This document shows, piece by piece, positions 1 through 64,000 of a DNA stretch of 64,000 nucleotides. The notes below the pieces were generated by a model. It saw only the letters and a list, made by a program, of their open reading frames with translations. It had not been told where the DNA came from and did not search any database. How positions within the stretch are numbered: position 1 is the stretch's first letter; each line of letters begins with the position of its first letter. Made by a program: the position numbers and the translations under genes. Source of the stretch: an uncultured Dysgonomonas sp. (GTDB lineage Bacteria; Bacteroidota; Bacteroidia; Bacteroidales; Dysgonomonadaceae); assembly GCA_945273835.1 (NCBI GenBank), contig CALYPL010000007.1, forward strand, positions 1 to 64,000, given 5' to 3'.

Positions 1-588
1 ACATTTGGGTAATCGTGCTAAGCAGATATAGCGACCGTGGAGGATTAACCAGTGGTGCGCTTTGCCTAACAAATTTTGAGGAATGTATCTTATCAATACT
101 TTTTCGGTCTCTAAGGGATTTTTAGAGTGATCGGTTAGGCCTATTCTGTTGGACACTCGGAAAACGTGTGTATCGACAGGCATAGCGGGTTTATTGAATG
201 CGACAATAAGCATTACATTAGCTGTTTTACGTCCTACTCCCGGAATTGATTCTAATTCTTCTAATGTTTGGGGTACTTTTCCTCCGAAATCTGTTACAAG
301 CTTACGGGCCATCCCAACAAGGTTCTTGGCTTTATTATTTGGGTATGATATGCTTTTGATGTATTCATAGACATTCTCGGGTGTGGTTACTGCCATTACC
401 TCGGGCGTAGGAAATGCTTCGAATAATGGAGGTGTAACGATGTTAACGCGTTTATCGGTACACTGTGCTGACAAAATAACGGCAATCAACAGATGGAATG
501 GTGTGTCGTAATGTAATTCGGTTTCTGCGATTGGCATATTTTGTTCGAACCAATCTAATACGTGTTTGTATCTTTCTTTTTTTGTCAT
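1..588 (-). CDS. nth: Endonuclease III (DNA glycosylase/AP lyase), 3' end cut by window edge
   Basis: This gene is not in the ORF track because its end lies outside the window. Reading the minus strand from ATG at 588 gives 196 codons without a stop. The product removes oxidised pyrimidines in base-excision repair. Visible family marks are the helix-hairpin-helix IPGVGRKTANV, whose Lys is the catalytic residue, the downstream VDTHVFR with the catalytic Asp, and the start of the C-terminal iron-sulfur loop (C-x6-C in ICLARLPKC). The last two cluster cysteines would lie beyond base 1. It sits just downstream of the ppiD terminator. Family identification is firm; only the last few residues are missing. 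Confidence 0.95.
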   Translation of the reverse strand, partial: MTKKERYKHVLDWFEQNMPIAETELHYDTPFHLLIAVILSAQCTDKRVNIVTPPLFEAFPTPEVMAVTTPENVYEYIKSISYPNNKAKNLVGMARKLVTDFGGKVPQTLEELESIPGVGRKTANVMLIVAFNKPAMPVDTHVFRVSNRIGLTDHSKNPLETEKVLIRYIPQNLLGKAHHWLILHGRYICLARLPKC

Positions 589-596
589 AAGTGTAT

Positions 597-633
597 AAAA
601 AAAAGAATCCCTCACATCGCTATAAGGGATTCT
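597..633 (-). terminator. Rho-independent terminator after the ppiD-like gene
   Basis: A 9-bp inverted repeat AGAATCCCT/AGGGATTCT encloses a 12-base loop and, read on the minus strand, runs into eight U residues. It lies 22 bases after the ppiD-like stop and only 9 bases before the nth start, so nth must either be transcribed from very close by or by readthrough. Confidence 0.8.
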
Positions 634-654
634 GATTTGTTTTATATCTTTTTA

Positions 655-2778
655 TCACCAGAATTTTACCCTATTGTCTTCTACTTTCATTTTTTCTGTT
701 AGGGCTGATAAAGACTGCATCATCATATAAGTTGTGGTCTGAGATAATTTACTTTTTATTTCAGCTGCATTCATTTCTTTTGTATCTACTGTTTTATTTA
801 TGGCATCAAGGACGTAAACTCCATTTTCACCTTTTAATGGTCCGTCAAGTTTGTTCTGTTGCCCAACTTTGGAATATACGTTAAATACAGGCTCAAATCC
901 TATTCCTGAGATGTTATTTGAATCGAATGTAACAAAATGTACTGAATCAACTCGAGTTCCAATTTGTTGAGCATATGCGTCTAATGATGTCAGATTTTTG
1001 GATTTCAGGTCTTCTATCATTTTAGCGGCTTTCTTGTCTTTTATCAATTCTGCCTTTAGGGTTGCTGAAACTTCTGATTCGGGCATATAACCACTCGGGA
1101 TATCTTGTTTTATTACTGCTATGATACGTTTGTCTGACAAATCGAATTTCTTTATCGATCCTACTTTTTCGTTAAATGCCCAATGGATAACCTGACGTGA
1201 GCCTGGAGTTTGTTGTAAATTGGGCTCTGATGGATAAATCATTGCATCTGAAATGAGATTATATCCTTTGTTTTGCGCATCTGCTTCAATTTTGTCAGGC
1301 TTGCCACTTTCTGTTAAGAATTGGTTTAATTCGTTATCTATTGTATTCTGCGTTTTATCGCTGACTAGAACAGGCATATAGATTGATGCTATTTTTACTT
1401 TAGCTACGGGTTTTGTTTTATCATCTATACGAACTAAGCTGAGATTTCCATTTAAAGATAGTTTCAGAATATCGCCTTTGTTTGCGGCAAAGCATTGTTT
1501 ACCGATTCCGAATGTATTCGCCAACATCATTTCATTAACCCAAACTGCTTCTCCTGCATTACTTCCGGGGGCACGTTCTTGTGCAACTGTGGCAAAATCT
1601 TTTCCTGCTTTTATTACATTTAATAAGCTATCAGCAATTTGATTTGTTATTGTTGCGTCAAGATTTTGAGGCAATGGTAAAACTTGAAGTTTGATTGAGT
1701 CTGGTGCAATTGTCTTGTCAAGCAATTTATACATAACGTAAGATTGGTCATCGCGTATAGGTCCGTATATCTCGTTTATAGATGCTGTTTCTGCAAATTT
1801 CTTTGCATCTTGAGGTAGTGCTGATACTGCTACAAACGCATCGATAAATTGACTTGATGAATACTCGTTTACAACTAAAGCGGGATTGTTTGTGGTCAAT
1901 AATTTGTTTTTTGCTGCATCCATTTCTTTGGCTACGGCATCGTAATCTTCTTCACTCGGTATAACATCTCTTATGAAGTATGATATTTTACGCAAGTCTG
2001 TATCTAATTTATAATTGTTCTTGCGAGTTTCATACAACGCTTTGACTTCGCTTTCGGAAACCTGAATGGTTGAATCGGGAATTGTGTTATATCGCTGAAC
2101 GACATATGCGAAATCTGCTACGTTTTTTGTGTCTTCGAATGATTGTTTTACTTCGCTGTTATTTACTAAGATTGTTTTTGCAAGAAGTGCGTTATATTTT
2201 TCTTCTAAACGTTGATATTTCATCATGTTTTCTATGAAAGCCCATACTTTTTTCAATTCGATCAGTTGGCTTTGTACTTGCACATCTTGTACTGATGAAA
2301 TATCTTGTTTTACTTGGGTCAAAAATTGTGTTAACGCATTTTTGTCAAATTGTCCTGTCTGGGGATCGGTGAAGAAACCAACGCTGTATAATACTGGAGA
2401 GATGTTTGTTCCGTAGGCCATATCATCCATTTCTTCTTGAGAAACTGACAAACCTAATTTTTCTGCCTGATCGGCTAACATCATCTCTTTAACCATCTGC
2501 TGATAGACACTTTCTCTTATCTGTGCTTGTATTGGTTCGTCAAGGGAAGTCACATTTCTTCTAAGTTTTTCAAATGTTTCCCATTCTTCTATTCTATCTG
2601 CATATTTTTTGGTCGGCACAACTTCTCCGTCTACTGAAAATGCTTTATCCTTGAATTTGTTATACCAAGCGTTACCTGATGAAAAAAGGTCTGACAATAT
2701 AAATGCTAATAAGGCTAAACCGAGAATACCAATCAGAAGTCCGGCAGCCTTAGTCCTTAATGTTTGTAATACAGCCAT
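655..2778 (-). CDS. ppiD: PpiD/SurA-type peptidyl-prolyl isomerase, membrane-anchored periplasmic chaperone
   Basis: The 707-residue protein has one N-terminal membrane helix (about residues 12-34, AAGLLIGILGLALLAFILSD) followed by a large periplasmic part. The region after the helix matches the SurA N-terminal chaperone fold, and a parvulin-like rotamase segment lies at roughly residues 340-470. This is the usual architecture of PpiD, which helps outer-membrane and secreted proteins fold as they leave the Sec translocon. It is the last gene of a minus-strand group with lptC, an outer-membrane barrel and coaX, and has a terminator directly behind it. Whether the parvulin domain is enzymatically active cannot be judged by eye. 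Confidence 0.85.
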   Translation of the reverse strand: MAVLQTLRTKAAGLLIGILGLALLAFILSDLFSSGNAWYNKFKDKAFSVDGEVVPTKKYADRIEEWETFEKLRRNVTSLDEPIQAQIRESVYQQMVKEMMLADQAEKLGLSVSQEEMDDMAYGTNISPVLYSVGFFTDPQTGQFDKNALTQFLTQVKQDISSVQDVQVQSQLIELKKVWAFIENMMKYQRLEEKYNALLAKTILVNNSEVKQSFEDTKNVADFAYVVQRYNTIPDSTIQVSESEVKALYETRKNNYKLDTDLRKISYFIRDVIPSEEDYDAVAKEMDAAKNKLLTTNNPALVVNEYSSSQFIDAFVAVSALPQDAKKFAETASINEIYGPIRDDQSYVMYKLLDKTIAPDSIKLQVLPLPQNLDATITNQIADSLLNVIKAGKDFATVAQERAPGSNAGEAVWVNEMMLANTFGIGKQCFAANKGDILKLSLNGNLSLVRIDDKTKPVAKVKIASIYMPVLVSDKTQNTIDNELNQFLTESGKPDKIEADAQNKGYNLISDAMIYPSEPNLQQTPGSRQVIHWAFNEKVGSIKKFDLSDKRIIAVIKQDIPSGYMPESEVSATLKAELIKDKKAAKMIEDLKSKNLTSLDAYAQQIGTRVDSVHFVTFDSNNISGIGFEPVFNVYSKVGQQNKLDGPLKGENGVYVLDAINKTVDTKEMNAAEIKSKLSQTTTYMMMQSLSALTEKMKVEDNRVKFW

Positions 2779-2898
2779 TTGACAATTGTTTATTTGTTAT
2801 GATTATATCTATTTCTACTATTTTTCTTTCTTTTTTATTTGATATTCAGCTTGCGAAGATAATAAATTAGAGTTTAAGAACACTTAAAATGAAGCGTA

Positions 2899-3510
2899 TT
2901 ATTCTCCTTTTTTCTGCTTCGCGCTATCCTCATTCTTTTCATCTTCGTTAAGGTAGAGTTCGGGAGCTTTGACATTTTTCATCTTTATTTGGGTCATTTG
3001 CTGATTCGACTCAAAATCGTCCGCAATGATTGTAGCCTCATTCGGGCTTTTTATAGTAACAGGTTTATTGGAGTAAATACGCTGTTTTTGTTGATCCCAA
3101 AAGATTTCTTCACTCTCAAAGGTTTTGTTCTGAAAATTCCGGATAAACACATTTCCGCGCATCTTCCATAAATTATCACTTATATATCTCCAAACAGTAT
3201 CAGCCCGAAGTGTAACTACTGTATTAAAAAGGGAATCATATTGTTCAAGGTATAATTTGTCTGGAAAAAGCCAAAATGGTTCGCTTGCTTCATCAAACAT
3301 TTTCCATGTTTTTGTGATGACTTTGTATTTAACCATCCCTGAGTCTGAAATCAGCATGGTTACACTATCTGTATTTATGATCGGTATTGTTTCTTTATCA
3401 AATACAAACGTCACTTGATCTTTTGTTTCATTCCGACATGATATAAATAATAATATCATGAATAAAGATAGAACGACCGACCATGATCTATTCATATTGA
3501 AAAATTTCAT
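2899..3510 (-). CDS. lptC: LPS export periplasmic protein LptC, lipoprotein-like
   Basis: The 203-residue protein begins with a hydrophobic signal ending LLFISC, which looks like a lipobox, so it may be lipid-anchored rather than held by a helix as in E. coli. The rest is a single OstA/LptC-like beta domain (for example WRYISDNLWKMRGNVFIRNF and IYSNKPVTIKSPNEATIIADD). LptC hands lipopolysaccharide from the LptB2FG ABC transporter to LptA. The tail is charged (EDEKNEDSAKQKKGE). It stands between the outer-membrane barrel gene and ppiD, an arrangement I recall from other Bacteroidales. Confidence 0.85.
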   Translation of the reverse strand: MKFFNMNRSWSVVLSLFMILLFISCRNETKDQVTFVFDKETIPIINTDSVTMLISDSGMVKYKVITKTWKMFDEASEPFWLFPDKLYLEQYDSLFNTVVTLRADTVWRYISDNLWKMRGNVFIRNFQNKTFESEEIFWDQQKQRIYSNKPVTIKSPNEATIIADDFESNQQMTQIKMKNVKAPELYLNEDEKNEDSAKQKKGE

Positions 3511-3568
3511 TGTGGATTTAGATCGAAAGAATTTTCATAATAAACGGATAGTAATTAATACTGAATGT

Positions 3569-4870
3569 CTAATTTAGTTTCCGTTTTCTGAACCAAAGTT
3601 CATTAATATTCATATTTAACGATATTCCGAAGTATTCCTCTTTAATCATTCCTTTTACTTCCGGATTGATACGTTGATATTCAAGGTTAATATTTATGTA
3701 TGAAACACGCCCTGTCCGATAAAACGATTCGATGAAAGGTAATCCTAAACCAACTGTCACACCATATTCGTTATATCCTTTGGATTGATCGTTGTATTTA
3801 TAATTTAAATAAGAATTACTATAATTGAAACCTGCTCTGTAACGGATCAGTTTAAAATAGTTACGTTCGTATTGTCCATAACGATACTCTGCACCAAAGC
3901 CGAATTTCCATCTGTCGTTAAAACGTTTATCGTCTTCCATTGCGTCGCTCATTAAAGATGTGTATTTTACACTACTCCATTTCTGAAAAGTAACGTCAGC
4001 CCCCAAGGTAAGTTTTTCTCCACGAAGATATGTAAATCCCAAACCGTATGTATCCGGAAAACCTGCATCTATTTTTTTATCTTTTGTGCTGTTATGTTGA
4101 GTCTGGTTATTTTGCCCAAATTCGTAATAATCTTTAGTGACTGAACCTTTATTATTATTACGCGGCGAATACATAGCTCCTATCACAAAGCGATTATTTT
4201 CAGAGGGTTTAAATTCATATTGCGCACCTATATCTAACTTCATTGTACTGATTGAAAGCGTCGTCCTTTGTCTGCTTGAGTTAATGGCGACATCGTCGAA
4301 CTTCAAATTCTTATCATGCTTAGGTTTGCCATACAAGTAGGAAATATTCGCTCCTACTGATAAGCCTTTAAGTGGTGTCAGATATCCGATACCTCCGTAA
4401 ACCTGAGTCAGCCCCCCTGAGCCGTTATAATAAGATGTATATCCTACCCCTTCTTTGGTTTCTTTGTTATCATAGCGATACCCAACTGTGGAATAAGGGA
4501 GCAGACCGAAACTCACTCCTAAACGTTTTGTTACAGGCAAGAGCATCGTTACATAATTTAAGCCCCCGTCGTTCTCAGAAAATGAGCCTACGTTGTCGCT
4601 TAGCTTGGATTTTCGCCAATCAACTCCTATATCAAACAAAAATGTCAACGAATCGACAGCGGAGTATGATGCCGGGTTCAGAGTATTGGCTCCCAAATTG
4701 TTTCTTAAGCCGTAACCGATACCGCCCATACCTTTTGACGGACCTGAAACCTGATCTCTCAACACGCCATAGCCATATCTGCTGTATGGTGAGGTATTTT
4801 GTGCCGCAAGGGGTAATACTATACAAGCCATTAAGGCTAATAAAAGGATATTCTTATTAATTTTTGACAT
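3569..4870 (-). CDS. Outer-membrane beta-barrel protein (FadL/OMPP1-like)
   Basis: The 433-residue protein has a cleavable signal peptide (MSKINKNILLLALMACIVLPLAAQ) and then alternating aromatic/polar strands typical of a beta-barrel. The first mature residues NTSPYSRYGYGVL and the glycine-rich GMGGIGYGLRNN are characteristic of the FadL-like family common in Bacteroidetes. It ends with WFRKRKLN rather than an aromatic residue. Its start overlaps the coaX end by 14 bases, indicating translational coupling. The substrate is unknown; FadL relatives pass hydrophobic compounds, but that is only family inference. Confidence 0.75.
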   Translation of the reverse strand: MSKINKNILLLALMACIVLPLAAQNTSPYSRYGYGVLRDQVSGPSKGMGGIGYGLRNNLGANTLNPASYSAVDSLTFLFDIGVDWRKSKLSDNVGSFSENDGGLNYVTMLLPVTKRLGVSFGLLPYSTVGYRYDNKETKEGVGYTSYYNGSGGLTQVYGGIGYLTPLKGLSVGANISYLYGKPKHDKNLKFDDVAINSSRQRTTLSISTMKLDIGAQYEFKPSENNRFVIGAMYSPRNNNKGSVTKDYYEFGQNNQTQHNSTKDKKIDAGFPDTYGLGFTYLRGEKLTLGADVTFQKWSSVKYTSLMSDAMEDDKRFNDRWKFGFGAEYRYGQYERNYFKLIRYRAGFNYSNSYLNYKYNDQSKGYNEYGVTVGLGLPFIESFYRTGRVSYININLEYQRINPEVKGMIKEEYFGISLNMNINELWFRKRKLN

Positions 4871-5585
4871 TATAGTTTAATATTCGGTTTAAACCCTTCA
4901 ATACTAAATTAATATCGACGTGCACATCTGTTCCTAACTGTGACTCGATATAGCGTGTGTGTCCTCCCGTAAGTATAATTTTAATATCGGGATAGGTTTT
5001 CGTTAGAGATGTAATATATGATCTGATTTCGTTTATAACGCCATGTATTACACCTGCTCTTATAGCTGTTTCGGTATTATATCCCATATCGGGTAAATCA
5101 CCATAACGATCTATTATAGGCAATTTATCTGTAAATTGATGTAATGCCTTGAAGCGCATGCTTATTCCCGGCGAAATATTACCTCCTAAATAATTGGCTT
5201 GTGCATCTACAAGTTCGTATGTTATGGCTGTTCCGGCATCAATAACTAAAACGTTATTACCTTTATACATATAACTTGCTTCGACTGCTGCCGCCAAACG
5301 ATCTTGACCCAATGTGGAAGGCGTTTTATATGCATTCTTAATCGGCGAGTTAAGTGTTTCATCAATTATCAGAAAGGTCTTAATATTCGACTGAAGATAA
5401 GAAACTACTTCCGGCGATGATTCAATTACTGAACAGAAGGCACAGCAATCTACTTTATGGGTACTTAGTAATGATGCACAAACAGAAACATTGAAAACTT
5501 CGTAAAGAAAGGTTTCAACAAGCACATCACCATTGAAGATAGCAACCTTAGTTACTGTATTGCCTTGATCTATTATTAAATTCAC
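4857..5585 (-). CDS. coaX: Type III pantothenate kinase
   Basis: CoaX phosphorylates pantothenate in the first step of coenzyme A synthesis. The 242-residue protein carries the family motifs in order: DQGNTVTK at the N-terminus (phosphate binding), DAGTAITYELVD near residue 120, GGNISPGISMRFKAL, and LTGGHTRYI near the end. Length fits the family. It is the first gene of the coaX-barrel-lptC-ppiD group. A weak -7-like box (CAAAGTAA on the plus strand, one mismatch) occurs about 25 bases upstream. Confidence 0.93.
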   Translation of the reverse strand: MNLIIDQGNTVTKVAIFNGDVLVETFLYEVFNVSVCASLLSTHKVDCCAFCSVIESSPEVVSYLQSNIKTFLIIDETLNSPIKNAYKTPSTLGQDRLAAAVEASYMYKGNNVLVIDAGTAITYELVDAQANYLGGNISPGISMRFKALHQFTDKLPIIDRYGDLPDMGYNTETAIRAGVIHGVINEIRSYITSLTKTYPDIKIILTGGHTRYIESQLGTDVHVDINLVLKGLNRILNYNVKN

Positions 5586-5820
5586 AAAAAAAACGAATCA
5601 AATTTGTGCAAAGTAAATTAAAAAAAATAAGTAAAGCGAGTATTTGCCTAAAATGTCGTATTTTTTTTACCTTAAAAAGTAATAATAAACTTCTTACAGA
5701 TGCTCGGTTGTTATGAATCTGATAATCGGGTTTGTGAAAGCACAATGAATATTTGAAACTAAACTTCGATTTTTACAAATGTTTCAGACTAATATTAATC
5801 TTAGATCTATTAATTTTAAA

Positions 5821-5828
5821 TAACTTCG
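5821..5828 (+). promoter_or_regulatory. Possible -7 promoter box for the exosortase-like gene
   Basis: TAACTTCG differs by one base from the Bacteroidetes -7 consensus TAnnTTTG. It lies about 22 bases before the ATG at 5851, where a short leader would be expected. No good -33 TTTG was found at 19 bases spacing, so confidence is low. Confidence 0.35.
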
Positions 5829-5850
5829 TAAATTGATAAATACATCAGGG

Positions 5851-6558
5851 ATGAGCAAATCTAAACTATATAAAATTAATCAGCGATTGGATGTTTTAGG
5901 TTCAATCAAAGATATAAGTTGGTTTCTGATACTCTTCCTGTTTTTCGAGTTTATCTGGAAAGTCTGTGTGCATCAAGGTGAAGATGAAAGTATACTGATC
6001 GTATTAGGCAAAGACATGACTTCATGGGCTTATCCGCTCAGTAGATTTACGGCTAAAACGGTTTATTGGGTTATACACGATCTGTTCGGATACTCAGATT
6101 TCCAAGTTGATGGAATACTTCTTTATTTTAAAGACTCTTTATTTAAAACAAATATTGTTTGGGGATGTGTGGGAGTTAAACAATTGCTGATGTTTACGTT
6201 CATCATCTTATTTTATTTCGGCCCCCTTAAAAAGAAAATCTGGTTTATCCCTTTGTTTATTTTAGTTTTGATACTGATTAATATTTTACGGATCACCATT
6301 ATTTGCTTCATCACTAAAAATCCATTTCCGGAGTGGTTTATTGGGGTAAATACTTGGTACAATAATCGGATTTGGATAAACAATAAAGAAACTTTTAACT
6401 TATTTTATCAAGATTGGTTCAATGTATTTCATCATGACATTTTCACTTGGATCTATTATGACGGGATTTTATTTCTGATCTGGCTTTTCTGGGAAGAACG
6501 CTTTAATAAACCATATCAGAAGTTGAAAAATAAAATTAAATCTGATTCTCAAGCTTAA
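5851..6558 (+). CDS. Exosortase/archaeosortase-family membrane transpeptidase
   Basis: This 235-residue polytopic membrane protein shows the conserved trio of exosortases: a Cys in WGCVGVKQ (C106), an Arg after a helix in INILRIT (R147), and a His in FHHDIFTW (H194 or H195), each at a membrane boundary. Exosortases cut proteins at a C-terminal motif next to a membrane helix and probably attach them to a carrier. I moved the start from the TTG at 5833 to ATG 5851 because a -7-like box lies at 5821-5828. It has no extra EpsI-like domain. Its 3' end overlaps that of a GT2 glycosyltransferase by 4 bases. The subfamily cannot be assigned by eye; a possible substrate is at 19032. Confidence 0.8.
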   Translation: MSKSKLYKINQRLDVLGSIKDISWFLILFLFFEFIWKVCVHQGEDESILIVLGKDMTSWAYPLSRFTAKTVYWVIHDLFGYSDFQVDGILLYFKDSLFKTNIVWGCVGVKQLLMFTFIILFYFGPLKKKIWFIPLFILVLILINILRITIICFITKNPFPEWFIGVNTWYNNRIWINNKETFNLFYQDWFNVFHHDIFTWIYYDGILFLIWLFWEERFNKPYQKLKNKIKSDSQA

Positions 6559-7736
6559 TTCTTATTCTTTTTAAGAAAGCGTTTAAAATTCATACGATCA
6601 TACATTTGAGTTATATCAAGTAATGGCAGTGAAAATATAAACCGACCAGCTTTGAAGTATTTCGCTGAATTATTTAAAACTATCAATTGTTTTAGGTATC
6701 GCACCAGAAACAAAATAATACTTGAGCCAAGCATTATTAAATCGGCTGAAAAAGCTGAATAAATTATTGAAACGACAAACAGTATGTAAAACAAGCAACG
6801 TGTTGTATATTCAGCTGAAAAAGATTTTGCGCTAAATCCTTCAAAATACTTATTTAACAACAATCCACTGCGTTTTAATTGCTTCCATAAAGACTTGCTA
6901 TATAAATCTGTCTCAATAAAAGATGCTTGTGACAAGGCAACAGATGTATTAGTTCCATTCATTATTCTGTTGATAAACAAATCTTCTCCGTTTGCAATAT
7001 TTAGTAACGATGAAAATCCTTTATGAGCCATGAATAACTCTTTACGAAAAGCAACATTTCTAAAAACTCCGGTATAAGGTTTATTTTTTAATGCCATAGA
7101 AAGATATTGCAAACTATACAATAAATTCCTAAAGCGCGCTCCTCTGTTAAATAGTTTATGCCTGTCTGTTTTGTAGTATGAATAACCAAGCACAACTTCG
7201 GTGCTTTCATTCATTTCAGCCATCATGGATGAAATCCAATTGCTGGATATAGGCTTGCAATAGGGATCTGTAAAAAGCAGAATATCACCAGTAGTTGCTT
7301 TAATACCTAAAGTCAGCGTTAATTTACGTCGAGCAAAATTCTTATCCGGTGATATAGGTAAATAAGTACTATATAAATGTGGATATTTGAGTTTGAGGGA
7401 TTGGAGCAAAATATCACTCTCATCGGTTGATCCGTCGTTAACAACTATTACTTCAAAATTTGGATAGTCTTGCTCAAGCACCAAGGGTAAGTTTTGTGAT
7501 AGATACTCGGATTCGTTTTCTGACACGATAATAACGGAAACCTTCGGGCAATCAGATGGTGTTGCCAGATTCTTGTTTTCGGAGTTTCGTCTATTTGCTT
7601 CTTTTAATGGTTTCTGATAATATGAAATGTAGTAATATAACTGGATAATTAAGCATATAAAAAGCGTGCTTAACAAAATAATATCAATAATATCAAAATT
7701 AATTGAATGCTGAATTTGTTGAATTACTTTTTCCAT
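6555..7736 (-). CDS. Membrane-anchored GT2 family glycosyltransferase
   Basis: The 393-residue protein has an N-terminal membrane helix (about residues 16-38), a GT-A catalytic domain, and two to three C-terminal helices. The GT2 signature KVSVIIVSENESEYL, then VIVVNDGSTDES, is clear. The metal-binding DxD position reads FTDPYC. A QxxRW-like motif is not obvious. Such enzymes transfer a sugar to a lipid or polymer at the inner membrane; the acceptor is unknown. It has no same-strand partner: lysA upstream ends with its own terminator, and the exosortase-like gene converges on it. That neighbourhood suggests, without proof, a link to glycan or lipid anchoring of sorted proteins. Confidence 0.85.
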   Translation of the reverse strand: MEKVIQQIQHSINFDIIDIILLSTLFICLIIQLYYYISYYQKPLKEANRRNSENKNLATPSDCPKVSVIIVSENESEYLSQNLPLVLEQDYPNFEVIVVNDGSTDESDILLQSLKLKYPHLYSTYLPISPDKNFARRKLTLTLGIKATTGDILLFTDPYCKPISSNWISSMMAEMNESTEVVLGYSYYKTDRHKLFNRGARFRNLLYSLQYLSMALKNKPYTGVFRNVAFRKELFMAHKGFSSLLNIANGEDLFINRIMNGTNTSVALSQASFIETDLYSKSLWKQLKRSGLLLNKYFEGFSAKSFSAEYTTRCLFYILFVVSIIYSAFSADLIMLGSSIILFLVRYLKQLIVLNNSAKYFKAGRFIFSLPLLDITQMYDRMNFKRFLKKNKN

Positions 7737-7770
7737 AATATAATCTGCCTTTTTAATCCGTTAAACAAGA

Positions 7771-7805
7771 AAAAGAGCCATAAACATAACCGTACTATGG
7801 CTCTT
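7771..7805 (-). terminator. Terminator after lysA
   Basis: Inverted repeat AAGAGCCATA/TATGGCTCTT (10 bp) encloses a 13-base loop and is followed by a U-rich run on the minus strand. It separates the lysC-lysA unit from the glycosyltransferase gene. Confidence 0.8.
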
Positions 7806-7832
7806 GTATCTATTTAATATAAATGTAGTTTT

Positions 7833-9020
7833 TTAAATTTTATCTGAAAAATAGACTTTTGGTAATTCGCGACAATTATACTGCGAAGCCATAATCTCGC
7901 CATATGCTCCTGCTGTACGCAAAGCCAACAAATCACCACGCTGTGTTTTATTTAGAGTATAATCTTTAGCAAATACATCCGACGACTCGCAAATTGGACC
8001 AACCACGTCATATTTTTCTTCAGGTAATTCGGATGAAATATTTTCAATTTTATGATATGCCTGATATAAAGCCGGACGGATAAGATCTGTCATACCTGCA
8101 TCAACGATAGCAAACTTCTTGGTTTCACCTTCTTTAACGTAGGTAACTTTTGAGATCAAAGAACCGCACTGCGCCACTATTGATCTACCAAGTTCAAAGT
8201 GCAATAATTGTCCTTCGCTCAGTTTTAAATTTTTGTGATATATCTCAAAAAAGTGTTTGAAGTCAGAGATCGGGTGACCATTCGGGTCAGCATAGTCTAC
8301 CCCTAAGCCCCCGCCAACATTTACATGTTCAAGTTTGATACCTCTATCTTCGAACCAACCTAATATCTCATTAACTTTAATACACAATCTTTCAAACACT
8401 TCCAGTTCTTCTATTTGTGAACCTATATGAAAATGAATTCCAATCAGTTTCACATTTTTCAGATATGATAATTTATTTAGTGTTTCGGCAAGTTGTGATA
8501 TAGCAAAACCAAATTTATTCTCATTTAAACCTGTTGTTATGTATTCATGGGTATGAGCATCTACATTCGGATTAATCCGTAGTGCGATCTGGGCTTGTTT
8601 TCCCTTTTTAGCTGCTAAAGAATTGATTATTTCTAATTCGGGTAAAGATTCTACATTGAAGCAGAAAATGTTAAGATCCAGAGCCAAATTTATTTCTTTA
8701 TCGGTCTTACCAACACCTGCAAGAACAATTTTAGAAGCCGGAAAGCCAGCGTTTACAGCAGCTTTCACTTCATTACCGCTCACACAATCAGCACCAAAAC
8801 CTTCGGCTGCAAGAAATTCTAATATTCGCTTATTAGCATTTGCTTTAACAGCATAGTGTTCTATGTAGCCATAATTTTTGATCTCATTTTTTACAGCTTT
8901 GACTGTTTTTTTTAAAACATCCATGTCATAGTAGTAAAAAGGAGTATCAAGTTTTTTTATTTTTTCTATCGGAAAACATCCTTTGTCTTTCGCTTCGGAC
9001 AACGTGGGGTTATTATTCAT
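7833..9020 (-). CDS. lysA: Diaminopimelate decarboxylase
   Basis: LysA converts meso-diaminopimelate to L-lysine using PLP. The 395-residue protein has the PLP-lysine motif EHYAVKAN, the sheet motif HFHIGSQ, the glycine loop NVGGGLGVDY that holds phosphate, and the C-terminal substrate motif GPICESSD, with GAYG near the end. The length is normal for the alanine-racemase-fold decarboxylases. Its start overlaps the lysC end by 8 bases, so the two lysine genes are translationally coupled. Confidence 0.95.
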   Translation of the reverse strand: MNNNPTLSEAKDKGCFPIEKIKKLDTPFYYYDMDVLKKTVKAVKNEIKNYGYIEHYAVKANANKRILEFLAAEGFGADCVSGNEVKAAVNAGFPASKIVLAGVGKTDKEINLALDLNIFCFNVESLPELEIINSLAAKKGKQAQIALRINPNVDAHTHEYITTGLNENKFGFAISQLAETLNKLSYLKNVKLIGIHFHIGSQIEELEVFERLCIKVNEILGWFEDRGIKLEHVNVGGGLGVDYADPNGHPISDFKHFFEIYHKNLKLSEGQLLHFELGRSIVAQCGSLISKVTYVKEGETKKFAIVDAGMTDLIRPALYQAYHKIENISSELPEEKYDVVGPICESSDVFAKDYTLNKTQRGDLLALRTAGAYGEIMASQYNCRELPKVYFSDKI

Positions 9021-10329
9021 TGAAAATTATATTATTAAGTAATTTTAATACTTGCTCTTTGTCTTCTCGTCTCACAAGAAACGACATGTTATAATTGCTT
9101 CCTCCATAAGAAATCATTCTCAACGGAATATTTTTTAACGCATCCATGATATCGGACATAACATGCGACGTGGTCCAGTCTAGATCGCCCACAATAGAAA
9201 CGATCGCCATATCCCTATCAAAAGACACCGTTCCGTATTTTTTCAGATCGTCAACAATATTTGATAGTTTCTGATCGTCATCAATTGTCAGCGACACTCC
9301 GACTTCGCTTGTCGTCAGCATATCAATCGGTGTCTGATAATCATCAAATACTTCAAATATTCTGCGCAAGAAGCCGTGAGCCAAGAGCATTTTTGCCGAT
9401 TTAATCTGCACAGAAGTTATTCCTTCTCTTGCAGCAATAGCTTTTATTACATTATGTTCGAGCTTATTGGATATAAGAGTTCCTTCGGATTGAGGATAAT
9501 TTGTATTTTTAAGGCGTATTGGTACATCACCAATCTTTGCCGGCAGGATACTTGATGGATGCAATATCTTCGAACCGAAATAAGTCAGTTCTGCAGCTTC
9601 ATCGAAATTGAGCTGAGGTATGGCTTTTGTATTTTTCACATAACGTGAATCGTTATTTTGCATTACGTCACAATCCGCCCATATCTCTATTTCTTCAGCA
9701 TTCAAGGCAACTCCTATCAACGAAGCTGTATAATCGCTACCTCCTTTTCGTAAATCATCTATTTCGCCATAAGCGTTTCGACATATATATCCCTGTGTTA
9801 TGTAAATATCTGCTTTTTCGGCTTCGGATAATAATAAAGATAGATTTTCTTTAAGATAAAGTTGGTCAGGAACTGATGTTTTATCTGTCCTAACAAAGTC
9901 CAATGCGGGTAATACTCTGACTTTAAAACCTTTTTCTGTAAGTAATAATTCAAACAATGATGTACTGAGCAATTCGCCTTGCGCCATCAAAGCCCTTTCT
10001 TCAAACAAAGTAAACAAATCATTTGAAAATGAACGAATGTATTGGAAAGTATCATTCAGACTTGATAAAGCATTATCTATATATTTTTGTTCTGTCAGGA
10101 GAGCATTTATCAATGATTTATAATATTGTTCTAAATCATTGATTATTTCTGAAGCTCCTTCTTGGTTTTTTTTATATAGATATTTGGATATTTCGCTTAA
10201 AGATTCAGCTGTGCCTTTGATCGAAGAAAAGACAATCAGGTTACCTGCTTTTTTTTCAATGATAGAAACAACAGATTTGATTTTCTCCACCGAACCTATT
10301 GTAGCACTGCCAAATTTTAATATTTTCAT
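9013..10329 (-). CDS. lysC: Aspartate kinase, divergent, with C-terminal ACT domains
   Basis: The protein (438 residues from ATG 10329) has the amino-acid kinase fold followed by two ACT-like regions. Recognisable kinase parts are KGGSDYTASLIGVALNAEEIEIW and LTYFGSKILHPSS. However, the nucleotide motif normally KFGGTSVGS reads KFGSATIGS, and the WTDVDG region reads WADCDVMQNNDSR. It may therefore be an altered or regulatory kinase, although coupling to lysA supports a lysine role. The track start at 10356 is a TTG lying inside a -7 box; I prefer MKILKFG at 10329, with ATG 10347 as the alternative. Confidence 0.8.
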   Translation of the reverse strand: MKILKFGSATIGSVEKIKSVVSIIEKKAGNLIVFSSIKGTAESLSEISKYLYKKNQEGASEIINDLEQYYKSLINALLTEQKYIDNALSSLNDTFQYIRSFSNDLFTLFEERALMAQGELLSTSLFELLLTEKGFKVRVLPALDFVRTDKTSVPDQLYLKENLSLLLSEAEKADIYITQGYICRNAYGEIDDLRKGGSDYTASLIGVALNAEEIEIWADCDVMQNNDSRYVKNTKAIPQLNFDEAAELTYFGSKILHPSSILPAKIGDVPIRLKNTNYPQSEGTLISNKLEHNVIKAIAAREGITSVQIKSAKMLLAHGFLRRIFEVFDDYQTPIDMLTTSEVGVSLTIDDDQKLSNIVDDLKKYGTVSFDRDMAIVSIVGDLDWTTSHVMSDIMDALKNIPLRMISYGGSNYNMSFLVRREDKEQVLKLLNNIIFNE

Positions 10330-10353
10330 TCCTTTTATTATTTTCATCGAATG

Positions 10354-10361
10354 CAAAAATA
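10354..10361 (-). promoter_or_regulatory. -7 promoter box for lysC-lysA
   Basis: The minus strand reads TATTTTTG, a full match to TAnnTTTG. Transcription would begin near 10348, which rules out the TTG start at 10356 and leaves ATG 10329 with a leader of about 20 bases. No clear -33 TTTG is present. Confidence 0.5.
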
Positions 10362-10418
10362 CAATTTTTCAATTCAATAAAAATACATAACCAAGTTTGT
10401 TGACTTAATTATTCGTTA

Positions 10419-10937
10419 TTATTCACCTTTATACCAACTTGAGTACATCAGATAATTTCGGGCAATTTTCTGATTCATTTCTTTAGCTTGTTCGGGATCT
10501 ACTTTCTTTACAAACTTAGCAGGCACTCCTGCATATATGCTTCCCGGTTCGACATGTGTTCCGCTAAGAACGACTGAACCTGCCGCAACAATTGCGCCTT
10601 CACCGATAACCGCCTGATCTAATATTACTGAGCCCATACCAATCAGAGCACCATTCTCTATTTTCGCACCATGTATTACCACATTATGCCCTACTGACAC
10701 ATCGTCACCTATCTCTATCGTAGATTTCTGGTATAATGTATGTAGTACTGATCCGTCTTGTATATTAACTCTATTACCCATGCGTATCGAGTTTACATCT
10801 CCACGTAATACGGCATTGAACCAAATACTGCAATCGCGTCCCATTACCACATCGCCTATAATGGTAGCATTATCTGCAAGGAATGTATTTTCTCCGATTT
10901 GTGGGATAAAGCCTCTGACTTCTTTTATTAATGCCAT
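10419..10937 (-). CDS. Gamma-class carbonic anhydrase-like hexapeptide protein
   Basis: This 172-residue protein is built from left-handed beta-helix hexapeptide repeats (NTFLADNATIIGDVVMGRDCSIW onward). The three zinc-ligand histidines of the YrdA/PaaY/Cam group are present in GSVLHT, VGHNV and VIHGA. It probably forms a trimer. Relatives hydrate CO2 or act as thioesterases, so the substrate is uncertain. It lies 6 bases downstream of the TlpA-like gene and closes the bactofilin-pepP-tlpA run. Confidence 0.85.
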   Translation of the reverse strand: MALIKEVRGFIPQIGENTFLADNATIIGDVVMGRDCSIWFNAVLRGDVNSIRMGNRVNIQDGSVLHTLYQKSTIEIGDDVSVGHNVVIHGAKIENGALIGMGSVILDQAVIGEGAIVAAGSVVLSGTHVEPGSIYAGVPAKFVKKVDPEQAKEMNQKIARNYLMYSSWYKGE

Positions 10938-10943
10938 GTTTTT

Positions 10944-12359
10944 TTATTTTAGATAATATGATAAAACTTTTTCAAGATTCGAACTATCAATCTTTTTGGC
11001 AACAATCTTTTTGTCTTTATCCAATAAATATATTGCAGGTGTGAATGATGTATCGTAATACATCCAGAACTTCGACTTAAAATTTGAATCTGAACAGTTC
11101 ACCCAATCTTTCATATTCATTTTATGAACAAATGATTTCCAATTGTCAATATTCGAATCTATATTTATTCCGACAATAATCAGACCATTGTTTTTGAATT
11201 GATTGAATATTTTTTCTTGTAAACGAGTTATTTCTTCTACACAATGTTTGCAAGCAGGACTATAGAAATAAAGCAAAGTATATTTTGCATCAATATTATT
11301 TGTACTGATTTTTCCGCCTTCAAGTTTATCTAATTCTAAGTTATGTGCCTTAATGCCAATCCGACAGTTTTCGGATATAGTATATAAACTGTCTAATGAA
11401 GCATACTCCCGATTATCTATCCATGAAAGATTTTTATCTTTAATATAGTTCTCATATAGTAACATCCAGACGTTTTCCATCCCCATCAGTTTGCTTTTAA
11501 GTGACCAATTGACATAATGACTAAGCATTTTTTGGTAGCAATAGTCATTGTCTTTGGTCTTCTCCACTAGCAGGCTTGCTGCATGAGCAAGTGAGTCTGG
11601 CTCTTGTTCCACGATATTAGATATGTAATCGTCTAAATACGATGAAAAATAGGATGTATGCCAAAATCGAGGGTCTGTAAGATCTATGTTGTCGAAATAA
11701 TGTATTTTCAGATACTTTCGATTGTAGTCAGATTGCTCTGAACTGTTTTTGTCTTGGGATATCGGGGGAATATCTACTGAATTCGTTCCTTTAAGCCAAG
11801 CTGAAAACCAAGTTCCTTTATGTAAGTCAATCTGAGCTTTCTGATACTGATCTAAAGCAGTTTCCATATCAGACAATTGTGTCTGTATCTTTGCAATATC
11901 TTCAATATTGGTTTGGTCCATATCATCCAATTTATTCAACAGATCGCTATAATTTAATATTTTGTCCTCACAATGTCGCAGATAGTCCCAATAGATCTCA
12001 GTGTCTCTGCTTCCATTTATAGTACTCTGCGTTACATCTGAAGAATTTACGAATATTTTTATATCATTCTGATCATGTCCTAAAAGGATTTGAAATTTTA
12101 AATCGGAATTAATGTATACTATATATTGACCTTCAGGGTACGCCTCCTTATTTGAAAAAACGGCTTTACCTTGTGATGATATTATTGTTGAATCTAACTT
12201 GTAGATATTTCCCTCTGAATAACTACCTAAATAAATTTTCTTTGAAGCTTCTGTTTGAGCATAAACTTCAAGGTGAAATGCATTTTTATCCTTATCAGTT
12301 GTTTGTGCTTTAACTATAAGACTTATTAAGAATAAGAAAAAAAGGATATTAAATTTCAT
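10944..12359 (-). CDS. TlpA/ResA-like periplasmic thiol-disulfide oxidoreductase
   Basis: The 471-residue protein has a signal peptide (MKFNILFFLFLISLIVKAQ), an N-terminal beta domain resembling the DUF4369 type that precedes many Bacteroidetes TlpA proteins, a long helical middle part, and a C-terminal thioredoxin fold. The redox motif is CKHC in FYSPACKHCVEE (around residue 375), followed by IIVGINIDS and the cis-Pro region FTPAIYLLDKD. It probably reduces or isomerises disulfides of exported proteins. Its start overlaps the end of the aminopeptidase gene by 11 bases. Confidence 0.8.
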   Translation of the reverse strand: MKFNILFFLFLISLIVKAQTTDKDKNAFHLEVYAQTEASKKIYLGSYSEGNIYKLDSTIISSQGKAVFSNKEAYPEGQYIVYINSDLKFQILLGHDQNDIKIFVNSSDVTQSTINGSRDTEIYWDYLRHCEDKILNYSDLLNKLDDMDQTNIEDIAKIQTQLSDMETALDQYQKAQIDLHKGTWFSAWLKGTNSVDIPPISQDKNSSEQSDYNRKYLKIHYFDNIDLTDPRFWHTSYFSSYLDDYISNIVEQEPDSLAHAASLLVEKTKDNDYCYQKMLSHYVNWSLKSKLMGMENVWMLLYENYIKDKNLSWIDNREYASLDSLYTISENCRIGIKAHNLELDKLEGGKISTNNIDAKYTLLYFYSPACKHCVEEITRLQEKIFNQFKNNGLIIVGINIDSNIDNWKSFVHKMNMKDWVNCSDSNFKSKFWMYYDTSFTPAIYLLDKDKKIVAKKIDSSNLEKVLSYYLK

Positions 12360-14127
12360 CTGTCTTTACTTTTAACCAAAGTTTTTCTTCTGTTGTCAGC
12401 CATGGAGACAAACGGTCATAAACAGTTTTATGATATGTATTTAACCAATCGATTTCAGCATCTGTCAACATTTCTTTTATGATGGGTGCTTTATCAATTG
12501 GACAGAGTGTCAGCGTCTCGAATGAATAAAAATCTCCAAATTCAGTAGTTTTTTCTTTTTTTGTGAGCACAAGATTCTCTATTCGCACGCCATGTTTACC
12601 AGCACGGTATAAACCGGGTTCATTTGAGGTTACCATTCCGATCTCAAGAGACGTCGGGTTTTCATTCATACGAATACTTTGCGGTCCTTCATGCACATTG
12701 AGAAAATGCCCCACTCCGTGCCCTGTCCCATGTAAGTAATTCAGACCTTTATCCCATAATGCTTTACGAGCAAGTATATCTATTTGGCTACCCCTTGTTC
12801 CTTGTGGGAATATTGCGGTTGCTATACCGATATGCCCTTTTAGTACCAAGGTATAATCTTCTTTCATTTGTTTTGTAAGTACACCTAAAGCTATGGTCCG
12901 TGTAATATCCGTTGTACCGTCTAAATATTGTCCGCCTGAATCTATCAGTAATAAGCCTTCCGGTTTCAGCTGTAATGACGAATCTGCTGTTACGTTGTAA
13001 TGTACAATGGCGGCATTAGGTCCATACCCTGATATAGTAGCAAAACTTTCTCCGACAAAGCCCTGTTCTTTGCTCCTTAATTCAACCAATTTATAGGGAA
13101 TATCTAATTCGGATACCAGCCCTTGCGGAACAGTTTTCTCTAACCACATCAGAAAACGTACTAATGCGATACCGTCTTTTTCCATTGCACGCCGAAAGCC
13201 ATTTATTTCTGTATGATTTTTAACACTTTTCATCCAATCAGCAGGAGACGGAACATCTACGATTTTGCAATCGGCAGGAATATTTTCGTATAATTTATAT
13301 GGTATTTTTTCACTGTTTAGACAAATAGTTCCAAATAATTTTTGTGTATAGTCATAAATATCATTATAGTGTGCCAATGTTACGCCTTGCTCTGTAAGAT
13401 AACGCGTTACATCTTCTGGCAACTTCGAGGAAGTTATAAAAAGGATTGTTTTTTCTCGGGAAATTATACCATAACTTACTGCTACGGGATTACATTTGAC
13501 GTCATTACCCCTAATATTGAAAATCCAAGCAATTGTATCTAATGACGCCACTAAAAGAGAACTTGCTCCAGTTTTTTCTACGGCATCGCAAATACGCGAG
13601 ATTTTATGTCGCGCTGACTCTCCTGTATATTTTTCGGAAAATATGTAGATAGGATTTTGGGGTATAAGAGGCCTGTCGTTCCAAATTGTATCAAATGGAT
13701 CATAATCTGCTATTACATGCAATCCGCATTGATTTAATTGATGAATAAGGTTCAAGGCTTCTCTAGCTGCATAAACTTTTCCATCAAAACCGACATATGC
13801 ACCCGAATCTAGTTCTGAATCGAGCCATTCAGATATAGACGGAGTATGTGGTAAGCCTTCTTTATGTAAAAGGAAACGCTCTGGATCAAGTTCATCTGCT
13901 ACTTGCAAAAAATACCTCGAATCTGTCCACAAAGCAGCTTTATCCAAAGTAACAACAACCGTTCCGGCAGATCCTGTAAAGCCACTTATCCATTCGCGTG
14001 CCTGCCAATGCGATGCTGGGTATTCACTCAAATGCGCATCAGTACTGGGTATGACAAATGCATGCAAACCTTTGTTTTGCATATAAGAACGAAGGGCTGC
14101 CAATCTTTTGGAAATCCTATCACTCAT
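12349..14127 (-). CDS. pepP: Xaa-Pro aminopeptidase (aminopeptidase P, M24B)
   Basis: The 592-residue cytosolic metallopeptidase removes N-terminal residues before proline. It has the two creatinase-like N-terminal domains of long-form aminopeptidase P and a pita-bread catalytic domain. Metal ligands are visible in LIDSGGQYLDGTTDITRT (two Asp), HGTGHGVGHFLNVHEG (His), SNEPGLY (Glu) and GVRIENLV (Glu). The C-terminal extension ending in LTTEEKLWLK is typical of the roughly 600-residue eukaryote-like form. It lies 14 bases after the bactofilin gene. Confidence 0.93.
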   Translation of the reverse strand: MSDRISKRLAALRSYMQNKGLHAFVIPSTDAHLSEYPASHWQAREWISGFTGSAGTVVVTLDKAALWTDSRYFLQVADELDPERFLLHKEGLPHTPSISEWLDSELDSGAYVGFDGKVYAAREALNLIHQLNQCGLHVIADYDPFDTIWNDRPLIPQNPIYIFSEKYTGESARHKISRICDAVEKTGASSLLVASLDTIAWIFNIRGNDVKCNPVAVSYGIISREKTILFITSSKLPEDVTRYLTEQGVTLAHYNDIYDYTQKLFGTICLNSEKIPYKLYENIPADCKIVDVPSPADWMKSVKNHTEINGFRRAMEKDGIALVRFLMWLEKTVPQGLVSELDIPYKLVELRSKEQGFVGESFATISGYGPNAAIVHYNVTADSSLQLKPEGLLLIDSGGQYLDGTTDITRTIALGVLTKQMKEDYTLVLKGHIGIATAIFPQGTRGSQIDILARKALWDKGLNYLHGTGHGVGHFLNVHEGPQSIRMNENPTSLEIGMVTSNEPGLYRAGKHGVRIENLVLTKKEKTTEFGDFYSFETLTLCPIDKAPIIKEMLTDAEIDWLNTYHKTVYDRLSPWLTTEEKLWLKVKTDEI

Positions 14128-14141
14128 ATAATTTTCTATAA

Positions 14142-14513
14142 TCAGACTTCGCCCTCGTCGTATACTTTTTCTCCGACCATCGATATGGTACCTTCTATTC
14201 GTGAACCGGGCTCAACTTCGAGCACTTTCGTATTAATTTTACCAATAAACACTGATGTTGAACGAAGAATGAGGGTATCTGTACAATTAATCGTTCCGGT
14301 AATTTTACCTAAAACATCCACGTGAGCAGAAAACACATCGCCTTCGACTTGCGATTCGGCACCAAATACTATTTTACCTTTACAAGTGATGTTACCTTCA
14401 ATTCTTCCATCAAACCTGAAATCTTCTTCGGCATGAATATCCCCCATTATCACCGTTTTGGACGTAAGCATATTATGCGCGTTCAAAGCAGTCGTTTCAT
14501 CTTTTTTTCCCAT
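14142..14513 (-). CDS. Bactofilin (polymer-forming cytoskeletal protein)
   Basis: The 123-residue protein is a single bactofilin beta-helix domain (DIHAEEDFRFDGRIEGNITCKGKIVFGAESQVEGDVF in short repeats) with short disordered ends. Bactofilins polymerise without nucleotide and act in cell shape, envelope growth or positioning of enzymes. There is no M23 peptidase partner next to it, unlike many bactofilin loci; here it leads a peptidase/thioredoxin operon. A consensus -7 box lies 33 bases upstream. Confidence 0.9.
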   Translation of the reverse strand: MGKKDETTALNAHNMLTSKTVIMGDIHAEEDFRFDGRIEGNITCKGKIVFGAESQVEGDVFSAHVDVLGKITGTINCTDTLILRSTSVFIGKINTKVLEVEPGSRIEGTISMVGEKVYDEGEV

Positions 14514-14545
14514 ATAAATATTGAAATGATTTGTAAATCAGAGAA

Positions 14546-14553
14546 CAAATATA
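14546..14553 (-). promoter_or_regulatory. -7 promoter box for the bactofilin operon
   Basis: Minus strand TATATTTG matches TAnnTTTG and sits about 33 bases before the bactofilin start. It is back to back with the folB box at 14565-14572, so two polymerases would compete for this short divergent region. Confidence 0.55.
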
Positions 14554-14564
14554 AATAAAAAACT

Positions 14565-14572
14565 TAGCTTTG
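14565..14572 (+). promoter_or_regulatory. -7 promoter box for folB
   Basis: TAGCTTTG matches TAnnTTTG. Its last base is the first base of the GTG start offered by the ORF track, so that GTG cannot be the true start and the ATG at 14596 is preferred. Confidence 0.6.
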
Positions 14573-14595
14573 TGGACATTTTTATTTTTCTGTTT

Positions 14596-14952
14596 ATGAA
14601 AAGTTTCATATTGCTTGAAAATATGACGTTTTACGCCTATCATGGCGTATTTGATCAGGAAACAACTGTAGGAAATGAGTTTACTGTATCTTTGGAAATT
14701 GAGGTTGATGTTGAAAAATCTGCCCTATCAGACAATATAGAAGATACTGTCAGTTATGCTGATGTTTACGACTTGGTTGCAAAAGAGATGAAAACTCCTT
14801 CAAAGCTGCTTGAACATCTTGCCAAACGTATAATTGACCGAATAAAGGTTTACTATCCTCATATTGAATGTATAAAAATAAAGCTCAGCAAACGCCATCC
14901 TCCTTTGAGCGGACAAATTGAATCAGCCGGTATTATTTTGATTGACAACTAA
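14596..14952 (+). CDS. folB: Dihydroneopterin aldolase
   Basis: FolB cleaves 7,8-dihydroneopterin to 6-hydroxymethyl-dihydropterin and glycolaldehyde in folate synthesis. The 118-residue protein starts MKSFILLENMTFYAYHGVFD, containing the YHG active-site motif, and has the conserved SYADVYDLV, SKLLEHLAKRI with the catalytic-pocket Glu, and IKLSKRHPPL, where the Lys follows the usual pattern. The start was shortened by 8 residues because the promoter box overlaps the GTG. Confidence 0.93.
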   Translation: MKSFILLENMTFYAYHGVFDQETTVGNEFTVSLEIEVDVEKSALSDNIEDTVSYADVYDLVAKEMKTPSKLLEHLAKRIIDRIKVYYPHIECIKIKLSKRHPPLSGQIESAGIILIDN

Positions 14953-14968
14953 TTATTAAGCTATCATT

Positions 14969-15496
14969 ATGCGTGTAAAAAAAATCACGGAATTAAATCG
15001 TCTTTCTGTCAATGAGTTCAAAGTCACCGACAAAATACCTTTAGTTATCGTTTTAGACAACATCAGAAGCCTTAATAACATCGGTTCAGTATTCAGAACA
15101 TCTGATGCTTTTTTAGTAGAATACATCATATTGTGCGGAATCACAGCTACGCCACCAAATGCTGAAATTCACAAAACGGCTTTAGGAGCTGAATTTTCTG
15201 TCGACTGGATGTATATGAATGATACTCAAGAGGCAATTAATAAACTCAAACTTGATTCTTATAAGATATGCGCCATTGAACAGACGACAAATAGCGTAAT
15301 GCTTGATAAACTGAATATTGATACCAAGTGTAAATACGCAATAATATTAGGTAACGAAGTCAAAGGCATACAACAGGAAATTGTAGATCAATGCGACACA
15401 GCAATCGAAATACCGCAATATGGCACGAAGCATTCTTTAAATGTTTCTGTTGCAGCAGGAATAGTAATCTGGGACTTTTTCAAAAAGCTAAAATAA
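14969..15496 (+). CDS. TrmH/SpoU-family RNA 2'-O-methyltransferase
   Basis: The 175-residue protein is a compact SPOUT methyltransferase. Motif 1 is LDNIRSLNNIGSVFRTSDAF, motif 2 YAIILGNEVKGI, and motif 3 IPQYGTKHSLNVSVAAGIV, which forms the knotted SAM site. The short length without an N-terminal L30e-like domain resembles TrmL-type tRNA enzymes, but the target RNA cannot be told from sequence alone. It follows folB by 16 bases and probably shares its transcript. Confidence 0.85.
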   Translation: MRVKKITELNRLSVNEFKVTDKIPLVIVLDNIRSLNNIGSVFRTSDAFLVEYIILCGITATPPNAEIHKTALGAEFSVDWMYMNDTQEAINKLKLDSYKICAIEQTTNSVMLDKLNIDTKCKYAIILGNEVKGIQQEIVDQCDTAIEIPQYGTKHSLNVSVAAGIVIWDFFKKLK

Positions 15497-16428
15497 TCTT
15501 GTCTAAATCATCTATTATAATTAATCGCCAACATCGGCTACAATCATTTTTCTTTTCAAGTTAGAGTATTACATTAAATAAAATATCAATTTAAAATACA
15601 CCTAATATAATAGACCGCTACCCATTAAAACACTTTTACTTAATCATTTTTTTATTGTGTTGACAGCGCGTAAAAAAACCATGAACCATAAAGGATTAAA
15701 GACTAAATATAAAAAAGATTAGACTTAAAATGCAATTAAAGCTTTGACTCTGCAATCAAGCAGTTTGATTAAAATTTGAACGAATTAGCAACAAATATTG
15801 TTTTTATATTAAATAATCGCATCCTAAAAAGTTTTAATTCTTTTTGTCAATGTTAAATATAAACAAAATGATTTCAGAGTTAATAAATTTATATACATAA
15901 GCATTTGCATATTATATTTTATACCGACTACATTTTAATCTTTAAAAGTCAGAAATTTAAAAGGATTTATTTTCCACTATTATGTGACTAAACTATTTTT
16001 TCTAATATTATAAATATGAAAATAAATATATAATTTTTTAATACTATTAAGGAACAACCATCTAAGTTTAGACTGTGCCTTAAGTATCAATTTCTAAAAA
16101 ACTTGGCTTATAATATCACAATATCCACTTAGGCTTTAATCTTTTATGAAGCAAAAAAAGGAGCGTGATTAATGTTCAAGATTAAGATTTAAGCATAATT
16201 TATAAAAAGATTTAATAAAAAAATACTCTTATGAAAACAATGAAAACCATTTATACACCTAATCATCAGGTTTTTAATTACAAAAAATATTCTACTATAA
16301 ATCAAGATATTATTTTCATCAATCATTATTTTAAGAAAAATGAACTATTTTTGTATGCTAAATTAAAACCAGCCAAAAGAATTAACGAAAAAATATAATA
16401 CGTTAGGAGAATTTAAACAAAAAAAAAT
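15497..16428 (+). other. Long AT-rich non-coding stretch upstream of the T9SS protein
   Basis: About 0.93 kb with no recognisable gene, RNA or repeat. It is visibly richer in A and T than its neighbours, and all reading frames are broken except for one 55-codon ORF at 16231. It ends at the promoter box of the T9SS gene. The usual spacing between genes in this window is under 200 bases, so this gap stands out. It could be a decayed gene, an upstream regulatory region or an integration scar; I see no direct evidence for any of these. Confidence 0.6.
16231..16398 (+). CDS. Small ORF of 55 codons, uncertain
   Basis: ATG to TAA gives a lysine-, asparagine- and tyrosine-rich peptide beginning MKTMKTIYTPNHQVF. 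It is too short for the ORF track. No family is recognised, no promoter box was seen close upstream, and composition follows the AT-rich background. An open frame this long in such AT-rich DNA is slightly unusual, which is the only reason to list it. Confidence 0.2.
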   Translation: MKTMKTIYTPNHQVFNYKKYSTINQDIIFINHYFKKNELFLYAKLKPAKRINEKI

Positions 16429-16436
16429 TAACTTTG
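16429..16436 (+). promoter_or_regulatory. -7 promoter box for the T9SS/PIGDA pair
   Basis: TAACTTTG is a full match to TAnnTTTG. It lies 90 bases before the ATG at 16526. A TTAG at 16403-16406 is 22 bases upstream, slightly too far for the -33 element. The implied leader is about 80 bases. Confidence 0.5.
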
Positions 16437-16525
16437 TGGCTGAATGTTTTAATGACACAATTCTTTTATATTGTAATAATGAGCCAATTTAGTATTAAAT
16501 TGGTTAACTTTATAAAGCTACTGTA

Positions 16526-19000
16526 ATGAAAATCAGAGTGCTATTAGTTCTAACATTGATTTTTCCCTTTTCTTTAAAAGGACAGATTCAGGAGAATTTA
16601 ACTGAAAATGATAATAGGGCAAAGAATACAATTTTTTACAACAGAGGAGATATGTATGTTGCGCCCAATAAATCTGACGCCAATACATCTACCATTTTTG
16701 TTCAAGGATCAATTAAAGTTGTCGTTGGTAGTAATATCCGCCAAATGGGTGTTACTTCGCTAATCGGCGATTTTATAAGTAGTGATACCGACAATGCAAA
16801 TTCAAGCAACAGAAATATCTTTTTAAACACTCCTTCTCAGCCAAGTACAGGTACAATAAGATTTATGAATGCCCATAATATGGAAAATCCATTATCTGTT
16901 GCCTATGGTCAAGCTACGAATACCGGCAACGGTAAGAAATCAGTTTTCGGGAATATTTCAGAATTGACAGAGCTCAAAGACATCAGACTAAATACGAAAC
17001 AAGAGATCAGACTTGAGGGTGGTGCAAACAAAAAACATGATTACATAGACTTCCCAAATGTGGAGCTAGCAGACAATACCTATGTAGCTTTAAAAGCCGA
17101 TGCTGCGGCAACAATAAAAAAACTAATAACAAATTATGGATCCGTATTCTCTGTTGAGGGGCGTTACCAACGTAGTGGTGGTGTCCCAGGAATCAATGGC
17201 GAAGGAATACTATATGGACATCTCATATTAAGAGAAAAATCAGAGAGAAAATTCAAAGCAGTTACAGACCCCAATGCCATTTTTTCAAACGGGACCCTTC
17301 AAAGTAATTACTCATATCATATGTTAGATGTATCATTATATGATTATTCAGATTTTGGAACAAACAAGAACCGTCCTACGTCTGATAAATTTACGGATGC
17401 AGCAGTACATTTAAGTGGAATAACCTCACCTTTCAAAAAGCTAAGCAATAGTTATTTTATGTTCCATACAATCTTTAATCCGACAAAAATATGGGACAAA
17501 TTTGAGCCAAATATCAATCCTAAAGAATTTATAAATGCAGGAGAAGGATATACGGTTGCCATGGAACTATCTGACAATGACCATTCTGATATTGAATCAA
17601 ACTGGCATGTCAATCGTGAAGAACGTGCAGCAGGAGGATTTCAATTTTCGACATTATTCTTAGCCCAGAAATCAAATTTCTTAATCGGCAGTAAAAGGAA
17701 AATAAAAGATCCGATTAGTCAAAATGAGTTAACAAATACTGATTTTCAAAATTATTGGGAAAATGAAGAGTTTTTAAATACATCTTTGAGTTCCTCAAAC
17801 GACATTGTAAAGGTTGAATTAAAAGAAACAAGAGATTTACCAAATCAAAGATCTAAATTCTTTTTAGCAAATCCTTTTTTAGCACCATTCGAATTAACAG
17901 CATTAATGCATGGTATAGAAGCCAATAGCGAGGATGCTCGTAAATTGGGTGTAACTGCCGGCAATGATCCTGCATCATATAATCTTAACTCTGCATTCTG
18001 GGTTTTAAACCAATCTGCGTTAGAATACAAGCCTAATATAATGGCTAATTTTTACCGCTTAAATTATCTAAGCTATAAGAGGGCAGGCGCAACCGGATAT
18101 TTAGGAGTAGATGAGGTTAGCAGTCGTTATTTTATTGCACCTCAACAAATATTTGCGGTTGAGGTCGGCAACCTTCCAAATAAAGTGGAATTCAATTTTC
18201 ACCCCGATTACGTTTCACATAACCACTTAATAGCCACTAAAAGCGGTATAGAACAAACAATAAAAGATGAGTTTCTTATTCAAGTTATTGATGAAGATGA
18301 CAATACAGAAGACCGACTTGCAGTAGTTTTTCGAGATGATGCAACATCTGCTTATGGAGAAAGAGGCGACAAATATGACGATAGAAAAGACGACTTGAAA
18401 TATCGCTTAAATACAAAAGTCGGAATAATGGAAGAACAACGTAGGGCCGCCATATACACTAAAACAATTGACGGTAAAGAAATGCGTACAAATGCTGTGC
18501 CTACTAATACCAAATCTTTGCCTCTTTATGTAACACCTACAGTTACCCCAAAAAGGTTGGTATTAAAACCTTACCGATTGGAAACACTCCAATCAGTTGA
18601 AGGAGTATGGCTAGAGGATAAACAACAGAAAAACATTATTCAATTGCATCCCGATACAGAATACGCATTTGAATCAACAATCGAGAATGATAGATATGCC
18701 CAAGAAAATAGATTTGTTCTGCATTTTTCAAAATTAGACATAAATGATAATATTGCTGATACACAGTCTCCAATATTTTGCTACTATCAAAACTCTATTT
18801 TATTTATTAGAGGGTTAAGCTCTATTGACATTAATAGTAAGGTTGAAATATTCGACCTGCAAGGAAGATTGATAACGCAAACAAAAATAGATAATGCACC
18901 TGATATGTCGTATGCTAAACATCTGGATATCGGAACTTATATAGTTAGAATCACAGGTAACAGAAATTACACGACTAAGATCATGAGTTTATCAAAATAA
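16526..19000 (+). CDS. Large secreted protein with T9SS type A C-terminal sorting domain
   Basis: The 824-residue protein has a signal peptide (MKIRVLLVLTLIFPFSLKGQ) and ends in a classic type A sorting domain: VEIFDLQGRLITQTKI, then LDIGTYIVRITG and a short basic tail. Such proteins cross the outer membrane through the type IX system, and the tail is removed by PorU, usually with attachment to A-type LPS. The body is beta-rich with no enzyme motif I recognise. The next gene, 31 bases downstream, encodes a small protein with an exosortase-type tail, suggesting co-transcription. Function is unknown. Confidence 0.8.
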   Translation: MKIRVLLVLTLIFPFSLKGQIQENLTENDNRAKNTIFYNRGDMYVAPNKSDANTSTIFVQGSIKVVVGSNIRQMGVTSLIGDFISSDTDNANSSNRNIFLNTPSQPSTGTIRFMNAHNMENPLSVAYGQATNTGNGKKSVFGNISELTELKDIRLNTKQEIRLEGGANKKHDYIDFPNVELADNTYVALKADAAATIKKLITNYGSVFSVEGRYQRSGGVPGINGEGILYGHLILREKSERKFKAVTDPNAIFSNGTLQSNYSYHMLDVSLYDYSDFGTNKNRPTSDKFTDAAVHLSGITSPFKKLSNSYFMFHTIFNPTKIWDKFEPNINPKEFINAGEGYTVAMELSDNDHSDIESNWHVNREERAAGGFQFSTLFLAQKSNFLIGSKRKIKDPISQNELTNTDFQNYWENEEFLNTSLSSSNDIVKVELKETRDLPNQRSKFFLANPFLAPFELTALMHGIEANSEDARKLGVTAGNDPASYNLNSAFWVLNQSALEYKPNIMANFYRLNYLSYKRAGATGYLGVDEVSSRYFIAPQQIFAVEVGNLPNKVEFNFHPDYVSHNHLIATKSGIEQTIKDEFLIQVIDEDDNTEDRLAVVFRDDATSAYGERGDKYDDRKDDLKYRLNTKVGIMEEQRRAAIYTKTIDGKEMRTNAVPTNTKSLPLYVTPTVTPKRLVLKPYRLETLQSVEGVWLEDKQQKNIIQLHPDTEYAFESTIENDRYAQENRFVLHFSKLDINDNIADTQSPIFCYYQNSILFIRGLSSIDINSKVEIFDLQGRLITQTKIDNAPDMSYAKHLDIGTYIVRITGNRNYTTKIMSLSK

Positions 19001-19031
19001 CAAACAAGCTAACGCAATTGAAAAAAGAATT

Positions 19032-19418
19032 ATGAAATTGAAATTTAAAATATTAGTTCTGACTATTTCAATTCTAAGTATATTATTAGGTGGTAATATT
19101 AAAGTATATGCTTATAATGATTACTCTGATGCCACTTTAGCTCCTACCAACGGAGAAAAGCCTTCAGAATCTTTCCTTCAAAGAAGCAAGAAATCACTGG
19201 CATTGGACATGCAAGGTGTATCTTCCAGCTCAATAACAACTTTTTCATCTAATCCATTTTCCGACCCGGACGATCTCTTCGAAGATATTGGAGAAATAAA
19301 CGAAGGGAATATGGGTTCGAGTCCAATCGGAGATGCTACATTACCAATAATACTGTCTTTAATATTGTTATTTTTAGTTTATAGAGGTGTAACTATAAAC
19401 ATCCGGAAGAACTTATAG
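19032..19418 (+). CDS. Small exported protein with exosortase-type C-terminal signal (PIGDA-helix-basic tail)
   Basis: The 128-residue protein has a signal peptide (cleavage probably after KVYA, residue 27), a low-complexity acidic/serine-rich mature part, and a three-part tail: PIGDA (residues 98-102), a hydrophobic helix (about 103-120) and a basic end INIRKNL. This order matches PEP-CTERM-like sorting signals cut by exosortases, although the motif differs from PEP. The alternative is a simple C-terminal membrane anchor. It follows a T9SS cargo gene and is closed by a strong terminator, so the two form one unit. The exosortase-like gene at 5851 is a possible processing enzyme. Confidence 0.65.
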   Translation: MKLKFKILVLTISILSILLGGNIKVYAYNDYSDATLAPTNGEKPSESFLQRSKKSLALDMQGVSSSSITTFSSNPFSDPDDLFEDIGEINEGNMGSSPIGDATLPIILSLILLFLVYRGVTINIRKNL

Positions 19419-19441
19419 TTTGACATACATAATATATAAAT

Positions 19442-19468
19442 AAACAGCCGGATTATTTCCGGCTGTTT
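19442..19468 (+). terminator. Strong terminator after the PIGDA protein gene
   Basis: Perfect 11-bp stem AAACAGCCGGA/TCCGGCTGTTT with a 5-base loop TTATT, followed by an AT-rich run. It lies 24 bases after the stop codon. Confidence 0.85.
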
Positions 19469-19500
19469 ATTTATATAAAATTCAATCTGATTATGGTCTA

Positions 19501-19528
19501 TTGATTCTGGAAAAATGAATTACTTTTG
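19501..19528 (+). promoter_or_regulatory. Promoter of lolD-dprA
   Basis: The -7 box TACTTTTG (19521-19528) matches TAnnTTTG, and a TTG at 19501-19503 lies 17 bases upstream, close to the usual 19-base spacing. It is 40 bases before the lolD ATG. Confidence 0.5.
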
Positions 19529-19567
19529 TATCATAGCGTATAATTGAATAAATTCTCATAATTTATA

Positions 19568-20257
19568 ATGATCGAGGTCAAAAATATCACGAAAAAATTT
19601 GGCACATTGCAAGTGCTGAAAGGTATTGATTTAAACGTAAAAAAAGGCGAAATTGTTTCAATTGTCGGAACAAGTGGTGCTGGCAAAACTACACTTTTAC
19701 AAATTATAGGAACATTGGATAAAGCGGACACCGGCTCTGTAATTATAAATAACCAAAATGTAAATTTACTGAATGACACTAAATTATCTGATTTTAGAAA
19801 TCAAAATATAGGATTCGTGTTTCAGTTTCATCAATTATTACCGGAATTTACTGCTCTCGAGAATGTGATGATACCTGCTCTTATACGCCATACTAAAGAG
19901 CATGAAGCAAGAGTCAGAGCTAAAGAATTACTTGACATGTTAAATTTAAATGCACGCCTTGATCATAAACCAAACGAAATGTCAGGAGGTGAGAAACAGC
20001 GCGTTGCTGTGGCAAGGGCTCTGATGAATAATCCCTCGGTAATATTAGCAGACGAACCTTCGGGTAGCCTTGACACAGAAAATAAAGAAGAATTACATCA
20101 ATTATTCTTTAAATTAAGAAATGCACTTGGACAAACATTTATTATTGTGACCCATGATGAACATTTAGCATCAATTACTGACAGGATAATCCACATGAAA
20201 GATGGAGCTATTATAGAACAAGATTCTTTCATTGATAATTTATCTTATGCAGAATGA
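19568..20257 (+). CDS. lolD: Lipoprotein-releasing ABC transporter ATPase LolD-like
   Basis: The 229-residue ATPase has Walker [11 protein letters not shown]-loop [18 protein letters not shown], signature [15 protein letters not shown], Walker [13 protein letters not shown] and H-loop VTHDE. The [19 protein letters not shown] stretch is characteristic of the LolD/MacB subgroup that releases lipoproteins from the inner membrane. No LolC/E permease is adjacent, so its partner must be encoded elsewhere; that makes LolD the likely but not the only reading. Its end overlaps the dprA start. Confidence 0.85.
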
Positions 20258-21365
20258 TAATTTAATATTTCAGATAGCATTAACCAAAATCAATGGTATC
20301 GGCGATATGTTGGCAAAATCGCTATTAAATGTCGTAGGAAGTGAAGAAGAAATTTTCAAATCATCCAAAAAGGCTTTATTAAAAATCCCTTATATCACAT
20401 CAAGGCTTGTAGATGAAATCATGTGTCCAAATGTAATGAGAGAAGCTGAAAATGAGCTTAATTTCATCTTTAAGAATAATATAAAAACTTATTTCATCTC
20501 TGACACAGATTATCCATCAAGATTAAAAGAATGCCCTGACTCTCCTGTATTATTTTATTTTAAAGGTAATGCAAATTTAAATGCCAAACATATAATCAGC
20601 ATTGTGGGGACACGTCATTCTAGTAATTACGGAAACGGTTTTTGCAGTGAGTTTATACAAGAACTTAGTCTGAAAATTCCCGATATATTAATTGTCAGTG
20701 GATTGGCTTATGGCATTGATATAAATGCTCATAAAGCCGCTCTTGATAATAACATTTCAACACTTGGAGTTCTTGCTCATGGTTTAGATAGGATTTATCC
20801 CTACACGCATCGGCAGGTTGCAGCTGATATGATAGCAAATGGCGGATTAGTTACCGAATTTCCGAGTAAAACAGAGCCGGATAAATATAATTTTGTAAGA
20901 CGCAACAGAATCATTGCCGGATTATCTGACTCCACAATTGTTGTAGAATCAGCTGACAAAGGTGGTTCATTGATAACTGCAGAGATTGCAAGCTCATATT
21001 GTCGGGACATATTTGCTGTACCCGGAAAATTGTCCGATAAAAATTCGGTAGGTTGCAATAAACTTATTGCTACTCACAAAGCAGATATATTCCATTCAAC
21101 ATCTTATTTTCTCGAACAGATGGGATGGGAAGAAACAGATTCAATAGATAATTCTAAATTGCCAATACAACAAAATCTTTTCGTCGACCTAACTCTCGAA
21201 GAAAAAAATGTTTTACACGTAATTGAAAGTGAAGAAAATGTACATATAGACAGTATAGTCTTAAAAACAGAAATACCTGTTTATCAAATTTTATCTATCT
21301 TGCTAAATCTTGAAATAAAAGGTTTAATAAAAAATTTACCCGGAAATTTTTACAAACTCATCTAA
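20247..21365 (+). CDS. dprA: DNA-processing protein DprA
   Basis: DprA loads RecA on incoming single-stranded DNA during transformation. The 372-residue protein has an N-terminal helix-hairpin-helix part ([18 protein letters not shown]), the Rossmann core with [39 protein letters not shown] and [13 protein letters not shown], and a C-terminal winged-helix segment. The track start at 20232 is a TTG; ATG 20247 overlaps the lolD stop and looks coupled. Many non-competent bacteria also keep dprA. Confidence 0.93.
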
Positions 21366-21381
21366 CATATGTTTGTCTAAA

Positions 21382-21795
21382 TTAATGTAATCCTAAGATC
21401 ATATTGGCTAATATGATGGTTAGAACGATTAGTGTTATGCAAACATACATATAATCTTTTTCTATAAGAAAAGCGATTACCGATATTGCCACACGCAATA
21501 TCGGAGTAGCTATAAGCACACATACACCTAACTGTATAATAGCCGCCCCATCAAGCTGAATAATCTGAGGTAAAATAGTAGAAAGTTCTCTAAGATATCC
21601 AGCAACACCTGGAAAAGGCTGATCGTCCGATATAGGTCTGTAATCGGGCATTTGAGTCCCGTGTTGCAAAAGATAAAATATTCCACCAATCAATGTAATA
21701 CCACAAGACAGCATGACACCGTAGCGCAAAAGTTTGCCGATAAATAACTCCATATCCCTTTCGGCCCAAAATTCTTTTGTAAAAATGCTCTTCAT
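21382..21795 (-). CDS. DUF1634 family small membrane protein
   Basis: The 137-residue protein has three predicted membrane helices (about residues 23-45, 75-105 and 112-135), with the motif RYGVMLSCGITLIGG typical of DUF1634. These proteins are usually encoded next to TauE/SafE permeases, as here with a 2-base gap, and are presumed accessory subunits. The precise role is unknown. It converges with dprA with only 16 bases between the stops and no visible terminator. Confidence 0.8.
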   Translation of the reverse strand: MKSIFTKEFWAERDMELFIGKLLRYGVMLSCGITLIGGIFYLLQHGTQMPDYRPISDDQPFPGVAGYLRELSTILPQIIQLDGAAIIQLGVCVLIATPILRVAISVIAFLIEKDYMYVCITLIVLTIILANMILGLH

Positions 21796-21797
21796 TA

Positions 21798-22646
21798 CTA
21801 CAATTTACCAGTTATACCGTTATACATCATTGAAAGGGCTAGGAAAAATATGACTATACTAAATAACAGCCTAAGTTTTTTCACATTAGCTTTAGGCAAT
21901 ATTTTAGAACCAACAAAAGCGCCGAATAATACGCCCACGACAATCGGCAAAGCTAGTCCAGGATCAATATATCCACGTTGCAAATATATTACGGCACTTG
22001 CGGCAGCGGTAACACCGACCATAAAATTGCTGGTAGTAGTTGAAACTTTGAACGGAATCTTCATTGCTGTATCCATTGCCAATACTTTTAATGCCCCAGA
22101 ACCAATACCCAATAAACCGGATAATATTCCCGCTAAAGTCATCAGCGAATATCCCCCGACAACATTATGAACATTATATTTTGTGATACTTCCGTCACTG
22201 TTTGGGAAAGATCCGTTCAGTTTAAGTTTATCACCTAGTTTATCGCCTGGAGCTTCATAATCCGTATCCAAATCCTTTTTGCATATTGAACGAACTGCAG
22301 AAAAAATAAGAACGCAACCAAATATTATGGCTATATACATCTTGTCAAGATACATGGCAATTATCGCACCTAACACAGCACCAGTTGTTGTAGCTATTTC
22401 AAGAAACATCCCGATCCGCACATTCGTGATGCCTTCTTTAATATACGCAGCTGCTGCTCCGGACGAGCTCGCAATAGAGGTAACTAAAGCTGCTCCAATC
22501 GCATAGCGCATGTCCACACCAAAACCAAGTGTCAGTAAAGGGATAACTATCACACCTCCCCCCAATCCGGTAAGTGATCCGATAAAGCCGGCTAAACAAG
22601 CGCCCAAAAACAATATTAAAGAGAACAGTTCTAAATTAAGATTCAT
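21798..22646 (-). CDS. TauE/SafE (TSUP) family permease
   Basis: The 282-residue protein has eight or so membrane helices in two halves, each carrying the family glycine motif: GFIGSLTGLGGGVIVIPLL and GILSGLLGIGSGALKVLAM. TSUP permeases export or import sulfite, sulfoacetate or other organosulfur anions; the substrate here is not evident. It forms a two-gene operon with the DUF1634 protein. A -7 box lies 20 bases upstream of the start. Confidence 0.88.
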   Translation of the reverse strand: MNLNLELFSLILFLGACLAGFIGSLTGLGGGVIVIPLLTLGFGVDMRYAIGAALVTSIASSSGAAAAYIKEGITNVRIGMFLEIATTTGAVLGAIIAMYLDKMYIAIIFGCVLIFSAVRSICKKDLDTDYEAPGDKLGDKLKLNGSFPNSDGSITKYNVHNVVGGYSLMTLAGILSGLLGIGSGALKVLAMDTAMKIPFKVSTTTSNFMVGVTAAASAVIYLQRGYIDPGLALPIVVGVLFGAFVGSKILPKANVKKLRLLFSIVIFFLALSMMYNGITGKL

Positions 22647-22665
22647 TATTTTAATTTTTACTAGG

Positions 22666-22673
22666 CAAAGGTA
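22666..22673 (-). promoter_or_regulatory. -7 promoter box for the TSUP/DUF1634 operon
   Basis: The minus strand reads TACCTTTG, a match to TAnnTTTG, 20 bases upstream of the TSUP start. No -33 match at the expected spacing. Confidence 0.5.
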
Positions 22674-22766
22674 AATTTTATTGCATTAATAATAATCTAC
22701 TTGTTCTAAAAGTTTTGTTAATATCAAAAGAATAATATAGCCATAGCATTTACTATTTAAAATGAT

Positions 22767-22797
22767 TTTGATGTAACTCGAAAAAAAACTATCTTTG
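22767..22797 (+). promoter_or_regulatory. Full Bacteroidetes-type promoter for the polyprenyl synthase operon
   Basis: TTTG at 22767-22770 and TATCTTTG at 22790-22797 are separated by exactly 19 bases, the spacing described for the Bacteroides primary sigma factor. The ATG at 22839 gives a leader of roughly 35 bases. This is the best promoter match in the window. Confidence 0.75.
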
Positions 22798-22838
22798 TTA
22801 ATTATGTATTCCTAGGTTACTAAAAAAGATTAAGAAAG

Positions 22839-23816
22839 ATGGGTACTGTCCATAATTTTGATTTTATTTTGGGTATTATCAATAATGAAATTAAGACAAT
22901 AAATTATCCTTATAAGCCTGCTTCACTTTTTGAACCCATATCATATACTTTATCAATAGGAGGGAAACGAATCCGTCCGGCACTTTCTTTAATGTCTTAC
23001 AACTTGTATAAAGAAGATGTAATGACAGTTATTCCCGTAGCACTTGGAGTTGAACTGTTTCATAACTTTACCTTGTTACATGACGACTTGATGGACAGAG
23101 CTGATGTGAGACGAGGAAAGCCAACCGTACATATTAAATGGAACGATAATACCGCCGTTTTATCGGGAGATGCCATGCTTATCGAAGCTTACAAGATGAT
23201 CGGTAAAACGCAAGAAAAATATTTGCCAAGAGTTTTAAGTTCTTTTTCAGAGATGGCGACCGAAATTTGCTGTGGCCAACAGCTTGATATGGAGTTCGAG
23301 CAGCGAATGGATGTGACAATAGCTGAATATATGGAAATGATCAGGCTTAAAACCGCTGTATTGCTTGGATGTTCCTTAAAATGCGGCGCAATATTAGCCG
23401 ATGCACCCGAAAATGACATTGAAAATCTATATAATTTCGGCGTCAACATCGGTCTTGCCTTCCAGCTAAAAGATGATTTGCTTGATGTTTATGGTGACCA
23501 AAAAACTTTCGGCAAAAAAATTGGCGGGGATATATTATGTAATAAAAAGACTTTTTTACTTATTTCCGCTCTTTCAGAAGATTCCGTACACGAAGAACTT
23601 CTCAAATGGATAAACATCCGCAATTTCGAAGAAAACGATAAAATAAAAGCTGTTACCGCTATTTATAACCAATTAGATTTAAAGAAAAAATCAGAACAAC
23701 TTATTAACGATTATTACACAAAAGCTATTGAGAATCTGAACAGGATAAATGTTCCTCCTCCACGCAAGAAAACGCTTCAGGAACTATCTGAATATCTGAT
23801 TTCTCGCAATCTATAA
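22839..23816 (+). CDS. Polyprenyl diphosphate synthase (octaprenyl-type)
   Basis: The 325-residue trans-prenyltransferase has both aspartate-rich motifs, LLHDDLMDRADVRRGKPT and LKDDLLDVYGD, and GGKRIRPAL at the substrate site. It extends isoprenoid diphosphates by adding IPP, most likely to make the menaquinone side chain. Chain length cannot be fixed by eye. It leads an operon with a conserved unknown protein, TatD and a GNAT enzyme. Confidence 0.92.
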   Translation: MGTVHNFDFILGIINNEIKTINYPYKPASLFEPISYTLSIGGKRIRPALSLMSYNLYKEDVMTVIPVALGVELFHNFTLLHDDLMDRADVRRGKPTVHIKWNDNTAVLSGDAMLIEAYKMIGKTQEKYLPRVLSSFSEMATEICCGQQLDMEFEQRMDVTIAEYMEMIRLKTAVLLGCSLKCGAILADAPENDIENLYNFGVNIGLAFQLKDDLLDVYGDQKTFGKKIGGDILCNKKTFLLISALSEDSVHEELLKWINIRNFEENDKIKAVTAIYNQLDLKKKSEQLINDYYTKAIENLNRINVPPPRKKTLQELSEYLISRNL

Positions 23817-23828
23817 ACACTTACTATT

Positions 23829-24548
23829 ATGCCTTACAGACGACTACCCAATACTGACAATGCCAGAATAAGGGCTTTAAAGACAGCTATTGAACAAAAA
23901 GAAAAAGTTTTTAATAATGATTTTTTAAACTTCAATATTCAAGTTCTAAGAGGAATTTTACGTAAGTTTGAAAGTTCTCAAATCTTATATCGTGAAAGTT
24001 TAAATAAACAGGCAGCCGAAAATCGCAAATTTCAGAATAAAGTAAAAAATGCCCGCCTCTATATATCCCATTTCATTCAGGTACTTAACCTTTGTGTTAT
24101 AAGACATGAAATAAAAAAAGATACCAAATCGCTTTATAAACTTGACCCTGATAATTTTGCCGTCCCCGACTTGACCAGCAACGACGCAGTTATGTTGTGG
24201 GGTGAAAATATAATGAAAGGTGAGCAAGATCGTGTGCAACAAGGTGGTGCTCCAATATATAACCCGACTATTGCCCGTGTTAATGTGGCATTCTCAATGT
24301 TTAAAGATGGATATATTGCCCAAAAAACATTTCAAAATATTACAGCAAGACAACTGGACAATCTAAGCCAACAAAGAGAGGATATAGACAAAATAATCTG
24401 CGATTTGTGGAATCAAATCGAAGCTGCATTTGCCGATCTGCCGAACGATGAAAGACTTGAAAAGTGCAGAGAGTTTGGTGTTGTTTATTATTTGAGGCGC
24501 GAAGAAAAATTAGCGAAAAAGCATGTCACAGAAGAAGCTGATGATTGA
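23829..24548 (+). CDS. Uncharacterised helical protein between polyprenyl synthase and TatD genes
   Basis: The 239-residue protein has no signal peptide or membrane helix and is strongly helical and charged, with regions such as LYISHFIQVLNLCVIRHEI and NPTIARVNVAFSMFKDGYI. No catalytic motif is recognised. It starts 12 bases after the polyprenyl synthase stop and overlaps tatD, so it is translated in a tight operon. I cannot assign a function; its coding character is clear from length, codon pattern and spacing. Confidence 0.75.
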   Translation: MPYRRLPNTDNARIRALKTAIEQKEKVFNNDFLNFNIQVLRGILRKFESSQILYRESLNKQAAENRKFQNKVKNARLYISHFIQVLNLCVIRHEIKKDTKSLYKLDPDNFAVPDLTSNDAVMLWGENIMKGEQDRVQQGGAPIYNPTIARVNVAFSMFKDGYIAQKTFQNITARQLDNLSQQREDIDKIICDLWNQIEAAFADLPNDERLEKCREFGVVYYLRREEKLAKKHVTEEADD

Positions 24549-25311
24549 TACTCATACACATATTTTTTCGGACGAATTCAAAGAAGATATATCTTTGGTA
24601 ATAGCAAGGGCTAAAACTACCGGCATTATAAAAGTATTACTACCAAACATTGATATTGACAGCATAAATTCACTCAATTCTTTAGCGACAGATCATCCCG
24701 ATTTCTGCTTACCGATGATGGGATTGCATCCTTGTAGTGTTAACCGAGAATGGGATAAACAACTTAGTATAATAAAAAGCGAACTTCTAAAACATAATTA
24801 CGTTGCTATCGGTGAAATCGGTCTCGATTTTTATTGGGATACTGAATTCAAATCTGAACAGATTTCAGCCTTCAAAGAACAGTTGAAATGGAGCACCGAA
24901 ATGAATCTACCAGTCTCGATACATTCTCGTAACAGCATACCTGAGACAATAAAATCAATTGAAGAAATAGGAGCTGACAAATTACGAGGCGTCTTTCATA
25001 GCTTTACCGGAAGTGTTGATGAATTGAAACAAATTGTAAAACTGGATAATTTCATGGTCGGCGTTAACGGAGTAGTCACATTTAAAAATTCTTCTTTAGC
25101 AACGACATTAAACAATGTAATTGATTTAACAAGAATTGTGATCGAAACGGATGCACCCTACTTATCGCCAGTACCATACAGAGGAAAAAGAAACGAGCCT
25201 TCATATCTAACTAATATTGTCGACAAATTGGCTCAAACATATAATACCACCCCCGATATGGTAGCTGAAATTACAACTAAAAATGCAATACGGATGTTTG
25301 ATATTAGTTGA
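24541..25311 (+). CDS. TatD family metal-dependent hydrolase (DNase)
   Basis: The 256-residue TIM-barrel protein has the metal ligands in order: MIDTHTHIF (His-x-His), GEIGLDFYWD (Glu), VSIHSRNS (His), GVFHSFTG (His) and IETDAPYL (Asp). Family members act as 3'-5' exonucleases or D-aminoacyl-tRNA deacylase-like enzymes. ATG 24541 overlaps the upstream stop by 8 bases; the track start at 24523 would add six residues and a longer overlap. Confidence 0.92.
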   Translation: MIDTHTHIFSDEFKEDISLVIARAKTTGIIKVLLPNIDIDSINSLNSLATDHPDFCLPMMGLHPCSVNREWDKQLSIIKSELLKHNYVAIGEIGLDFYWDTEFKSEQISAFKEQLKWSTEMNLPVSIHSRNSIPETIKSIEEIGADKLRGVFHSFTGSVDELKQIVKLDNFMVGVNGVVTFKNSSLATTLNNVIDLTRIVIETDAPYLSPVPYRGKRNEPSYLTNIVDKLAQTYNTTPDMVAEITTKNAIRMFDIS

Positions 25312-25342
25312 ATAATTGATTATTTAAACCAATATTAATACG

Positions 25343-25837
25343 ATGATAAGAGATATTCGTCTTTCCGATGCCGAACATATAGCACAAATATATAATTATT
25401 ACATTCAAAATACAATTATTACATTTGAAACGGCGCCTATTAACAGTCAAATCATGGCTTCCAGAATCCGATCTGTTTTAAATAAGAATTATCCATTTAT
25501 TGTTTTTGAAGAAAATAATCAGATTATGGGTTATGCGTATCTTGATAAATGGCGCTCTCGTAAGGCTTACGATATAACCCTTGAAACAAGTATCTATCTC
25601 TCTCATCAAGCAAGAAAACAAGGTATCGGGACTTTACTTTATGATGCACTGATTAAGAAAGCAACCACAATAAACATCCATTCACTTATAGGTGTTATTT
25701 CTTTACCCAACGCAGCCAGTCGCCGACTGCATGAAAAGCTGGGTTTTGAACTAATCGGAAACTTCAGAGAATGTGGTTTGAAGTTCGAACAACTTATTGA
25801 TGTTGAATTTTGGCAACTGCATTTAAAAAACAAATAA
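25343..25837 (+). CDS. GNAT N-acetyltransferase, phosphinothricin acetyltransferase-like
   Basis: The 164-residue protein has a GNAT fold: the N-terminal IRDIRLSDAEHIAQIYNYYI and TFETAP are typical of the PAT/YwnH subgroup, and the acetyl-CoA loop is ARKQGIGTLLYDALI. The late motif NAASRRLHEKLGFELIG is also typical. Relatives acetylate phosphinothricin or methionine sulfone/sulfoximine; the natural substrate here is uncertain. It is the last gene before a terminator. Confidence 0.85.
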   Translation: MIRDIRLSDAEHIAQIYNYYIQNTIITFETAPINSQIMASRIRSVLNKNYPFIVFEENNQIMGYAYLDKWRSRKAYDITLETSIYLSHQARKQGIGTLLYDALIKKATTINIHSLIGVISLPNAASRRLHEKLGFELIGNFRECGLKFEQLIDVEFWQLHLKNK

Positions 25838-25871
25838 CGATAAATATTATTCTTAATCTTGTACTTTATTC

Positions 25872-25899
25872 ATACATGCCTTCAACATGTATTTTTTTT
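25872..25899 (+). terminator. Terminator after the polyprenyl synthase operon
   Basis: Stem ATACATG/CATGTAT with a 7-base loop is followed by a run of T residues, 34 bases after the GNAT stop. Confidence 0.75.
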
Positions 25900-25932
25900 A
25901 TGCAATTGCCAGAAAGATTGCAAAGATTTGAC

Positions 25933-25940
25933 TACTTTCG
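25933..25940 (+). promoter_or_regulatory. Possible -7 promoter box for dut
   Basis: TACTTTCG differs by one base from TAnnTTTG, lies 33 bases before the dut ATG, and directly follows a terminator, where a new promoter is expected. Confidence 0.4.
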
Positions 25941-25973
25941 CAATATAAAGTAATTTAGTGGACAATTCGTAGA

Positions 25974-26408
25974 ATGAAAGTTAAAATCATAAACAAATCC
26001 CACCACTCTTCTCCCGAATATGCAACTCCTTATTCGGCAGGAATGGATCTTAGGGCAAATATTGAAGAACAAATCACTCTTCATCCTTTAGAAAGAATTT
26101 TAATCCCCACAGGTTTATACATAGAACTACCCAAAGGTTACGAAGCCCAAGTTCGTCCACGCAGTGGTTTAGCAATCAAGCACGGCATTACGGTGCTCAA
26201 TTCTCCGGGAACAATAGACGCTGATTACAGAGGCGAAATCAGAGTTATTCTCGTTAACTTATCGAATACCCCTTTCGTTATAAATGATGGAGAACGTATC
26301 TGCCAAATGGTTATTGCCGAACATGCCCAGATTGAATGGGAAGAAGTAAACTCACTTAACGAAACAGAACGTGGCGAGGGTGGTTTTGGTCACACTGGTC
26401 GTAAGTAA
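25974..26408 (+). CDS. dut: dUTP diphosphatase
   Basis: Dut hydrolyses dUTP to dUMP, keeping uracil out of DNA and supplying thymidylate synthesis. All five motifs of the trimeric enzyme are present in 144 residues: [34 protein letters not shown] and [11 protein letters not shown]. The usual Ser in the last motif (GFGSTG) is His here. It opens an operon-like run with a TPR protein, a DUF4292 lipoprotein and an EnvC-like protein. Confidence 0.96.
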
Positions 26409-26428
26409 TAATATCTTAACTGACCGAT

Positions 26429-28180
26429 ATGCTTAGATTTATCAAAAATAGCTCTGTATTTCTTTTATTATTCATCACATCTTTGAATTTAACTGCGCAA
26501 CCTATATCTGCATCAGTTGACACAAGAAGAAAATTCGACTATTTCTTCTATGAGGCTATGAACGCCAAAGCTCAGAAACGATATGATAATGCTTTTGATC
26601 TCCTTCAATATTGTAATAGTTTAGATTCTACTAATGCTGAAGTAAATTTTCAGCTTGCCAATTTTTATAGTCTTCTTGACAAGAACGACAAGGCTATGAA
26701 TCTTTACCACAAAGCCATGAATCTGAATAATAAGAATTATTATTACAACTTGTCTTACGGTAACATATGTCTTGATGCGAAGCAATATTCAGATGCCATT
26801 GAGATTTTCACACGCTTAATCAATGCCTATCCCAATAATTCCGAATTATATGTGTTGCTTTCTAACTCATATAGATTGGACGGAAATCTGCATAAAGCCA
26901 TTGACACATTAAATAAACTTGAAGCAATTATCGGTCTGAATGAAAAAATAAGCCTCCAAAAGTTTCAGTTATACAACCTTATCAATCAAGAAGACAAGGC
27001 TTTCGACGAGATTAAAAAATACATAAAAAAATATCCTACCGAAATAAAATATCAAATTTTGTTAGGAAACCTATATCTTCAGGCCGGAAAACCTAAAGAG
27101 GCCTTTTTGACTTACAGCAGAGCCAAAGCATACGATCCAGAAGACCCATATCTCATAATTTCGATGGCAGAATATTATGAAAACACGGACAATAAAACTG
27201 CGGCGGAAAGTGAACTCCACACGGCTCTAATCAGTCCTAAAATGGATATCGACACCAAACTGACCATTTTGGCTCAATATGTTTCCACATTACAAGAAAA
27301 TAATAAGGACACGAAGTCTGTCAATGCACTTTTCGATACCCTAATCACTCAACATCCTCAAGAACCGGAACTTAATTTGATGTACGGTAATTTACTGATG
27401 ATACAAGATCGAAAATATGAAGCCCGATTCCAATATCAGATTTATGCGGACGCCAATCCTACAAGTCCTGTTGGATGGGAGCAATTATTGATGACAGCCT
27501 TTCCAGACAGTGTAGATTACTGCATTGATATTTGTAAAAAAGCATTGACCTATATCCCGGAAGGTCCACAATTCTACTTTTACCTCGGCATAGGTGAATT
27601 TTTAAAGAAAGAATACAAACCTGCTTTAGAAAGCCTTAAAATGGCTGCGAAGTATGCAGATAAAAATAATTCGAAATTTATTTCAGACATTTATGGTCAG
27701 CAGGGAGATATTTATTATCAAATAAATTGTAAGGATAGCGCATATCAGGCTTACGATAAAGGGTTACAGTACAACCCATTGAATTTCGGAATTATGAATA
27801 ATTACAGTTACTACCTTTCGCTTGAAAAGAAAAACCTTGATATGGCTGAAAAAATGAGTAGCCAGATAGTTAAAGCAGAACCTTCTAATGCAACTTATCT
27901 TGACACATACGGATGGGTTTTATTTCAGCGAGGAGACTATACTTTTGCCAAAATTTACATTGAAAAAGCTCTCAGATACAAAGAAGATGGCGGAGAAAAA
28001 CTAAGTGCTGAAATATTGAGCCACTATGGAGATGTCTTATTTAAGACAGGAGATAAAGAAAAAGCATTGGAGTATTGGGAGAAAGCTCTTGAACAAGAAA
28101 AAAACGAGGACAAAACTGAACAGAAAAATTTGAAATCACTTGAAAAAAAGATTGAAAACAAAACATATATAGAAGAATAA
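26429..28180 (+). CDS. Exported tetratricopeptide-repeat protein
   Basis: The 583-residue protein has a signal peptide (SSVFLLLFITSLNLTAQ) and is almost entirely TPR repeats, for example DKAMNLYHKAMNLNNKNYYY and CKDSAYQAYDKGLQYNPLNF, ending in a charged helix. It is probably a periplasmic or outer-membrane-associated scaffold. No enzyme motif is seen. It lies 20 bases after dut and 8 before the DUF4292 gene; I recall the same order in other Bacteroidales, which argues for an envelope role. Confidence 0.82.
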   Translation: MLRFIKNSSVFLLLFITSLNLTAQPISASVDTRRKFDYFFYEAMNAKAQKRYDNAFDLLQYCNSLDSTNAEVNFQLANFYSLLDKNDKAMNLYHKAMNLNNKNYYYNLSYGNICLDAKQYSDAIEIFTRLINAYPNNSELYVLLSNSYRLDGNLHKAIDTLNKLEAIIGLNEKISLQKFQLYNLINQEDKAFDEIKKYIKKYPTEIKYQILLGNLYLQAGKPKEAFLTYSRAKAYDPEDPYLIISMAEYYENTDNKTAAESELHTALISPKMDIDTKLTILAQYVSTLQENNKDTKSVNALFDTLITQHPQEPELNLMYGNLLMIQDRKYEARFQYQIYADANPTSPVGWEQLLMTAFPDSVDYCIDICKKALTYIPEGPQFYFYLGIGEFLKKEYKPALESLKMAAKYADKNNSKFISDIYGQQGDIYYQINCKDSAYQAYDKGLQYNPLNFGIMNNYSYYLSLEKKNLDMAEKMSSQIVKAEPSNATYLDTYGWVLFQRGDYTFAKIYIEKALRYKEDGGEKLSAEILSHYGDVLFKTGDKEKALEYWEKALEQEKNEDKTEQKNLKSLEKKIENKTYIEE

Positions 28181-28188
28181 TAAAACAG

Positions 28189-29049
28189 ATGAGAAAGTCT
28201 TTATCATATATATTCATTTTATTTTTTATTCCTGTTCTTTTTGCAGTTTCAGGCTGTAAATCAAAACAAACAACACTTAAACCTACAGGCAAACTTGATA
28301 AAAAATCGATGGAAAGCCTTTTAGAAAGTGTTAAAAAAAATGAAATAAATTATCGAACACTCGAATGCAAAGGTAAAATAGAATTACGCAAAGGAAATTC
28401 ACAGCAGAAAACCAATGCTGTATTCAAACTTGTTAAAGACAGTATCATGCAGGTATCTGTACGTATCCCTATTTTTGGTGGTGAAGCCATACGCCTTACA
28501 TTTACCCCTGATGAAGTTATTATGATAGATCGCTTAAGCAAGCAATACGCCCATGTAAAGTATAAAAAACTCGGTTTTTTGGATAAATCGTCAGACAAAT
28601 TATTCTATAACTTACAGGCTATATTTACCAACCAATTATTTTTACCCGGAAAAACAAAAGTAACATCAAAAGATTATAATTTATTCGATATGTCTGCAAC
28701 AGCTGATGTATACATGCTTCAGACGCAGACGCAAAATAAAAATTTTTCCATAAATTTTGCAGTTGATGCATCAGACCGGATTGTATCAACACTTATTTAT
28801 AATGCAAACAAATCAGGAACATTGCAATGGTCTTATCGTGATTTTGTTCAAGACAGCCAAAATAACGCGATTTACCCTACTCAGATGGATGCTAAAATAC
28901 AATTAGGAACAAAAAGGATTGATATCGGCATTGAATGTCCACAACTTGATATTGATAACAAAAACTTCAACATAAATAATAGTATTCCTCAGAAGTATAC
29001 AAAAGTTGACATAGATGATATCATTAATAAATATAGCGGAAAACTTTAA
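28189..29049 (+). CDS. DUF4292 family lipoprotein (LolA/LolB-like fold)
   Basis: The 286-residue protein has a lipoprotein signal ending AVSGC. The mature part has the DUF4292 pattern NYRTLECKGKIELRKG, VSVRIPIFGGEAIRLTFTPDEV and DRLSKQYAHVKYKK. The half-barrel pattern resembles lipoprotein carriers LolA/LolB. Bacteroidetes generally lack an obvious LolB, so a role in lipoprotein or lipid handling is an attractive inference, not a fact. Its stop overlaps the start of the EnvC-like gene. Confidence 0.8.
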   Translation: MRKSLSYIFILFFIPVLFAVSGCKSKQTTLKPTGKLDKKSMESLLESVKKNEINYRTLECKGKIELRKGNSQQKTNAVFKLVKDSIMQVSVRIPIFGGEAIRLTFTPDEVIMIDRLSKQYAHVKYKKLGFLDKSSDKLFYNLQAIFTNQLFLPGKTKVTSKDYNLFDMSATADVYMLQTQTQNKNFSINFAVDASDRIVSTLIYNANKSGTLQWSYRDFVQDSQNNAIYPTQMDAKIQLGTKRIDIGIECPQLDIDNKNFNINNSIPQKYTKVDIDDIINKYSGKL

Positions 29050-30401
29050 TGAAAACATTTTTTTTACTTGTAATTTCTATTTCAGTAAGTATTGCTTGCC
29101 ATGCTCAGAATAACGATTTAAAAAAACTAGAAGAGCAGAGAAAACAAGCCCTCATTGAGATAACAAATACAAGTAAATTATTAAATGACACAAAGAAAAA
29201 CACATCATCATTACTAAGCCGCATAAACCTTTTGTCGGATCAAATTCTTTCCCGACAGAAAGTATTGCAGCTTCTTGAATCCGAACTTATAGGTATATCA
29301 AATGAACAGATCAAGAATGAGAAAGAAATCGCAATTCTTGAACAAGAACTTAAAGAAAAACAAAAGCAATATGCCCATGCTGTAGAGGCTATTATGCATA
29401 ACCGTACAGGAGATAATAAATTGCTTTTTATACTTTCCGGGAGGTCTTTTTCTGAATCTTACCGTCGGTTACGCTATCTGCGTGAATACTCTGCATGGCG
29501 AAGTAGTCAGGCTGATGAAATTAAAGACAAAAACTTAAAACTAAAAGAAAAAAAGCTCCTTCTTGCTAAAACCAAATCCAGTAAATTAGCTTTACTCAAA
29601 CAAAGAGAATATGAAAGTGCAAAATTGAAAGTAGAAGAAACAAGTTTTCAAAATGAAGTTAAGGAGGCGCAAAAACAACAGAAGGAACTACAAAAAACTT
29701 TGGCTTTAAAGCGTCAACAAGCTGATGCTCTTAATAAAAAAATTGAACGACTGATAATTGATGAGGTAAAAAGACAGGAAAGAGAAGCTGAAAGGAAAAA
29801 TAAAGCAAGAGCTGAAGCTGAGAAAAGAGCTAAAGTCGAAAATAAAGCTGCTCCTGAAAATAAAGCTGCTTCTGAAAATAAAACAAATACTCCGACTATT
29901 TCTGAGAAAAAGCCAACCAATAGTGAAACTACAGAAACCTCTCAGGCAGAACATCCGATTACCATTACGAAAGAGGACTTTAAATTGTCAAGTGATTTCG
30001 CCGCTAACAAGGGAGCTTTACCATTCCCTGTAACAGGTGCCTATACCATATCTAACCGTTTTGGCGTGCATAAGCACAATCAGTGGAACGTCAATACATC
30101 AAGCAACGGTATTATTATCAAAGCTCAAGCAGGAGCAAAAGCTCGAGCTGTATTTGATGGTGTTGTAACATCAATCTTCGCAGTTCAAGGTTATTACAAT
30201 AATATATTGGTACGACACGGAAATTATTATACAGTTTATAGTAACATCCAGAACTTATATATAAAACTTGGAGATACCGTTACTACCGGACAAGCCTTAG
30301 GTGTTATCTATAACGACCCCGATACGGGTATTTCTGAAACAGATTTCCAATTATATCAAGGCAGGGTTAAAATTGATCCTGAACCTTGGTTAAAAAAATA
30401 A
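29049..30401 (+). CDS. EnvC-like murein hydrolase activator with degenerate LytM domain
   Basis: The 450-residue protein has a signal peptide, a long coiled coil (about residues 20-250), a low-complexity Ala/Glu/Lys/Asn linker and a C-terminal LytM/M23 domain (LPFPVTGAYTISNRFGVHK onward). The zinc ligands of active M23 enzymes are absent: the HxxxD site reads NGIII, and the late His position reads YTVYSN and DFQLYQ. This matches EnvC, which activates amidases without cutting peptidoglycan itself. The linker contains an 18-base tandem repeat. It begins by a 1-base overlap with the previous stop. Confidence 0.87.
   Translation: MKTFFLLVISISVSIACHAQNNDLKKLEEQRKQALIEITNTSKLLNDTKKNTSSLLSRINLLSDQILSRQKVLQLLESELIGISNEQIKNEKEIAILEQELKEKQKQYAHAVEAIMHNRTGDNKLLFILSGRSFSESYRRLRYLREYSAWRSSQADEIKDKNLKLKEKKLLLAKTKSSKLALLKQREYESAKLKVEETSFQNEVKEAQKQQKELQKTLALKRQQADALNKKIERLIIDEVKRQEREAERKNKARAEAEKRAKVENKAAPENKAASENKTNTPTISEKKPTNSETTETSQAEHPITITKEDFKLSSDFAANKGALPFPVTGAYTISNRFGVHKHNQWNVNTSSNGIIIKAQAGAKARAVFDGVVTSIFAVQGYYNNILVRHGNYYTVYSNIQNLYIKLGDTVTTGQALGVIYNDPDTGISETDFQLYQGRVKIDPEPWLKK
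29838..29882 (+). repeat. 18-base tandem repeat, 2.5 copies, in the EnvC-like linker
   Basis: GAAAATAAAGCTGCTCCT is followed by GAAAATAAAGCTGCTTCT and a partial third copy GAAAATAAA. Each unit encodes six residues (ENKAAP/ENKAAS), so copy-number change would keep the frame and alter only linker length. Confidence 0.8.
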
Positions 30402-30436
30402 CATAAACCAAGATCTCAGCGTAAAGTAATATTTCT

Positions 30437-31369
30437 GTGATTGTAAAGCTTTATGATAAAGCATATAAGGAAGAGTGGAACAAGTTAGTAAACACTTCTA
30501 AAAACGGCACATTCCTATTCTATCGTGAATTTATGGAATATCACGCTAACCGTTTTACTGACCATTCACTACTTTTTTTTGAAGATGATGAGCTTATCGC
30601 CATCCTCCCTGCGAATATTGACGGTAACACTTTAATTTCCCATGCGGGACTAACGTATGGTGGTATTGTAGCAAATTCGACTGTAAGAATGGGGAAGATG
30701 ATAAAAATCTTCGATCTTTTATTTGATCACCTGAAAGATAATAATTTATCAAAACTCATTTATAAGGCAATACCGTATATATATCACAAATATCCGTCTG
30801 ACGAAGATTTATATTTATTATTCAGACATGGAGCCGTTTTGTCTTCACGGAATATATCATCCACAATCACATTATCCAATGATTTAGAATATACTAAATT
30901 ACGCAAAAGAGGCATAAAAAAAGGCTTAAAAAATAATATAGATATTAACGAATCGAATAGATTTGATTTATTCTGGCCTATTTTAGAATCCAATCTAAGA
31001 AACCGACATCAGGTTAATCCGGTTCATACCCTAAACGAGATAATTTATTTAAAAGGATTATTTCCTGACGAAATAAAACTGTTTGTGGCTCTTGATTCTT
31101 CAAAACAGATTATAGCCGGAAGTGTAATTTTTGAGACCGACACAGTCGCTCATATACAATACATTGCAGCAACTGAAAAAGCTAAAAAAGAAGGGGCGGT
31201 AGATACATTGGTAGATCGTATGATAAATTATTACTCAAGTAAACGTTATTTCGATTACGGAATTTCTACCACAAATGGCGGATCGATACTAAACGAAAGT
31301 CTGATCGCACAAAAAGAAGGTTTTGGAGCAAGAGGCGTTGTATATGATATTTATTCGGTAAATTTGTAG
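30437..31369 (+). CDS. GNAT/FemAB-like acyltransferase
   Basis: The 310-residue protein starts at GTG and resembles the FemAB-like GNAT group: an N-terminal domain with NGTFLFYREFMEYHANRF and a C-terminal one with IAGSVIFETDTVAHIQYIAATEKAKKEGAVDTLVDRMI. Members transfer amino acids or acyl groups to peptidoglycan, lipids or sugars; the substrate is unknown. No ATG fits the conserved N-terminus, so GTG is kept. It lies 35 bases after the EnvC-like gene. Confidence 0.75.
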   Translation: MIVKLYDKAYKEEWNKLVNTSKNGTFLFYREFMEYHANRFTDHSLLFFEDDELIAILPANIDGNTLISHAGLTYGGIVANSTVRMGKMIKIFDLLFDHLKDNNLSKLIYKAIPYIYHKYPSDEDLYLLFRHGAVLSSRNISSTITLSNDLEYTKLRKRGIKKGLKNNIDINESNRFDLFWPILESNLRNRHQVNPVHTLNEIIYLKGLFPDEIKLFVALDSSKQIIAGSVIFETDTVAHIQYIAATEKAKKEGAVDTLVDRMINYYSSKRYFDYGISTTNGGSILNESLIAQKEGFGARGVVYDIYSVNL

Positions 31370-31384
31370 GACTAAATCATTGAA

Positions 31385-32122
31385 ATGAAAGAAAAAGAAA
31401 TGATATTCGGCACAAGAGCTATTATTGAAGCCATTGAAGCCGATAAAGAAATAGACAAATTATTGCTCCGTAAAGATCTTCAGGGCGACTTATCGAAAGA
31501 GTTGATCGTATTGGCAAAAAACAGGGGAATCACCGTTCAACGTGTACCAAGTGAACGGTTAGACAGATACACCCGCAAAAATCATCAAGGAGCTATCGCC
31601 TTCCTGTCAGCCATATCCTATGAACATATCGAAGATATCGTGCCTTTCCTTTATGAAGAAGGCAAAGATCCGTTTATATTACTTCTGGACGGAATTACCG
31701 ATGTGCGCAATTTTGGAGCTATTGCTCGCACCTGTGAGGTTGCTGGCGTTGATGCGATAGTTATACCTGCTAAAGGAAGCGTTACGGTCAATGCGGATGC
31801 GGTTAAAACTTCGGCAGGAGCTTTACTCAAAATACCTGTATGTAAAGAACCTAACCTGACAGATGTCATAAAATATTTAAAAAACTCAGGCATAAAAGTT
31901 GTCGCCGCGAGCGAAAGAAGCTCACAACTTTACACTGCCACTGATTATACCGGTCCTATCGCAATCGTTATGGGAGCTGAAGACACAGGTGTTTCTACCG
32001 AAAATTTGAGATTAGTTGACGAGATGGTGAAAATACCTCAGTATGGAACAATCGGTTCGCTCAATGTTTCCGTTGCAGCCGGAATTTTAATTTATGAAGC
32101 TATCAGACAAAGACATAATTAA
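31385..32122 (+). CDS. rlmB: 23S rRNA (guanosine-2'-O-)-methyltransferase RlmB
   Basis: The 245-residue protein has an N-terminal L30e-like substrate domain (IFGTRAIIEAIEA, RYTRKNHQGAIAF) and a SPOUT catalytic domain with LLLDGITDVRNFGAIARTCE, AIVMGAEDTGVS and IPQYGTIGSLNVSVAAGI. RlmB methylates the G2251 equivalent in the peptidyl-transferase loop. It is longer than the SPOUT enzyme at 14969 by the extra RNA-binding domain. It sits 15 bases after the GNAT-like gene and 8 before ridA. Confidence 0.92.
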   Translation: MKEKEMIFGTRAIIEAIEADKEIDKLLLRKDLQGDLSKELIVLAKNRGITVQRVPSERLDRYTRKNHQGAIAFLSAISYEHIEDIVPFLYEEGKDPFILLLDGITDVRNFGAIARTCEVAGVDAIVIPAKGSVTVNADAVKTSAGALLKIPVCKEPNLTDVIKYLKNSGIKVVAASERSSQLYTATDYTGPIAIVMGAEDTGVSTENLRLVDEMVKIPQYGTIGSLNVSVAAGILIYEAIRQRHN

Positions 32123-32130
32123 TAATAAAT

Positions 32131-32508
32131 ATGAAGAAAGTAATTAATTCTAAAAATGCACCTGCCGCAGTAGGACCTTACAGCCAAGCTATTGAAGTAA
32201 ATGATACAGTTTATATATCGGGACAATTGCCCATCGATCCTGCGACAGGAAATTTTCCCGCAGGCGGCGTTAAAGAACAAACTGAACAATCATTCAAAAA
32301 TATCAAAGCAATATTAGCTGAAGCCGGACTTACGGTTAATCATATTGTAAAAACAACCGTATTACTTGCCGATATAAGCGACTTCGGAGCAATGAACGAA
32401 GTTTATTCTGCTCAGTTTACAGGAACATTTCCCGCACGTTCAGCATTTGCCGTGAAAGATTTACCGAAAGGAGCTTTAGTTGAAATAGAGGTTATCGCTG
32501 TACGATAA
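32131..32508 (+). CDS. ridA: RidA family enamine/imine deaminase
   Basis: RidA hydrolyses reactive 2-aminoacrylate and related enamines produced by PLP enzymes. The 125-residue protein has NAPAAVGPYSQAIEV, YISGQLPIDPATG, and the key Arg in PARSAFAVKDLPKGALVEIE. The length is standard for the trimeric family. Confidence 0.95.
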   Translation: MKKVINSKNAPAAVGPYSQAIEVNDTVYISGQLPIDPATGNFPAGGVKEQTEQSFKNIKAILAEAGLTVNHIVKTTVLLADISDFGAMNEVYSAQFTGTFPARSAFAVKDLPKGALVEIEVIAVR

Positions 32509-32538
32509 TCTCTACAAATTAAATTTAAAATACGAATC

Positions 32539-33588
32539 ATGACCGTTGATGAAATATTTATGCATCGCTGCCTGCAATTGGCTGCCAACGGTCGTGGGTT
32601 CGTGTCTCCCAACCCCATGGTTGGTTCAGTGGTGGTATGTGACGGTAAAATAATAGGTGAAGGCTTTCACCGTCATTACGGCGGACCACACGCCGAAGTA
32701 AACGCTATTGGAAGCGTTACCGACAAAGCATTATTGAAAAAATCCACATTATACGTTTCGCTCGAACCCTGTTCGCATTACGGAAAAACGCCTCCTTGTG
32801 CGCAAATGATTATCGACAAAAAAATACCGAATGTCGTAATCGGTTGCGTTGACCCCTACCCTGCCGTATCGGGACGAGGTATCCGTTTGTTGCGCGATGC
32901 GGGAATAAACGTGAAAACAGGGGTTCTTGAGGACGAAGCCATGAAACTCAACAAAGAGTTTATAACAGCTCAGCTCATGCAACGACCTTATATTTACCTT
33001 AAATGGGCTCAAACAGCTGACGGATTTATTGATAAAATAAGATTAGAGGGTACTGAACCCGCTTCTACTCCGATATCTGATAGTTTCAGCAAAATGCTTG
33101 TTCATAAGAAAAGGGCAGAAACAGACGCTATCTTGGTAGGTACTAATACCGCGATTAAGGATAACCCCGCACTCACAACTCGTTTATGGTATGGTAAAAA
33201 TCCTGTACGAGTGGTCATTGACCGAAATTTGAGAATACCTCTGAATTTTAACCTTTACAACAATTGCTCGAAAACTTTGATTTACACTGAACAAGATCCG
33301 AAACTAAACTCAAAGGAAAACATTGAATTTATAAAAATTGATTTTGATAAAGATTTATTTTCTGCTATTTTTCAAGATCTTGTTAAACGTAAAGTCAACT
33401 CTTTATTGGTAGAAGGAGGTAAAATTGTATTGGATAATCTTATTCAAAGCGGTTTATGGGACGAGGCATTTATTGAATATTCCTCTCTGAAATTCGTTGA
33501 CGGGGTCAAAGCACCTTTTATTAACGGAAATATTATTGACGAATTTTTTGTTAGAGATTCTAAACATGTACATTTGAAACGTTTATAG
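32539..33588 (+). CDS. ribD: Bifunctional riboflavin biosynthesis deaminase/reductase
   Basis: RibD deaminates and then reduces the pyrimidine intermediate of riboflavin synthesis. The 349-residue protein has the N-terminal zinc deaminase with GPHAEVNAI and LEPCSHYGKTPPCAQMII, and the C-terminal reductase with LKWAQTADGFIDK, LVGTNTAIKDNPALTTR and SLLVEGGKIVLDNL. It is full length. It follows ridA by 30 bases. Confidence 0.95.
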   Translation: MTVDEIFMHRCLQLAANGRGFVSPNPMVGSVVVCDGKIIGEGFHRHYGGPHAEVNAIGSVTDKALLKKSTLYVSLEPCSHYGKTPPCAQMIIDKKIPNVVIGCVDPYPAVSGRGIRLLRDAGINVKTGVLEDEAMKLNKEFITAQLMQRPYIYLKWAQTADGFIDKIRLEGTEPASTPISDSFSKMLVHKKRAETDAILVGTNTAIKDNPALTTRLWYGKNPVRVVIDRNLRIPLNFNLYNNCSKTLIYTEQDPKLNSKENIEFIKIDFDKDLFSAIFQDLVKRKVNSLLVEGGKIVLDNLIQSGLWDEAFIEYSSLKFVDGVKAPFINGNIIDEFFVRDSKHVHLKRL

Positions 33589-33641
33589 TTATAAAATTTT
33601 ATAATTCTGTAATTACATAGCGTTTTAGAGAGAATTCTTTC

Positions 33642-33649
33642 TATTTTTG
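33642..33649 (+). promoter_or_regulatory. -7 promoter box for the envelope block (DUF6242-like to bamA)
   Basis: TATTTTTG matches TAnnTTTG and lies 35 bases before the ATG at 33685. A -33 TTTG is not seen at standard spacing. Confidence 0.5.
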
Positions 33650-33684
33650 CACATTGACAAAGCATAATTTTTTAATTAACGAAG

Positions 33685-35097
33685 ATGAAATTGAAGCAAA
33701 CAATCTATTTACTTACATCACTTTTTTTAATTTTCTTCACTTTTTCATGTAACGACAACACTGATAATTATACGACGACAGATGCTTCTGCCGATTCGCA
33801 GATTTATTCTTTCAAGCTTAAAGCTACTCCGGTCACAAAAGCCGACAGTACAAATTACCCTATATTGGAAAAGACGAGCTTTGTTATAGATCAATTAAGA
33901 CAAATTATTTACAATCCCGATTCGTTGCCTTACAACATCCATTTAAAAAAGTTTGCTGCAACCGTAACCTATTCTGATGCAACACCATCTAAATTAGAAC
34001 TTATTTACCACATCAATAACAATGACTCGGTTGTATCATGGAACGGAACTGACTCAATTGATTTTTCAAAAAAAGATATTTCTCTGAAAGTAATACCGGC
34101 TAACGGTGTACCCGCATCATCAAGCATCTACAAAATACAATTACGCGTTCATCAGATAAATCCCGATTCATTGGTATGGCATCAAGTGCCATCACTTGGC
34201 AATGCGCAGACAGGAAGTACCGTTGAAAAGATTCTTTTACAAGAAGATGCTTTCTACCGATTCTATTTATCAGGCGGAGCAATAAGCTTTCAAACAGCTA
34301 AAATAACAGATAATTCGCCGATATGGTCAAACACTATCACGACTAATCTTCCAAACAATGTAATTGTTAAAAACATAATTAGCTTCAACAATAAATTTTA
34401 TGCCGTTGACGAGACCGGCGAAACATACGGTTCAGCGGACGGTACTACGTGGGATAAAATCTCAAATGGTGCATTTGTTAAACGAATGATCGGAGTTATT
34501 CCTGAAAAAGACCTTTCAGGCAAAAATGATTCGTTGCTTATTGTCTTATATAATGATGGCGATTATTTTTTGACACGTACTCAAGATTTAAAAACATTTG
34601 GGGCTAAGACTAAAGTTGAGAACTCTACGCTTTACGGTTCAGAAACATTTATCAAATTATTAGATTTTGATTTTTTTGCGTGGACTAAATACAATTACAA
34701 TAATTTAAATCAAAATTATCTGACTTTTATCGGGCTCGACAATAGTAGTAAAAAAATGCTGAGTTGGCTGTTTGCTTCGCAAGATTCAAAACTAATTATA
34801 ACTAAGAATAGTGAAATATACAATCCTTTTGGAAATGGGATTGATTTGAATAATACCCATTTATTCAGATATGATAATAAATTTAACGCACTGAACAATA
34901 ACCAACTGTTTTTATCAAAAGATGCCGTTAAAAACTGGTATAAAGCACCGAAAGAACAGGCTTTAAATTCAGGCATTAAGACTAATGAAATTCAATCGGT
35001 TGTAATAGATGGAAATAATTATATTTGGATTTTTACGAATGATGCTTCATCGCATTACAGTGTGTGGAAAGGGCGATTGAACAGATTAATTAAATAA
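33685..35097 (+). CDS. DUF6242-like lipoprotein, probably surface-exposed
   Basis: The 470-residue protein has a lipoprotein signal ending IFFTFSC. The residues after the Cys (NDNTDNYTTTD) are acid- and Asn-rich, like Bacteroidetes surface-lipoprotein export signals, so I infer display on the cell surface. The N-terminal part looks like an immunoglobulin-type domain and the rest like a beta-propeller with repeated F/Y-V-x-S-x-DG-x-TW patterns (YGSADGTTWDKIS). The DUF assignment is from memory of its position beside the DUF6089-uppS-bamA group. Function is unknown. Confidence 0.7.
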   Translation: MKLKQTIYLLTSLFLIFFTFSCNDNTDNYTTTDASADSQIYSFKLKATPVTKADSTNYPILEKTSFVIDQLRQIIYNPDSLPYNIHLKKFAATVTYSDATPSKLELIYHINNNDSVVSWNGTDSIDFSKKDISLKVIPANGVPASSSIYKIQLRVHQINPDSLVWHQVPSLGNAQTGSTVEKILLQEDAFYRFYLSGGAISFQTAKITDNSPIWSNTITTNLPNNVIVKNIISFNNKFYAVDETGETYGSADGTTWDKISNGAFVKRMIGVIPEKDLSGKNDSLLIVLYNDGDYFLTRTQDLKTFGAKTKVENSTLYGSETFIKLLDFDFFAWTKYNYNNLNQNYLTFIGLDNSSKKMLSWLFASQDSKLIITKNSEIYNPFGNGIDLNNTHLFRYDNKFNALNNNQLFLSKDAVKNWYKAPKEQALNSGIKTNEIQSVVIDGNNYIWIFTNDASSHYSVWKGRLNRLIK

Positions 35098-35164
35098 AAT
35101 ACCGATCCGTTTATACTTTGAGCTATTTATTTTGCGTTAATAGAGAATACGGTTTATAGACAAC

Positions 35165-35866
35165 ATGATGAGACTAAAAATATGGATTTCTTATCTGCTG
35201 CTATTTTTCCTTTTATTCTCATTTTCATCGCTCAGAGCTCAAGAGTATAAATATGAAATAGGAGGAATGGCAGGAGTGTCATTTTATATGGGCGATGCAA
35301 ACATGACCAAACTTTATCAGAGTCCGGGACCTGCCGAGGGTGTAGTATTCAGAATAAATAAAGATTTCAGATGGTCTATGAAAAGCAATTTGATTTTCGG
35401 ACATTTATCCGGCGATACGAAACATACATCCGATGCTTTTCCTTTTGGTCGGCAAAGTTCATTCAGCAGAACATTTTATGAGTTAGGCAGCCAGATTGAA
35501 TTTAATTTTTTCAATTATAGCGACAAGTATACATATCTGAATACGAAACGCCTTACTCCTTATGTTTTTGCAGGATTAGGCATAACCTATGCTTCGGGCA
35601 AAAAAACTTTTTTCGATGCTAATATACCTTTTGGTTTAGGATTGAAATATAGGTTAAGAGATCGGTTAAATCTTGGATTTGAGTTTTCGTTCAGAAAATT
35701 ATTCAGCGATAATCTGGATGTTACGGAGAAAGATAACGGATTCAATCTGAATGATCCGCAAGGCATAAAAAGCAGTGCATTAAAAAATAAAGATTGGTAT
35801 TCGCTGACATTGTTAAGTTTGACATGGAATTTCGGAATCAGATGTAATCCGTGTTATAATGAATAA
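35165..35866 (+). CDS. DUF6089-like outer-membrane beta-barrel protein
   Basis: The 233-residue protein has a signal peptide (WISYLLLFFLLFSFSSLRAQ) and a small barrel beginning YKYEIGGMAGVSFYMGDANMT, with alternating aromatic strands and a final strand LLSLTWNFGIRCNPCYNE. It lies directly upstream of uppS and bamA, a gene order I recall from other Bacteroidales, pointing to outer-membrane biogenesis. The exact role is unknown. Confidence 0.75.
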   Translation: MMRLKIWISYLLLFFLLFSFSSLRAQEYKYEIGGMAGVSFYMGDANMTKLYQSPGPAEGVVFRINKDFRWSMKSNLIFGHLSGDTKHTSDAFPFGRQSSFSRTFYELGSQIEFNFFNYSDKYTYLNTKRLTPYVFAGLGITYASGKKTFFDANIPFGLGLKYRLRDRLNLGFEFSFRKLFSDNLDVTEKDNGFNLNDPQGIKSSALKNKDWYSLTLLSLTWNFGIRCNPCYNE

Positions 35867-35885
35867 ATTTATAAATTGATATAAT

Positions 35886-36635
35886 ATGTCATTTTTTGAC
35901 CAGATAGATAAAGAGAAAATGCCTAAGCACATTGCCATTATTATGGATGGCAACGGACGATGGGCAAAACAACGTGGACTTGACAGAACTTATGGACATC
36001 AGGAAGGTCTTAGAGCTGTAAGACGATTGATTGAGGCCGCGAAAAAAGCGAATATTGCTTATCTGACATTATATACATTCTCAACTGAAAATTGGAACAG
36101 ACCCGAAGAAGAAATAAAAGCTCTTATGCAGCTTATGATTAAAGCTGTACATGACGAAACACCGGAACTTCTTGCAAATAATATTCAAATCAAAGCCATC
36201 GGAGATTTGGATAGATTGCCGGAAGAAACAAGAAAGGCTTTAAATGAATGTATCATTGAAACTTCGGTTAATACGGGTCCGGCTATTGTTTTAGCACTCA
36301 GCTATTCTTCAAGATGGGAAATTACAAACGCAGTAAAACAAATTGCTGACGGTGTTAAAAATGGCAATATTAAGGAAAGCGAAATAAATGAAGACCTTAT
36401 ATCCAATTATCTTTGCACAAAAGATATCCCCAATCCGGATTTGTTAATCCGAACAGGCAACGAAAAGAGAATCAGCAACTTTTTATTATGGCAAATAGCG
36501 TATTCAGAATTATATTTTACCGATGTGCTATGGCCTAATTTTGATGAGGAATGCTTATTCAAAGCAGTTGTGGACTACCAACAACGCGAACGCAGATTTG
36601 GTAAAACAAGTGAACAGGTTTCAGATATAAAGTAA
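35886..36635 (+). CDS. uppS: Isoprenyl transferase (undecaprenyl diphosphate synthase)
   Basis: UppS makes the C55 lipid carrier for peptidoglycan and O-antigen by cis-condensation of IPP. The 249-residue protein has HIAIIMDGNGRWAKQRG, YGHQEGLRAVRRLIEAA, LYTFSTENWNRP, and the C-terminal PDLLIRTGNEKRISNFLLWQ. All catalytic motifs are intact. It lies 7 bases before bamA. Confidence 0.95.
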   Translation: MSFFDQIDKEKMPKHIAIIMDGNGRWAKQRGLDRTYGHQEGLRAVRRLIEAAKKANIAYLTLYTFSTENWNRPEEEIKALMQLMIKAVHDETPELLANNIQIKAIGDLDRLPEETRKALNECIIETSVNTGPAIVLALSYSSRWEITNAVKQIADGVKNGNIKESEINEDLISNYLCTKDIPNPDLLIRTGNEKRISNFLLWQIAYSELYFTDVLWPNFDEECLFKAVVDYQQRERRFGKTSEQVSDIK

Positions 36636-36642
36636 ATTCAGA

Positions 36643-39348
36643 ATGACTTCAGTAAGAAAAAAGCAACACAATATGTTCATCCTCACCAAAAGGTTATCAG
36701 TACTATTTTTCTTTTTATGCTTTGTTTTAGCGGCACAAGCCCAAAAAACCGAAAATTCTAATTCATCTGTTCTTTTGGCTTCTCAATCAGATTCCGTTCC
36801 GGATATTGTTCCTGTTATTAGCTACAATACTCCACGTAAGTATGAGATAGCGGATATAAAAATTACAGGTTTGCAGAATAAAACATACGATGACTTTGCT
36901 TTAATTGGTTTTTCGGGGCTTACAGTCGGAGATGTAATTGAGGTACCAGGAGTTGAGCCGACAAATGCGGTAAAACGTTTTTGGAAACAAGGGCTTTTTT
37001 CAGATATTAAATTGTATGCGTCAAAAATACATGACAATAAAATCTGGATTGAAATAGTCTTGAAAGAAAGACCATTAATCTCAGAGATTAGTTTTACGGG
37101 TGTTAAAAAGAATGAGCGCAAAGAATTAGAAGGTCGGATGGGAATGCCGGTTAACACGCAAATCACCCCCAACCGTCTTGATCGTGCCAAAAAGAACTTA
37201 AAGAAATATTTTGACGAAAAAGGTTTTAATCAGGCTGAAGTAAAGGTCAAAACAGTACCCGATCTCTCAAAGGAAAATCATGTTATTCTCAATATAGACA
37301 TCATTAAGAAAAACAAAACTAAAGTTAATAAAATCGTATTTGAAGGCAATAAGCAAATCAATAGCACGATTTTAGAGAAAGCGATGAAAAAGACGCGCCA
37401 GAAAAACACCTTCAAAGCCTGGTTCAGAAACTTTTTACGTTCAACTAAATATACGCCTGAAAACTATGAGGCAGACAAAGCCAATATTATCTCGAAGTAT
37501 AATGAGTTAGGTTACAGAGATGCTAATATTGTATGGGACTCCGTATATTCTGCAGCTGCTGAAGGAAAACCCGATAAAATGGACATCATCATCAAAATTG
37601 ATGAAGGTGACCAATACTTTTTGCGTAAAATCAATTGGATTGGAAATACTGAAGTATCCACCAATGATTTGCAACGGGTATTGAATATGAAATCGGGCGA
37701 TGTTTATAACCAAAAAAAGTTGATGTCTCGGCTATCATTGGATGAAGACGCAGTAATGAATATCTTTTACCAAAATCAGGGATACTTGTTTTCTCACGCA
37801 GATCCGGTTGAAATTAATCTCGATAAAGATTCAGTAGATTTAGAAATACGCATCACAGAAAATAGCAAAGCTACAATCCGAAAAGTTAATATTTCGGGTA
37901 ACGACCGCTTATATGAAGATGTTATCCGTCGTGAGTTAAGAGTTAAACCCGGAGCTCTTTACAGCCGTGACGATATAATGCGTTCATTGCGTGAAGTGGC
38001 TCAAATGGGGCATTTTGACCCGGAAAATTTACAACCTAAAATTGAACCGGATCCCGATAACGGTACGGTTGACATAAGTTTACCATTAGTATCAAAAGCT
38101 AATGACCAAGTCGAGTTTTCGGCAGGTTGGGGGCAAACAGGTCTAATTGGTAAATTAAGTTTAAAATTTACTAATTTCTCAATTAAAAACTTGTTTAATC
38201 CAAGCAGTTATAAAGGTATAATCCCTCAAGGAGACGGTCAAACATTGACCCTAAGTGCTCAAACAAACGCTAAATACTACCAATCATATTCACTCTCCTT
38301 CCTTGATCCTTGGTTTGGCGGTAAAAGACCGAATTCCTTATCGGTAGGTTTATATTATTCAAAACAGACTGACATAAACAGTAACTACCTGAGAGATAGC
38401 TATTATTCTTATGGTCCCAACAGCGGTTATTACCCGAATTCAGGCATCGGAAATAATTACGATTATGCACTTGACCCGCACAAATCCATTCAAATGATGG
38501 GCGTTTCAGTAGGATATGGTAAACGTTTAGAATGGCCTGATGATTATTTTTATTTGAGAGGCGAATTGGCTTACCAGTTATATAAAATGAAAGACTGGCA
38601 ATATTTCATGGTTAAAAACGGTACTTGCAATAGTATCAGTTTAAACCTGACTTTAGGACGTAGCTCAATTGACAATCCGATTTACACTCGAAGCGGTACC
38701 GACTTTGCAATCTCAGTTCAGGCAACACCACCCTTCTCGCTATGGGATGGCAAAAATTACAAGGACATGAAAAAGGTTGATCAATATTTTGAGTCATCGC
38801 AGAAATACAGATGGATTGAATATCATAAATGGAAATTTAAGGCCAAGACTTTTACATCTTTAGTAGATCAAAACAAATTGAAGAGAACTCCAGTGTTGAT
38901 GACCCGCACAGAATTTGGGTTAATTGGTTACTACAATTCTCACAAAAAATCGCCTTTCGAAACCTTTTACGTAGGAGGTGATGGCATGAGTGGCTATTCG
39001 AGTACTTATGCTACCGAGACAATAGGATTACGTGGATATGAAAACGGTTCATTGGGAGCCGAAGCAAGCGCATATGCGCGATTAGGACTAGAACTGCGTT
39101 TTCCGCTCATTCTTGAACCAACATCAACCATTTATATTCTTGGTTTCGTTGAAGGAGGTAATGCTTGGAACGATATCAAAGACTTTAATCCTTTTGAGTT
39201 GAAGCGTTCAGCAGGATTCGGCGCTCGTATCATGTTACCTATGATTGGTTTGATGGGTATTGATTGGGCATATGGATTTGACCCTGTAAACGGTAGCAGA
39301 AGCTCCGGAGGAAGCCAATTCCACTTTATTTTAGGTCAAGAATTCTAA
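36643..39348 (+). CDS. bamA: Outer-membrane protein assembly factor BamA
   Basis: The 901-residue protein has a signal peptide, five POTRA domains (about residues 65-480; e.g. YEIADIKITGLQNKTYDDF, KVNKIVFEGNKQINSTILEK, IRKVNISGNDRLYEDVIRRE) and a 16-strand Omp85 barrel with FLDPWFGGKRPNSL and the lid-lock-like region GLRGYENGSLG. It ends SQFHFILGQEF, with the terminal aromatic typical of barrels. BamA inserts outer-membrane proteins. ATG 36673 would give a tidier signal peptide than 36643; both are possible. Confidence 0.95.
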   Translation: MTSVRKKQHNMFILTKRLSVLFFFLCFVLAAQAQKTENSNSSVLLASQSDSVPDIVPVISYNTPRKYEIADIKITGLQNKTYDDFALIGFSGLTVGDVIEVPGVEPTNAVKRFWKQGLFSDIKLYASKIHDNKIWIEIVLKERPLISEISFTGVKKNERKELEGRMGMPVNTQITPNRLDRAKKNLKKYFDEKGFNQAEVKVKTVPDLSKENHVILNIDIIKKNKTKVNKIVFEGNKQINSTILEKAMKKTRQKNTFKAWFRNFLRSTKYTPENYEADKANIISKYNELGYRDANIVWDSVYSAAAEGKPDKMDIIIKIDEGDQYFLRKINWIGNTEVSTNDLQRVLNMKSGDVYNQKKLMSRLSLDEDAVMNIFYQNQGYLFSHADPVEINLDKDSVDLEIRITENSKATIRKVNISGNDRLYEDVIRRELRVKPGALYSRDDIMRSLREVAQMGHFDPENLQPKIEPDPDNGTVDISLPLVSKANDQVEFSAGWGQTGLIGKLSLKFTNFSIKNLFNPSSYKGIIPQGDGQTLTLSAQTNAKYYQSYSLSFLDPWFGGKRPNSLSVGLYYSKQTDINSNYLRDSYYSYGPNSGYYPNSGIGNNYDYALDPHKSIQMMGVSVGYGKRLEWPDDYFYLRGELAYQLYKMKDWQYFMVKNGTCNSISLNLTLGRSSIDNPIYTRSGTDFAISVQATPPFSLWDGKNYKDMKKVDQYFESSQKYRWIEYHKWKFKAKTFTSLVDQNKLKRTPVLMTRTEFGLIGYYNSHKKSPFETFYVGGDGMSGYSSTYATETIGLRGYENGSLGAEASAYARLGLELRFPLILEPTSTIYILGFVEGGNAWNDIKDFNPFELKRSAGFGARIMLPMIGLMGIDWAYGFDPVNGSRSSGGSQFHFILGQEF

Positions 39349-39409
39349 TAAAGTTGTAATTTAAACTTTACTTCTATTATATTTTATAAGGCTACAATAT
39401 GTTTTATGA

Positions 39410-39417
39410 TATATTTG
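39410..39417 (+). promoter_or_regulatory. -7 promoter box for the first skp gene
   Basis: TATATTTG matches TAnnTTTG and lies 32 bases before the ATG at 39450. No TTTG occurs at -33. Confidence 0.45.
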
Positions 39418-39449
39418 TACCATAAGAAATAACATTAAAATTATTCATC

Positions 39450-39965
39450 ATGAAAAAGGTATTATTATTAATGATTTTATTTTCGGGTATAGCAATCAGT
39501 TCCAATGCCCAAAAATTTGCATTAATCGATATGGATTACATCCTTAAAAATATTAGCAGTTATGAAACAGCTAATGAACAGATTGAAACCCTTTCTAAAA
39601 ATTGGCAAAGCGAGATAGATAAGATGCAACAAGACGTTCAGACAAAATACAAATCTTATCAGTCAGACTTGGCATTTTTGTCTGCTACACAAAAAACTCA
39701 ACGTGAAAACGAAATAGTTGAAGCCGAAAAAAATATGCAAGAACTTAAGCGTAAATATTTCGGTCCGGAAGGAGAACTTTTCAAAAAAAGACAAGCCTTG
39801 ATTAAACCGATCCAAGACGATATTTATGCAGCACTCAAGGATATATCGGAAGCAAAAGGATATCAAATGGTAATTGATAGAGCTTCCGCAGAAAGCATCA
39901 TTTTCGCTTCACCCCGAATTGATATAAGCAACGAGGTATTATCCAAATTAGGTTATTCAAAATAA
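39450..39965 (+). CDS. OmpH/Skp family periplasmic chaperone, copy 1
   Basis: The 171-residue protein has a signal peptide (LLLMILFSGIAISSNAQ) and the OmpH pattern: N-terminal strand KFALIDMDYILKNIS, a long coiled-coil hairpin rich in Glu/Gln/Lys, and a C-terminal ISEAKGYQMVIDRASAESIIFA. Skp trimers hold unfolded outer-membrane proteins on the way to BamA, encoded just upstream. It differs most from the other two copies. Confidence 0.88.
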   Translation: MKKVLLLMILFSGIAISSNAQKFALIDMDYILKNISSYETANEQIETLSKNWQSEIDKMQQDVQTKYKSYQSDLAFLSATQKTQRENEIVEAEKNMQELKRKYFGPEGELFKKRQALIKPIQDDIYAALKDISEAKGYQMVIDRASAESIIFASPRIDISNEVLSKLGYSK

Positions 39966-39978
39966 TTATGTATATTTG
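39948..39978 (+). promoter_or_regulatory. Internal promoter before skp copy 2
   Basis: TTAG (one mismatch to TTTG) at 39948-39951 and TATATTTG at 39971-39978 are spaced by exactly 19 bases. The -33 part overlaps the end of copy 1. The ATG at 40020 follows 41 bases later. Confidence 0.55.
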
Positions 39979-40019
39979 CGCGTTAATGTTTGCGATAATT
40001 GATTAATTAATAAAATAGT

Positions 40020-40520
40020 ATGGTAAGAAAATTACTAATAATTTTACTCTTTGCAGCACCTTTAAGTTTGTTTGCTCAAGAAAAATACGCTTACGTAAAT
40101 TCTCAGGAAATTCTAAACAAAATGCCTGAAATGGGTGACATGGAGAAAAAGATTGTCGCTAAAAGAGAAGCTATCCAAAAAAATGCTCAGGATATAGAAA
40201 ATGAGTATAAACAAAAATTACAAGTTTTTCAATCCGATACAACGAATGTAACACAGAGCATTATGCAATCACGCTATCAGGAGTTACAGCAAATTGAAGA
40301 ACGCTTCAAAGCCTTCATGGAGAACAGTGAAACAGAACTGAAACAAGAACAGGAAAATCTGTTTTTACCCATACAAGAAAAATTGCAAAAGGCTATAAAA
40401 GACGTTGGAGATGAAAATCATTATACATACATTTTCGATGGTAATATGCTTGTTTATAAAAATGCAAAAATGATTGATGCCACTAAACTAGTAAAAAACA
40501 AGTTAGGTCTTGCTAATTAA
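40020..40520 (+). CDS. OmpH/Skp family periplasmic chaperone, copy 2
   Basis: The 166-residue protein has a signal peptide ending LSLFAQ and the mature start EKYAYVNSQEILNKMPEMGDM, followed by the coiled-coil tentacle and IQEKLQKAIKDVGDENHYTYIFDG. It has the same length as copy 3 and clearly similar sequence, suggesting a relatively recent duplication. Confidence 0.88.
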   Translation: MVRKLLIILLFAAPLSLFAQEKYAYVNSQEILNKMPEMGDMEKKIVAKREAIQKNAQDIENEYKQKLQVFQSDTTNVTQSIMQSRYQELQQIEERFKAFMENSETELKQEQENLFLPIQEKLQKAIKDVGDENHYTYIFDGNMLVYKNAKMIDATKLVKNKLGLAN

Positions 40521-40560
40521 AATTTTTGCTTATCTCGATAACAATTAAAAATATACTTAT

Positions 40561-41061
40561 ATGCTTAAAAGATTACTTTTAATAATGATTCTTGCAGCTC
40601 CGATTGCTGTATTTGCACAGGAGAAGATTGCTTATATCAATTCGCAGGAAATTATCAGCAAAATGCCTGAAACTAAAGATATGCAGGCAAAGTTACAAGC
40701 TAAACAACAAACCATTGAAACTAGCCGGGCAGCCATTGAAGCTGAATTCAATAATAAAGTTGCAGAATTTCAGAAAGATACTACTGAACCAACTGAAAGC
40801 GTTGTAAAAGACAGACAAAAACAATTAGAAGATTTAAAAACAAGACATGATACATTTGTTCAGAGCAGTCAAACTGAACTTGAAAAAGAATATAATGATC
40901 TTTTGGCACCTATACAGCAAAAATTCATGAAGGCAATAAAAGAAGTTGGCGATGCTCAAAACTACTTATTTATAATTGATGCAGCTTCGACACTTTATTC
41001 CAATCCTAATGCAGTTAATGCCAACAAACTTGTTGAAGCAAAGCTTGGTATTACACAATAA
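40561..41061 (+). CDS. OmpH/Skp family periplasmic chaperone, copy 3
   Basis: The 166-residue protein has a signal peptide ending IAVFAQ and mature start EKIAYINSQEIISKMPETKDM, nearly the same motif as copy 2, then a coiled coil and IQQKFMKAIKEVGDAQNYLFIIDA. It lies 40 bases after copy 2 and is closed by a terminator, so it likely shares copy 2's transcript. Confidence 0.88.
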   Translation: MLKRLLLIMILAAPIAVFAQEKIAYINSQEIISKMPETKDMQAKLQAKQQTIETSRAAIEAEFNNKVAEFQKDTTEPTESVVKDRQKQLEDLKTRHDTFVQSSQTELEKEYNDLLAPIQQKFMKAIKEVGDAQNYLFIIDAASTLYSNPNAVNANKLVEAKLGITQ

Positions 41062-41082
41062 ATGAAAAATTTAGTTTGCAAT

Positions 41083-41118
41083 AAAAAAAGAGAATAAACA
41101 AGTTTATTCTCTTTTTTT
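41083..41118 (+). terminator. Terminator after the skp genes
   Basis: A long hairpin, AAAAAAAGAGAATAAAC paired with GTTTATTCTCTTTTTTT, has a 2-base center and ends in T residues. The A-rich 5' arm could make it work in both directions. Confidence 0.8.
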
Positions 41119-41165
41119 ATTTGATAACAGCCGTTAAATCGATGATTTAATTATAAAAAAGTATA

Positions 41166-41173
41166 TATCTTTG
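41166..41173 (+). promoter_or_regulatory. -7 promoter box for fhs
   Basis: TATCTTTG matches TAnnTTTG, 35 bases before the preferred ATG at 41209 and directly after a terminator. Confidence 0.55.
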
Positions 41174-41208
41174 ACTTACAAATATATTATTATTTAATAT
41201 TGGCATCC

Positions 41209-42876
41209 ATGAAATCGGACATTGAAATAGCAAGAAGCTCAAAGCTTGAGGATATTAGCTATATTGCAAGGCATATGCAGATTGACAAGCAAGATATTCA
41301 TTGTTATGGACATTTTATAGCAAAAGTTCCAGCAGAACTTATAAATGAAAATAAAATAGCATCGAACAAACTAATTCTGGTCACAGCTATCACTCCTACT
41401 AAAGCAGGCGTTGGTAAAACAACAGTATCAATAGGTTTAGCTTTAGGACTGAACAAGATAGGTAAAAAAGCAGTAGTGGCTCTTCGTGAGCCATCTCTCG
41501 GACCCTGTTTTGGCATGAAAGGAGGAGCAGCAGGAGGTGGATATGCACAAGTGCTACCAATGGAAGATATAAATCTGCACTTCACAGGCGATTTTCATGC
41601 CATAACTTCTGCGCACAATATGATAACGGCATTACTTGATAACTATCAATATAGGAATAAGGGAAATGACAAGTTATTAAAAAAAATTGTCTGGAAAAGA
41701 GTACTTGATGTAAACGACCGAAGTCTAAGACACATCGTCACAGGACTTGGAGGAAACGTTAATGGTATGCCTTCTGAATCGGGTTTTGAAATTACCCCCG
41801 CTTCAGAAATTATGGCAATATTGTGTTTAGCTAAAAACATAAAAGATCTGAAAAGGCGAATAGAAAATATTATTTTAGGATATACCTCAACCAATGCACC
41901 TTTTACAGTTAAAGACCTTGGAATAGGAGGAGCTATAACCGTATTGCTAAAAGATGCAATTAATCCAAATCTGGTTCAGACTATAGAAAATACACCTGCC
42001 ATTATTCATGGAGGACCTTTTGCGAACATAGCTCATGGATGTAACTCTATCATAGCCACTAAAATGGCTATGTCCCATTCCGAATATACAATAACCGAAG
42101 CCGGATTTGGAGCTGATCTTGGTGCTGAAAAATTTTTCAACATAAAATGCCGCAAAGCCGATATAGCCCCTAAGGTAACTGTAATTGTTGTGACTACACA
42201 AGCCTTAAAAATGCATGGTGGCGTAGACATTGCAGATATTAAAAATGAAAATACTGAAGGTTTGGTAAGAGGCTTCAAAAATCTGGATAAGCATATTCAG
42301 AATATGAAATCGTTCGGTCAACAAGTTATTGTCACTCTCAATAAGTTTGCGACAGACAGTGCTAAAGAGATTGAACTGCTACAAGAACATTGCGCCGATA
42401 TGGAAGTAACATTTGCCATCAACGAGGCTTTTGCAAAAGGTGGAGAAGGAGCAATAGAATTAGCTAAGGTAGTAGTCGAGCAGATTGAAAAAAATCCGTC
42501 TAAACCTATTAGTTTTACCTACGACGACGATGATTCAATCGATTTGAAAATTGAAAAAGTCGTAAAAAATATCTATGGTGGAGCTAAAATCACATTCAGT
42601 GCGAATGCCCGTAAAGGATTGAAAGAAATTGAAAAACTTAAAGTTTCACATTATCCGGTATGCATAGCTAAAACCCAGTATTCCTTTTCTGACGATTCAA
42701 CCGCTTACGGTGTACCAACAGATTTCAATTTTTCAATCAGCGATATAATTATTAATAATGGAGCTGAGTTTATTGTTGCTGTTGCCGGTGATATTATGCG
42801 CATGCCGGGGCTACCTGGCGATCCACAGGCTAATCACATTGATATTGTAGACGGAATAATTGAAGGTCTAAGTTAA
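41209..42876 (+). CDS. fhs: Formate-tetrahydrofolate ligase
   Basis: Fhs uses ATP to join formate and tetrahydrofolate, feeding one-carbon metabolism. The 555-residue protein has the P-loop [56 protein letters not shown] and [18 protein letters not shown]. The track start 41200 is a TTG; ATG 41209 is preferred. It is followed 35 bases later by an unrelated DUF1460 gene. Confidence 0.96.
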
Positions 42877-42911
42877 ATATTAAACAAAAAATTATATCAA
42901 ACTTTAATTCT

Positions 42912-43754
42912 ATGAAAAGTAAAAGTATTGCTATCTGCGTATTATTGATTATCACCATCTTTAAAATTCAAGCTCAAGACAAAATATCTTTACGAATTGA
43001 TTCGGTGAGTTATAAGGCTTGCATAGCTTCATTACCTCGTGAAATATCTTTAAACTTATCGGATATAGCTCGCTATTTTATTGATAAGCCTTATTTTCCG
43101 GAAACTTTAGAGGGCGGCAAGGATGAGAAATTAGTTGTTAACTTGCGACAGTTTGACTGCACAACATTGATCGAAAGCTCACTGGCTATTTATGAAACCA
43201 TGTTTAAAGGAAGTAAGTCATTTTTTAATTATAAAGATCAATTAAGAATGATCCGATATCGTGGAGGATGGATCAATGGCTATACTTCCCGCCTGCATTA
43301 TATGACTGATTGGGCATATGAAAACTCGAAAAGAGGAATTATTTCTAATATTACAACCGACCTTGGAGGTACGGTAGTCGATAAGCAAATCAATTACATG
43401 TCAACACATCCAGATCTTTATAAACATCTAAAGAATGATAGCCTCAACATTAAACGAATGATGGCTATAGAAAATAATATTAACGAAAGACATGATTATA
43501 TAGTGCTGCCTAAATCGAATATCAAAGCGGTTGAAAATATGATCAAAGAAGGAGATATCATATTATTTGCTACAAAAACAGAAGGTCTGGATTATTCTCA
43601 TGCAGCTATAGCAGTTCGGGAAAATAATATCTTAACCTTCATTCATGCTTCAAGCAGATTAAAACAAGTTATAATCGAAAAAAGATCGCTGGCTAAATAT
43701 TGTAACGATTCCAGAAACTGTACAGGCATCACGGTATTGCGCATAAAAGATTAA
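42912..43754 (+). CDS. DUF1460 family amidase-like exported protein (NlpC/P60 fold)
   Basis: The 280-residue protein has a signal peptide ending KIQAQ and the DUF1460 features: a putative catalytic Cys in LRQFDCTTLIESSLA, RGGWINGYTSRLHYMTDWAYEN, and a His in DYSHAAIAV with FIHASS downstream. The papain-like triad suggests cleavage of peptidoglycan amide bonds in the periplasm or on recycled fragments. The substrate is not shown by sequence. Confidence 0.82.
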   Translation: MKSKSIAICVLLIITIFKIQAQDKISLRIDSVSYKACIASLPREISLNLSDIARYFIDKPYFPETLEGGKDEKLVVNLRQFDCTTLIESSLAIYETMFKGSKSFFNYKDQLRMIRYRGGWINGYTSRLHYMTDWAYENSKRGIISNITTDLGGTVVDKQINYMSTHPDLYKHLKNDSLNIKRMMAIENNINERHDYIVLPKSNIKAVENMIKEGDIILFATKTEGLDYSHAAIAVRENNILTFIHASSRLKQVIIEKRSLAKYCNDSRNCTGITVLRIKD

Positions 43755-43788
43755 TATTTTAAGATATTCATCTTTATTTATCGAAAAT

Positions 43789-44712
43789 ATGAGTTTATTA
43801 AAAGATTCTTTTAAAAGTGTTGGAAACTGGGGACAGCTTTTTACTCTGTTATTGTTCTCATTTTTAGGTCTGATTATAGGAGGGATAGCAACTACAATCA
43901 TAACATTAGCAGTGGCAGGCGGCAAAGCGCAATCCATAATAACCATGTCATATGGAATAATACAACTTATACAAGTTATATCGGTGTTGTTTATGTTTTT
44001 TCTGCCCACAATCGCTTTTTCTTATCTGTTCAAGGATACCCCGACGAAGTATATGAAATTGAGCGTACCCCATTCATGGCTTTATCTACTTCTATCCATT
44101 GTGTTAGTAGTTTCAATCCAGCCACTTATCAATTTTATTGGTTTCTATAATGAGCAATTGACTTTACCTGACTCTATGGGTATCATAGAACGTATATTTA
44201 GATCTATGGCTGATAATAATGCTGCGTTGATGGCAAAGCTACTCGCTAATAATTCGTTCGTTGGAATTATTATCAATCTGTTTGTCATAGCATTTGTAGC
44301 TGCATTAGTGGAAGAATGCTTTTTTAGAGGATGCCTCCAACAAATTTTGGTCAAGATTGCCGGAAATATACATGTAGGTATCTGGTTGACAGCAATTATA
44401 TTCAGCCTTATACATTTTGATATATACGGCTTTTTCCCAAGGGTTTTATTGGGAGCCATTTTAGGATATATCTTTGTATGGACACAAAATCTATGGTACT
44501 CTTTTTTAGTACACTTTCTGAATAATGCAGCCGTGGTTATATTACAACTTTTTTATTATAAATCGGCGAAAATTCAAAGTAGTACTTTTGAGATGAAAAG
44601 TGACATGCCCTACCTGATTGTGGGGACTATTGTTTTAGTTATTACCATCTATTTTTTCAATAAATATAAAACTACAATTCTGAAACAAAATGAAGAGAGC
44701 GGACTAAATTAG
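43789..44712 (+). CDS. CPBP family intramembrane metalloprotease
   Basis: The 307-residue protein has about eight membrane helices. The CPBP/Abi signature is complete: EECFFRGCLQQIL (Glu-Glu and Arg), FSLIHFDIYGFFPRVLLGAILGYIF (His) and LVHFLNNA (His, Asn). Relatives of Rce1 cut prenylated proteins or bacteriocin precursors; here the role is unknown. Its stop codon lies inside the hairpin that separates it from uvrA. Confidence 0.88.
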   Translation: MSLLKDSFKSVGNWGQLFTLLLFSFLGLIIGGIATTIITLAVAGGKAQSIITMSYGIIQLIQVISVLFMFFLPTIAFSYLFKDTPTKYMKLSVPHSWLYLLLSIVLVVSIQPLINFIGFYNEQLTLPDSMGIIERIFRSMADNNAALMAKLLANNSFVGIIINLFVIAFVAALVEECFFRGCLQQILVKIAGNIHVGIWLTAIIFSLIHFDIYGFFPRVLLGAILGYIFVWTQNLWYSFLVHFLNNAAVVILQLFYYKSAKIQSSTFEMKSDMPYLIVGTIVLVITIYFFNKYKTTILKQNEESGLN

Positions 44713-44719
44713 TCCGCTC
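44697..44719. terminator. Bidirectional hairpin between convergent CPBP and uvrA genes
   Basis: GAGCGGACTAA and TTAGTCCGCTC form an 11-base perfect inverted repeat around a single A. It contains the CPBP stop TAG and ends 5 bases from the uvrA stop, so one hairpin serves both genes. U runs are weak on both sides. Confidence 0.65.
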
Positions 44720-44723
44720 CTTA

Positions 44724-47516
44724 TCAGTTCAGTTTTTCTTTCAGAAAGCGTCCGGTATGTGATTGCGGACATGCGGCTATCTGCTCAGGTGTTCCTACAC
44801 AAACCACATTTCCGCCGGCCTTTCCACCTTCGGGACCAATATCTATTATATGATCGGCACATTTTATGACTTCCATATTATGCTCGATTATTACGATAGT
44901 ATGCCCTCTGTCAATCAAAGAATTAAAGGCTTTCAGCAAGGTCTTTATATCGTGAAAATGCAATCCTGTTGTAGGCTCATCAAAGATGAAGAATGTTGGT
45001 TCGGGTTTCTCATCTGCAAGATGAAACGCAAGTTTTACTCGCTGGTTCTCCCCCCCTGATAATGATGATGAAGATTGTCCCATTTTTATATAGCCTAAGC
45101 CCACTTCCTGCAATGGTCTGAGGCGTTTAACAATTTTCTTCTCGATTGAACCTTTTGCTTCCGAGAAAAACTCGATAGCCTGATCAATGGTCATTTCAAG
45201 CACATCGTAAATATTCACTCCCCGATATTGGACTTCTAATATATCAGACTTGAAACGCCGACCTTTACAGGCTTCGCATTCAAGACGAACGTCTGCCATA
45301 AACTGCATCTCTACAGTTATCATTCCTTCACCCGCACATTCTTCACATCGTCCTCCTTCTACGTTAAACGAAAAAAAGGCAGGAGTAAAATGCATTTGCT
45401 TGGCTAATGGTTGTTCGGCAAAGAGTTTACGTATTTCGTCGTATGCCTTGATATAGGTTACCGGATTGGATCGTGAAGAACGCCCGATGGGATTCTGATC
45501 AACCATTTCTATGTTTTTTATCAGATTAAGGTCTCCGTCAAGACTTCCAAACTGTACTATCTGATCAGCTTTTCCTTTATAATGTTGTTCGAGAGCAGTA
45601 TAAAGCACATCGCAAACCAATGATGACTTGCCTGAACCACTGACTCCTGTTACAACAGTCATTATATTGAGTGGAAATTTAACATCTATATTCTTCAGGT
45701 TATTTTGTCGTGCGCCGTGTATTTCAAGATAGTTATTCCATTTACGCCGATTTTTGGGAACGGGTATAACTTCCTCGCCATTAAGATATCGAACGGTATA
45801 ACTATCTGTATGCTTCTTCAGACCGTCTATATTTCCCTGATAAATAACTTCGCCTCCCAAACGTCCTGCTTTGGGTCCTATATCTATGATATAATCAGCG
45901 GCACGGATGATTTCCTCATCGTGTTCCACGACAACCACCGTATTTCCTAAAGAGGTCAATTCCCTAAGTACATTTATCAATAAGTCTGTATCTCTTGAAT
46001 GTAGTCCAATGCTTGGCTCGTCAAGGATATATAATGAACCTACAAGGCTGCTGCCCAATGAAGTGGCAAGATTTATACGCTGGCTCTCTCCTCCTGAAAG
46101 TGAATTTGACAAACGATTGAGGGTTAGATATCCTAATCCTACATTGACAAGATACTGAATACGATTATTGATATCGGTCAGCAAACGTTTGGCTATTACT
46201 GCTTCCGTTTCATTAAGTTCAAGGTGGTCGAAAAATTCTCTCAGTTCGGTTATAGGCATCAACACTAAATCAGCGATAGACTTACCGCCTACTTTTACAT
46301 ATAGTGCCTGAGGTTTAAGCCTTGCTCCCTTACATGCCGGACAAATGGTTTTTCCTCTGTACCGAGCAAGCATAACACGGTATTGTATCTTGTATAGATT
46401 CTCTTCTACCATTTTGAAGAAGTCATCTATACCTGAAACTCCTTGAGCTCCGTGCCATAGAAGGTCTTTTTCTTTGTCAGTCAGCTCGAAGTAAGGTCTA
46501 TGAACCGGAAAATTATATTTGTGTGCTGAACGGATAAATTCATTCTTCCATTCGCTCATCTTCTCTCCACGCCAACAAACCACAGCATCATCATAAACTG
46601 AAAGCCCTTTGTTGGGAACAACCAAATCTTCATCTATTCCCATGACTTTGCCGAAACCTTCGCAAACAGGGCATGCACCAGCCGGACTGTTGAAGTTGAA
46701 CATCAGCTCGGAAGGTTCTTCAAATTGTATACCATCCGCTTCAAAACTCTTTGAATAGCTGTAAGTTTCAGGCTCTTTTTCTTTTGGATAAAAGCGAACC
46801 ACACATTCGCCTTCTCCTTCAAAGAATGCCGTTTCAAGGGATTCTGAGAAGCGGCTTATATTTGCTCCATCATTGTCGCAAGTCAAACGGTCAATGACCA
46901 AAAGTATATCTTGCGCCGATTTATTTTCATGGTGTTTTATTACATCTTCTATGCGCTCGAAATTGCCATCTATCTCTACTCTTGAGAAACCCTCTTTGAG
47001 TAAGATATTCAATTGTTCGTCAATTGTTCGATTATCCCTTAATATCACTTTGCTGAAAAGAGCTATACGTGTATCTTCGGGATAAGTAAGCATCTTATTA
47101 ATGATATCACTTATCTGATATTTCTTCACTTCCTCTCCTGATACAGGAGAATAGGTTTTACCAATTCTGGCAAAAAGCAAGCGTAAATATTCATATATTT
47201 CGGTTGACGTTCCAACCGTTGATCGAGGGTTACGTGCACTTACTCTTTGTTCTATCGCAATAGCAGGAGGTATGCCTTTAATGTAATCGCATTCGGGCTT
47301 ATTCATTCTGCCTAAGAATTGCCGTGCATAGGACGAAAGACTTTCCACATAACGGCGTTGTCCCTCTGCATACAGTGTGTCAAAGGCGAGTGATGACTTG
47401 CCGGAACCGGATAAGCCTGTAATGACTATAAATTTGTTACGGGGTATTTCTACATCAATATTCTTTAGATTATTGACTTTTGCCCCTTTAATCAGAATAT
47501 TTTTATTCTCCGCCAT
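44724..47516 (-). CDS. uvrA: Excinuclease ABC subunit A
   Basis: UvrA recognises bulky DNA damage and loads UvrB. The 930-residue protein has two ABC ATPase modules (Walker [20 protein letters not shown] and [15 protein letters not shown]; signatures [12 protein letters not shown] and [13 protein letters not shown]), the UvrB-binding/insertion region, and zinc-finger cysteines ([35 protein letters not shown]). Length and motifs are complete. It lies downstream of the bifunctional nuclease gene but has its own -7 box. Confidence 0.97.
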
Positions 47517-47539
47517 GTTATTCTCTAAAAAAGTGGCAA

Positions 47540-47547
47540 CAAAGTTA
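47540..47547 (-). promoter_or_regulatory. -7 promoter box for uvrA
   Basis: The minus strand reads TAACTTTG, a match to TAnnTTTG, 24 bases before the uvrA start. No -33 match is seen. Confidence 0.5.
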
Positions 47548-47614
47548 TGAAAAAATAAGCAGACGCCTTCATCTTATTGTATTTGAATAATTTATAATTC
47601 GTTAAATAACAAAG

Positions 47615-48205
47615 TCAGACATCTCTGCTCTTCAATTCATCTCTTAGTAATGAAGCTAATTCATAATTCTCCTCGTTTACAGCTTTTTCGAGCAGTTTTT
47701 CAATCTCATTACAGTCTAACTGTTTGTAGTTACCTGCTAAGTCTGCTCCTGTTTGAGCTTCGCTATCAAGCTTTGACTGACTATCGTCTTGAAATACTAC
47801 ACTCAGCTCATTCATTATATGTTCTGTTGCATAAATCGGAGCATTAGTTCTCAATGCAATATTGATAGCATCAGATGTTCTTGCCTCTAATTCCACCAAT
47901 TTATTATCTTGCTGTAATACTATTTTTGAAAAGAATATGCCGTCATTATAGGTATATATCATTACTTCGATCAAGGTTATGTCAAATGTAATCAATATGG
48001 CATATAAAAGATCATGTGTCAACGGTCTTGGAGGTACTGTGTTCTGAAGTTTAAAAGCAATAGCCTGCGCCTCGGCTGTGCCTATCATGACCACCAAGCG
48101 ACGCGCTCCTTTTTCTTCTGCCAAAACCAAACCGTACGTTCCTGTATTGTTCTGATTAAAGGAAAATCCAAGAACTGATAATTTTATCCTTTTTTCCATA
48201 TTCAA
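47615..48205 (-). CDS. Bifunctional nuclease (BFN/DUF151) with C-terminal UVR motif
   Basis: The 196-residue protein has a BFN domain (YGLVLAEEKGARRLVVMIGTAEAQAIAFKL, RPLTHDLLYAIL, ARTSDAINIALRTNAPIYA) and, after an acidic linker, a UVR helix pair NEIEKLLEKAVNEENYELASLLRDELKSR like those of UvrB/UvrC and ClpC-associated proteins. BFN domains have been reported to cut DNA and RNA. Its place directly upstream of uvrA makes a repair connection reasonable but unproven. Confidence 0.88.
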   Translation of the reverse strand: MNMEKRIKLSVLGFSFNQNNTGTYGLVLAEEKGARRLVVMIGTAEAQAIAFKLQNTVPPRPLTHDLLYAILITFDITLIEVMIYTYNDGIFFSKIVLQQDNKLVELEARTSDAINIALRTNAPIYATEHIMNELSVVFQDDSQSKLDSEAQTGADLAGNYKQLDCNEIEKLLEKAVNEENYELASLLRDELKSRDV

Positions 48206-48230
48206 TTATGTATCCAAAACTTCAATAATT

Positions 48231-48238
48231 CAAAATTA
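48231..48238 (-). promoter_or_regulatory. -7 promoter box for the BFN gene
   Basis: The minus strand reads TAATTTTG, a match to TAnnTTTG, 26 bases before the start. Confidence 0.5.
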
Positions 48239-48313
48239 CTTAAATAATCTGTTTAAGAAATAAAATCTCTGTCTAAAAACATGTTGAAACAATAAGTATT
48301 TATCTTAAAAAAC

Positions 48314-48321
48314 TATCTTTG
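48314..48321 (+). promoter_or_regulatory. -7 promoter box for the GtrA gene
   Basis: TATCTTTG matches TAnnTTTG, 48 bases before the ATG at 48370. The spacing to any TTTG upstream is not standard. Confidence 0.5.
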
Positions 48322-48369
48322 CAAGTCAAATAAAAAAGTTGAAGAAATATTGCTCAGACTATACTCCTT

Positions 48370-48855
48370 ATGAAATTATCGCTTAAAGAAATCTTAACAA
48401 ATAATTCTTTCAAACAGCTTATTAAATACGGAATTGTTGGCTCTATCGGTTTTGCCATCGATTTAAGCATTTATTATCTGCTTGTAAAAATTTATGAAGT
48501 TCATTTTCCGTTTACAACTGCCATCAGTGAATGGATCGGCGGGAATATGTCTGATAAAGTGCTTGATATTGATGTATCTCATATAATAGGTTCGTCAATA
48601 GCAATCATTAACAATTTTATATTGAACAGCTACTTTACATTTAAAGTAACTGATAAAAAATGGAAAAGATTCGCATCGTTTGCAGGTATTGCAGCAGTAG
48701 GGCTTGTAATAGGTACGATACTGATTACAATCTTAGTAGGATGGTTGGGTATAGATGAAATGGTAGCTAAAATCATTTCGACTATACTTGTTGCATTAAT
48801 TCAATTTGCATTTAATAAGCTATTTACTTTTAAATCTCAACCCCTACAAAAATAA
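48370..48855 (+). CDS. GtrA family membrane protein
   Basis: The 161-residue protein has four membrane helices and the GtrA opening FKQLIKYGIVGSIGFAIDLSIYYLL plus NNFILNSYFTFK and QFAFNKLFTFKS. GtrA proteins are thought to flip or shuttle polyprenyl-phosphate-linked sugars for cell-surface glycan synthesis. There is a larger than usual loop (about residues 40-75). No glycosyltransferase partner is adjacent. Confidence 0.85.
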   Translation: MKLSLKEILTNNSFKQLIKYGIVGSIGFAIDLSIYYLLVKIYEVHFPFTTAISEWIGGNMSDKVLDIDVSHIIGSSIAIINNFILNSYFTFKVTDKKWKRFASFAGIAAVGLVIGTILITILVGWLGIDEMVAKIISTILVALIQFAFNKLFTFKSQPLQK

Positions 48856-48962
48856 TTTATCAAAAAATTGTGCAATCTTTTGGACATTTTACGAAACATT
48901 ATGTCTTCAAACTTTGTTAGATAATAAGATATAAATAGCTATAACTGATCCGATCATATTAA

Positions 48963-50126
48963 ATGGTCAGTCTGATAAATCTACACACAATTAGAGCTTA
49001 TATGTTGCGGAAAAGATATATTAATAGTATATTGAATCCAGTCATCGGTTTTTTCCCATTCATGCTGTACGCTATATTGCATGCAGTTATGGATAAAGAA
49101 CAATCTGCGTTGTTATTATCGTTAGCATCATGCATAGTTGGTGAGTTAATTTTTAACATATTCCTGAAAACCAGAATATTAGGCATATCATTTATTATTT
49201 GTGGTTTAGCGATACTTCTAACAACTTTTATCTGGATGATTGGTCAAAACTATATTATATATACCAACTTTTATATTATTATATGTGAAATATTTATAGT
49301 GTTTTTTTGTAAATCAATATCCATTTGCAAAAAATATATAACTTTCTACACCCTTAAAAAAAAGAACTTAAAGCAACGACCTTTTTTGAATAGAGTATAT
49401 TTTGCCATATCCATCATACAACCAATATTTATTATTCACTTACTTTGCGCTTTATCTTGTCGGTTCTTATTCTATCCGGACAACCAATTTTACGATACTA
49501 TCAATCTCATAATATACTCCATATTTCCGGCATTCAATGTAGTATTTACACTTATCATATATGAATCGGTGCGGATAAAAGCGTTTGAACCAAGATTTAA
49601 AAAAGAAGAATGGCTACCTATTGTTTCTGACAAAGGTGAAGTGACTGGAAAAATCGCTAAATCGGTATCCATTAATATGAAGAACCGTTATATGCATCCA
49701 GTTGTACGTGTTGCCTTGATCTGTAAACAACAAATTTATTTACAAAAAAGAGAACATAATGATAGTTTTAATCCTGACAAGTTTGATTACCCATTCGAAA
49801 AATTTGTTTTGTTCAATCATCAGATCAATATTGCCGTTAATAATAGTATTGCCCAGGTAATGAATTGTGATCCGCAAGATTTCGAGTTCAGCTTTTTACT
49901 TAAATACGTATTTAATAATGAAAATACGAAACGTCTTATTTTCTTATTTGTTTTGGAGATTGACAGTGAGGATTTGCTTCCCAACAATCATAAACTGAAT
50001 GGTAAATTCTGGTCAATTAAACAAATTGAAGACAGTTTTAGCGATAATATTTTTTGTGATTGCTTTGAGCTTGAATATGAATATGTTAAAAATAAAGTTT
50101 TATTAAAAGACAGGAATGCAGGATAA
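48963..50126 (+). CDS. Membrane protein fused to a degenerate Nudix-like domain
   Basis: The 387-residue protein has about six membrane helices (residues 25-205) and a soluble C-terminal half that looks like an IDI-type Nudix fold: KGEVTGKIAKSVSINMKNRYMHPVVRVALI, QIYLQKREHNDSFNPDKFDYP and FEFSFLLKYVFNNENTKRLIFLF. The Nudix box GX5EX7REUXEE is absent; the matching stretch reads FEKFVLFNHQINIAVNNSIAQ. It is thus probably not a classic hydrolase but a sensor or binding module. ATG 49002 is an alternative start. No family name is recognised. Confidence 0.7.
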   Translation: MVSLINLHTIRAYMLRKRYINSILNPVIGFFPFMLYAILHAVMDKEQSALLLSLASCIVGELIFNIFLKTRILGISFIICGLAILLTTFIWMIGQNYIIYTNFYIIICEIFIVFFCKSISICKKYITFYTLKKKNLKQRPFLNRVYFAISIIQPIFIIHLLCALSCRFLFYPDNQFYDTINLIIYSIFPAFNVVFTLIIYESVRIKAFEPRFKKEEWLPIVSDKGEVTGKIAKSVSINMKNRYMHPVVRVALICKQQIYLQKREHNDSFNPDKFDYPFEKFVLFNHQINIAVNNSIAQVMNCDPQDFEFSFLLKYVFNNENTKRLIFLFVLEIDSEDLLPNNHKLNGKFWSIKQIEDSFSDNIFCDCFELEYEYVKNKVLLKDRNAG

Positions 50127-50146
50127 TTAATCGTATACATAAATAT

Positions 50147-50178
50147 AAAAGCCAGAAAAGAGAACTTTTCTGGCTTTT
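50147..50178. terminator. Bidirectional terminator between the Nudix-membrane gene and rpoD
   Basis: AAAAGCCAGAAAAG pairs with CTTTTCTGGCTTTT (14 bp) around the loop AGAA, with U runs in both directions. The flanking genes converge here. Confidence 0.88.
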
Positions 50179-50199
50179 ATATTTATATTGTAATTTGGA

Positions 50200-51060
50200 T
50201 TATCCCAAATAACTCTTTAAAAGTTTACTGCGAGAATTCTGGCGTAGACGTTTGATCGCTTTTTCTTTTATCTGACGAACTCGTTCACGAGTTAGTTGAA
50301 ACTTATCGCCTATTTCTTCGAGGGTCATTTCTTGATAACCAATTCCGAAAAACATTTTGATAATCTCACTTTCACGTTCAGTCAGCGTTGAAAGAGCTCT
50401 ATCAATTTCCTGTTGCAAAGATTCATTTATGAGAGTTCTATCAGCAACAGGTGCATCGTCATTTACTAACACATCTAATAAGCTGTTGTCTTCACCCTCT
50501 ACAAAAGGAGCATCCATAGAGATGTGACGTCCCGAAACTTTAAGCGAGTCAGTTATCTTGTCAACCGGTATATCCAATTCATTAGCCAGTTCTTCAGCAG
50601 AAGGTTTACGCTCGTTTTCCTGTTCAAATTTAGAAAACGCTTTACTGATTTTATTTAATGAACCTACTTGATTCAGTGGCAAACGTACGATACGAGATTG
50701 TTCAGCTAAAGCCTGCAATATAGATTGGCGTATCCACCATACCGCATAACTGATAAACTTAAATCCTCTTGTTTCGTCAAATTTTTCAGCAGCTTTAATA
50801 AGCCCTAAGTTACCTTCATTTATAAGATCGGGTAAACTTAAACCTTGATTTTGATACTGTTTAGCAACAGACACAACGAATCTAAGATTAGCCCGTGTAA
50901 GTTTTTCTAATGCCGCTCTGTCTCCCTTCTTTATGGCTTGTGCCAATTCAACTTCTTCTTCAACTGTGATCAGCTCCTCGCGACCGATTTCCTGTAAATA
51001 TTTATCTAAGGAAGCGCTTTCGCGATTTGTGATTGATTTTGTAATCTTTAATTGCCTCAT
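50200..51060 (-). CDS. rpoD: Primary RNA polymerase sigma factor (RpoD/SigA, Bacteroidetes type)
   Basis: The 286-residue protein starts [26 protein letters not shown] and lacks region 1.1 and the non-conserved insert, as in other Bacteroidetes. Region 2 is present ([36 protein letters not shown]), then region 3 and the region 4 helix-turn-helix ([28 protein letters not shown]). This factor reads TTTG/TAnnTTTG promoters, the same boxes found across the window. The track start at 51102 is a TTG overlapping a -7 box; ATG 51060 fits the conserved N-terminus. Confidence 0.96.
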
Positions 51061-51099
51061 ATGCAGATATATAGAATTAAATCCATGAAAAAATGCTTG

Positions 51100-51107
51100 C
51101 AAAGATA
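51100..51107 (-). promoter_or_regulatory. -7 promoter box for rpoD
   Basis: The minus strand reads TATCTTTG, a match to TAnnTTTG, 39 bases before ATG 51060. It shows that the track start at 51102 is inside the promoter, and it implies that rpoD is transcribed by its own product. Confidence 0.6.
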
Positions 51108-51259
51108 CTAAAAAAGAATGTTTTTAGCATCACACTATTGCTGGTTAAGCTATAAAATTAGTTATTAAGATGCTATTTATTCAGATATAAATAACGCTCA
51201 GTATTAAAAGTAAGTTCTAATCCGAGCATTATTATTAAGTTAATTATATCAGCTTTAAC

Positions 51260-52789
51260 CTATTTTGTATCGCTGAGATCTATCGCAAAATACTTGCGGT
51301 TACCTGAAGATGGGTAGAACCCTGATATAAACAATACTTTATCATTACTATTAGCTGCTGCCTGAATCATACTTTCAACCTCACTTGGAGTAGACACTGG
51401 TCTATTATTTATTTGCTGAATAATATAACCTTTACTTATTCCTTCTTTATGAAATCTTCCACTATTGTCAACTCCGGCTACTTCAACACCATAATTAATA
51501 CCATATTCTTTTAATTTATCTGAACTTAGTTCCTTGAAAGCTGCTCCTACAACGGCAAGCCCATCTTCTTTCTTAACAACAGATGTGTTTCCTGCATTGT
51601 TTTTAAGTGTTATATCGAAAACTTTATCGGCATTACCTCGTTTAACGGCAATTTTCACTTTATCTCCCGGACGGTAACGGCTTATCTGCTCTTGCAATTC
51701 TGAAGCACTTCTGATTTTATTATCGTTGACACTAACAATAACATCTCCGGCTTCCATACCGGCTTGTTTAGCAGGACTTTGCTCAGCAAAATCAGCGACA
51801 TAAGCACCTTCAGTCAGTTTATCATAAATCTTAGTCTTCTCGGGTTCTCTTTCCTTAGCAACTGACAAATCTGTCATCATAACGCCCAATCTTGCACGTT
51901 GCACAGCTCCATATTCTTTAAGATCTGCAACAACCTTACCGGCTATTGAAATAGGTACTGCAAAACCATATCCTGCAAACGAACCCGTCTGAGAGTAAAT
52001 AGCTGTATTAATACCTACTAACTGTCCGTCCGTATTGATTAATGCACCACCACTATTACCCGGATTTATCGCAGCATCGGTTTGTATATACGATTGTATA
52101 TTATTTGAACCGCCACCACCTATGCCGCCACGTCCTTTGGCACTAACAATACCTGCTGTAACAGTTGAAGTAAGATTAAATGGATTGCCTACAGCCAAAA
52201 CCCATTCGCCTACTTTTAGATTGTCTGAATTACCAAATGGAATGTAAGGTAAGTCTTTAGCATCGATCTTCAAAAGAGCAATATCAGTATCAGGGTCTGT
52301 ACCAATCAATTTGGCTGTATACTTACTATTGTCATTCATTGTCACTTCTATCTCATTAGCCTTATCTATAACATGATTATTAGTTATGATATATCCATCT
52401 TTAGATATAATTACTCCTGAACCAAATCCTACGCTTGGCTGAGAATTACCAAAATCATATCCCTGATCGCCTCGATCTCCAAAACCGAAGAAAAACTCAA
52501 ACGGGTCAATCATACGTTTTTGATTAACGGAAGGAGCCTGTTTTTTAACAACCGATTTAATATGAACTACTGCATGGACTGCATTATCGGCTGCTTTTGT
52601 AAAATCGGGATATCCACCATCAGTTAAACTTGCCAAATGAAAATTATCCTGTTTAAATGCACCGCTATAATCAGATGATGCTGAACTATTACCTCTGCGA
52701 TCAAGATAATTATATGTCAGAAAAGTTGCTCCCACACTGAAAACGGAGACAAGCATACATAAAAGTAGTATTTTCCAATTCTTATTCAT
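51260..52789 (-). CDS. Do/HtrA-type periplasmic serine protease with two PDZ domains
   Basis: The 509-residue protein has an N-terminal signal/anchor (ILLLCMLVSVFSVGATFLTY), a trypsin-like domain with the catalytic triad in IITNNHVID (His), DTDIALLKID (Asp) and NPGNSGGALIN (Ser), and two PDZ domains (about residues 300-395 and 410-500). It degrades or refolds damaged envelope proteins, acting with the Skp/BamA pathway in this window. It is separated from rpoD by 199 bases and has its own upstream -7-like box. Confidence 0.95.
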   Translation of the reverse strand: MNKNWKILLLCMLVSVFSVGATFLTYNYLDRRGNSSASSDYSGAFKQDNFHLASLTDGGYPDFTKAADNAVHAVVHIKSVVKKQAPSVNQKRMIDPFEFFFGFGDRGDQGYDFGNSQPSVGFGSGVIISKDGYIITNNHVIDKANEIEVTMNDNSKYTAKLIGTDPDTDIALLKIDAKDLPYIPFGNSDNLKVGEWVLAVGNPFNLTSTVTAGIVSAKGRGGIGGGGSNNIQSYIQTDAAINPGNSGGALINTDGQLVGINTAIYSQTGSFAGYGFAVPISIAGKVVADLKEYGAVQRARLGVMMTDLSVAKEREPEKTKIYDKLTEGAYVADFAEQSPAKQAGMEAGDVIVSVNDNKIRSASELQEQISRYRPGDKVKIAVKRGNADKVFDITLKNNAGNTSVVKKEDGLAVVGAAFKELSSDKLKEYGINYGVEVAGVDNSGRFHKEGISKGYIIQQINNRPVSTPSEVESMIQAAANSNDKVLFISGFYPSSGNRKYFAIDLSDTK

Positions 52790-52831
52790 TGTATTATATT
52801 TTTAACGTTACATCTCAAATCTTTATATTCT

Positions 52832-52839
52832 CAAATATA
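52832..52839 (-). promoter_or_regulatory. -7 promoter box for htrA
   Basis: The minus strand reads TATATTTG, a match to TAnnTTTG, 42 bases before the start. A TTG on the minus strand at 52855-52857 is 15 bases upstream, shorter than the standard 19. Confidence 0.45.
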
Positions 52840-53091
52840 AATACAAAAACTATTCAATTTGAGCGACTAATCTTTATTTTTAACACTTTTAACCACACCC
52901 ATAATCTTTATTCAAATTTTAACATCTATAACAGACTTTTTGTCAGAAAAATTCGACATTAAGTCTAATATTACGGCTAATTTAGCCGAAAATACAATCT
53001 TTTGTGTAAAATAAAACAATTATAAAACAGTCATTTCCTCAATCACGTTCAAGAGTAAATAGTATTACTCTTCTATTACAACTGGATCAGC

Positions 53092-53099
53092 TATCTTTG
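53092..53099 (+). promoter_or_regulatory. -7 promoter box for apgM
   Basis: TATCTTTG matches TAnnTTTG, 31 bases before the ATG at 53131. No TTTG at -33. Confidence 0.55.
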
Positions 53100-53130
53100 C
53101 TCTTTTAAAAGAAGTGATTATTTCATAACA

Positions 53131-54339
53131 ATGAAAACTATTATAATACTTGCCGATGGCATGGCAGACGAACCTATTTGTGAATTAGGCGGCAAAACGC
53201 CTTTACAAGCCGCTGAAAAACAATACTTGGATTTGCTTGCTGCGAAAGGTAAAAGCGGAATGCTTGCAACAATCCCAACTGGCTTTCAGCCCGGCAGCGA
53301 TATTGCCAATCTATCTATATTAGGTTATGATGTATCTGAAGTGTTTGAAGGGCGAGGTTCGCTCGAAGCGGCAAGTATGAGTATAGATATACTCCCAAAC
53401 GAAATGGTCATGCGCTGTAATCTGATCTGCATAGATGAATGTAAAATAAAAAATCATTCAGCAGGTCATATATCTGATCATGAGGCAAAAGAATTAATTA
53501 ATTATCTTAATACTTATCTTGAAGACCAAAGAATCTGTTTTTATGCAGGTAAATCATACCGAAATCTGTTAAAATTGAAAGGTGGAGATAAACGCATTGA
53601 GTGTGTTGCACCTCATGATGTCTTAGATATACCCTTCAATCAAGTCATGATTAAGCCCAATGTAGCTGACGCCGAAGATACAGTTTACACATTGAACAAT
53701 CTTATTATTAAATCACAAGAATTACTCAGAAATCATCCTGTAAACCTAAAACGTATCTCCGAAGGGAAACTTCCGGCTAATAGTATTTGGTTATGGTCGC
53801 CGGGTTATAAACCTCAGATGCAGACTCTTCAGGATTTATATGGGATAAAAAGCGGAGCGGTCATATCTGCTGTTGATCTGATTATGGGAATCGGAAAACT
53901 TGCAGGACTTAGATTAATTCATGTGAGTGGTGCTACCGGCATGTACGACACCAATTATGAAGGTAAGGCTTCGGCAGCTATTGAAGCCTTGAGAAACGAC
54001 GACTTTGTTTTTTTGCATATAGAAGCCAGCGATGAAGCGGGACATGACGGAGACTTTTATCTGAAAACCAAAACCATTGAATACCTTGATAAACGTATCG
54101 TAAAAACTATTTATGAAGCAACTAAAGATTGGATTGAACCTGTAACAATAGCTATTCTGCCGGATCACCCTACCCCATGTAAATTAAAAACTCATACTGA
54201 TAAGCCTGTACCTTTCCTAATCTACCGATCTAATGGCACGCCGGATAAGGTTATGAAATATGACGAATATGAAGCAGCTAATGGCGAATATGGTTTATTG
54301 CACGGAAAACAGTTTATTGAAACATTATTCAGTAAATAA
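53131..54339 (+). CDS. apgM: Cofactor-independent phosphoglycerate mutase (archaeal type)
   Basis: ApgM interconverts 3- and 2-phosphoglycerate in glycolysis. The 402-residue alkaline-phosphatase-fold enzyme starts IIILADGMADEPICELGGKTPLQAA, with the metal Asp and PGSDIANLSILGYD holding the catalytic Ser, and has HIEASDEAGHDGD and LPDHPTP ligands near the end. The length fits the aPGAM family. It converges with the L,D-transpeptidase with 13 bases between the stops. Confidence 0.93.
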   Translation: MKTIIILADGMADEPICELGGKTPLQAAEKQYLDLLAAKGKSGMLATIPTGFQPGSDIANLSILGYDVSEVFEGRGSLEAASMSIDILPNEMVMRCNLICIDECKIKNHSAGHISDHEAKELINYLNTYLEDQRICFYAGKSYRNLLKLKGGDKRIECVAPHDVLDIPFNQVMIKPNVADAEDTVYTLNNLIIKSQELLRNHPVNLKRISEGKLPANSIWLWSPGYKPQMQTLQDLYGIKSGAVISAVDLIMGIGKLAGLRLIHVSGATGMYDTNYEGKASAAIEALRNDDFVFLHIEASDEAGHDGDFYLKTKTIEYLDKRIVKTIYEATKDWIEPVTIAILPDHPTPCKLKTHTDKPVPFLIYRSNGTPDKVMKYDEYEAANGEYGLLHGKQFIETLFSK

Positions 54340-54352
54340 TAATCTCATAGCC

Positions 54353-56164
54353 TTATACACCTTTTCTTTCATTCTCCTTGATAGGCCGTACAGGCTTAAT
54401 GCCTTTTAAAGCATCTAAAATTATTTTATCATAGCCATATACGTCGTCAGCATAATACAGATTATCTTCATTGGGCAACATATAAACGGTACAATAATCT
54501 ATGAATAAAGAAATACCTTGATTGTTGAGAGGAAGTATATCATTCAGTTTCTTCAGTCTACCATCACTCAATAATTTTTTGCTTTGACTTGTCTGTACAT
54601 TTTTATTTATACTGTACAATAATTGATCTTTATATTGATCTGAAACAGGCGATAAGCAAAAAAATGCCAAATCAATCGGTTTCTGCACCCTCACACAGCC
54701 ATGACTGACAGCTCTGTTCTTGTACAAAAAGAATCTTTTGGATGGAGTATCATGCAAATAAACCGAAAAAGCATTATTAAACATAAACTTAATGCGCCCT
54801 AACGAATTTGAGTCACCCGAATCTTGCTTAATCATATATCTGAATGATGCCGGATTGACATTTTTCCAGTCAATCGTAGAACGATCAATTTCTTTATTAT
54901 CCCTGCCGTACAGGCGCATATTGTGTCTTCGCAAATACGAAGTATCACGTTTCTGCATCACAACAGTCTCATTTTTAGCTATACTATGCGGAACATTCCA
55001 TTTCGGATTAAGATTTATATAACTGAGATCAGCCTGAAGCAGCGGTGTTTTATTGGAAGGTAGTCCCACGCATACATTCATATAAAGCGGTAAACTATCT
55101 TTTTGGGTAGCAACCAGTCTAAATGAGGCAACATTGACCTCAATATTTTTATTATGCGTGTTTTTTGACCGTCTCCATCTATAACGCTCCATATTTGCCT
55201 TCAATCTATCCATATAATAACGGATAGGTCTGTTAAGAGCATCAATCCCATTTTTACCGATTTCTTTTTCAGTAGGGTATGACATTTTTTGACGAAACCG
55301 ATTTACAGCTTCCAGTAAATCATCATCAAGAACCATATGAAGGCTATCGTTTATCAAACTATCGGCTACAGGTGAATATTCGCCTGTCATCATCAGACGT
55401 TGAGCAATAAGCGTTATGTTCCTGCTTTTATCGCCAATTTTATAGTTAAGATTTGCACCTTTTTCTTTTATCGCAGGTAATTCTATATCTTTAATACTAT
55501 CAAGTACACGATATTCATGTTGCATACGCAAATAAACGGGGTTCCGCGGTTGAGCATTTATTACGGCAGCCAAAGGATCTTCACGCAAATCGGCATGCAA
55601 CGTATCATAAAAAGTTGAATCGGGTTTCTGAATACAAATAGCATAATCATCAAAGAACAACGATTTCGGATCAAGAAAACCATAAGTCATACCAGCAACA
55701 TATTTGCTTATCAATCGGACCGTAATCTTATTTAATACGGTCAGATTATGATATAAGCTGTCAGACTTACCAATATAATCTCCATCGTTGATAGCGTCTG
55801 TAATTATACCAATACGCTTCCAGTCTTTGAAAAATTCATTTGGCAGACCGTGTTCTTCTACTTTAGCAAAGACAGAAGACAATGATTGCAGGGATTTGAC
55901 ATCCAGCGTATCTTTAATCCACAACGGGGCAAAGTCCGAGCTGCTGAAATATGTGTGCAATATTGAATCGGACTGAGTGGACGATTTCAAACTGTCTTTC
56001 AATATTTGCAAATCAAAATCAGGATATTGTTTAATGAATAATGGTTTATCTGCTTCAGAAAAAATGCCTGAATGTTTTTTCTCGCCACGACCTTTTAATA
56101 TGTTGTCACAACCATTAAGGGCCAATAAAAGAGCGACAGAAAAAAAAGTGAAAATGAATTTCAT
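54353..56164 (-). CDS. L,D-transpeptidase (YcbB/LdtD-like) lipoprotein
   Basis: The 603-residue protein from ATG 56164 begins with a lipoprotein signal FSVALLLALNGC. It has the long N-terminal scaffold of the YcbB type, with a peptidoglycan-binding-like segment (DDDLLEAVNRFRQKMSYPT), and the YkuD catalytic domain with YLHDTPSKRFFLYKNRAVSHGCVRV containing the catalytic Cys in SHGCVR. It makes 3-3 crosslinks or attaches proteins to peptidoglycan. The track start at 56365 would place 67 residues before the signal and run into the era start, so it is rejected. Confidence 0.88.
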   Translation of the reverse strand: MKFIFTFFSVALLLALNGCDNILKGRGEKKHSGIFSEADKPLFIKQYPDFDLQILKDSLKSSTQSDSILHTYFSSSDFAPLWIKDTLDVKSLQSLSSVFAKVEEHGLPNEFFKDWKRIGIITDAINDGDYIGKSDSLYHNLTVLNKITVRLISKYVAGMTYGFLDPKSLFFDDYAICIQKPDSTFYDTLHADLREDPLAAVINAQPRNPVYLRMQHEYRVLDSIKDIELPAIKEKGANLNYKIGDKSRNITLIAQRLMMTGEYSPVADSLINDSLHMVLDDDLLEAVNRFRQKMSYPTEKEIGKNGIDALNRPIRYYMDRLKANMERYRWRRSKNTHNKNIEVNVASFRLVATQKDSLPLYMNVCVGLPSNKTPLLQADLSYINLNPKWNVPHSIAKNETVVMQKRDTSYLRRHNMRLYGRDNKEIDRSTIDWKNVNPASFRYMIKQDSGDSNSLGRIKFMFNNAFSVYLHDTPSKRFFLYKNRAVSHGCVRVQKPIDLAFFCLSPVSDQYKDQLLYSINKNVQTSQSKKLLSDGRLKKLNDILPLNNQGISLFIDYCTVYMLPNEDNLYYADDVYGYDKIILDALKGIKPVRPIKENERKGV

Positions 56165-56293
56165 AATAAATGTAGCCTGTACAAATTTGTCGATAAAGTT
56201 ATTTCGGCCAAAAATAACAAAACTTGATTGAATATACCTTCCTTTTAAACAATCAAATTTTGCATTTGGTTTCATCAATGCTGTAAACTTTTG

Positions 56294-56301
56294 TATTTTT
56301 G
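56294..56301 (+). promoter_or_regulatory. -7 promoter box for era
   Basis: TATTTTTG matches TAnnTTTG, 23 bases before ATG 56325. TTTG at 56265-56268 is 25 bases upstream, longer than usual. Confidence 0.5.
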
Positions 56302-56324
56302 TTACAAATATCAAATAATTGAAT

Positions 56325-57206
56325 ATGCATAAATCGGGTTTCGTAAATATTGTAGGCAATCCCAACGTGGGTAAATCAACATTAATGAATGTGCTTGTCG
56401 GCGAAAAAATATCTATTATTACCTCTAAAGCACAGACAACACGTCATCGCATTTTGGGAATTGTAAATACGGACGAATATCAGATTGTATATTCGGACAC
56501 TCCGGGCGTACTTCGTCCAAACTACAAGTTGCAAGAATCAATGCTTGGCTTTTCGCAATCGGCGTTGAATGATGCTGATGTGCTATTGTATATGACGGAT
56601 GTGGTTGAAACGATAGACAAAAATGAAGAATTTCTTCAGAAAGTTCAACGCACGGATGCGCCTGTTTTATTACTTATCAATAAAATAGACCAAACAAATC
56701 AGAAGGAACTCGAAAATATGGTGGCTAAGTGGCATGAGTTATTGCCCAAAGCGGAAATATATCCTATTTCAGCGTTAAATAAATTCAATATTGCAGCCAT
56801 TCAAAAACGCATATTAGAACTTTTACCCGATTCACCCCCCTATTTCGAGAAAGACGCTATGACCGACCGTCCGGCACGTTTTTTCGTGACAGAGATCATA
56901 CGTGAAAAAATCCTTCTTTATTATCAGAAAGAAATTCCGTATGCGGTTGAAGTGGTTGTAGAAGAATTTAAAGAAGAAAAAGACATTATCAATATACGCG
57001 CACTGATCATTGTTGAACGTGATGCACAAAAAGGCATTATCATCGGTCATCAGGGAAAAGCCATCAAAAAAGTCGGAACAATGGCACGTAAAGACATTGA
57101 ACGGTTCTTTGATAAAAAAGTATTTCTTGAAATGTACGTTAAAGTTGAAAAAGACTGGCGTAGCCGTGATAATTTATTACAACGCTTTGGCTATATACTT
57201 GATTAA
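56325..57206 (+). CDS. era: GTPase Era
   Basis: Era binds 16S rRNA and helps 30S assembly. The 293-residue protein has the G1 motif GNPNVGKSTLMNVLVGEK, G3 DTPGV, G4 NKID and G5 SALN in the GTPase part, then a C-terminal KH domain with GIIIGHQGKAIKKVGTMARKDIE. The track start at 56319 is a TTG two codons earlier; ATG 56325 is preferred. It is followed after 2 bases by the TIGR02757 gene. Confidence 0.96.
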   Translation: MHKSGFVNIVGNPNVGKSTLMNVLVGEKISIITSKAQTTRHRILGIVNTDEYQIVYSDTPGVLRPNYKLQESMLGFSQSALNDADVLLYMTDVVETIDKNEEFLQKVQRTDAPVLLLINKIDQTNQKELENMVAKWHELLPKAEIYPISALNKFNIAAIQKRILELLPDSPPYFEKDAMTDRPARFFVTEIIREKILLYYQKEIPYAVEVVVEEFKEEKDIINIRALIIVERDAQKGIIIGHQGKAIKKVGTMARKDIERFFDKKVFLEMYVKVEKDWRSRDNLLQRFGYILD

Positions 57207-57208
57207 AA

Positions 57209-57994
57209 TTGAAGAAGAACAATATAGCTGGGCTTAAAGATTTTCTCGACCGAAAAGCTGAACAGTATAACACTCCGGCCTTCATCGATAATGATCCGAT
57301 CTGTATTCCTCATAGTTTCACATTGAGGCAAGATATTGAGATCATGGGGTTCTTTGCATCCATTTTCGCATGGGGACAACGTAAAACCATCATCAATAAG
57401 TGCCGTGAATTAGCGTTGAGGATGGACAATGCGCCTTTCGATTTCATCGTAAATCACAGTGATACTGACTTAAAAAAATTATTAGATTTCAAACATCGCA
57501 CATTCAACGATACTGATCTTTTATACTGCATCGATTTCTTCAAACGTCATTTCACTGAATTTAAAACACTTGAAGAAGCATTCTTTCCTTCAGAGAATAT
57601 GACAGTAGAAGAAGGGTTGAATTATTTTCATACCTATTTTTTTTCACATCCTGACGCACCCCGACGTACAGTAAAACATATCCCCTCGCCTATCAGAAAA
57701 TCTGCCTGTAAACGTTTAAATATGTTTTTGCGTTGGATGGTGCGAAACGATGAAAGAGGCGTGGATTTTGGTATTTGGCATAAAATCAAACCTAAAGATT
57801 TAATTTGTCCCCTCGATTTGCACGTTGAACGTACAGCCAGAAAACTGGGACTACTCAACAGGGAAAAACCCGACTGGCAAGCTGCAGTTGAGTTGACCTC
57901 AAACCTCAGCAAACTAAATGCGGAAGACCCTGTAAATTACGACTTTGCTCTCTTCGGAATATCTATTGAAGAGAAATGTATTTTTGAGTTATAG
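57209..57994 (+). CDS. TIGR02757/DUF2400 family protein
   Basis: The 261-residue protein matches the TIGR02757 family by IMGFFASIFAWGQRKTIINKC, SACKRLNMFLRWMVR and PLDLHVERTARKLGLL. It resembles helix-hairpin-helix DNA glycosylases in fold, but no activity is established that I know of. It begins at TTG, 2 bases after era; an in-frame stop lies just upstream and no ATG occurs before the conserved region, so the TTG start is real or nearly so. Confidence 0.85.
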   Translation: MKKNNIAGLKDFLDRKAEQYNTPAFIDNDPICIPHSFTLRQDIEIMGFFASIFAWGQRKTIINKCRELALRMDNAPFDFIVNHSDTDLKKLLDFKHRTFNDTDLLYCIDFFKRHFTEFKTLEEAFFPSENMTVEEGLNYFHTYFFSHPDAPRRTVKHIPSPIRKSACKRLNMFLRWMVRNDERGVDFGIWHKIKPKDLICPLDLHVERTARKLGLLNREKPDWQAAVELTSNLSKLNAEDPVNYDFALFGISIEEKCIFEL

Positions 57995-58044
57995 AGTTGC
58001 ATCAAAAAAGCAATCCATTTCTCATTCATGCTATCTTTTTTTCA

Positions 58045-58052
58045 TATATTTG
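58045..58052 (+). promoter_or_regulatory. -7 promoter box for rsmI
   Basis: TATATTTG matches TAnnTTTG. It is only 8 bases before the track start ATG 58061, so transcription would begin almost on that codon; ATG 58079 is more plausible. Confidence 0.5.
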
Positions 58053-58078
58053 TTTGATTTATGATACAGAAAACAACT

Positions 58079-58753
58079 ATGGGTAAATTGTATATCGTAC
58101 CCACTCCGATAGGCAATCTTGAAGATATGACTTTTCGGGCAGTGAGGTTATTAAAAGAAGTAGATCTGATTCTTGCAGAAGACACCAGAACATCAGGTAT
58201 TCTACTGAAGCACTACGACATACAGACTAAAATGCAATCGTATCATAAGTTCAACGAGCATAAAGCTATATCGCATATTATAGATCGGTTAAAAGGCGGA
58301 GAAATTATAGCTCTTATATCTGATGCCGGCACACCCGGCATATCCGATCCCGGATTTCTGATTGCACGTGAAGCCGCGCGCGAGAATATTGATGTTGAAT
58401 GCTTACCCGGTGCCACAGCATTTGTTCCGGCATTAGTCGGTTCGGGCATCCCTTGCGACAAATTTTGTTTTGAAGGTTTTCTACCACAAAAAAAAGGACG
58501 TATGACTCGTCTGAAAAATTTAGCTGACGAAGAACGTACAATTGTGTTTTACGAGTCGCCGCACCGCATCGTCAAAACATTGACCCAACTTGCTGAATAC
58601 ATGGGCGAAGAACGCTTTGCAGCAACCTGTCGGGAGATATCAAAAAAATACGAAGAAACACTTCGTGGTACTTTGAAAGAACTAATTATGCATTTTACTT
58701 TAAACGAACCGAAGGGGGAATTTGTTATAGTAGTATCTGGAAAAGAAAATTAA
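58079..58753 (+). CDS. rsmI: 16S rRNA (cytidine-2'-O-)-methyltransferase RsmI
   Basis: RsmI methylates the ribose of C1402 in the ribosomal P site. The 224-residue protein starts MGKLYIVPTPIGNLEDMTFRAVR, the family's SAM-binding opening, and has AEDTRTSGILLKHY, ALISDAGTPGISDPGF, CLPGATAFVPALVGSG and FYESPHRI. The start was moved 18 bases downstream because of the promoter box. Confidence 0.95.
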   Translation: MGKLYIVPTPIGNLEDMTFRAVRLLKEVDLILAEDTRTSGILLKHYDIQTKMQSYHKFNEHKAISHIIDRLKGGEIIALISDAGTPGISDPGFLIAREAARENIDVECLPGATAFVPALVGSGIPCDKFCFEGFLPQKKGRMTRLKNLADEERTIVFYESPHRIVKTLTQLAEYMGEERFAATCREISKKYEETLRGTLKELIMHFTLNEPKGEFVIVVSGKEN

Positions 58754-58775
58754 GAATTATTAAACAAGAATTTAT

Positions 58776-59648
58776 ATGAAAAAATTATTTATCGGATGCG
58801 CTTGCTTGGCTTTATTAGCTTCATGTAACGTAAAAAATTCGAGCGAATACAAAGCTCTTCAGGCTGAAAAAGATTCTTTGGCTCAATTAAATGCAAAAAG
58901 CAATGGTGAGTTGACTGAAATGATGGGAGTCATCAACGATGTTGAAGAAAATTTCAGACAAATAAAAGAAGCTGAAAAGTATCTTACAATCGAATCGCAA
59001 GGTAAGGGTGAAATGAACTCTGATACAAAAACTCGTGTTCGTGATGATTTCGCCATGATCAACGATATGTTACAAAAAAACAAAGATCAGATTAACAAAC
59101 TGAACCAACGCCTGAAAAACAGTGGCGGCGAAAACTCAAGTCTGAAAAAAATGGTGGAACGCCTGAATGCCGAACTTCAAGATCGTGGAAAAACTATTGC
59201 CGATCTACAAGCCGCATTGACAAAACGTGACGCTCAGATAGCAGAACTTGAGGTGAATATGAAAAACCTGAACGATAACGTGGAAACTCTTAACGCTCAA
59301 GCTCAAAAACAGGCTGAAACCATCAAGCAACAGGATAAAGAAATCAATTCGGCTTATTATATGTTTGGTACAGGCAAGGAGCTAAAAGAATCGAAAGTGA
59401 TTTCAGGAGGTTTTCTTGCTTCAACTAAAGTTTTGAGCCAGAATATTGAAAGAAGCAAGTTTATAAAAATTGATATCCGTGACCTAAAAAGTATTCCGGT
59501 ATACGCCAAGAAAGCAAAAGTACTTTCTGAACATCCTAAAGACAGTTATAAACTTGAAAAAGACAATACCGACAATGTGGTGTTGAAAATTTCAGACTAT
59601 CAGAAATTCTGGAGCTTGACAAGATATCTGATTATTGAAGTAAACTAA
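58776..59648 (+). CDS. Coiled-coil lipoprotein, possibly Cbp1-like
   Basis: The 290-residue protein has a lipoprotein signal ending LALLASC and a long coiled coil (about residues 25-190, e.g. LQAEKDSLAQLNAKS, NKDQINKLNQRLKNS, LTKRDAQIAELEVNMKNL), then a globular end with YYMFGTGKELKESKVISGGFL. It resembles the Bacteroides Cbp1 collagen-binding glycoprotein adhesins, but that match is from memory. It is found 22 bases after rsmI and is followed by a strong terminator. Confidence 0.75.
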   Translation: MKKLFIGCACLALLASCNVKNSSEYKALQAEKDSLAQLNAKSNGELTEMMGVINDVEENFRQIKEAEKYLTIESQGKGEMNSDTKTRVRDDFAMINDMLQKNKDQINKLNQRLKNSGGENSSLKKMVERLNAELQDRGKTIADLQAALTKRDAQIAELEVNMKNLNDNVETLNAQAQKQAETIKQQDKEINSAYYMFGTGKELKESKVISGGFLASTKVLSQNIERSKFIKIDIRDLKSIPVYAKKAKVLSEHPKDSYKLEKDNTDNVVLKISDYQKFWSLTRYLIIEVN

Positions 59649-59669
59649 TAGTTTATCTACGCATAGAAT

Positions 59670-59702
59670 AAAGCCGATGTAAAAGATTATTACATCGGCT
59701 TT
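59670..59702. terminator. Bidirectional terminator between the lipoprotein and symporter genes
   Basis: AAAGCCGATGTAA pairs with TTACATCGGCTTT (13 bp) around a 7-base loop, with T residues following on the plus strand. Both flanking genes end here. Confidence 0.87.
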
Positions 59703-59725
59703 TATTTTAATAATAGATGTCTGAA

Positions 59726-61168
59726 CTAATGTTTTCTGACAGCAATAGACCATAAACCCAAAACAGTGAGAATACCATTAAATAAAAGTATTTCATAACC
59801 TACAACATATCCGAAATATTCCTTTAATATATATTCAACCACAAAACTTAAAATCGGAGCTAACACGCAAATGAGAGGAACGAATTTATCTCTTAGGTCT
59901 ACTTTTGTGAAAAGTCCCATAAAAAACATACCCAACAACGGACCGTATGTATATGATGCGGCTTTATAAATCGTATCAAGTATATTGCTTTGTCCAACAT
60001 GATGAATAACAAGAATAACGATCAGAAAAAGCAAGCTGACAGATAAATGTACCCATTGCCTTATCCGCTTAGCTTGTAAAGCATCTTTTTTATCAGTATT
60101 CAACAAGTCTACACAAACCGAAGTGGTAAGGGAAGCTAACGCAGAATCCGCATTTGAAAATGAGGAGGCTATCATTCCGATAGTAAAACAAATTAGCACA
60201 GGCAAACCTAAGTATTCGGTAGCCAGTAAGGGTAAAATTTCATCCGACTTATCGGGTAATACAATGTTATTTTGTGAAGCGAAAAGTAATAACAGGATAC
60301 CTAAAGCCAAAAACAAGAAATTGAATGGAGTAAACGCCATCCCATAACTTACCATGTTTTTTTGAGCATCACGCAGATTAGGGCAAGTAAGATTTTTTTG
60401 CATCATATCCTGATCAAGTCCTGTCATCACTATCACGATCAATGCACCACTGAAAAATTGCTTAAAAAAGTTCTGACGGGATGCCCAATCATCAAACACA
60501 AATATGCGGGCATGTTCACTCGTTGAAATCGCATTAACGATTCCATAAAAGTTTAAATTCAGATTTGCCGCAACCTGATAGATTATCAATACAAGTGCTA
60601 TAATCAGACATAATGTTTGCAACGCATCCGTCCAAACAATTGTTCTTATTCCGCTGCGATGTGTATAAAGCCAAATAAAAAGTATGATTGTTGAAACGGT
60701 CACAAAAAACGGCACATGCCAAGCATCGAATACCAACGCTTGCAATATAAGCGCCACAAGATACAACTTCGCAGCGGAGCCTATTATGCGTGAAAGTATG
60801 AAAAAAGATGCACCAGTTCTATAGGAACATACTCCAAAACGTTGTTCTAAATATCCGTAAATTGTAGTCAGATTCCGTTTATAATATAGAGGTAAAAGCA
60901 CATATGCCACAAACAGGTATCCGGGTATAAAGCCAAGCACCATTTGCATATAGGTCATATCCAATTTTCCCACCATACCGGGTACAGAAACAAATGTAAC
61001 GCCGGAAATGGAACTGCCTATCATACCGATTGCAACAATATACCAAGGCGACCGGCGACTCCCCATAAAAAATGCCTCGTTGTCAGTTTGTTTTTTAGCT
61101 GTTAAATAGGATATCAGCATCAACAGACCGAAATAGAAAAGAATGATAAGTAATATGATTATACCCAT
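59726..61168 (-). CDS. Sodium:solute symporter (SSS family)
   Basis: The 480-residue protein has about 13 membrane helices and SSS features: GSSISGVTFVSVPGMVGKLDMTYMQMVLG near the start, TIYGYLEQRFG, and IGMIASSFSNADSALASLTTSV, the sodium-site helix. The substrate (sugar, proline, sialic acid or other) cannot be told by eye. It is a single-gene unit with its own promoter and a shared terminator. Confidence 0.88.
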   Translation of the reverse strand: MGIIILLIILFYFGLLMLISYLTAKKQTDNEAFFMGSRRSPWYIVAIGMIGSSISGVTFVSVPGMVGKLDMTYMQMVLGFIPGYLFVAYVLLPLYYKRNLTTIYGYLEQRFGVCSYRTGASFFILSRIIGSAAKLYLVALILQALVFDAWHVPFFVTVSTIILFIWLYTHRSGIRTIVWTDALQTLCLIIALVLIIYQVAANLNLNFYGIVNAISTSEHARIFVFDDWASRQNFFKQFFSGALIVIVMTGLDQDMMQKNLTCPNLRDAQKNMVSYGMAFTPFNFLFLALGILLLLFASQNNIVLPDKSDEILPLLATEYLGLPVLICFTIGMIASSFSNADSALASLTTSVCVDLLNTDKKDALQAKRIRQWVHLSVSLLFLIVILVIHHVGQSNILDTIYKAASYTYGPLLGMFFMGLFTKVDLRDKFVPLICVLAPILSFVVEYILKEYFGYVVGYEILLFNGILTVLGLWSIAVRKH

Positions 61169-61191
61169 TTTGATTATTGGCTTTTATCTTG

Positions 61192-61223
61192 CAAAAGTAT
61201 AAGAAATAGTAACTGAGGTCAAA
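61192..61223 (-). promoter_or_regulatory. Promoter of the sodium:solute symporter gene
   Basis: On the minus strand TTTG (61220-61223) is followed after 20 bases by TACTTTTG (61192-61199), close to the standard TTTG-N19-TAnnTTTG. It ends 24 bases before the start codon. Confidence 0.65.
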
Positions 61224-61360
61224 TCCTCAAAATAAAAGAAAGTAGGTTAAGCGTAAACTTGTACAGATATTTTGCCTCTATATAAATATGTAAAGATGTA
61301 AAAATGTTTTCTTTATAATGGAGAAGCGATGGATTCTAAATATTTCTTCACCAGTCATAA

Positions 61361-61389
61361 AAAATCCCCGCTCATATGGGCGGGGATTT
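61361..61389 (-). terminator. Terminator after yidC
   Basis: AAATCCCCGC and GCGGGGATTT form a GC-rich 10-bp stem with an 8-base loop. On the minus strand it runs into U residues, 14 bases after the yidC stop. Confidence 0.85.
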
Positions 61390-61402
61390 AACTATATCAT
61401 TA

Positions 61403-63331
61403 TTATTTTCGTTTTCCTTTCTTATTATTCTGTTCTCTCATTTGCTTCTGTTGCATACGCTGTGCTTCTTCGAGACGTGCCATGAAACCTGATTTCTTTT
61501 TAGGCTTCTTTTTGTTTTCTTCAAGCTGAGCTAAAAGTTTCTCCTCATCAACAGCATATCTAAATCCTAATGTCAACAAAATAGTTATCAGTAATGAAAT
61601 GAAATAATAGTATGTCAAACCGGAAGGATAATCGTTCAGAACAAACAAGAAAATCAAAGGCATCAGATACATCATCCATTTCATTCCCGGCATTTGTTGT
61701 TGACCTGTATTAGTCATTTCCATATTGAATTTGGTGTAAATAATGTTTGTCACCGTCATCAGAATACAGAATAAGCTGATATGGTTGTTAAATAACCAAG
61801 AAATGATAGGAATATTTGCTGTCCATTCTATCACCGCATCGTAAGTTGATAAATCGGAAGCCCACAAGAAACTTTCTTGACGTAAGTCCAATGCACTCGG
61901 GAAGAACTGGAATAGGGCAATCAGAATAGGCATTTGTAACAACAATGGTATACAACCTGCCATTGGATTCACTCCCGCTTGCCGATAAAGATTCATTACG
62001 GCTTGCTGTTTCTCCATAGCTTGTTCCTGCTTCGGATATTTCTCACTAAGCTCGTCAACCTGAGGCTTAAGTACGCGCATCTTGGCCGAAGACTTGAATG
62101 ATTTGAATGTAAGCGGTGATATGATCACTTTGACAATAATTGTCAGCAAAAGAATAATTATTCCGATAGACATACCTGTCGATTTAAGCAAATTGAAAAC
62201 AGGTATTACGAAATATTGATTCACCCAACGGAAGACTGTCCATCCAAGATAAACTAATTTATCAAGATCTAATTGTTGGGTATTATCTTTCAGATTCTTA
62301 TCATAACTCTTTAGGTGTGAGTAATCAAGTGGTCCTAAATAAAATCCAAAACCTGTAGAAAGGCTATTGTCTTTTGCATTAAAATTAGGCTGAAGATACA
62401 ATTTAGCTGTATAATCTTTCAGATAATCGTTCGATGAAAGGATACGGGAATCCATCTGAACGGTTTTGAAATCGGTATCAGCTATAAGGATGGATGAAAA
62501 ATATTGATCTTTGAAAGCAACCCACTTAATAGGAGCTTCACTTGCTTCACGCGAATCGTTTTTGCTTTCGCTCAGATCTTTCACGTCACCACCAACATAC
62601 TTATATGAAATGCGCGAATGGCGTTGTTCATTCTTTATACTTTTTTCCTGACGTGCCAATTTATGTGACCAGAGAAATTCAAACATTTCTGCCGATTCAC
62701 GATCGAGCATATTCTCTAATCCTTGTACATTGACATCGCATTTAACCATATAATCGTCTTTCGAGAGCGTGTAAATAACATCAATATATTTTGATGGTGT
62801 GAACGAATGACGCAACCAAATGATATGGCTATCGTTGCTCGGCATCACTTCGAACATCAAATCTTGAGTTTCTAATGCTCTTCTTTGTTTGTCTCTTAAC
62901 TGAAGATAAAATTTGGTATTATCATCATTAACCAAACATACGGTGGAATCTCCGAAAGATTTTTTATAGTTTTTGAGTAATGCCTGTTTTAACTGCGCAC
63001 CTTTTGTGGAAAAAGTCAGTTTCAGTTTATTGTTTTCAAGCACAATCGTTTTTTCAGCCAAATCTTTTTTCGACAATACGCTATCAGCTGTCACGGATGT
63101 GGAGTCGACATTATTTGCTGAAGCCCCCGCCAATTCTCCCCAAGGATTATTTACTGAACTTAAAGAATCTCCACGTTCAAAACTTAAAACGTCCTGTCGA
63201 TTTTCAATAATCTCTTTATTTTCGGTAACGAGCTTGTCTTTTTGTTTTTCAGCCTCTTTACTCGAATATATCGAAAATCCTATAAATACTGCGATGATCA
63301 GGATGAAGCCTGTGATGGTATTTTTATCCAT
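61403..63331 (-). CDS. yidC: Membrane protein insertase YidC
   Basis: YidC inserts proteins into the inner membrane alone or with SecYEG. The 642-residue protein has the N-terminal helix (ITGFILIIAVFIGFSIYSS), a large periplasmic P1 domain (about residues 75-360), then the five-helix 60KD_IMP core with IIVKVIISPLTFKSFKSSAKMRVLKPQ, NPMAGCIPLLLQMPILIALFQFF and WMMYLMPLIFLFVLNDYPSGLTYYY, and a lysine-rich tail for ribosome contact. It lies 27 bases downstream of pyrG. Confidence 0.97.
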   Translation of the reverse strand: MDKNTITGFILIIAVFIGFSIYSSKEAEKQKDKLVTENKEIIENRQDVLSFERGDSLSSVNNPWGELAGASANNVDSTSVTADSVLSKKDLAEKTIVLENNKLKLTFSTKGAQLKQALLKNYKKSFGDSTVCLVNDDNTKFYLQLRDKQRRALETQDLMFEVMPSNDSHIIWLRHSFTPSKYIDVIYTLSKDDYMVKCDVNVQGLENMLDRESAEMFEFLWSHKLARQEKSIKNEQRHSRISYKYVGGDVKDLSESKNDSREASEAPIKWVAFKDQYFSSILIADTDFKTVQMDSRILSSNDYLKDYTAKLYLQPNFNAKDNSLSTGFGFYLGPLDYSHLKSYDKNLKDNTQQLDLDKLVYLGWTVFRWVNQYFVIPVFNLLKSTGMSIGIIILLLTIIVKVIISPLTFKSFKSSAKMRVLKPQVDELSEKYPKQEQAMEKQQAVMNLYRQAGVNPMAGCIPLLLQMPILIALFQFFPSALDLRQESFLWASDLSTYDAVIEWTANIPIISWLFNNHISLFCILMTVTNIIYTKFNMEMTNTGQQQMPGMKWMMYLMPLIFLFVLNDYPSGLTYYYFISLLITILLTLGFRYAVDEEKLLAQLEENKKKPKKKSGFMARLEEAQRMQQKQMREQNNKKGKRK

Positions 63332-63358
63332 TTATAACGTCTATCTTTGTAAATGCTT

Positions 63359-64000
63359 TTACTTCTTTTTATTATCTACAACCGCCTTTATAAAACCCAA
63401 GAATAAAGGATTGGGGGAAACTACCGTACTGTTGTATTCGGGATGGAACTGCACGCCGAGATACCATTTCTTTTCGGGTAATTCAACAATTTCAACAAGT
63501 CCTGTTTCGGGATTGACTCCTGAACATTTCATGCCGGCTTGCTCTAATTCTTGTTTATAATCGCTATTAAATTCAAATCGGTGACGGTGGCGCTCTTCTA
63601 TCATATCTTTTTTATAGACACTATATGCCAAAGAGTCTTTTTCTAATTTACATTTATATGCTCCGAGACGCATTGTACCACCCATATTAGAAATATTTTT
63701 CTGCTCTTCCATTAAGTCTATTACTTTAAATGGTGTATGCGGGTTCATTTCAGTTGAGTTGGCTTCATCAAGATTCAATACGTTACGGGCATATTCAATT
63801 ACCATACATTGCATTCCTAAACAGATACCCAAAGTCGGAATATCATGCTCTCTTGTGTATTTCAACGCCACGAATTTACCCTCTATTCCTCTTTGACCGA
63901 ATCCTGGTGCTACTACTACACCATCCATATCGGATAAAAGTTTTTCAACATTTTCGGAGGTTACTTTTTCAGAATGAATATAGTGTAAATCAAGGATGCG
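63359..64000 (-). CDS. pyrG: CTP synthase, C-terminal glutaminase part only (5' end outside window)
   Basis: The ORF track starts this at 63928, but the frame stays open to the window edge (RILDLHYIHSEKVTSENVEK upstream of MDGVVVAPGFG), so it is a truncated longer gene. The visible 213 residues form the class I glutamine amidotransferase domain: LGICLGMQCMVIEYARNVL with the nucleophile Cys, RHRHRFEFNSDY, and GVQFHPEY with catalytic His and Glu. CTP synthase turns UTP into CTP. The synthetase domain lies beyond base 64000. It probably shares an operon with yidC. Confidence 0.95.
   Translation of the reverse strand, partial: RILDLHYIHSEKVTSENVEKLLSDMDGVVVAPGFGQRGIEGKFVALKYTREHDIPTLGICLGMQCMVIEYARNVLNLDEANSTEMNPHTPFKVIDLMEEQKNISNMGGTMRLGAYKCKLEKDSLAYSVYKKDMIEERHRHRFEFNSDYKQELEQAGMKCSGVNPETGLVEIVELPEKKWYLGVQFHPEYNSTVVSPNPLFLGFIKAVVDNKKK

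Follow-up and report, generated by a model that had tools for sequence, protein, structure and literature searches.

An exosortase-superfamily protein of Dysgonomonas and its probable small client encoded behind a T9SS cargo gene

The described systems closest to the locus considered here are the typed exosortases and their small client proteins. The EpsH/XrtA-PEP-CTERM system combines an enzyme of the same superfamily, with the same catalytic trio, and a tripartite C-terminal signal. In XrtX/PID-CTERM (NF046081/NF046080) of Bacteroidota, the clients are small secreted proteins that bear a short signal at the C terminus; elsewhere in the Bacteroidales, such clients likewise lie behind T9SS cargo genes or adjoin an exosortase gene. 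XrtF (TIGR04128) of Flavobacteriia, together with a small protein associated with it, likewise represents an exosortase system in T9SS bacteria. Flavobacterium johnsoniae lacking XrtF or this small protein shows biofilm, zorb, and sand-colonization defects in the same pattern as after loss of PorU or PorZ, and the delta-xrtF strain shares its defects with T9SS attachment-complex mutants (PMC10936215). This overlap agrees with, rather than proves, cooperation between exosortases and the T9SS. The same study treats the substrates of Bacteroidetes exosortases as an open question and as future work for F. johnsoniae (PMC10936215). A report on haloarchaea describes archaeosortase substrates as lipid anchored (PMC7157517). 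PorU, the T9SS sortase, resembles these enzymes in processing the C termini of surface proteins in T9SS bacteria, but it is an outer-membrane enzyme of the gingipain family that acts on T9SS C-terminal domains (CTDs) (PMC7468200) and is unrelated to the inner-membrane exosortases. In the literature that we searched, we found no paper that connects a T9SS cargo to the substrate of an exosortase, nothing on PID-CTERM, and nothing relevant on XrtX. Relative to that literature, the substrate assignment and the T9SS coupling reported below are new, whereas the enzyme superfamily is known.

The analysis concerns a window (i.e., the whole stretch of 64,000 nucleotides) of contig CALYPL010000007.1 from an uncultured Dysgonomonas sp., which contains the following features.

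5851..6558, + strand: exosortase/archaeosortase family protein, 235 amino acids (aa) (TIGR04178, PF09721, invariant trio, AlphaFold2 model)
6555..7736, - strand: GT2 membrane glycosyltransferase, convergent neighbor (PF00535, 59.7 bits)
16526..19000, + strand: T9SS type A cargo, 824 aa, with an N-terminal Sec signal and a C-terminal Por_Secre_tail at 18815-18985 (TIGR04183)
19032..19418, + strand: probable exosortase substrate, 128 aa, with a signal peptide, a disordered middle, and a C-terminal sorting signal (homologues, AlphaFold2 model)
19317..19415, + strand: putative C-terminal sorting signal of that protein, i.e., SPIGD motif, hydrophobic helix, and basic tail (IRKNL) (alignment; AlphaFold2 helix 100-126)
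19433..19477, no strand: 20-pair hairpin just 3' of the small gene (scan-level evidence only)

The open reading frame at 5851-6558 (ATG start; alternative TTG start at 5833) had been read in the earlier note as an exosortase-like gene with a Cys-Arg-His trio, and both points held. Its product matched the superfamily model TIGR04178 (exo_archaeo) with 52 bits (cutoff, 23) and PF09721 with 37.8 bits (cutoff, 25.7), and all 25 orthologues also matched TIGR04178. Residues Cys106 (TGT, 6166-6168), Arg147 (CGG, 6289-6291), and His194 (CAT, 6430-6432) are invariant in the 25 orthologues and were kept in 41 of 41 further homologue rows, which cover other Bacteroidales families and include some refetched copies of the same genes. 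The histidine had previously been given as H194/195; position 195 is an arginine in most relatives, and the conserved residue is H194. In a confident, helical AlphaFold2 model (pLDDT, 90), the three residues sit at or in predicted helices. Searches of the PDB by sequence and by fold gave no solved relative, and a search of the phage collection gave no match. Judged by its sequence, the gene encodes a genuine member of the already known exosortase superfamily.

As for its type, for which the earlier note had suggested a search against XrtF, XrtX, and similar models, only the superfamily-level match was obtained: the protein scored below the cutoff of every typed exosortase model. The best-scoring typed model was XrtX (NF046081; 37 bits against a cutoff of 170); XrtF (TIGR04128) gave 31 bits against 90 and XrtA 24 bits against 208, and an assignment to XrtX or XrtF was rejected on these scores. 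The enzyme also differs from XrtX in that a longer stretch separates its Arg and His helices, and the locus differs from EpsH/XrtA-PEP-CTERM in having neither a PEP motif nor an EPS operon. We classify the enzyme as an ordinary superfamily member from an untyped branch.

The exosortase gene was found in 23 of the 25 Dysgonomonas genomes. A contig search with the exosortase alignment gave matches that included D. mossii, D. hofstadii, and further named Dysgonomonas species, whereas a contig scan with the single protein gave none. The two genomes without a detected exosortase (G006 and G009) carry the small gene described below. Since the syntenic region is broken in G009, where the contig stops 193 nt short of the BamG gene of the syntenic block, and missing from the assembly of G006, which has no BamG gene at all, the absences are likely, though unproven, assembly gaps.

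The candidate client emerged from a scan of the neighborhoods of distant exosortase homologues. These neighborhoods encode secreted proteins of small size that end in a motif, a helix, and a basic tail, and the same scan flagged the gene at 19032-19418 in the window, a probable substrate beside a T9SS cargo gene that the earlier note had overlooked. Its product (MKLKFK...SPIGDATLPIILSLILLFLVYRGVTINIRKNL, 128 aa) has the general features of an exosortase client, i.e., a signal peptide followed at the C terminus by a motif, a helix, and a basic tail. No Pfam or NCBIfam model matched it. In the AlphaFold2 model, the chain is disordered except for one helix in the signal peptide, a short one at 47-51, and another at the C terminus (100-126). 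A homologue is present once per genome in 23 of the 25 genus genomes, the two misses being only 51% and 55% complete. The best-conserved part of the alignment is the C-terminal tail (GxPIGDxxLPI-helix-YRGVTTSRRKNN), and a second motif, (E/D)LPSxSYL, lies close to the mature N terminus. An LPSxSY(L/Y)-like motif is kept in the window protein and in the small open reading frames of two other loci (L138 and L139), in contrast to the unconserved middle part, and may be a binding or processing site. The homologue in G002 (L086:1492-1878) is interrupted by a TGA in frame, although the reading frame is well conserved apart from this, and is either a pseudogene or the product of an assembly error.

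In Dysgonomonas, the small gene is not adjacent to the exosortase gene, which lies 12.5 kb away. It starts 31 nt behind the cargo gene 16526-19000, whose product matched TIGR04183 at its C terminus (38.1 bits in the genome search and 32.4 bits in the protein scan; cutoff, 23) and has an orthologue in 23 of the 25 genus genomes. Every copy of the small gene with a readable upstream gene lies 30 to 87 nt behind a T9SS-CTD cargo gene. The hairpin at 19433-19477 is likely the (bidirectional) terminator of the unit formed by the cargo and small protein genes. On the 5' side of the cargo gene, positions 15497-16525 comprise about 1 kb of AT-rich DNA with no sizeable open reading frame, which is unusually long for this gene-dense stretch. 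The Bacteroidetes promoter pattern TTTG-N-TAnnTTTG was searched for and occurred at chance level.

That the tail and the exosortase occur together in the rest of the family was a falsifiable prediction, and the outcome was in its favor. In a search with the tail profile, the top two genomes outside the genus were G036 (E = 5.7e-4) and G029 (E = 0.005), i.e., the two non-genus family genomes in this search that have an exosortase, while the ten family genomes without an exosortase gave nothing below an E value of 0.1. The matches in G036 and G029 are diverged proteins, both small and secreted; they bear LPSxSYY and P(L/V)G(E/D) motifs and are encoded directly behind T9SS cargo genes.

A T9SS cargo gene, a small C-terminal-signal gene, and an exosortase gene stand in a row in genomes of three other Bacteroidales families (G400, locus L080; G396, L063; and G227, L166), with the small gene lying between the other two in G400 and G396. 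Since the G400 exosortase belongs to the branch that is sister to Dysgonomonas (support for the joint clade, 1.0), while those of G396 and G227 fall in another major branch of the tree, this cassette does not reflect one local event. A wider comparison was made with PID_CTERM (NF046080), an NCBIfam C-terminal signal whose proteins adjoin XrtX-like exosortases in these genomes. Among 393 Bacteroidales genomes, 76 have both PID_CTERM and an exosortase, 52 have only an exosortase, and 17 have only PID_CTERM (odds ratio, 21; since the genomes are related, the Fisher P values overstate their independence). At least one of the 17 genomes without an exosortase match (G266, L169) holds a true exosortase that the search missed. 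Among the best 30 PID_CTERM loci, 12 immediately follow a T9SS-tailed gene and about ten adjoin an exosortase gene, with L166 of G227 doing both. All 20 tested upstream partner genes carry a T9SS tail, compared with 0 of 4 control neighbors. The window protein and its G029 and G036 counterparts were not matched by PID_CTERM (cutoff, 26 bits), and the window system differs in its PIGD motif in place of PIDGG and in having one client per genome. PID-CTERM proteins also come in a second kind (60 to 90 aa), which often consists almost solely of a signal peptide, a proline-rich AQPPPPPP stretch, and the PIDGG tail; these proteins adjoin XrtX-like exosortases with no T9SS gene (L155, L156, L157, L159, L161, L163, L168, and L169).

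On the basis of these observations, we consider it probable that the exosortase at 5851-6558 is an inner-membrane enzyme dedicated to one client, the T9SS-coupled small protein at 19032-19418. The enzyme family, the invariant trio, the substrate-type C terminus, the one-to-one co-occurrence, and the coupling to the cargo gene are drawn from the data. Against a dedicated client count the nonadjacency of the two genes in Dysgonomonas, the lack of a PID_CTERM match, the XrtX score far below its cutoff, and the two genomes (G006 and G009) with a client and no detected exosortase. The first of these points, together with the strict coupling of the small protein to the T9SS cargo, would fit an ordinary membrane-anchor helix that is never cut in a T9SS partner protein, with the exosortase acting elsewhere or on a nonprotein substrate. 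We regard this as improbable, given that the best-conserved part of the protein is the motif, helix, and basic tail at its extreme C terminus, that a comparable small gene lies beside the exosortase gene in three other families, that the tail and the exosortase co-occur in the family, and that no further candidate tail was found in the window. A different objection is that the small protein might be only one of many clients, as in PEP-CTERM/XrtA genomes or multicopy PID-CTERM genomes, and up to nine PID_CTERM copies per genome do occur in other Bacteroidales. With the tail profile, each genus genome gave a single significant match, also those of 4 to 5 Mb, which makes a larger client set unlikely, although clients with unrelated tails would escape this profile.

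The earlier note had instead tied the exosortase to the GT2 glycosyltransferase gene at 6555-7736, and the 4-base tail-to-tail overlap that it described agrees with the coordinates. Such a neighbor could make the glycan acceptor, as do the EPS genes around XrtA/EpsH; exosortases are associated with polysaccharide genes in the literature (PMC7468200), and among the 25 family loci, 20 have GT2 directly next to the exosortase gene, as does G422. However, since the two genes converge (i.e., they share no transcript), their order is merely syntenic, and several orthologous loci have lost the adjacency, the link is unsupported. To the extent that the loci cover it, the order BamG-coaX-exosortase-GT2-lysA-aspartate kinase is kept in the genus, while GT2 is replaced or displaced in G024 (L023), G029 (L065), and G036 (L025), and an insert separates it from the exosortase gene in G007 and G016. 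Almost all of the Bacteroidales loci inspected outside the family have unrelated neighbors instead. A GT2 partnership was thus rejected as conserved gene order rather than coupling; we give it little credence and regard GT2 as probably a syntenic bystander.

Under the preferred reading of a dedicated exosortase and client, we infer cleavage of the client, its acceptor, and its functional tie to the T9SS cargo. The proposed sequence of export, retention, cleavage, and transfer follows the established exosortase/archaeosortase scheme. After export by Sec, the C-terminal helix would keep the client in the inner membrane, its basic tail lying on the inner side. The exosortase would then cut it next to the (G/S)P(I/V)GD motif by Cys106-His194-Arg147 chemistry, and the new C terminus may be set free, although its transfer to an acceptor (membrane or glycan) is more likely. 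The client is encoded with the T9SS cargo and probably serves that cargo as a partner, an anchor, or an assembly factor. As a more tentative suggestion, which we think possible but doubtful, the exosortase and the T9SS may form one surface-assembly pathway, in which the processed and covalently anchored small protein retains, folds, or anchors the coencoded cargo. If this is true, the Bacteroidales have a route of T9SS surface attachment apart from PorU/A-LPS.

The interest of the locus lies in the assignment of this single T9SS-coupled client rather than in the enzyme. For culturable species such as Dysgonomonas mossii, it names one candidate substrate per genome and connects it with one T9SS cargo gene; the open substrate question thus becomes a one-enzyme, one-client test, and the assignment suggests cooperation between two C-terminal sorting systems (i.e., exosortase and T9SS).

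That a T9SS bacterium has a second sorting enzyme had been expected to be notable but proved to be common. Since an exosortase relative (E ≤ 0.001) was detected in 128 of the 393 Bacteroidales genomes, 372 of which have SprA, such enzymes are not exceptional in T9SS-bearing members of the order; the 20 listed SprA-negative genomes yielded none, which counts in favor of the preferred reading. One Dysgonomonas MAG with 6% contamination carries an additional exosortase of greater divergence (40% identity) at G020:C490:9330-9860, which could be a contaminant. Near another exosortase locus, L079:2639-3514 encodes an Lnb-like protein of 292 aa (36 bits, far below the cutoff) with a strong C-terminal helix and a basic tail.
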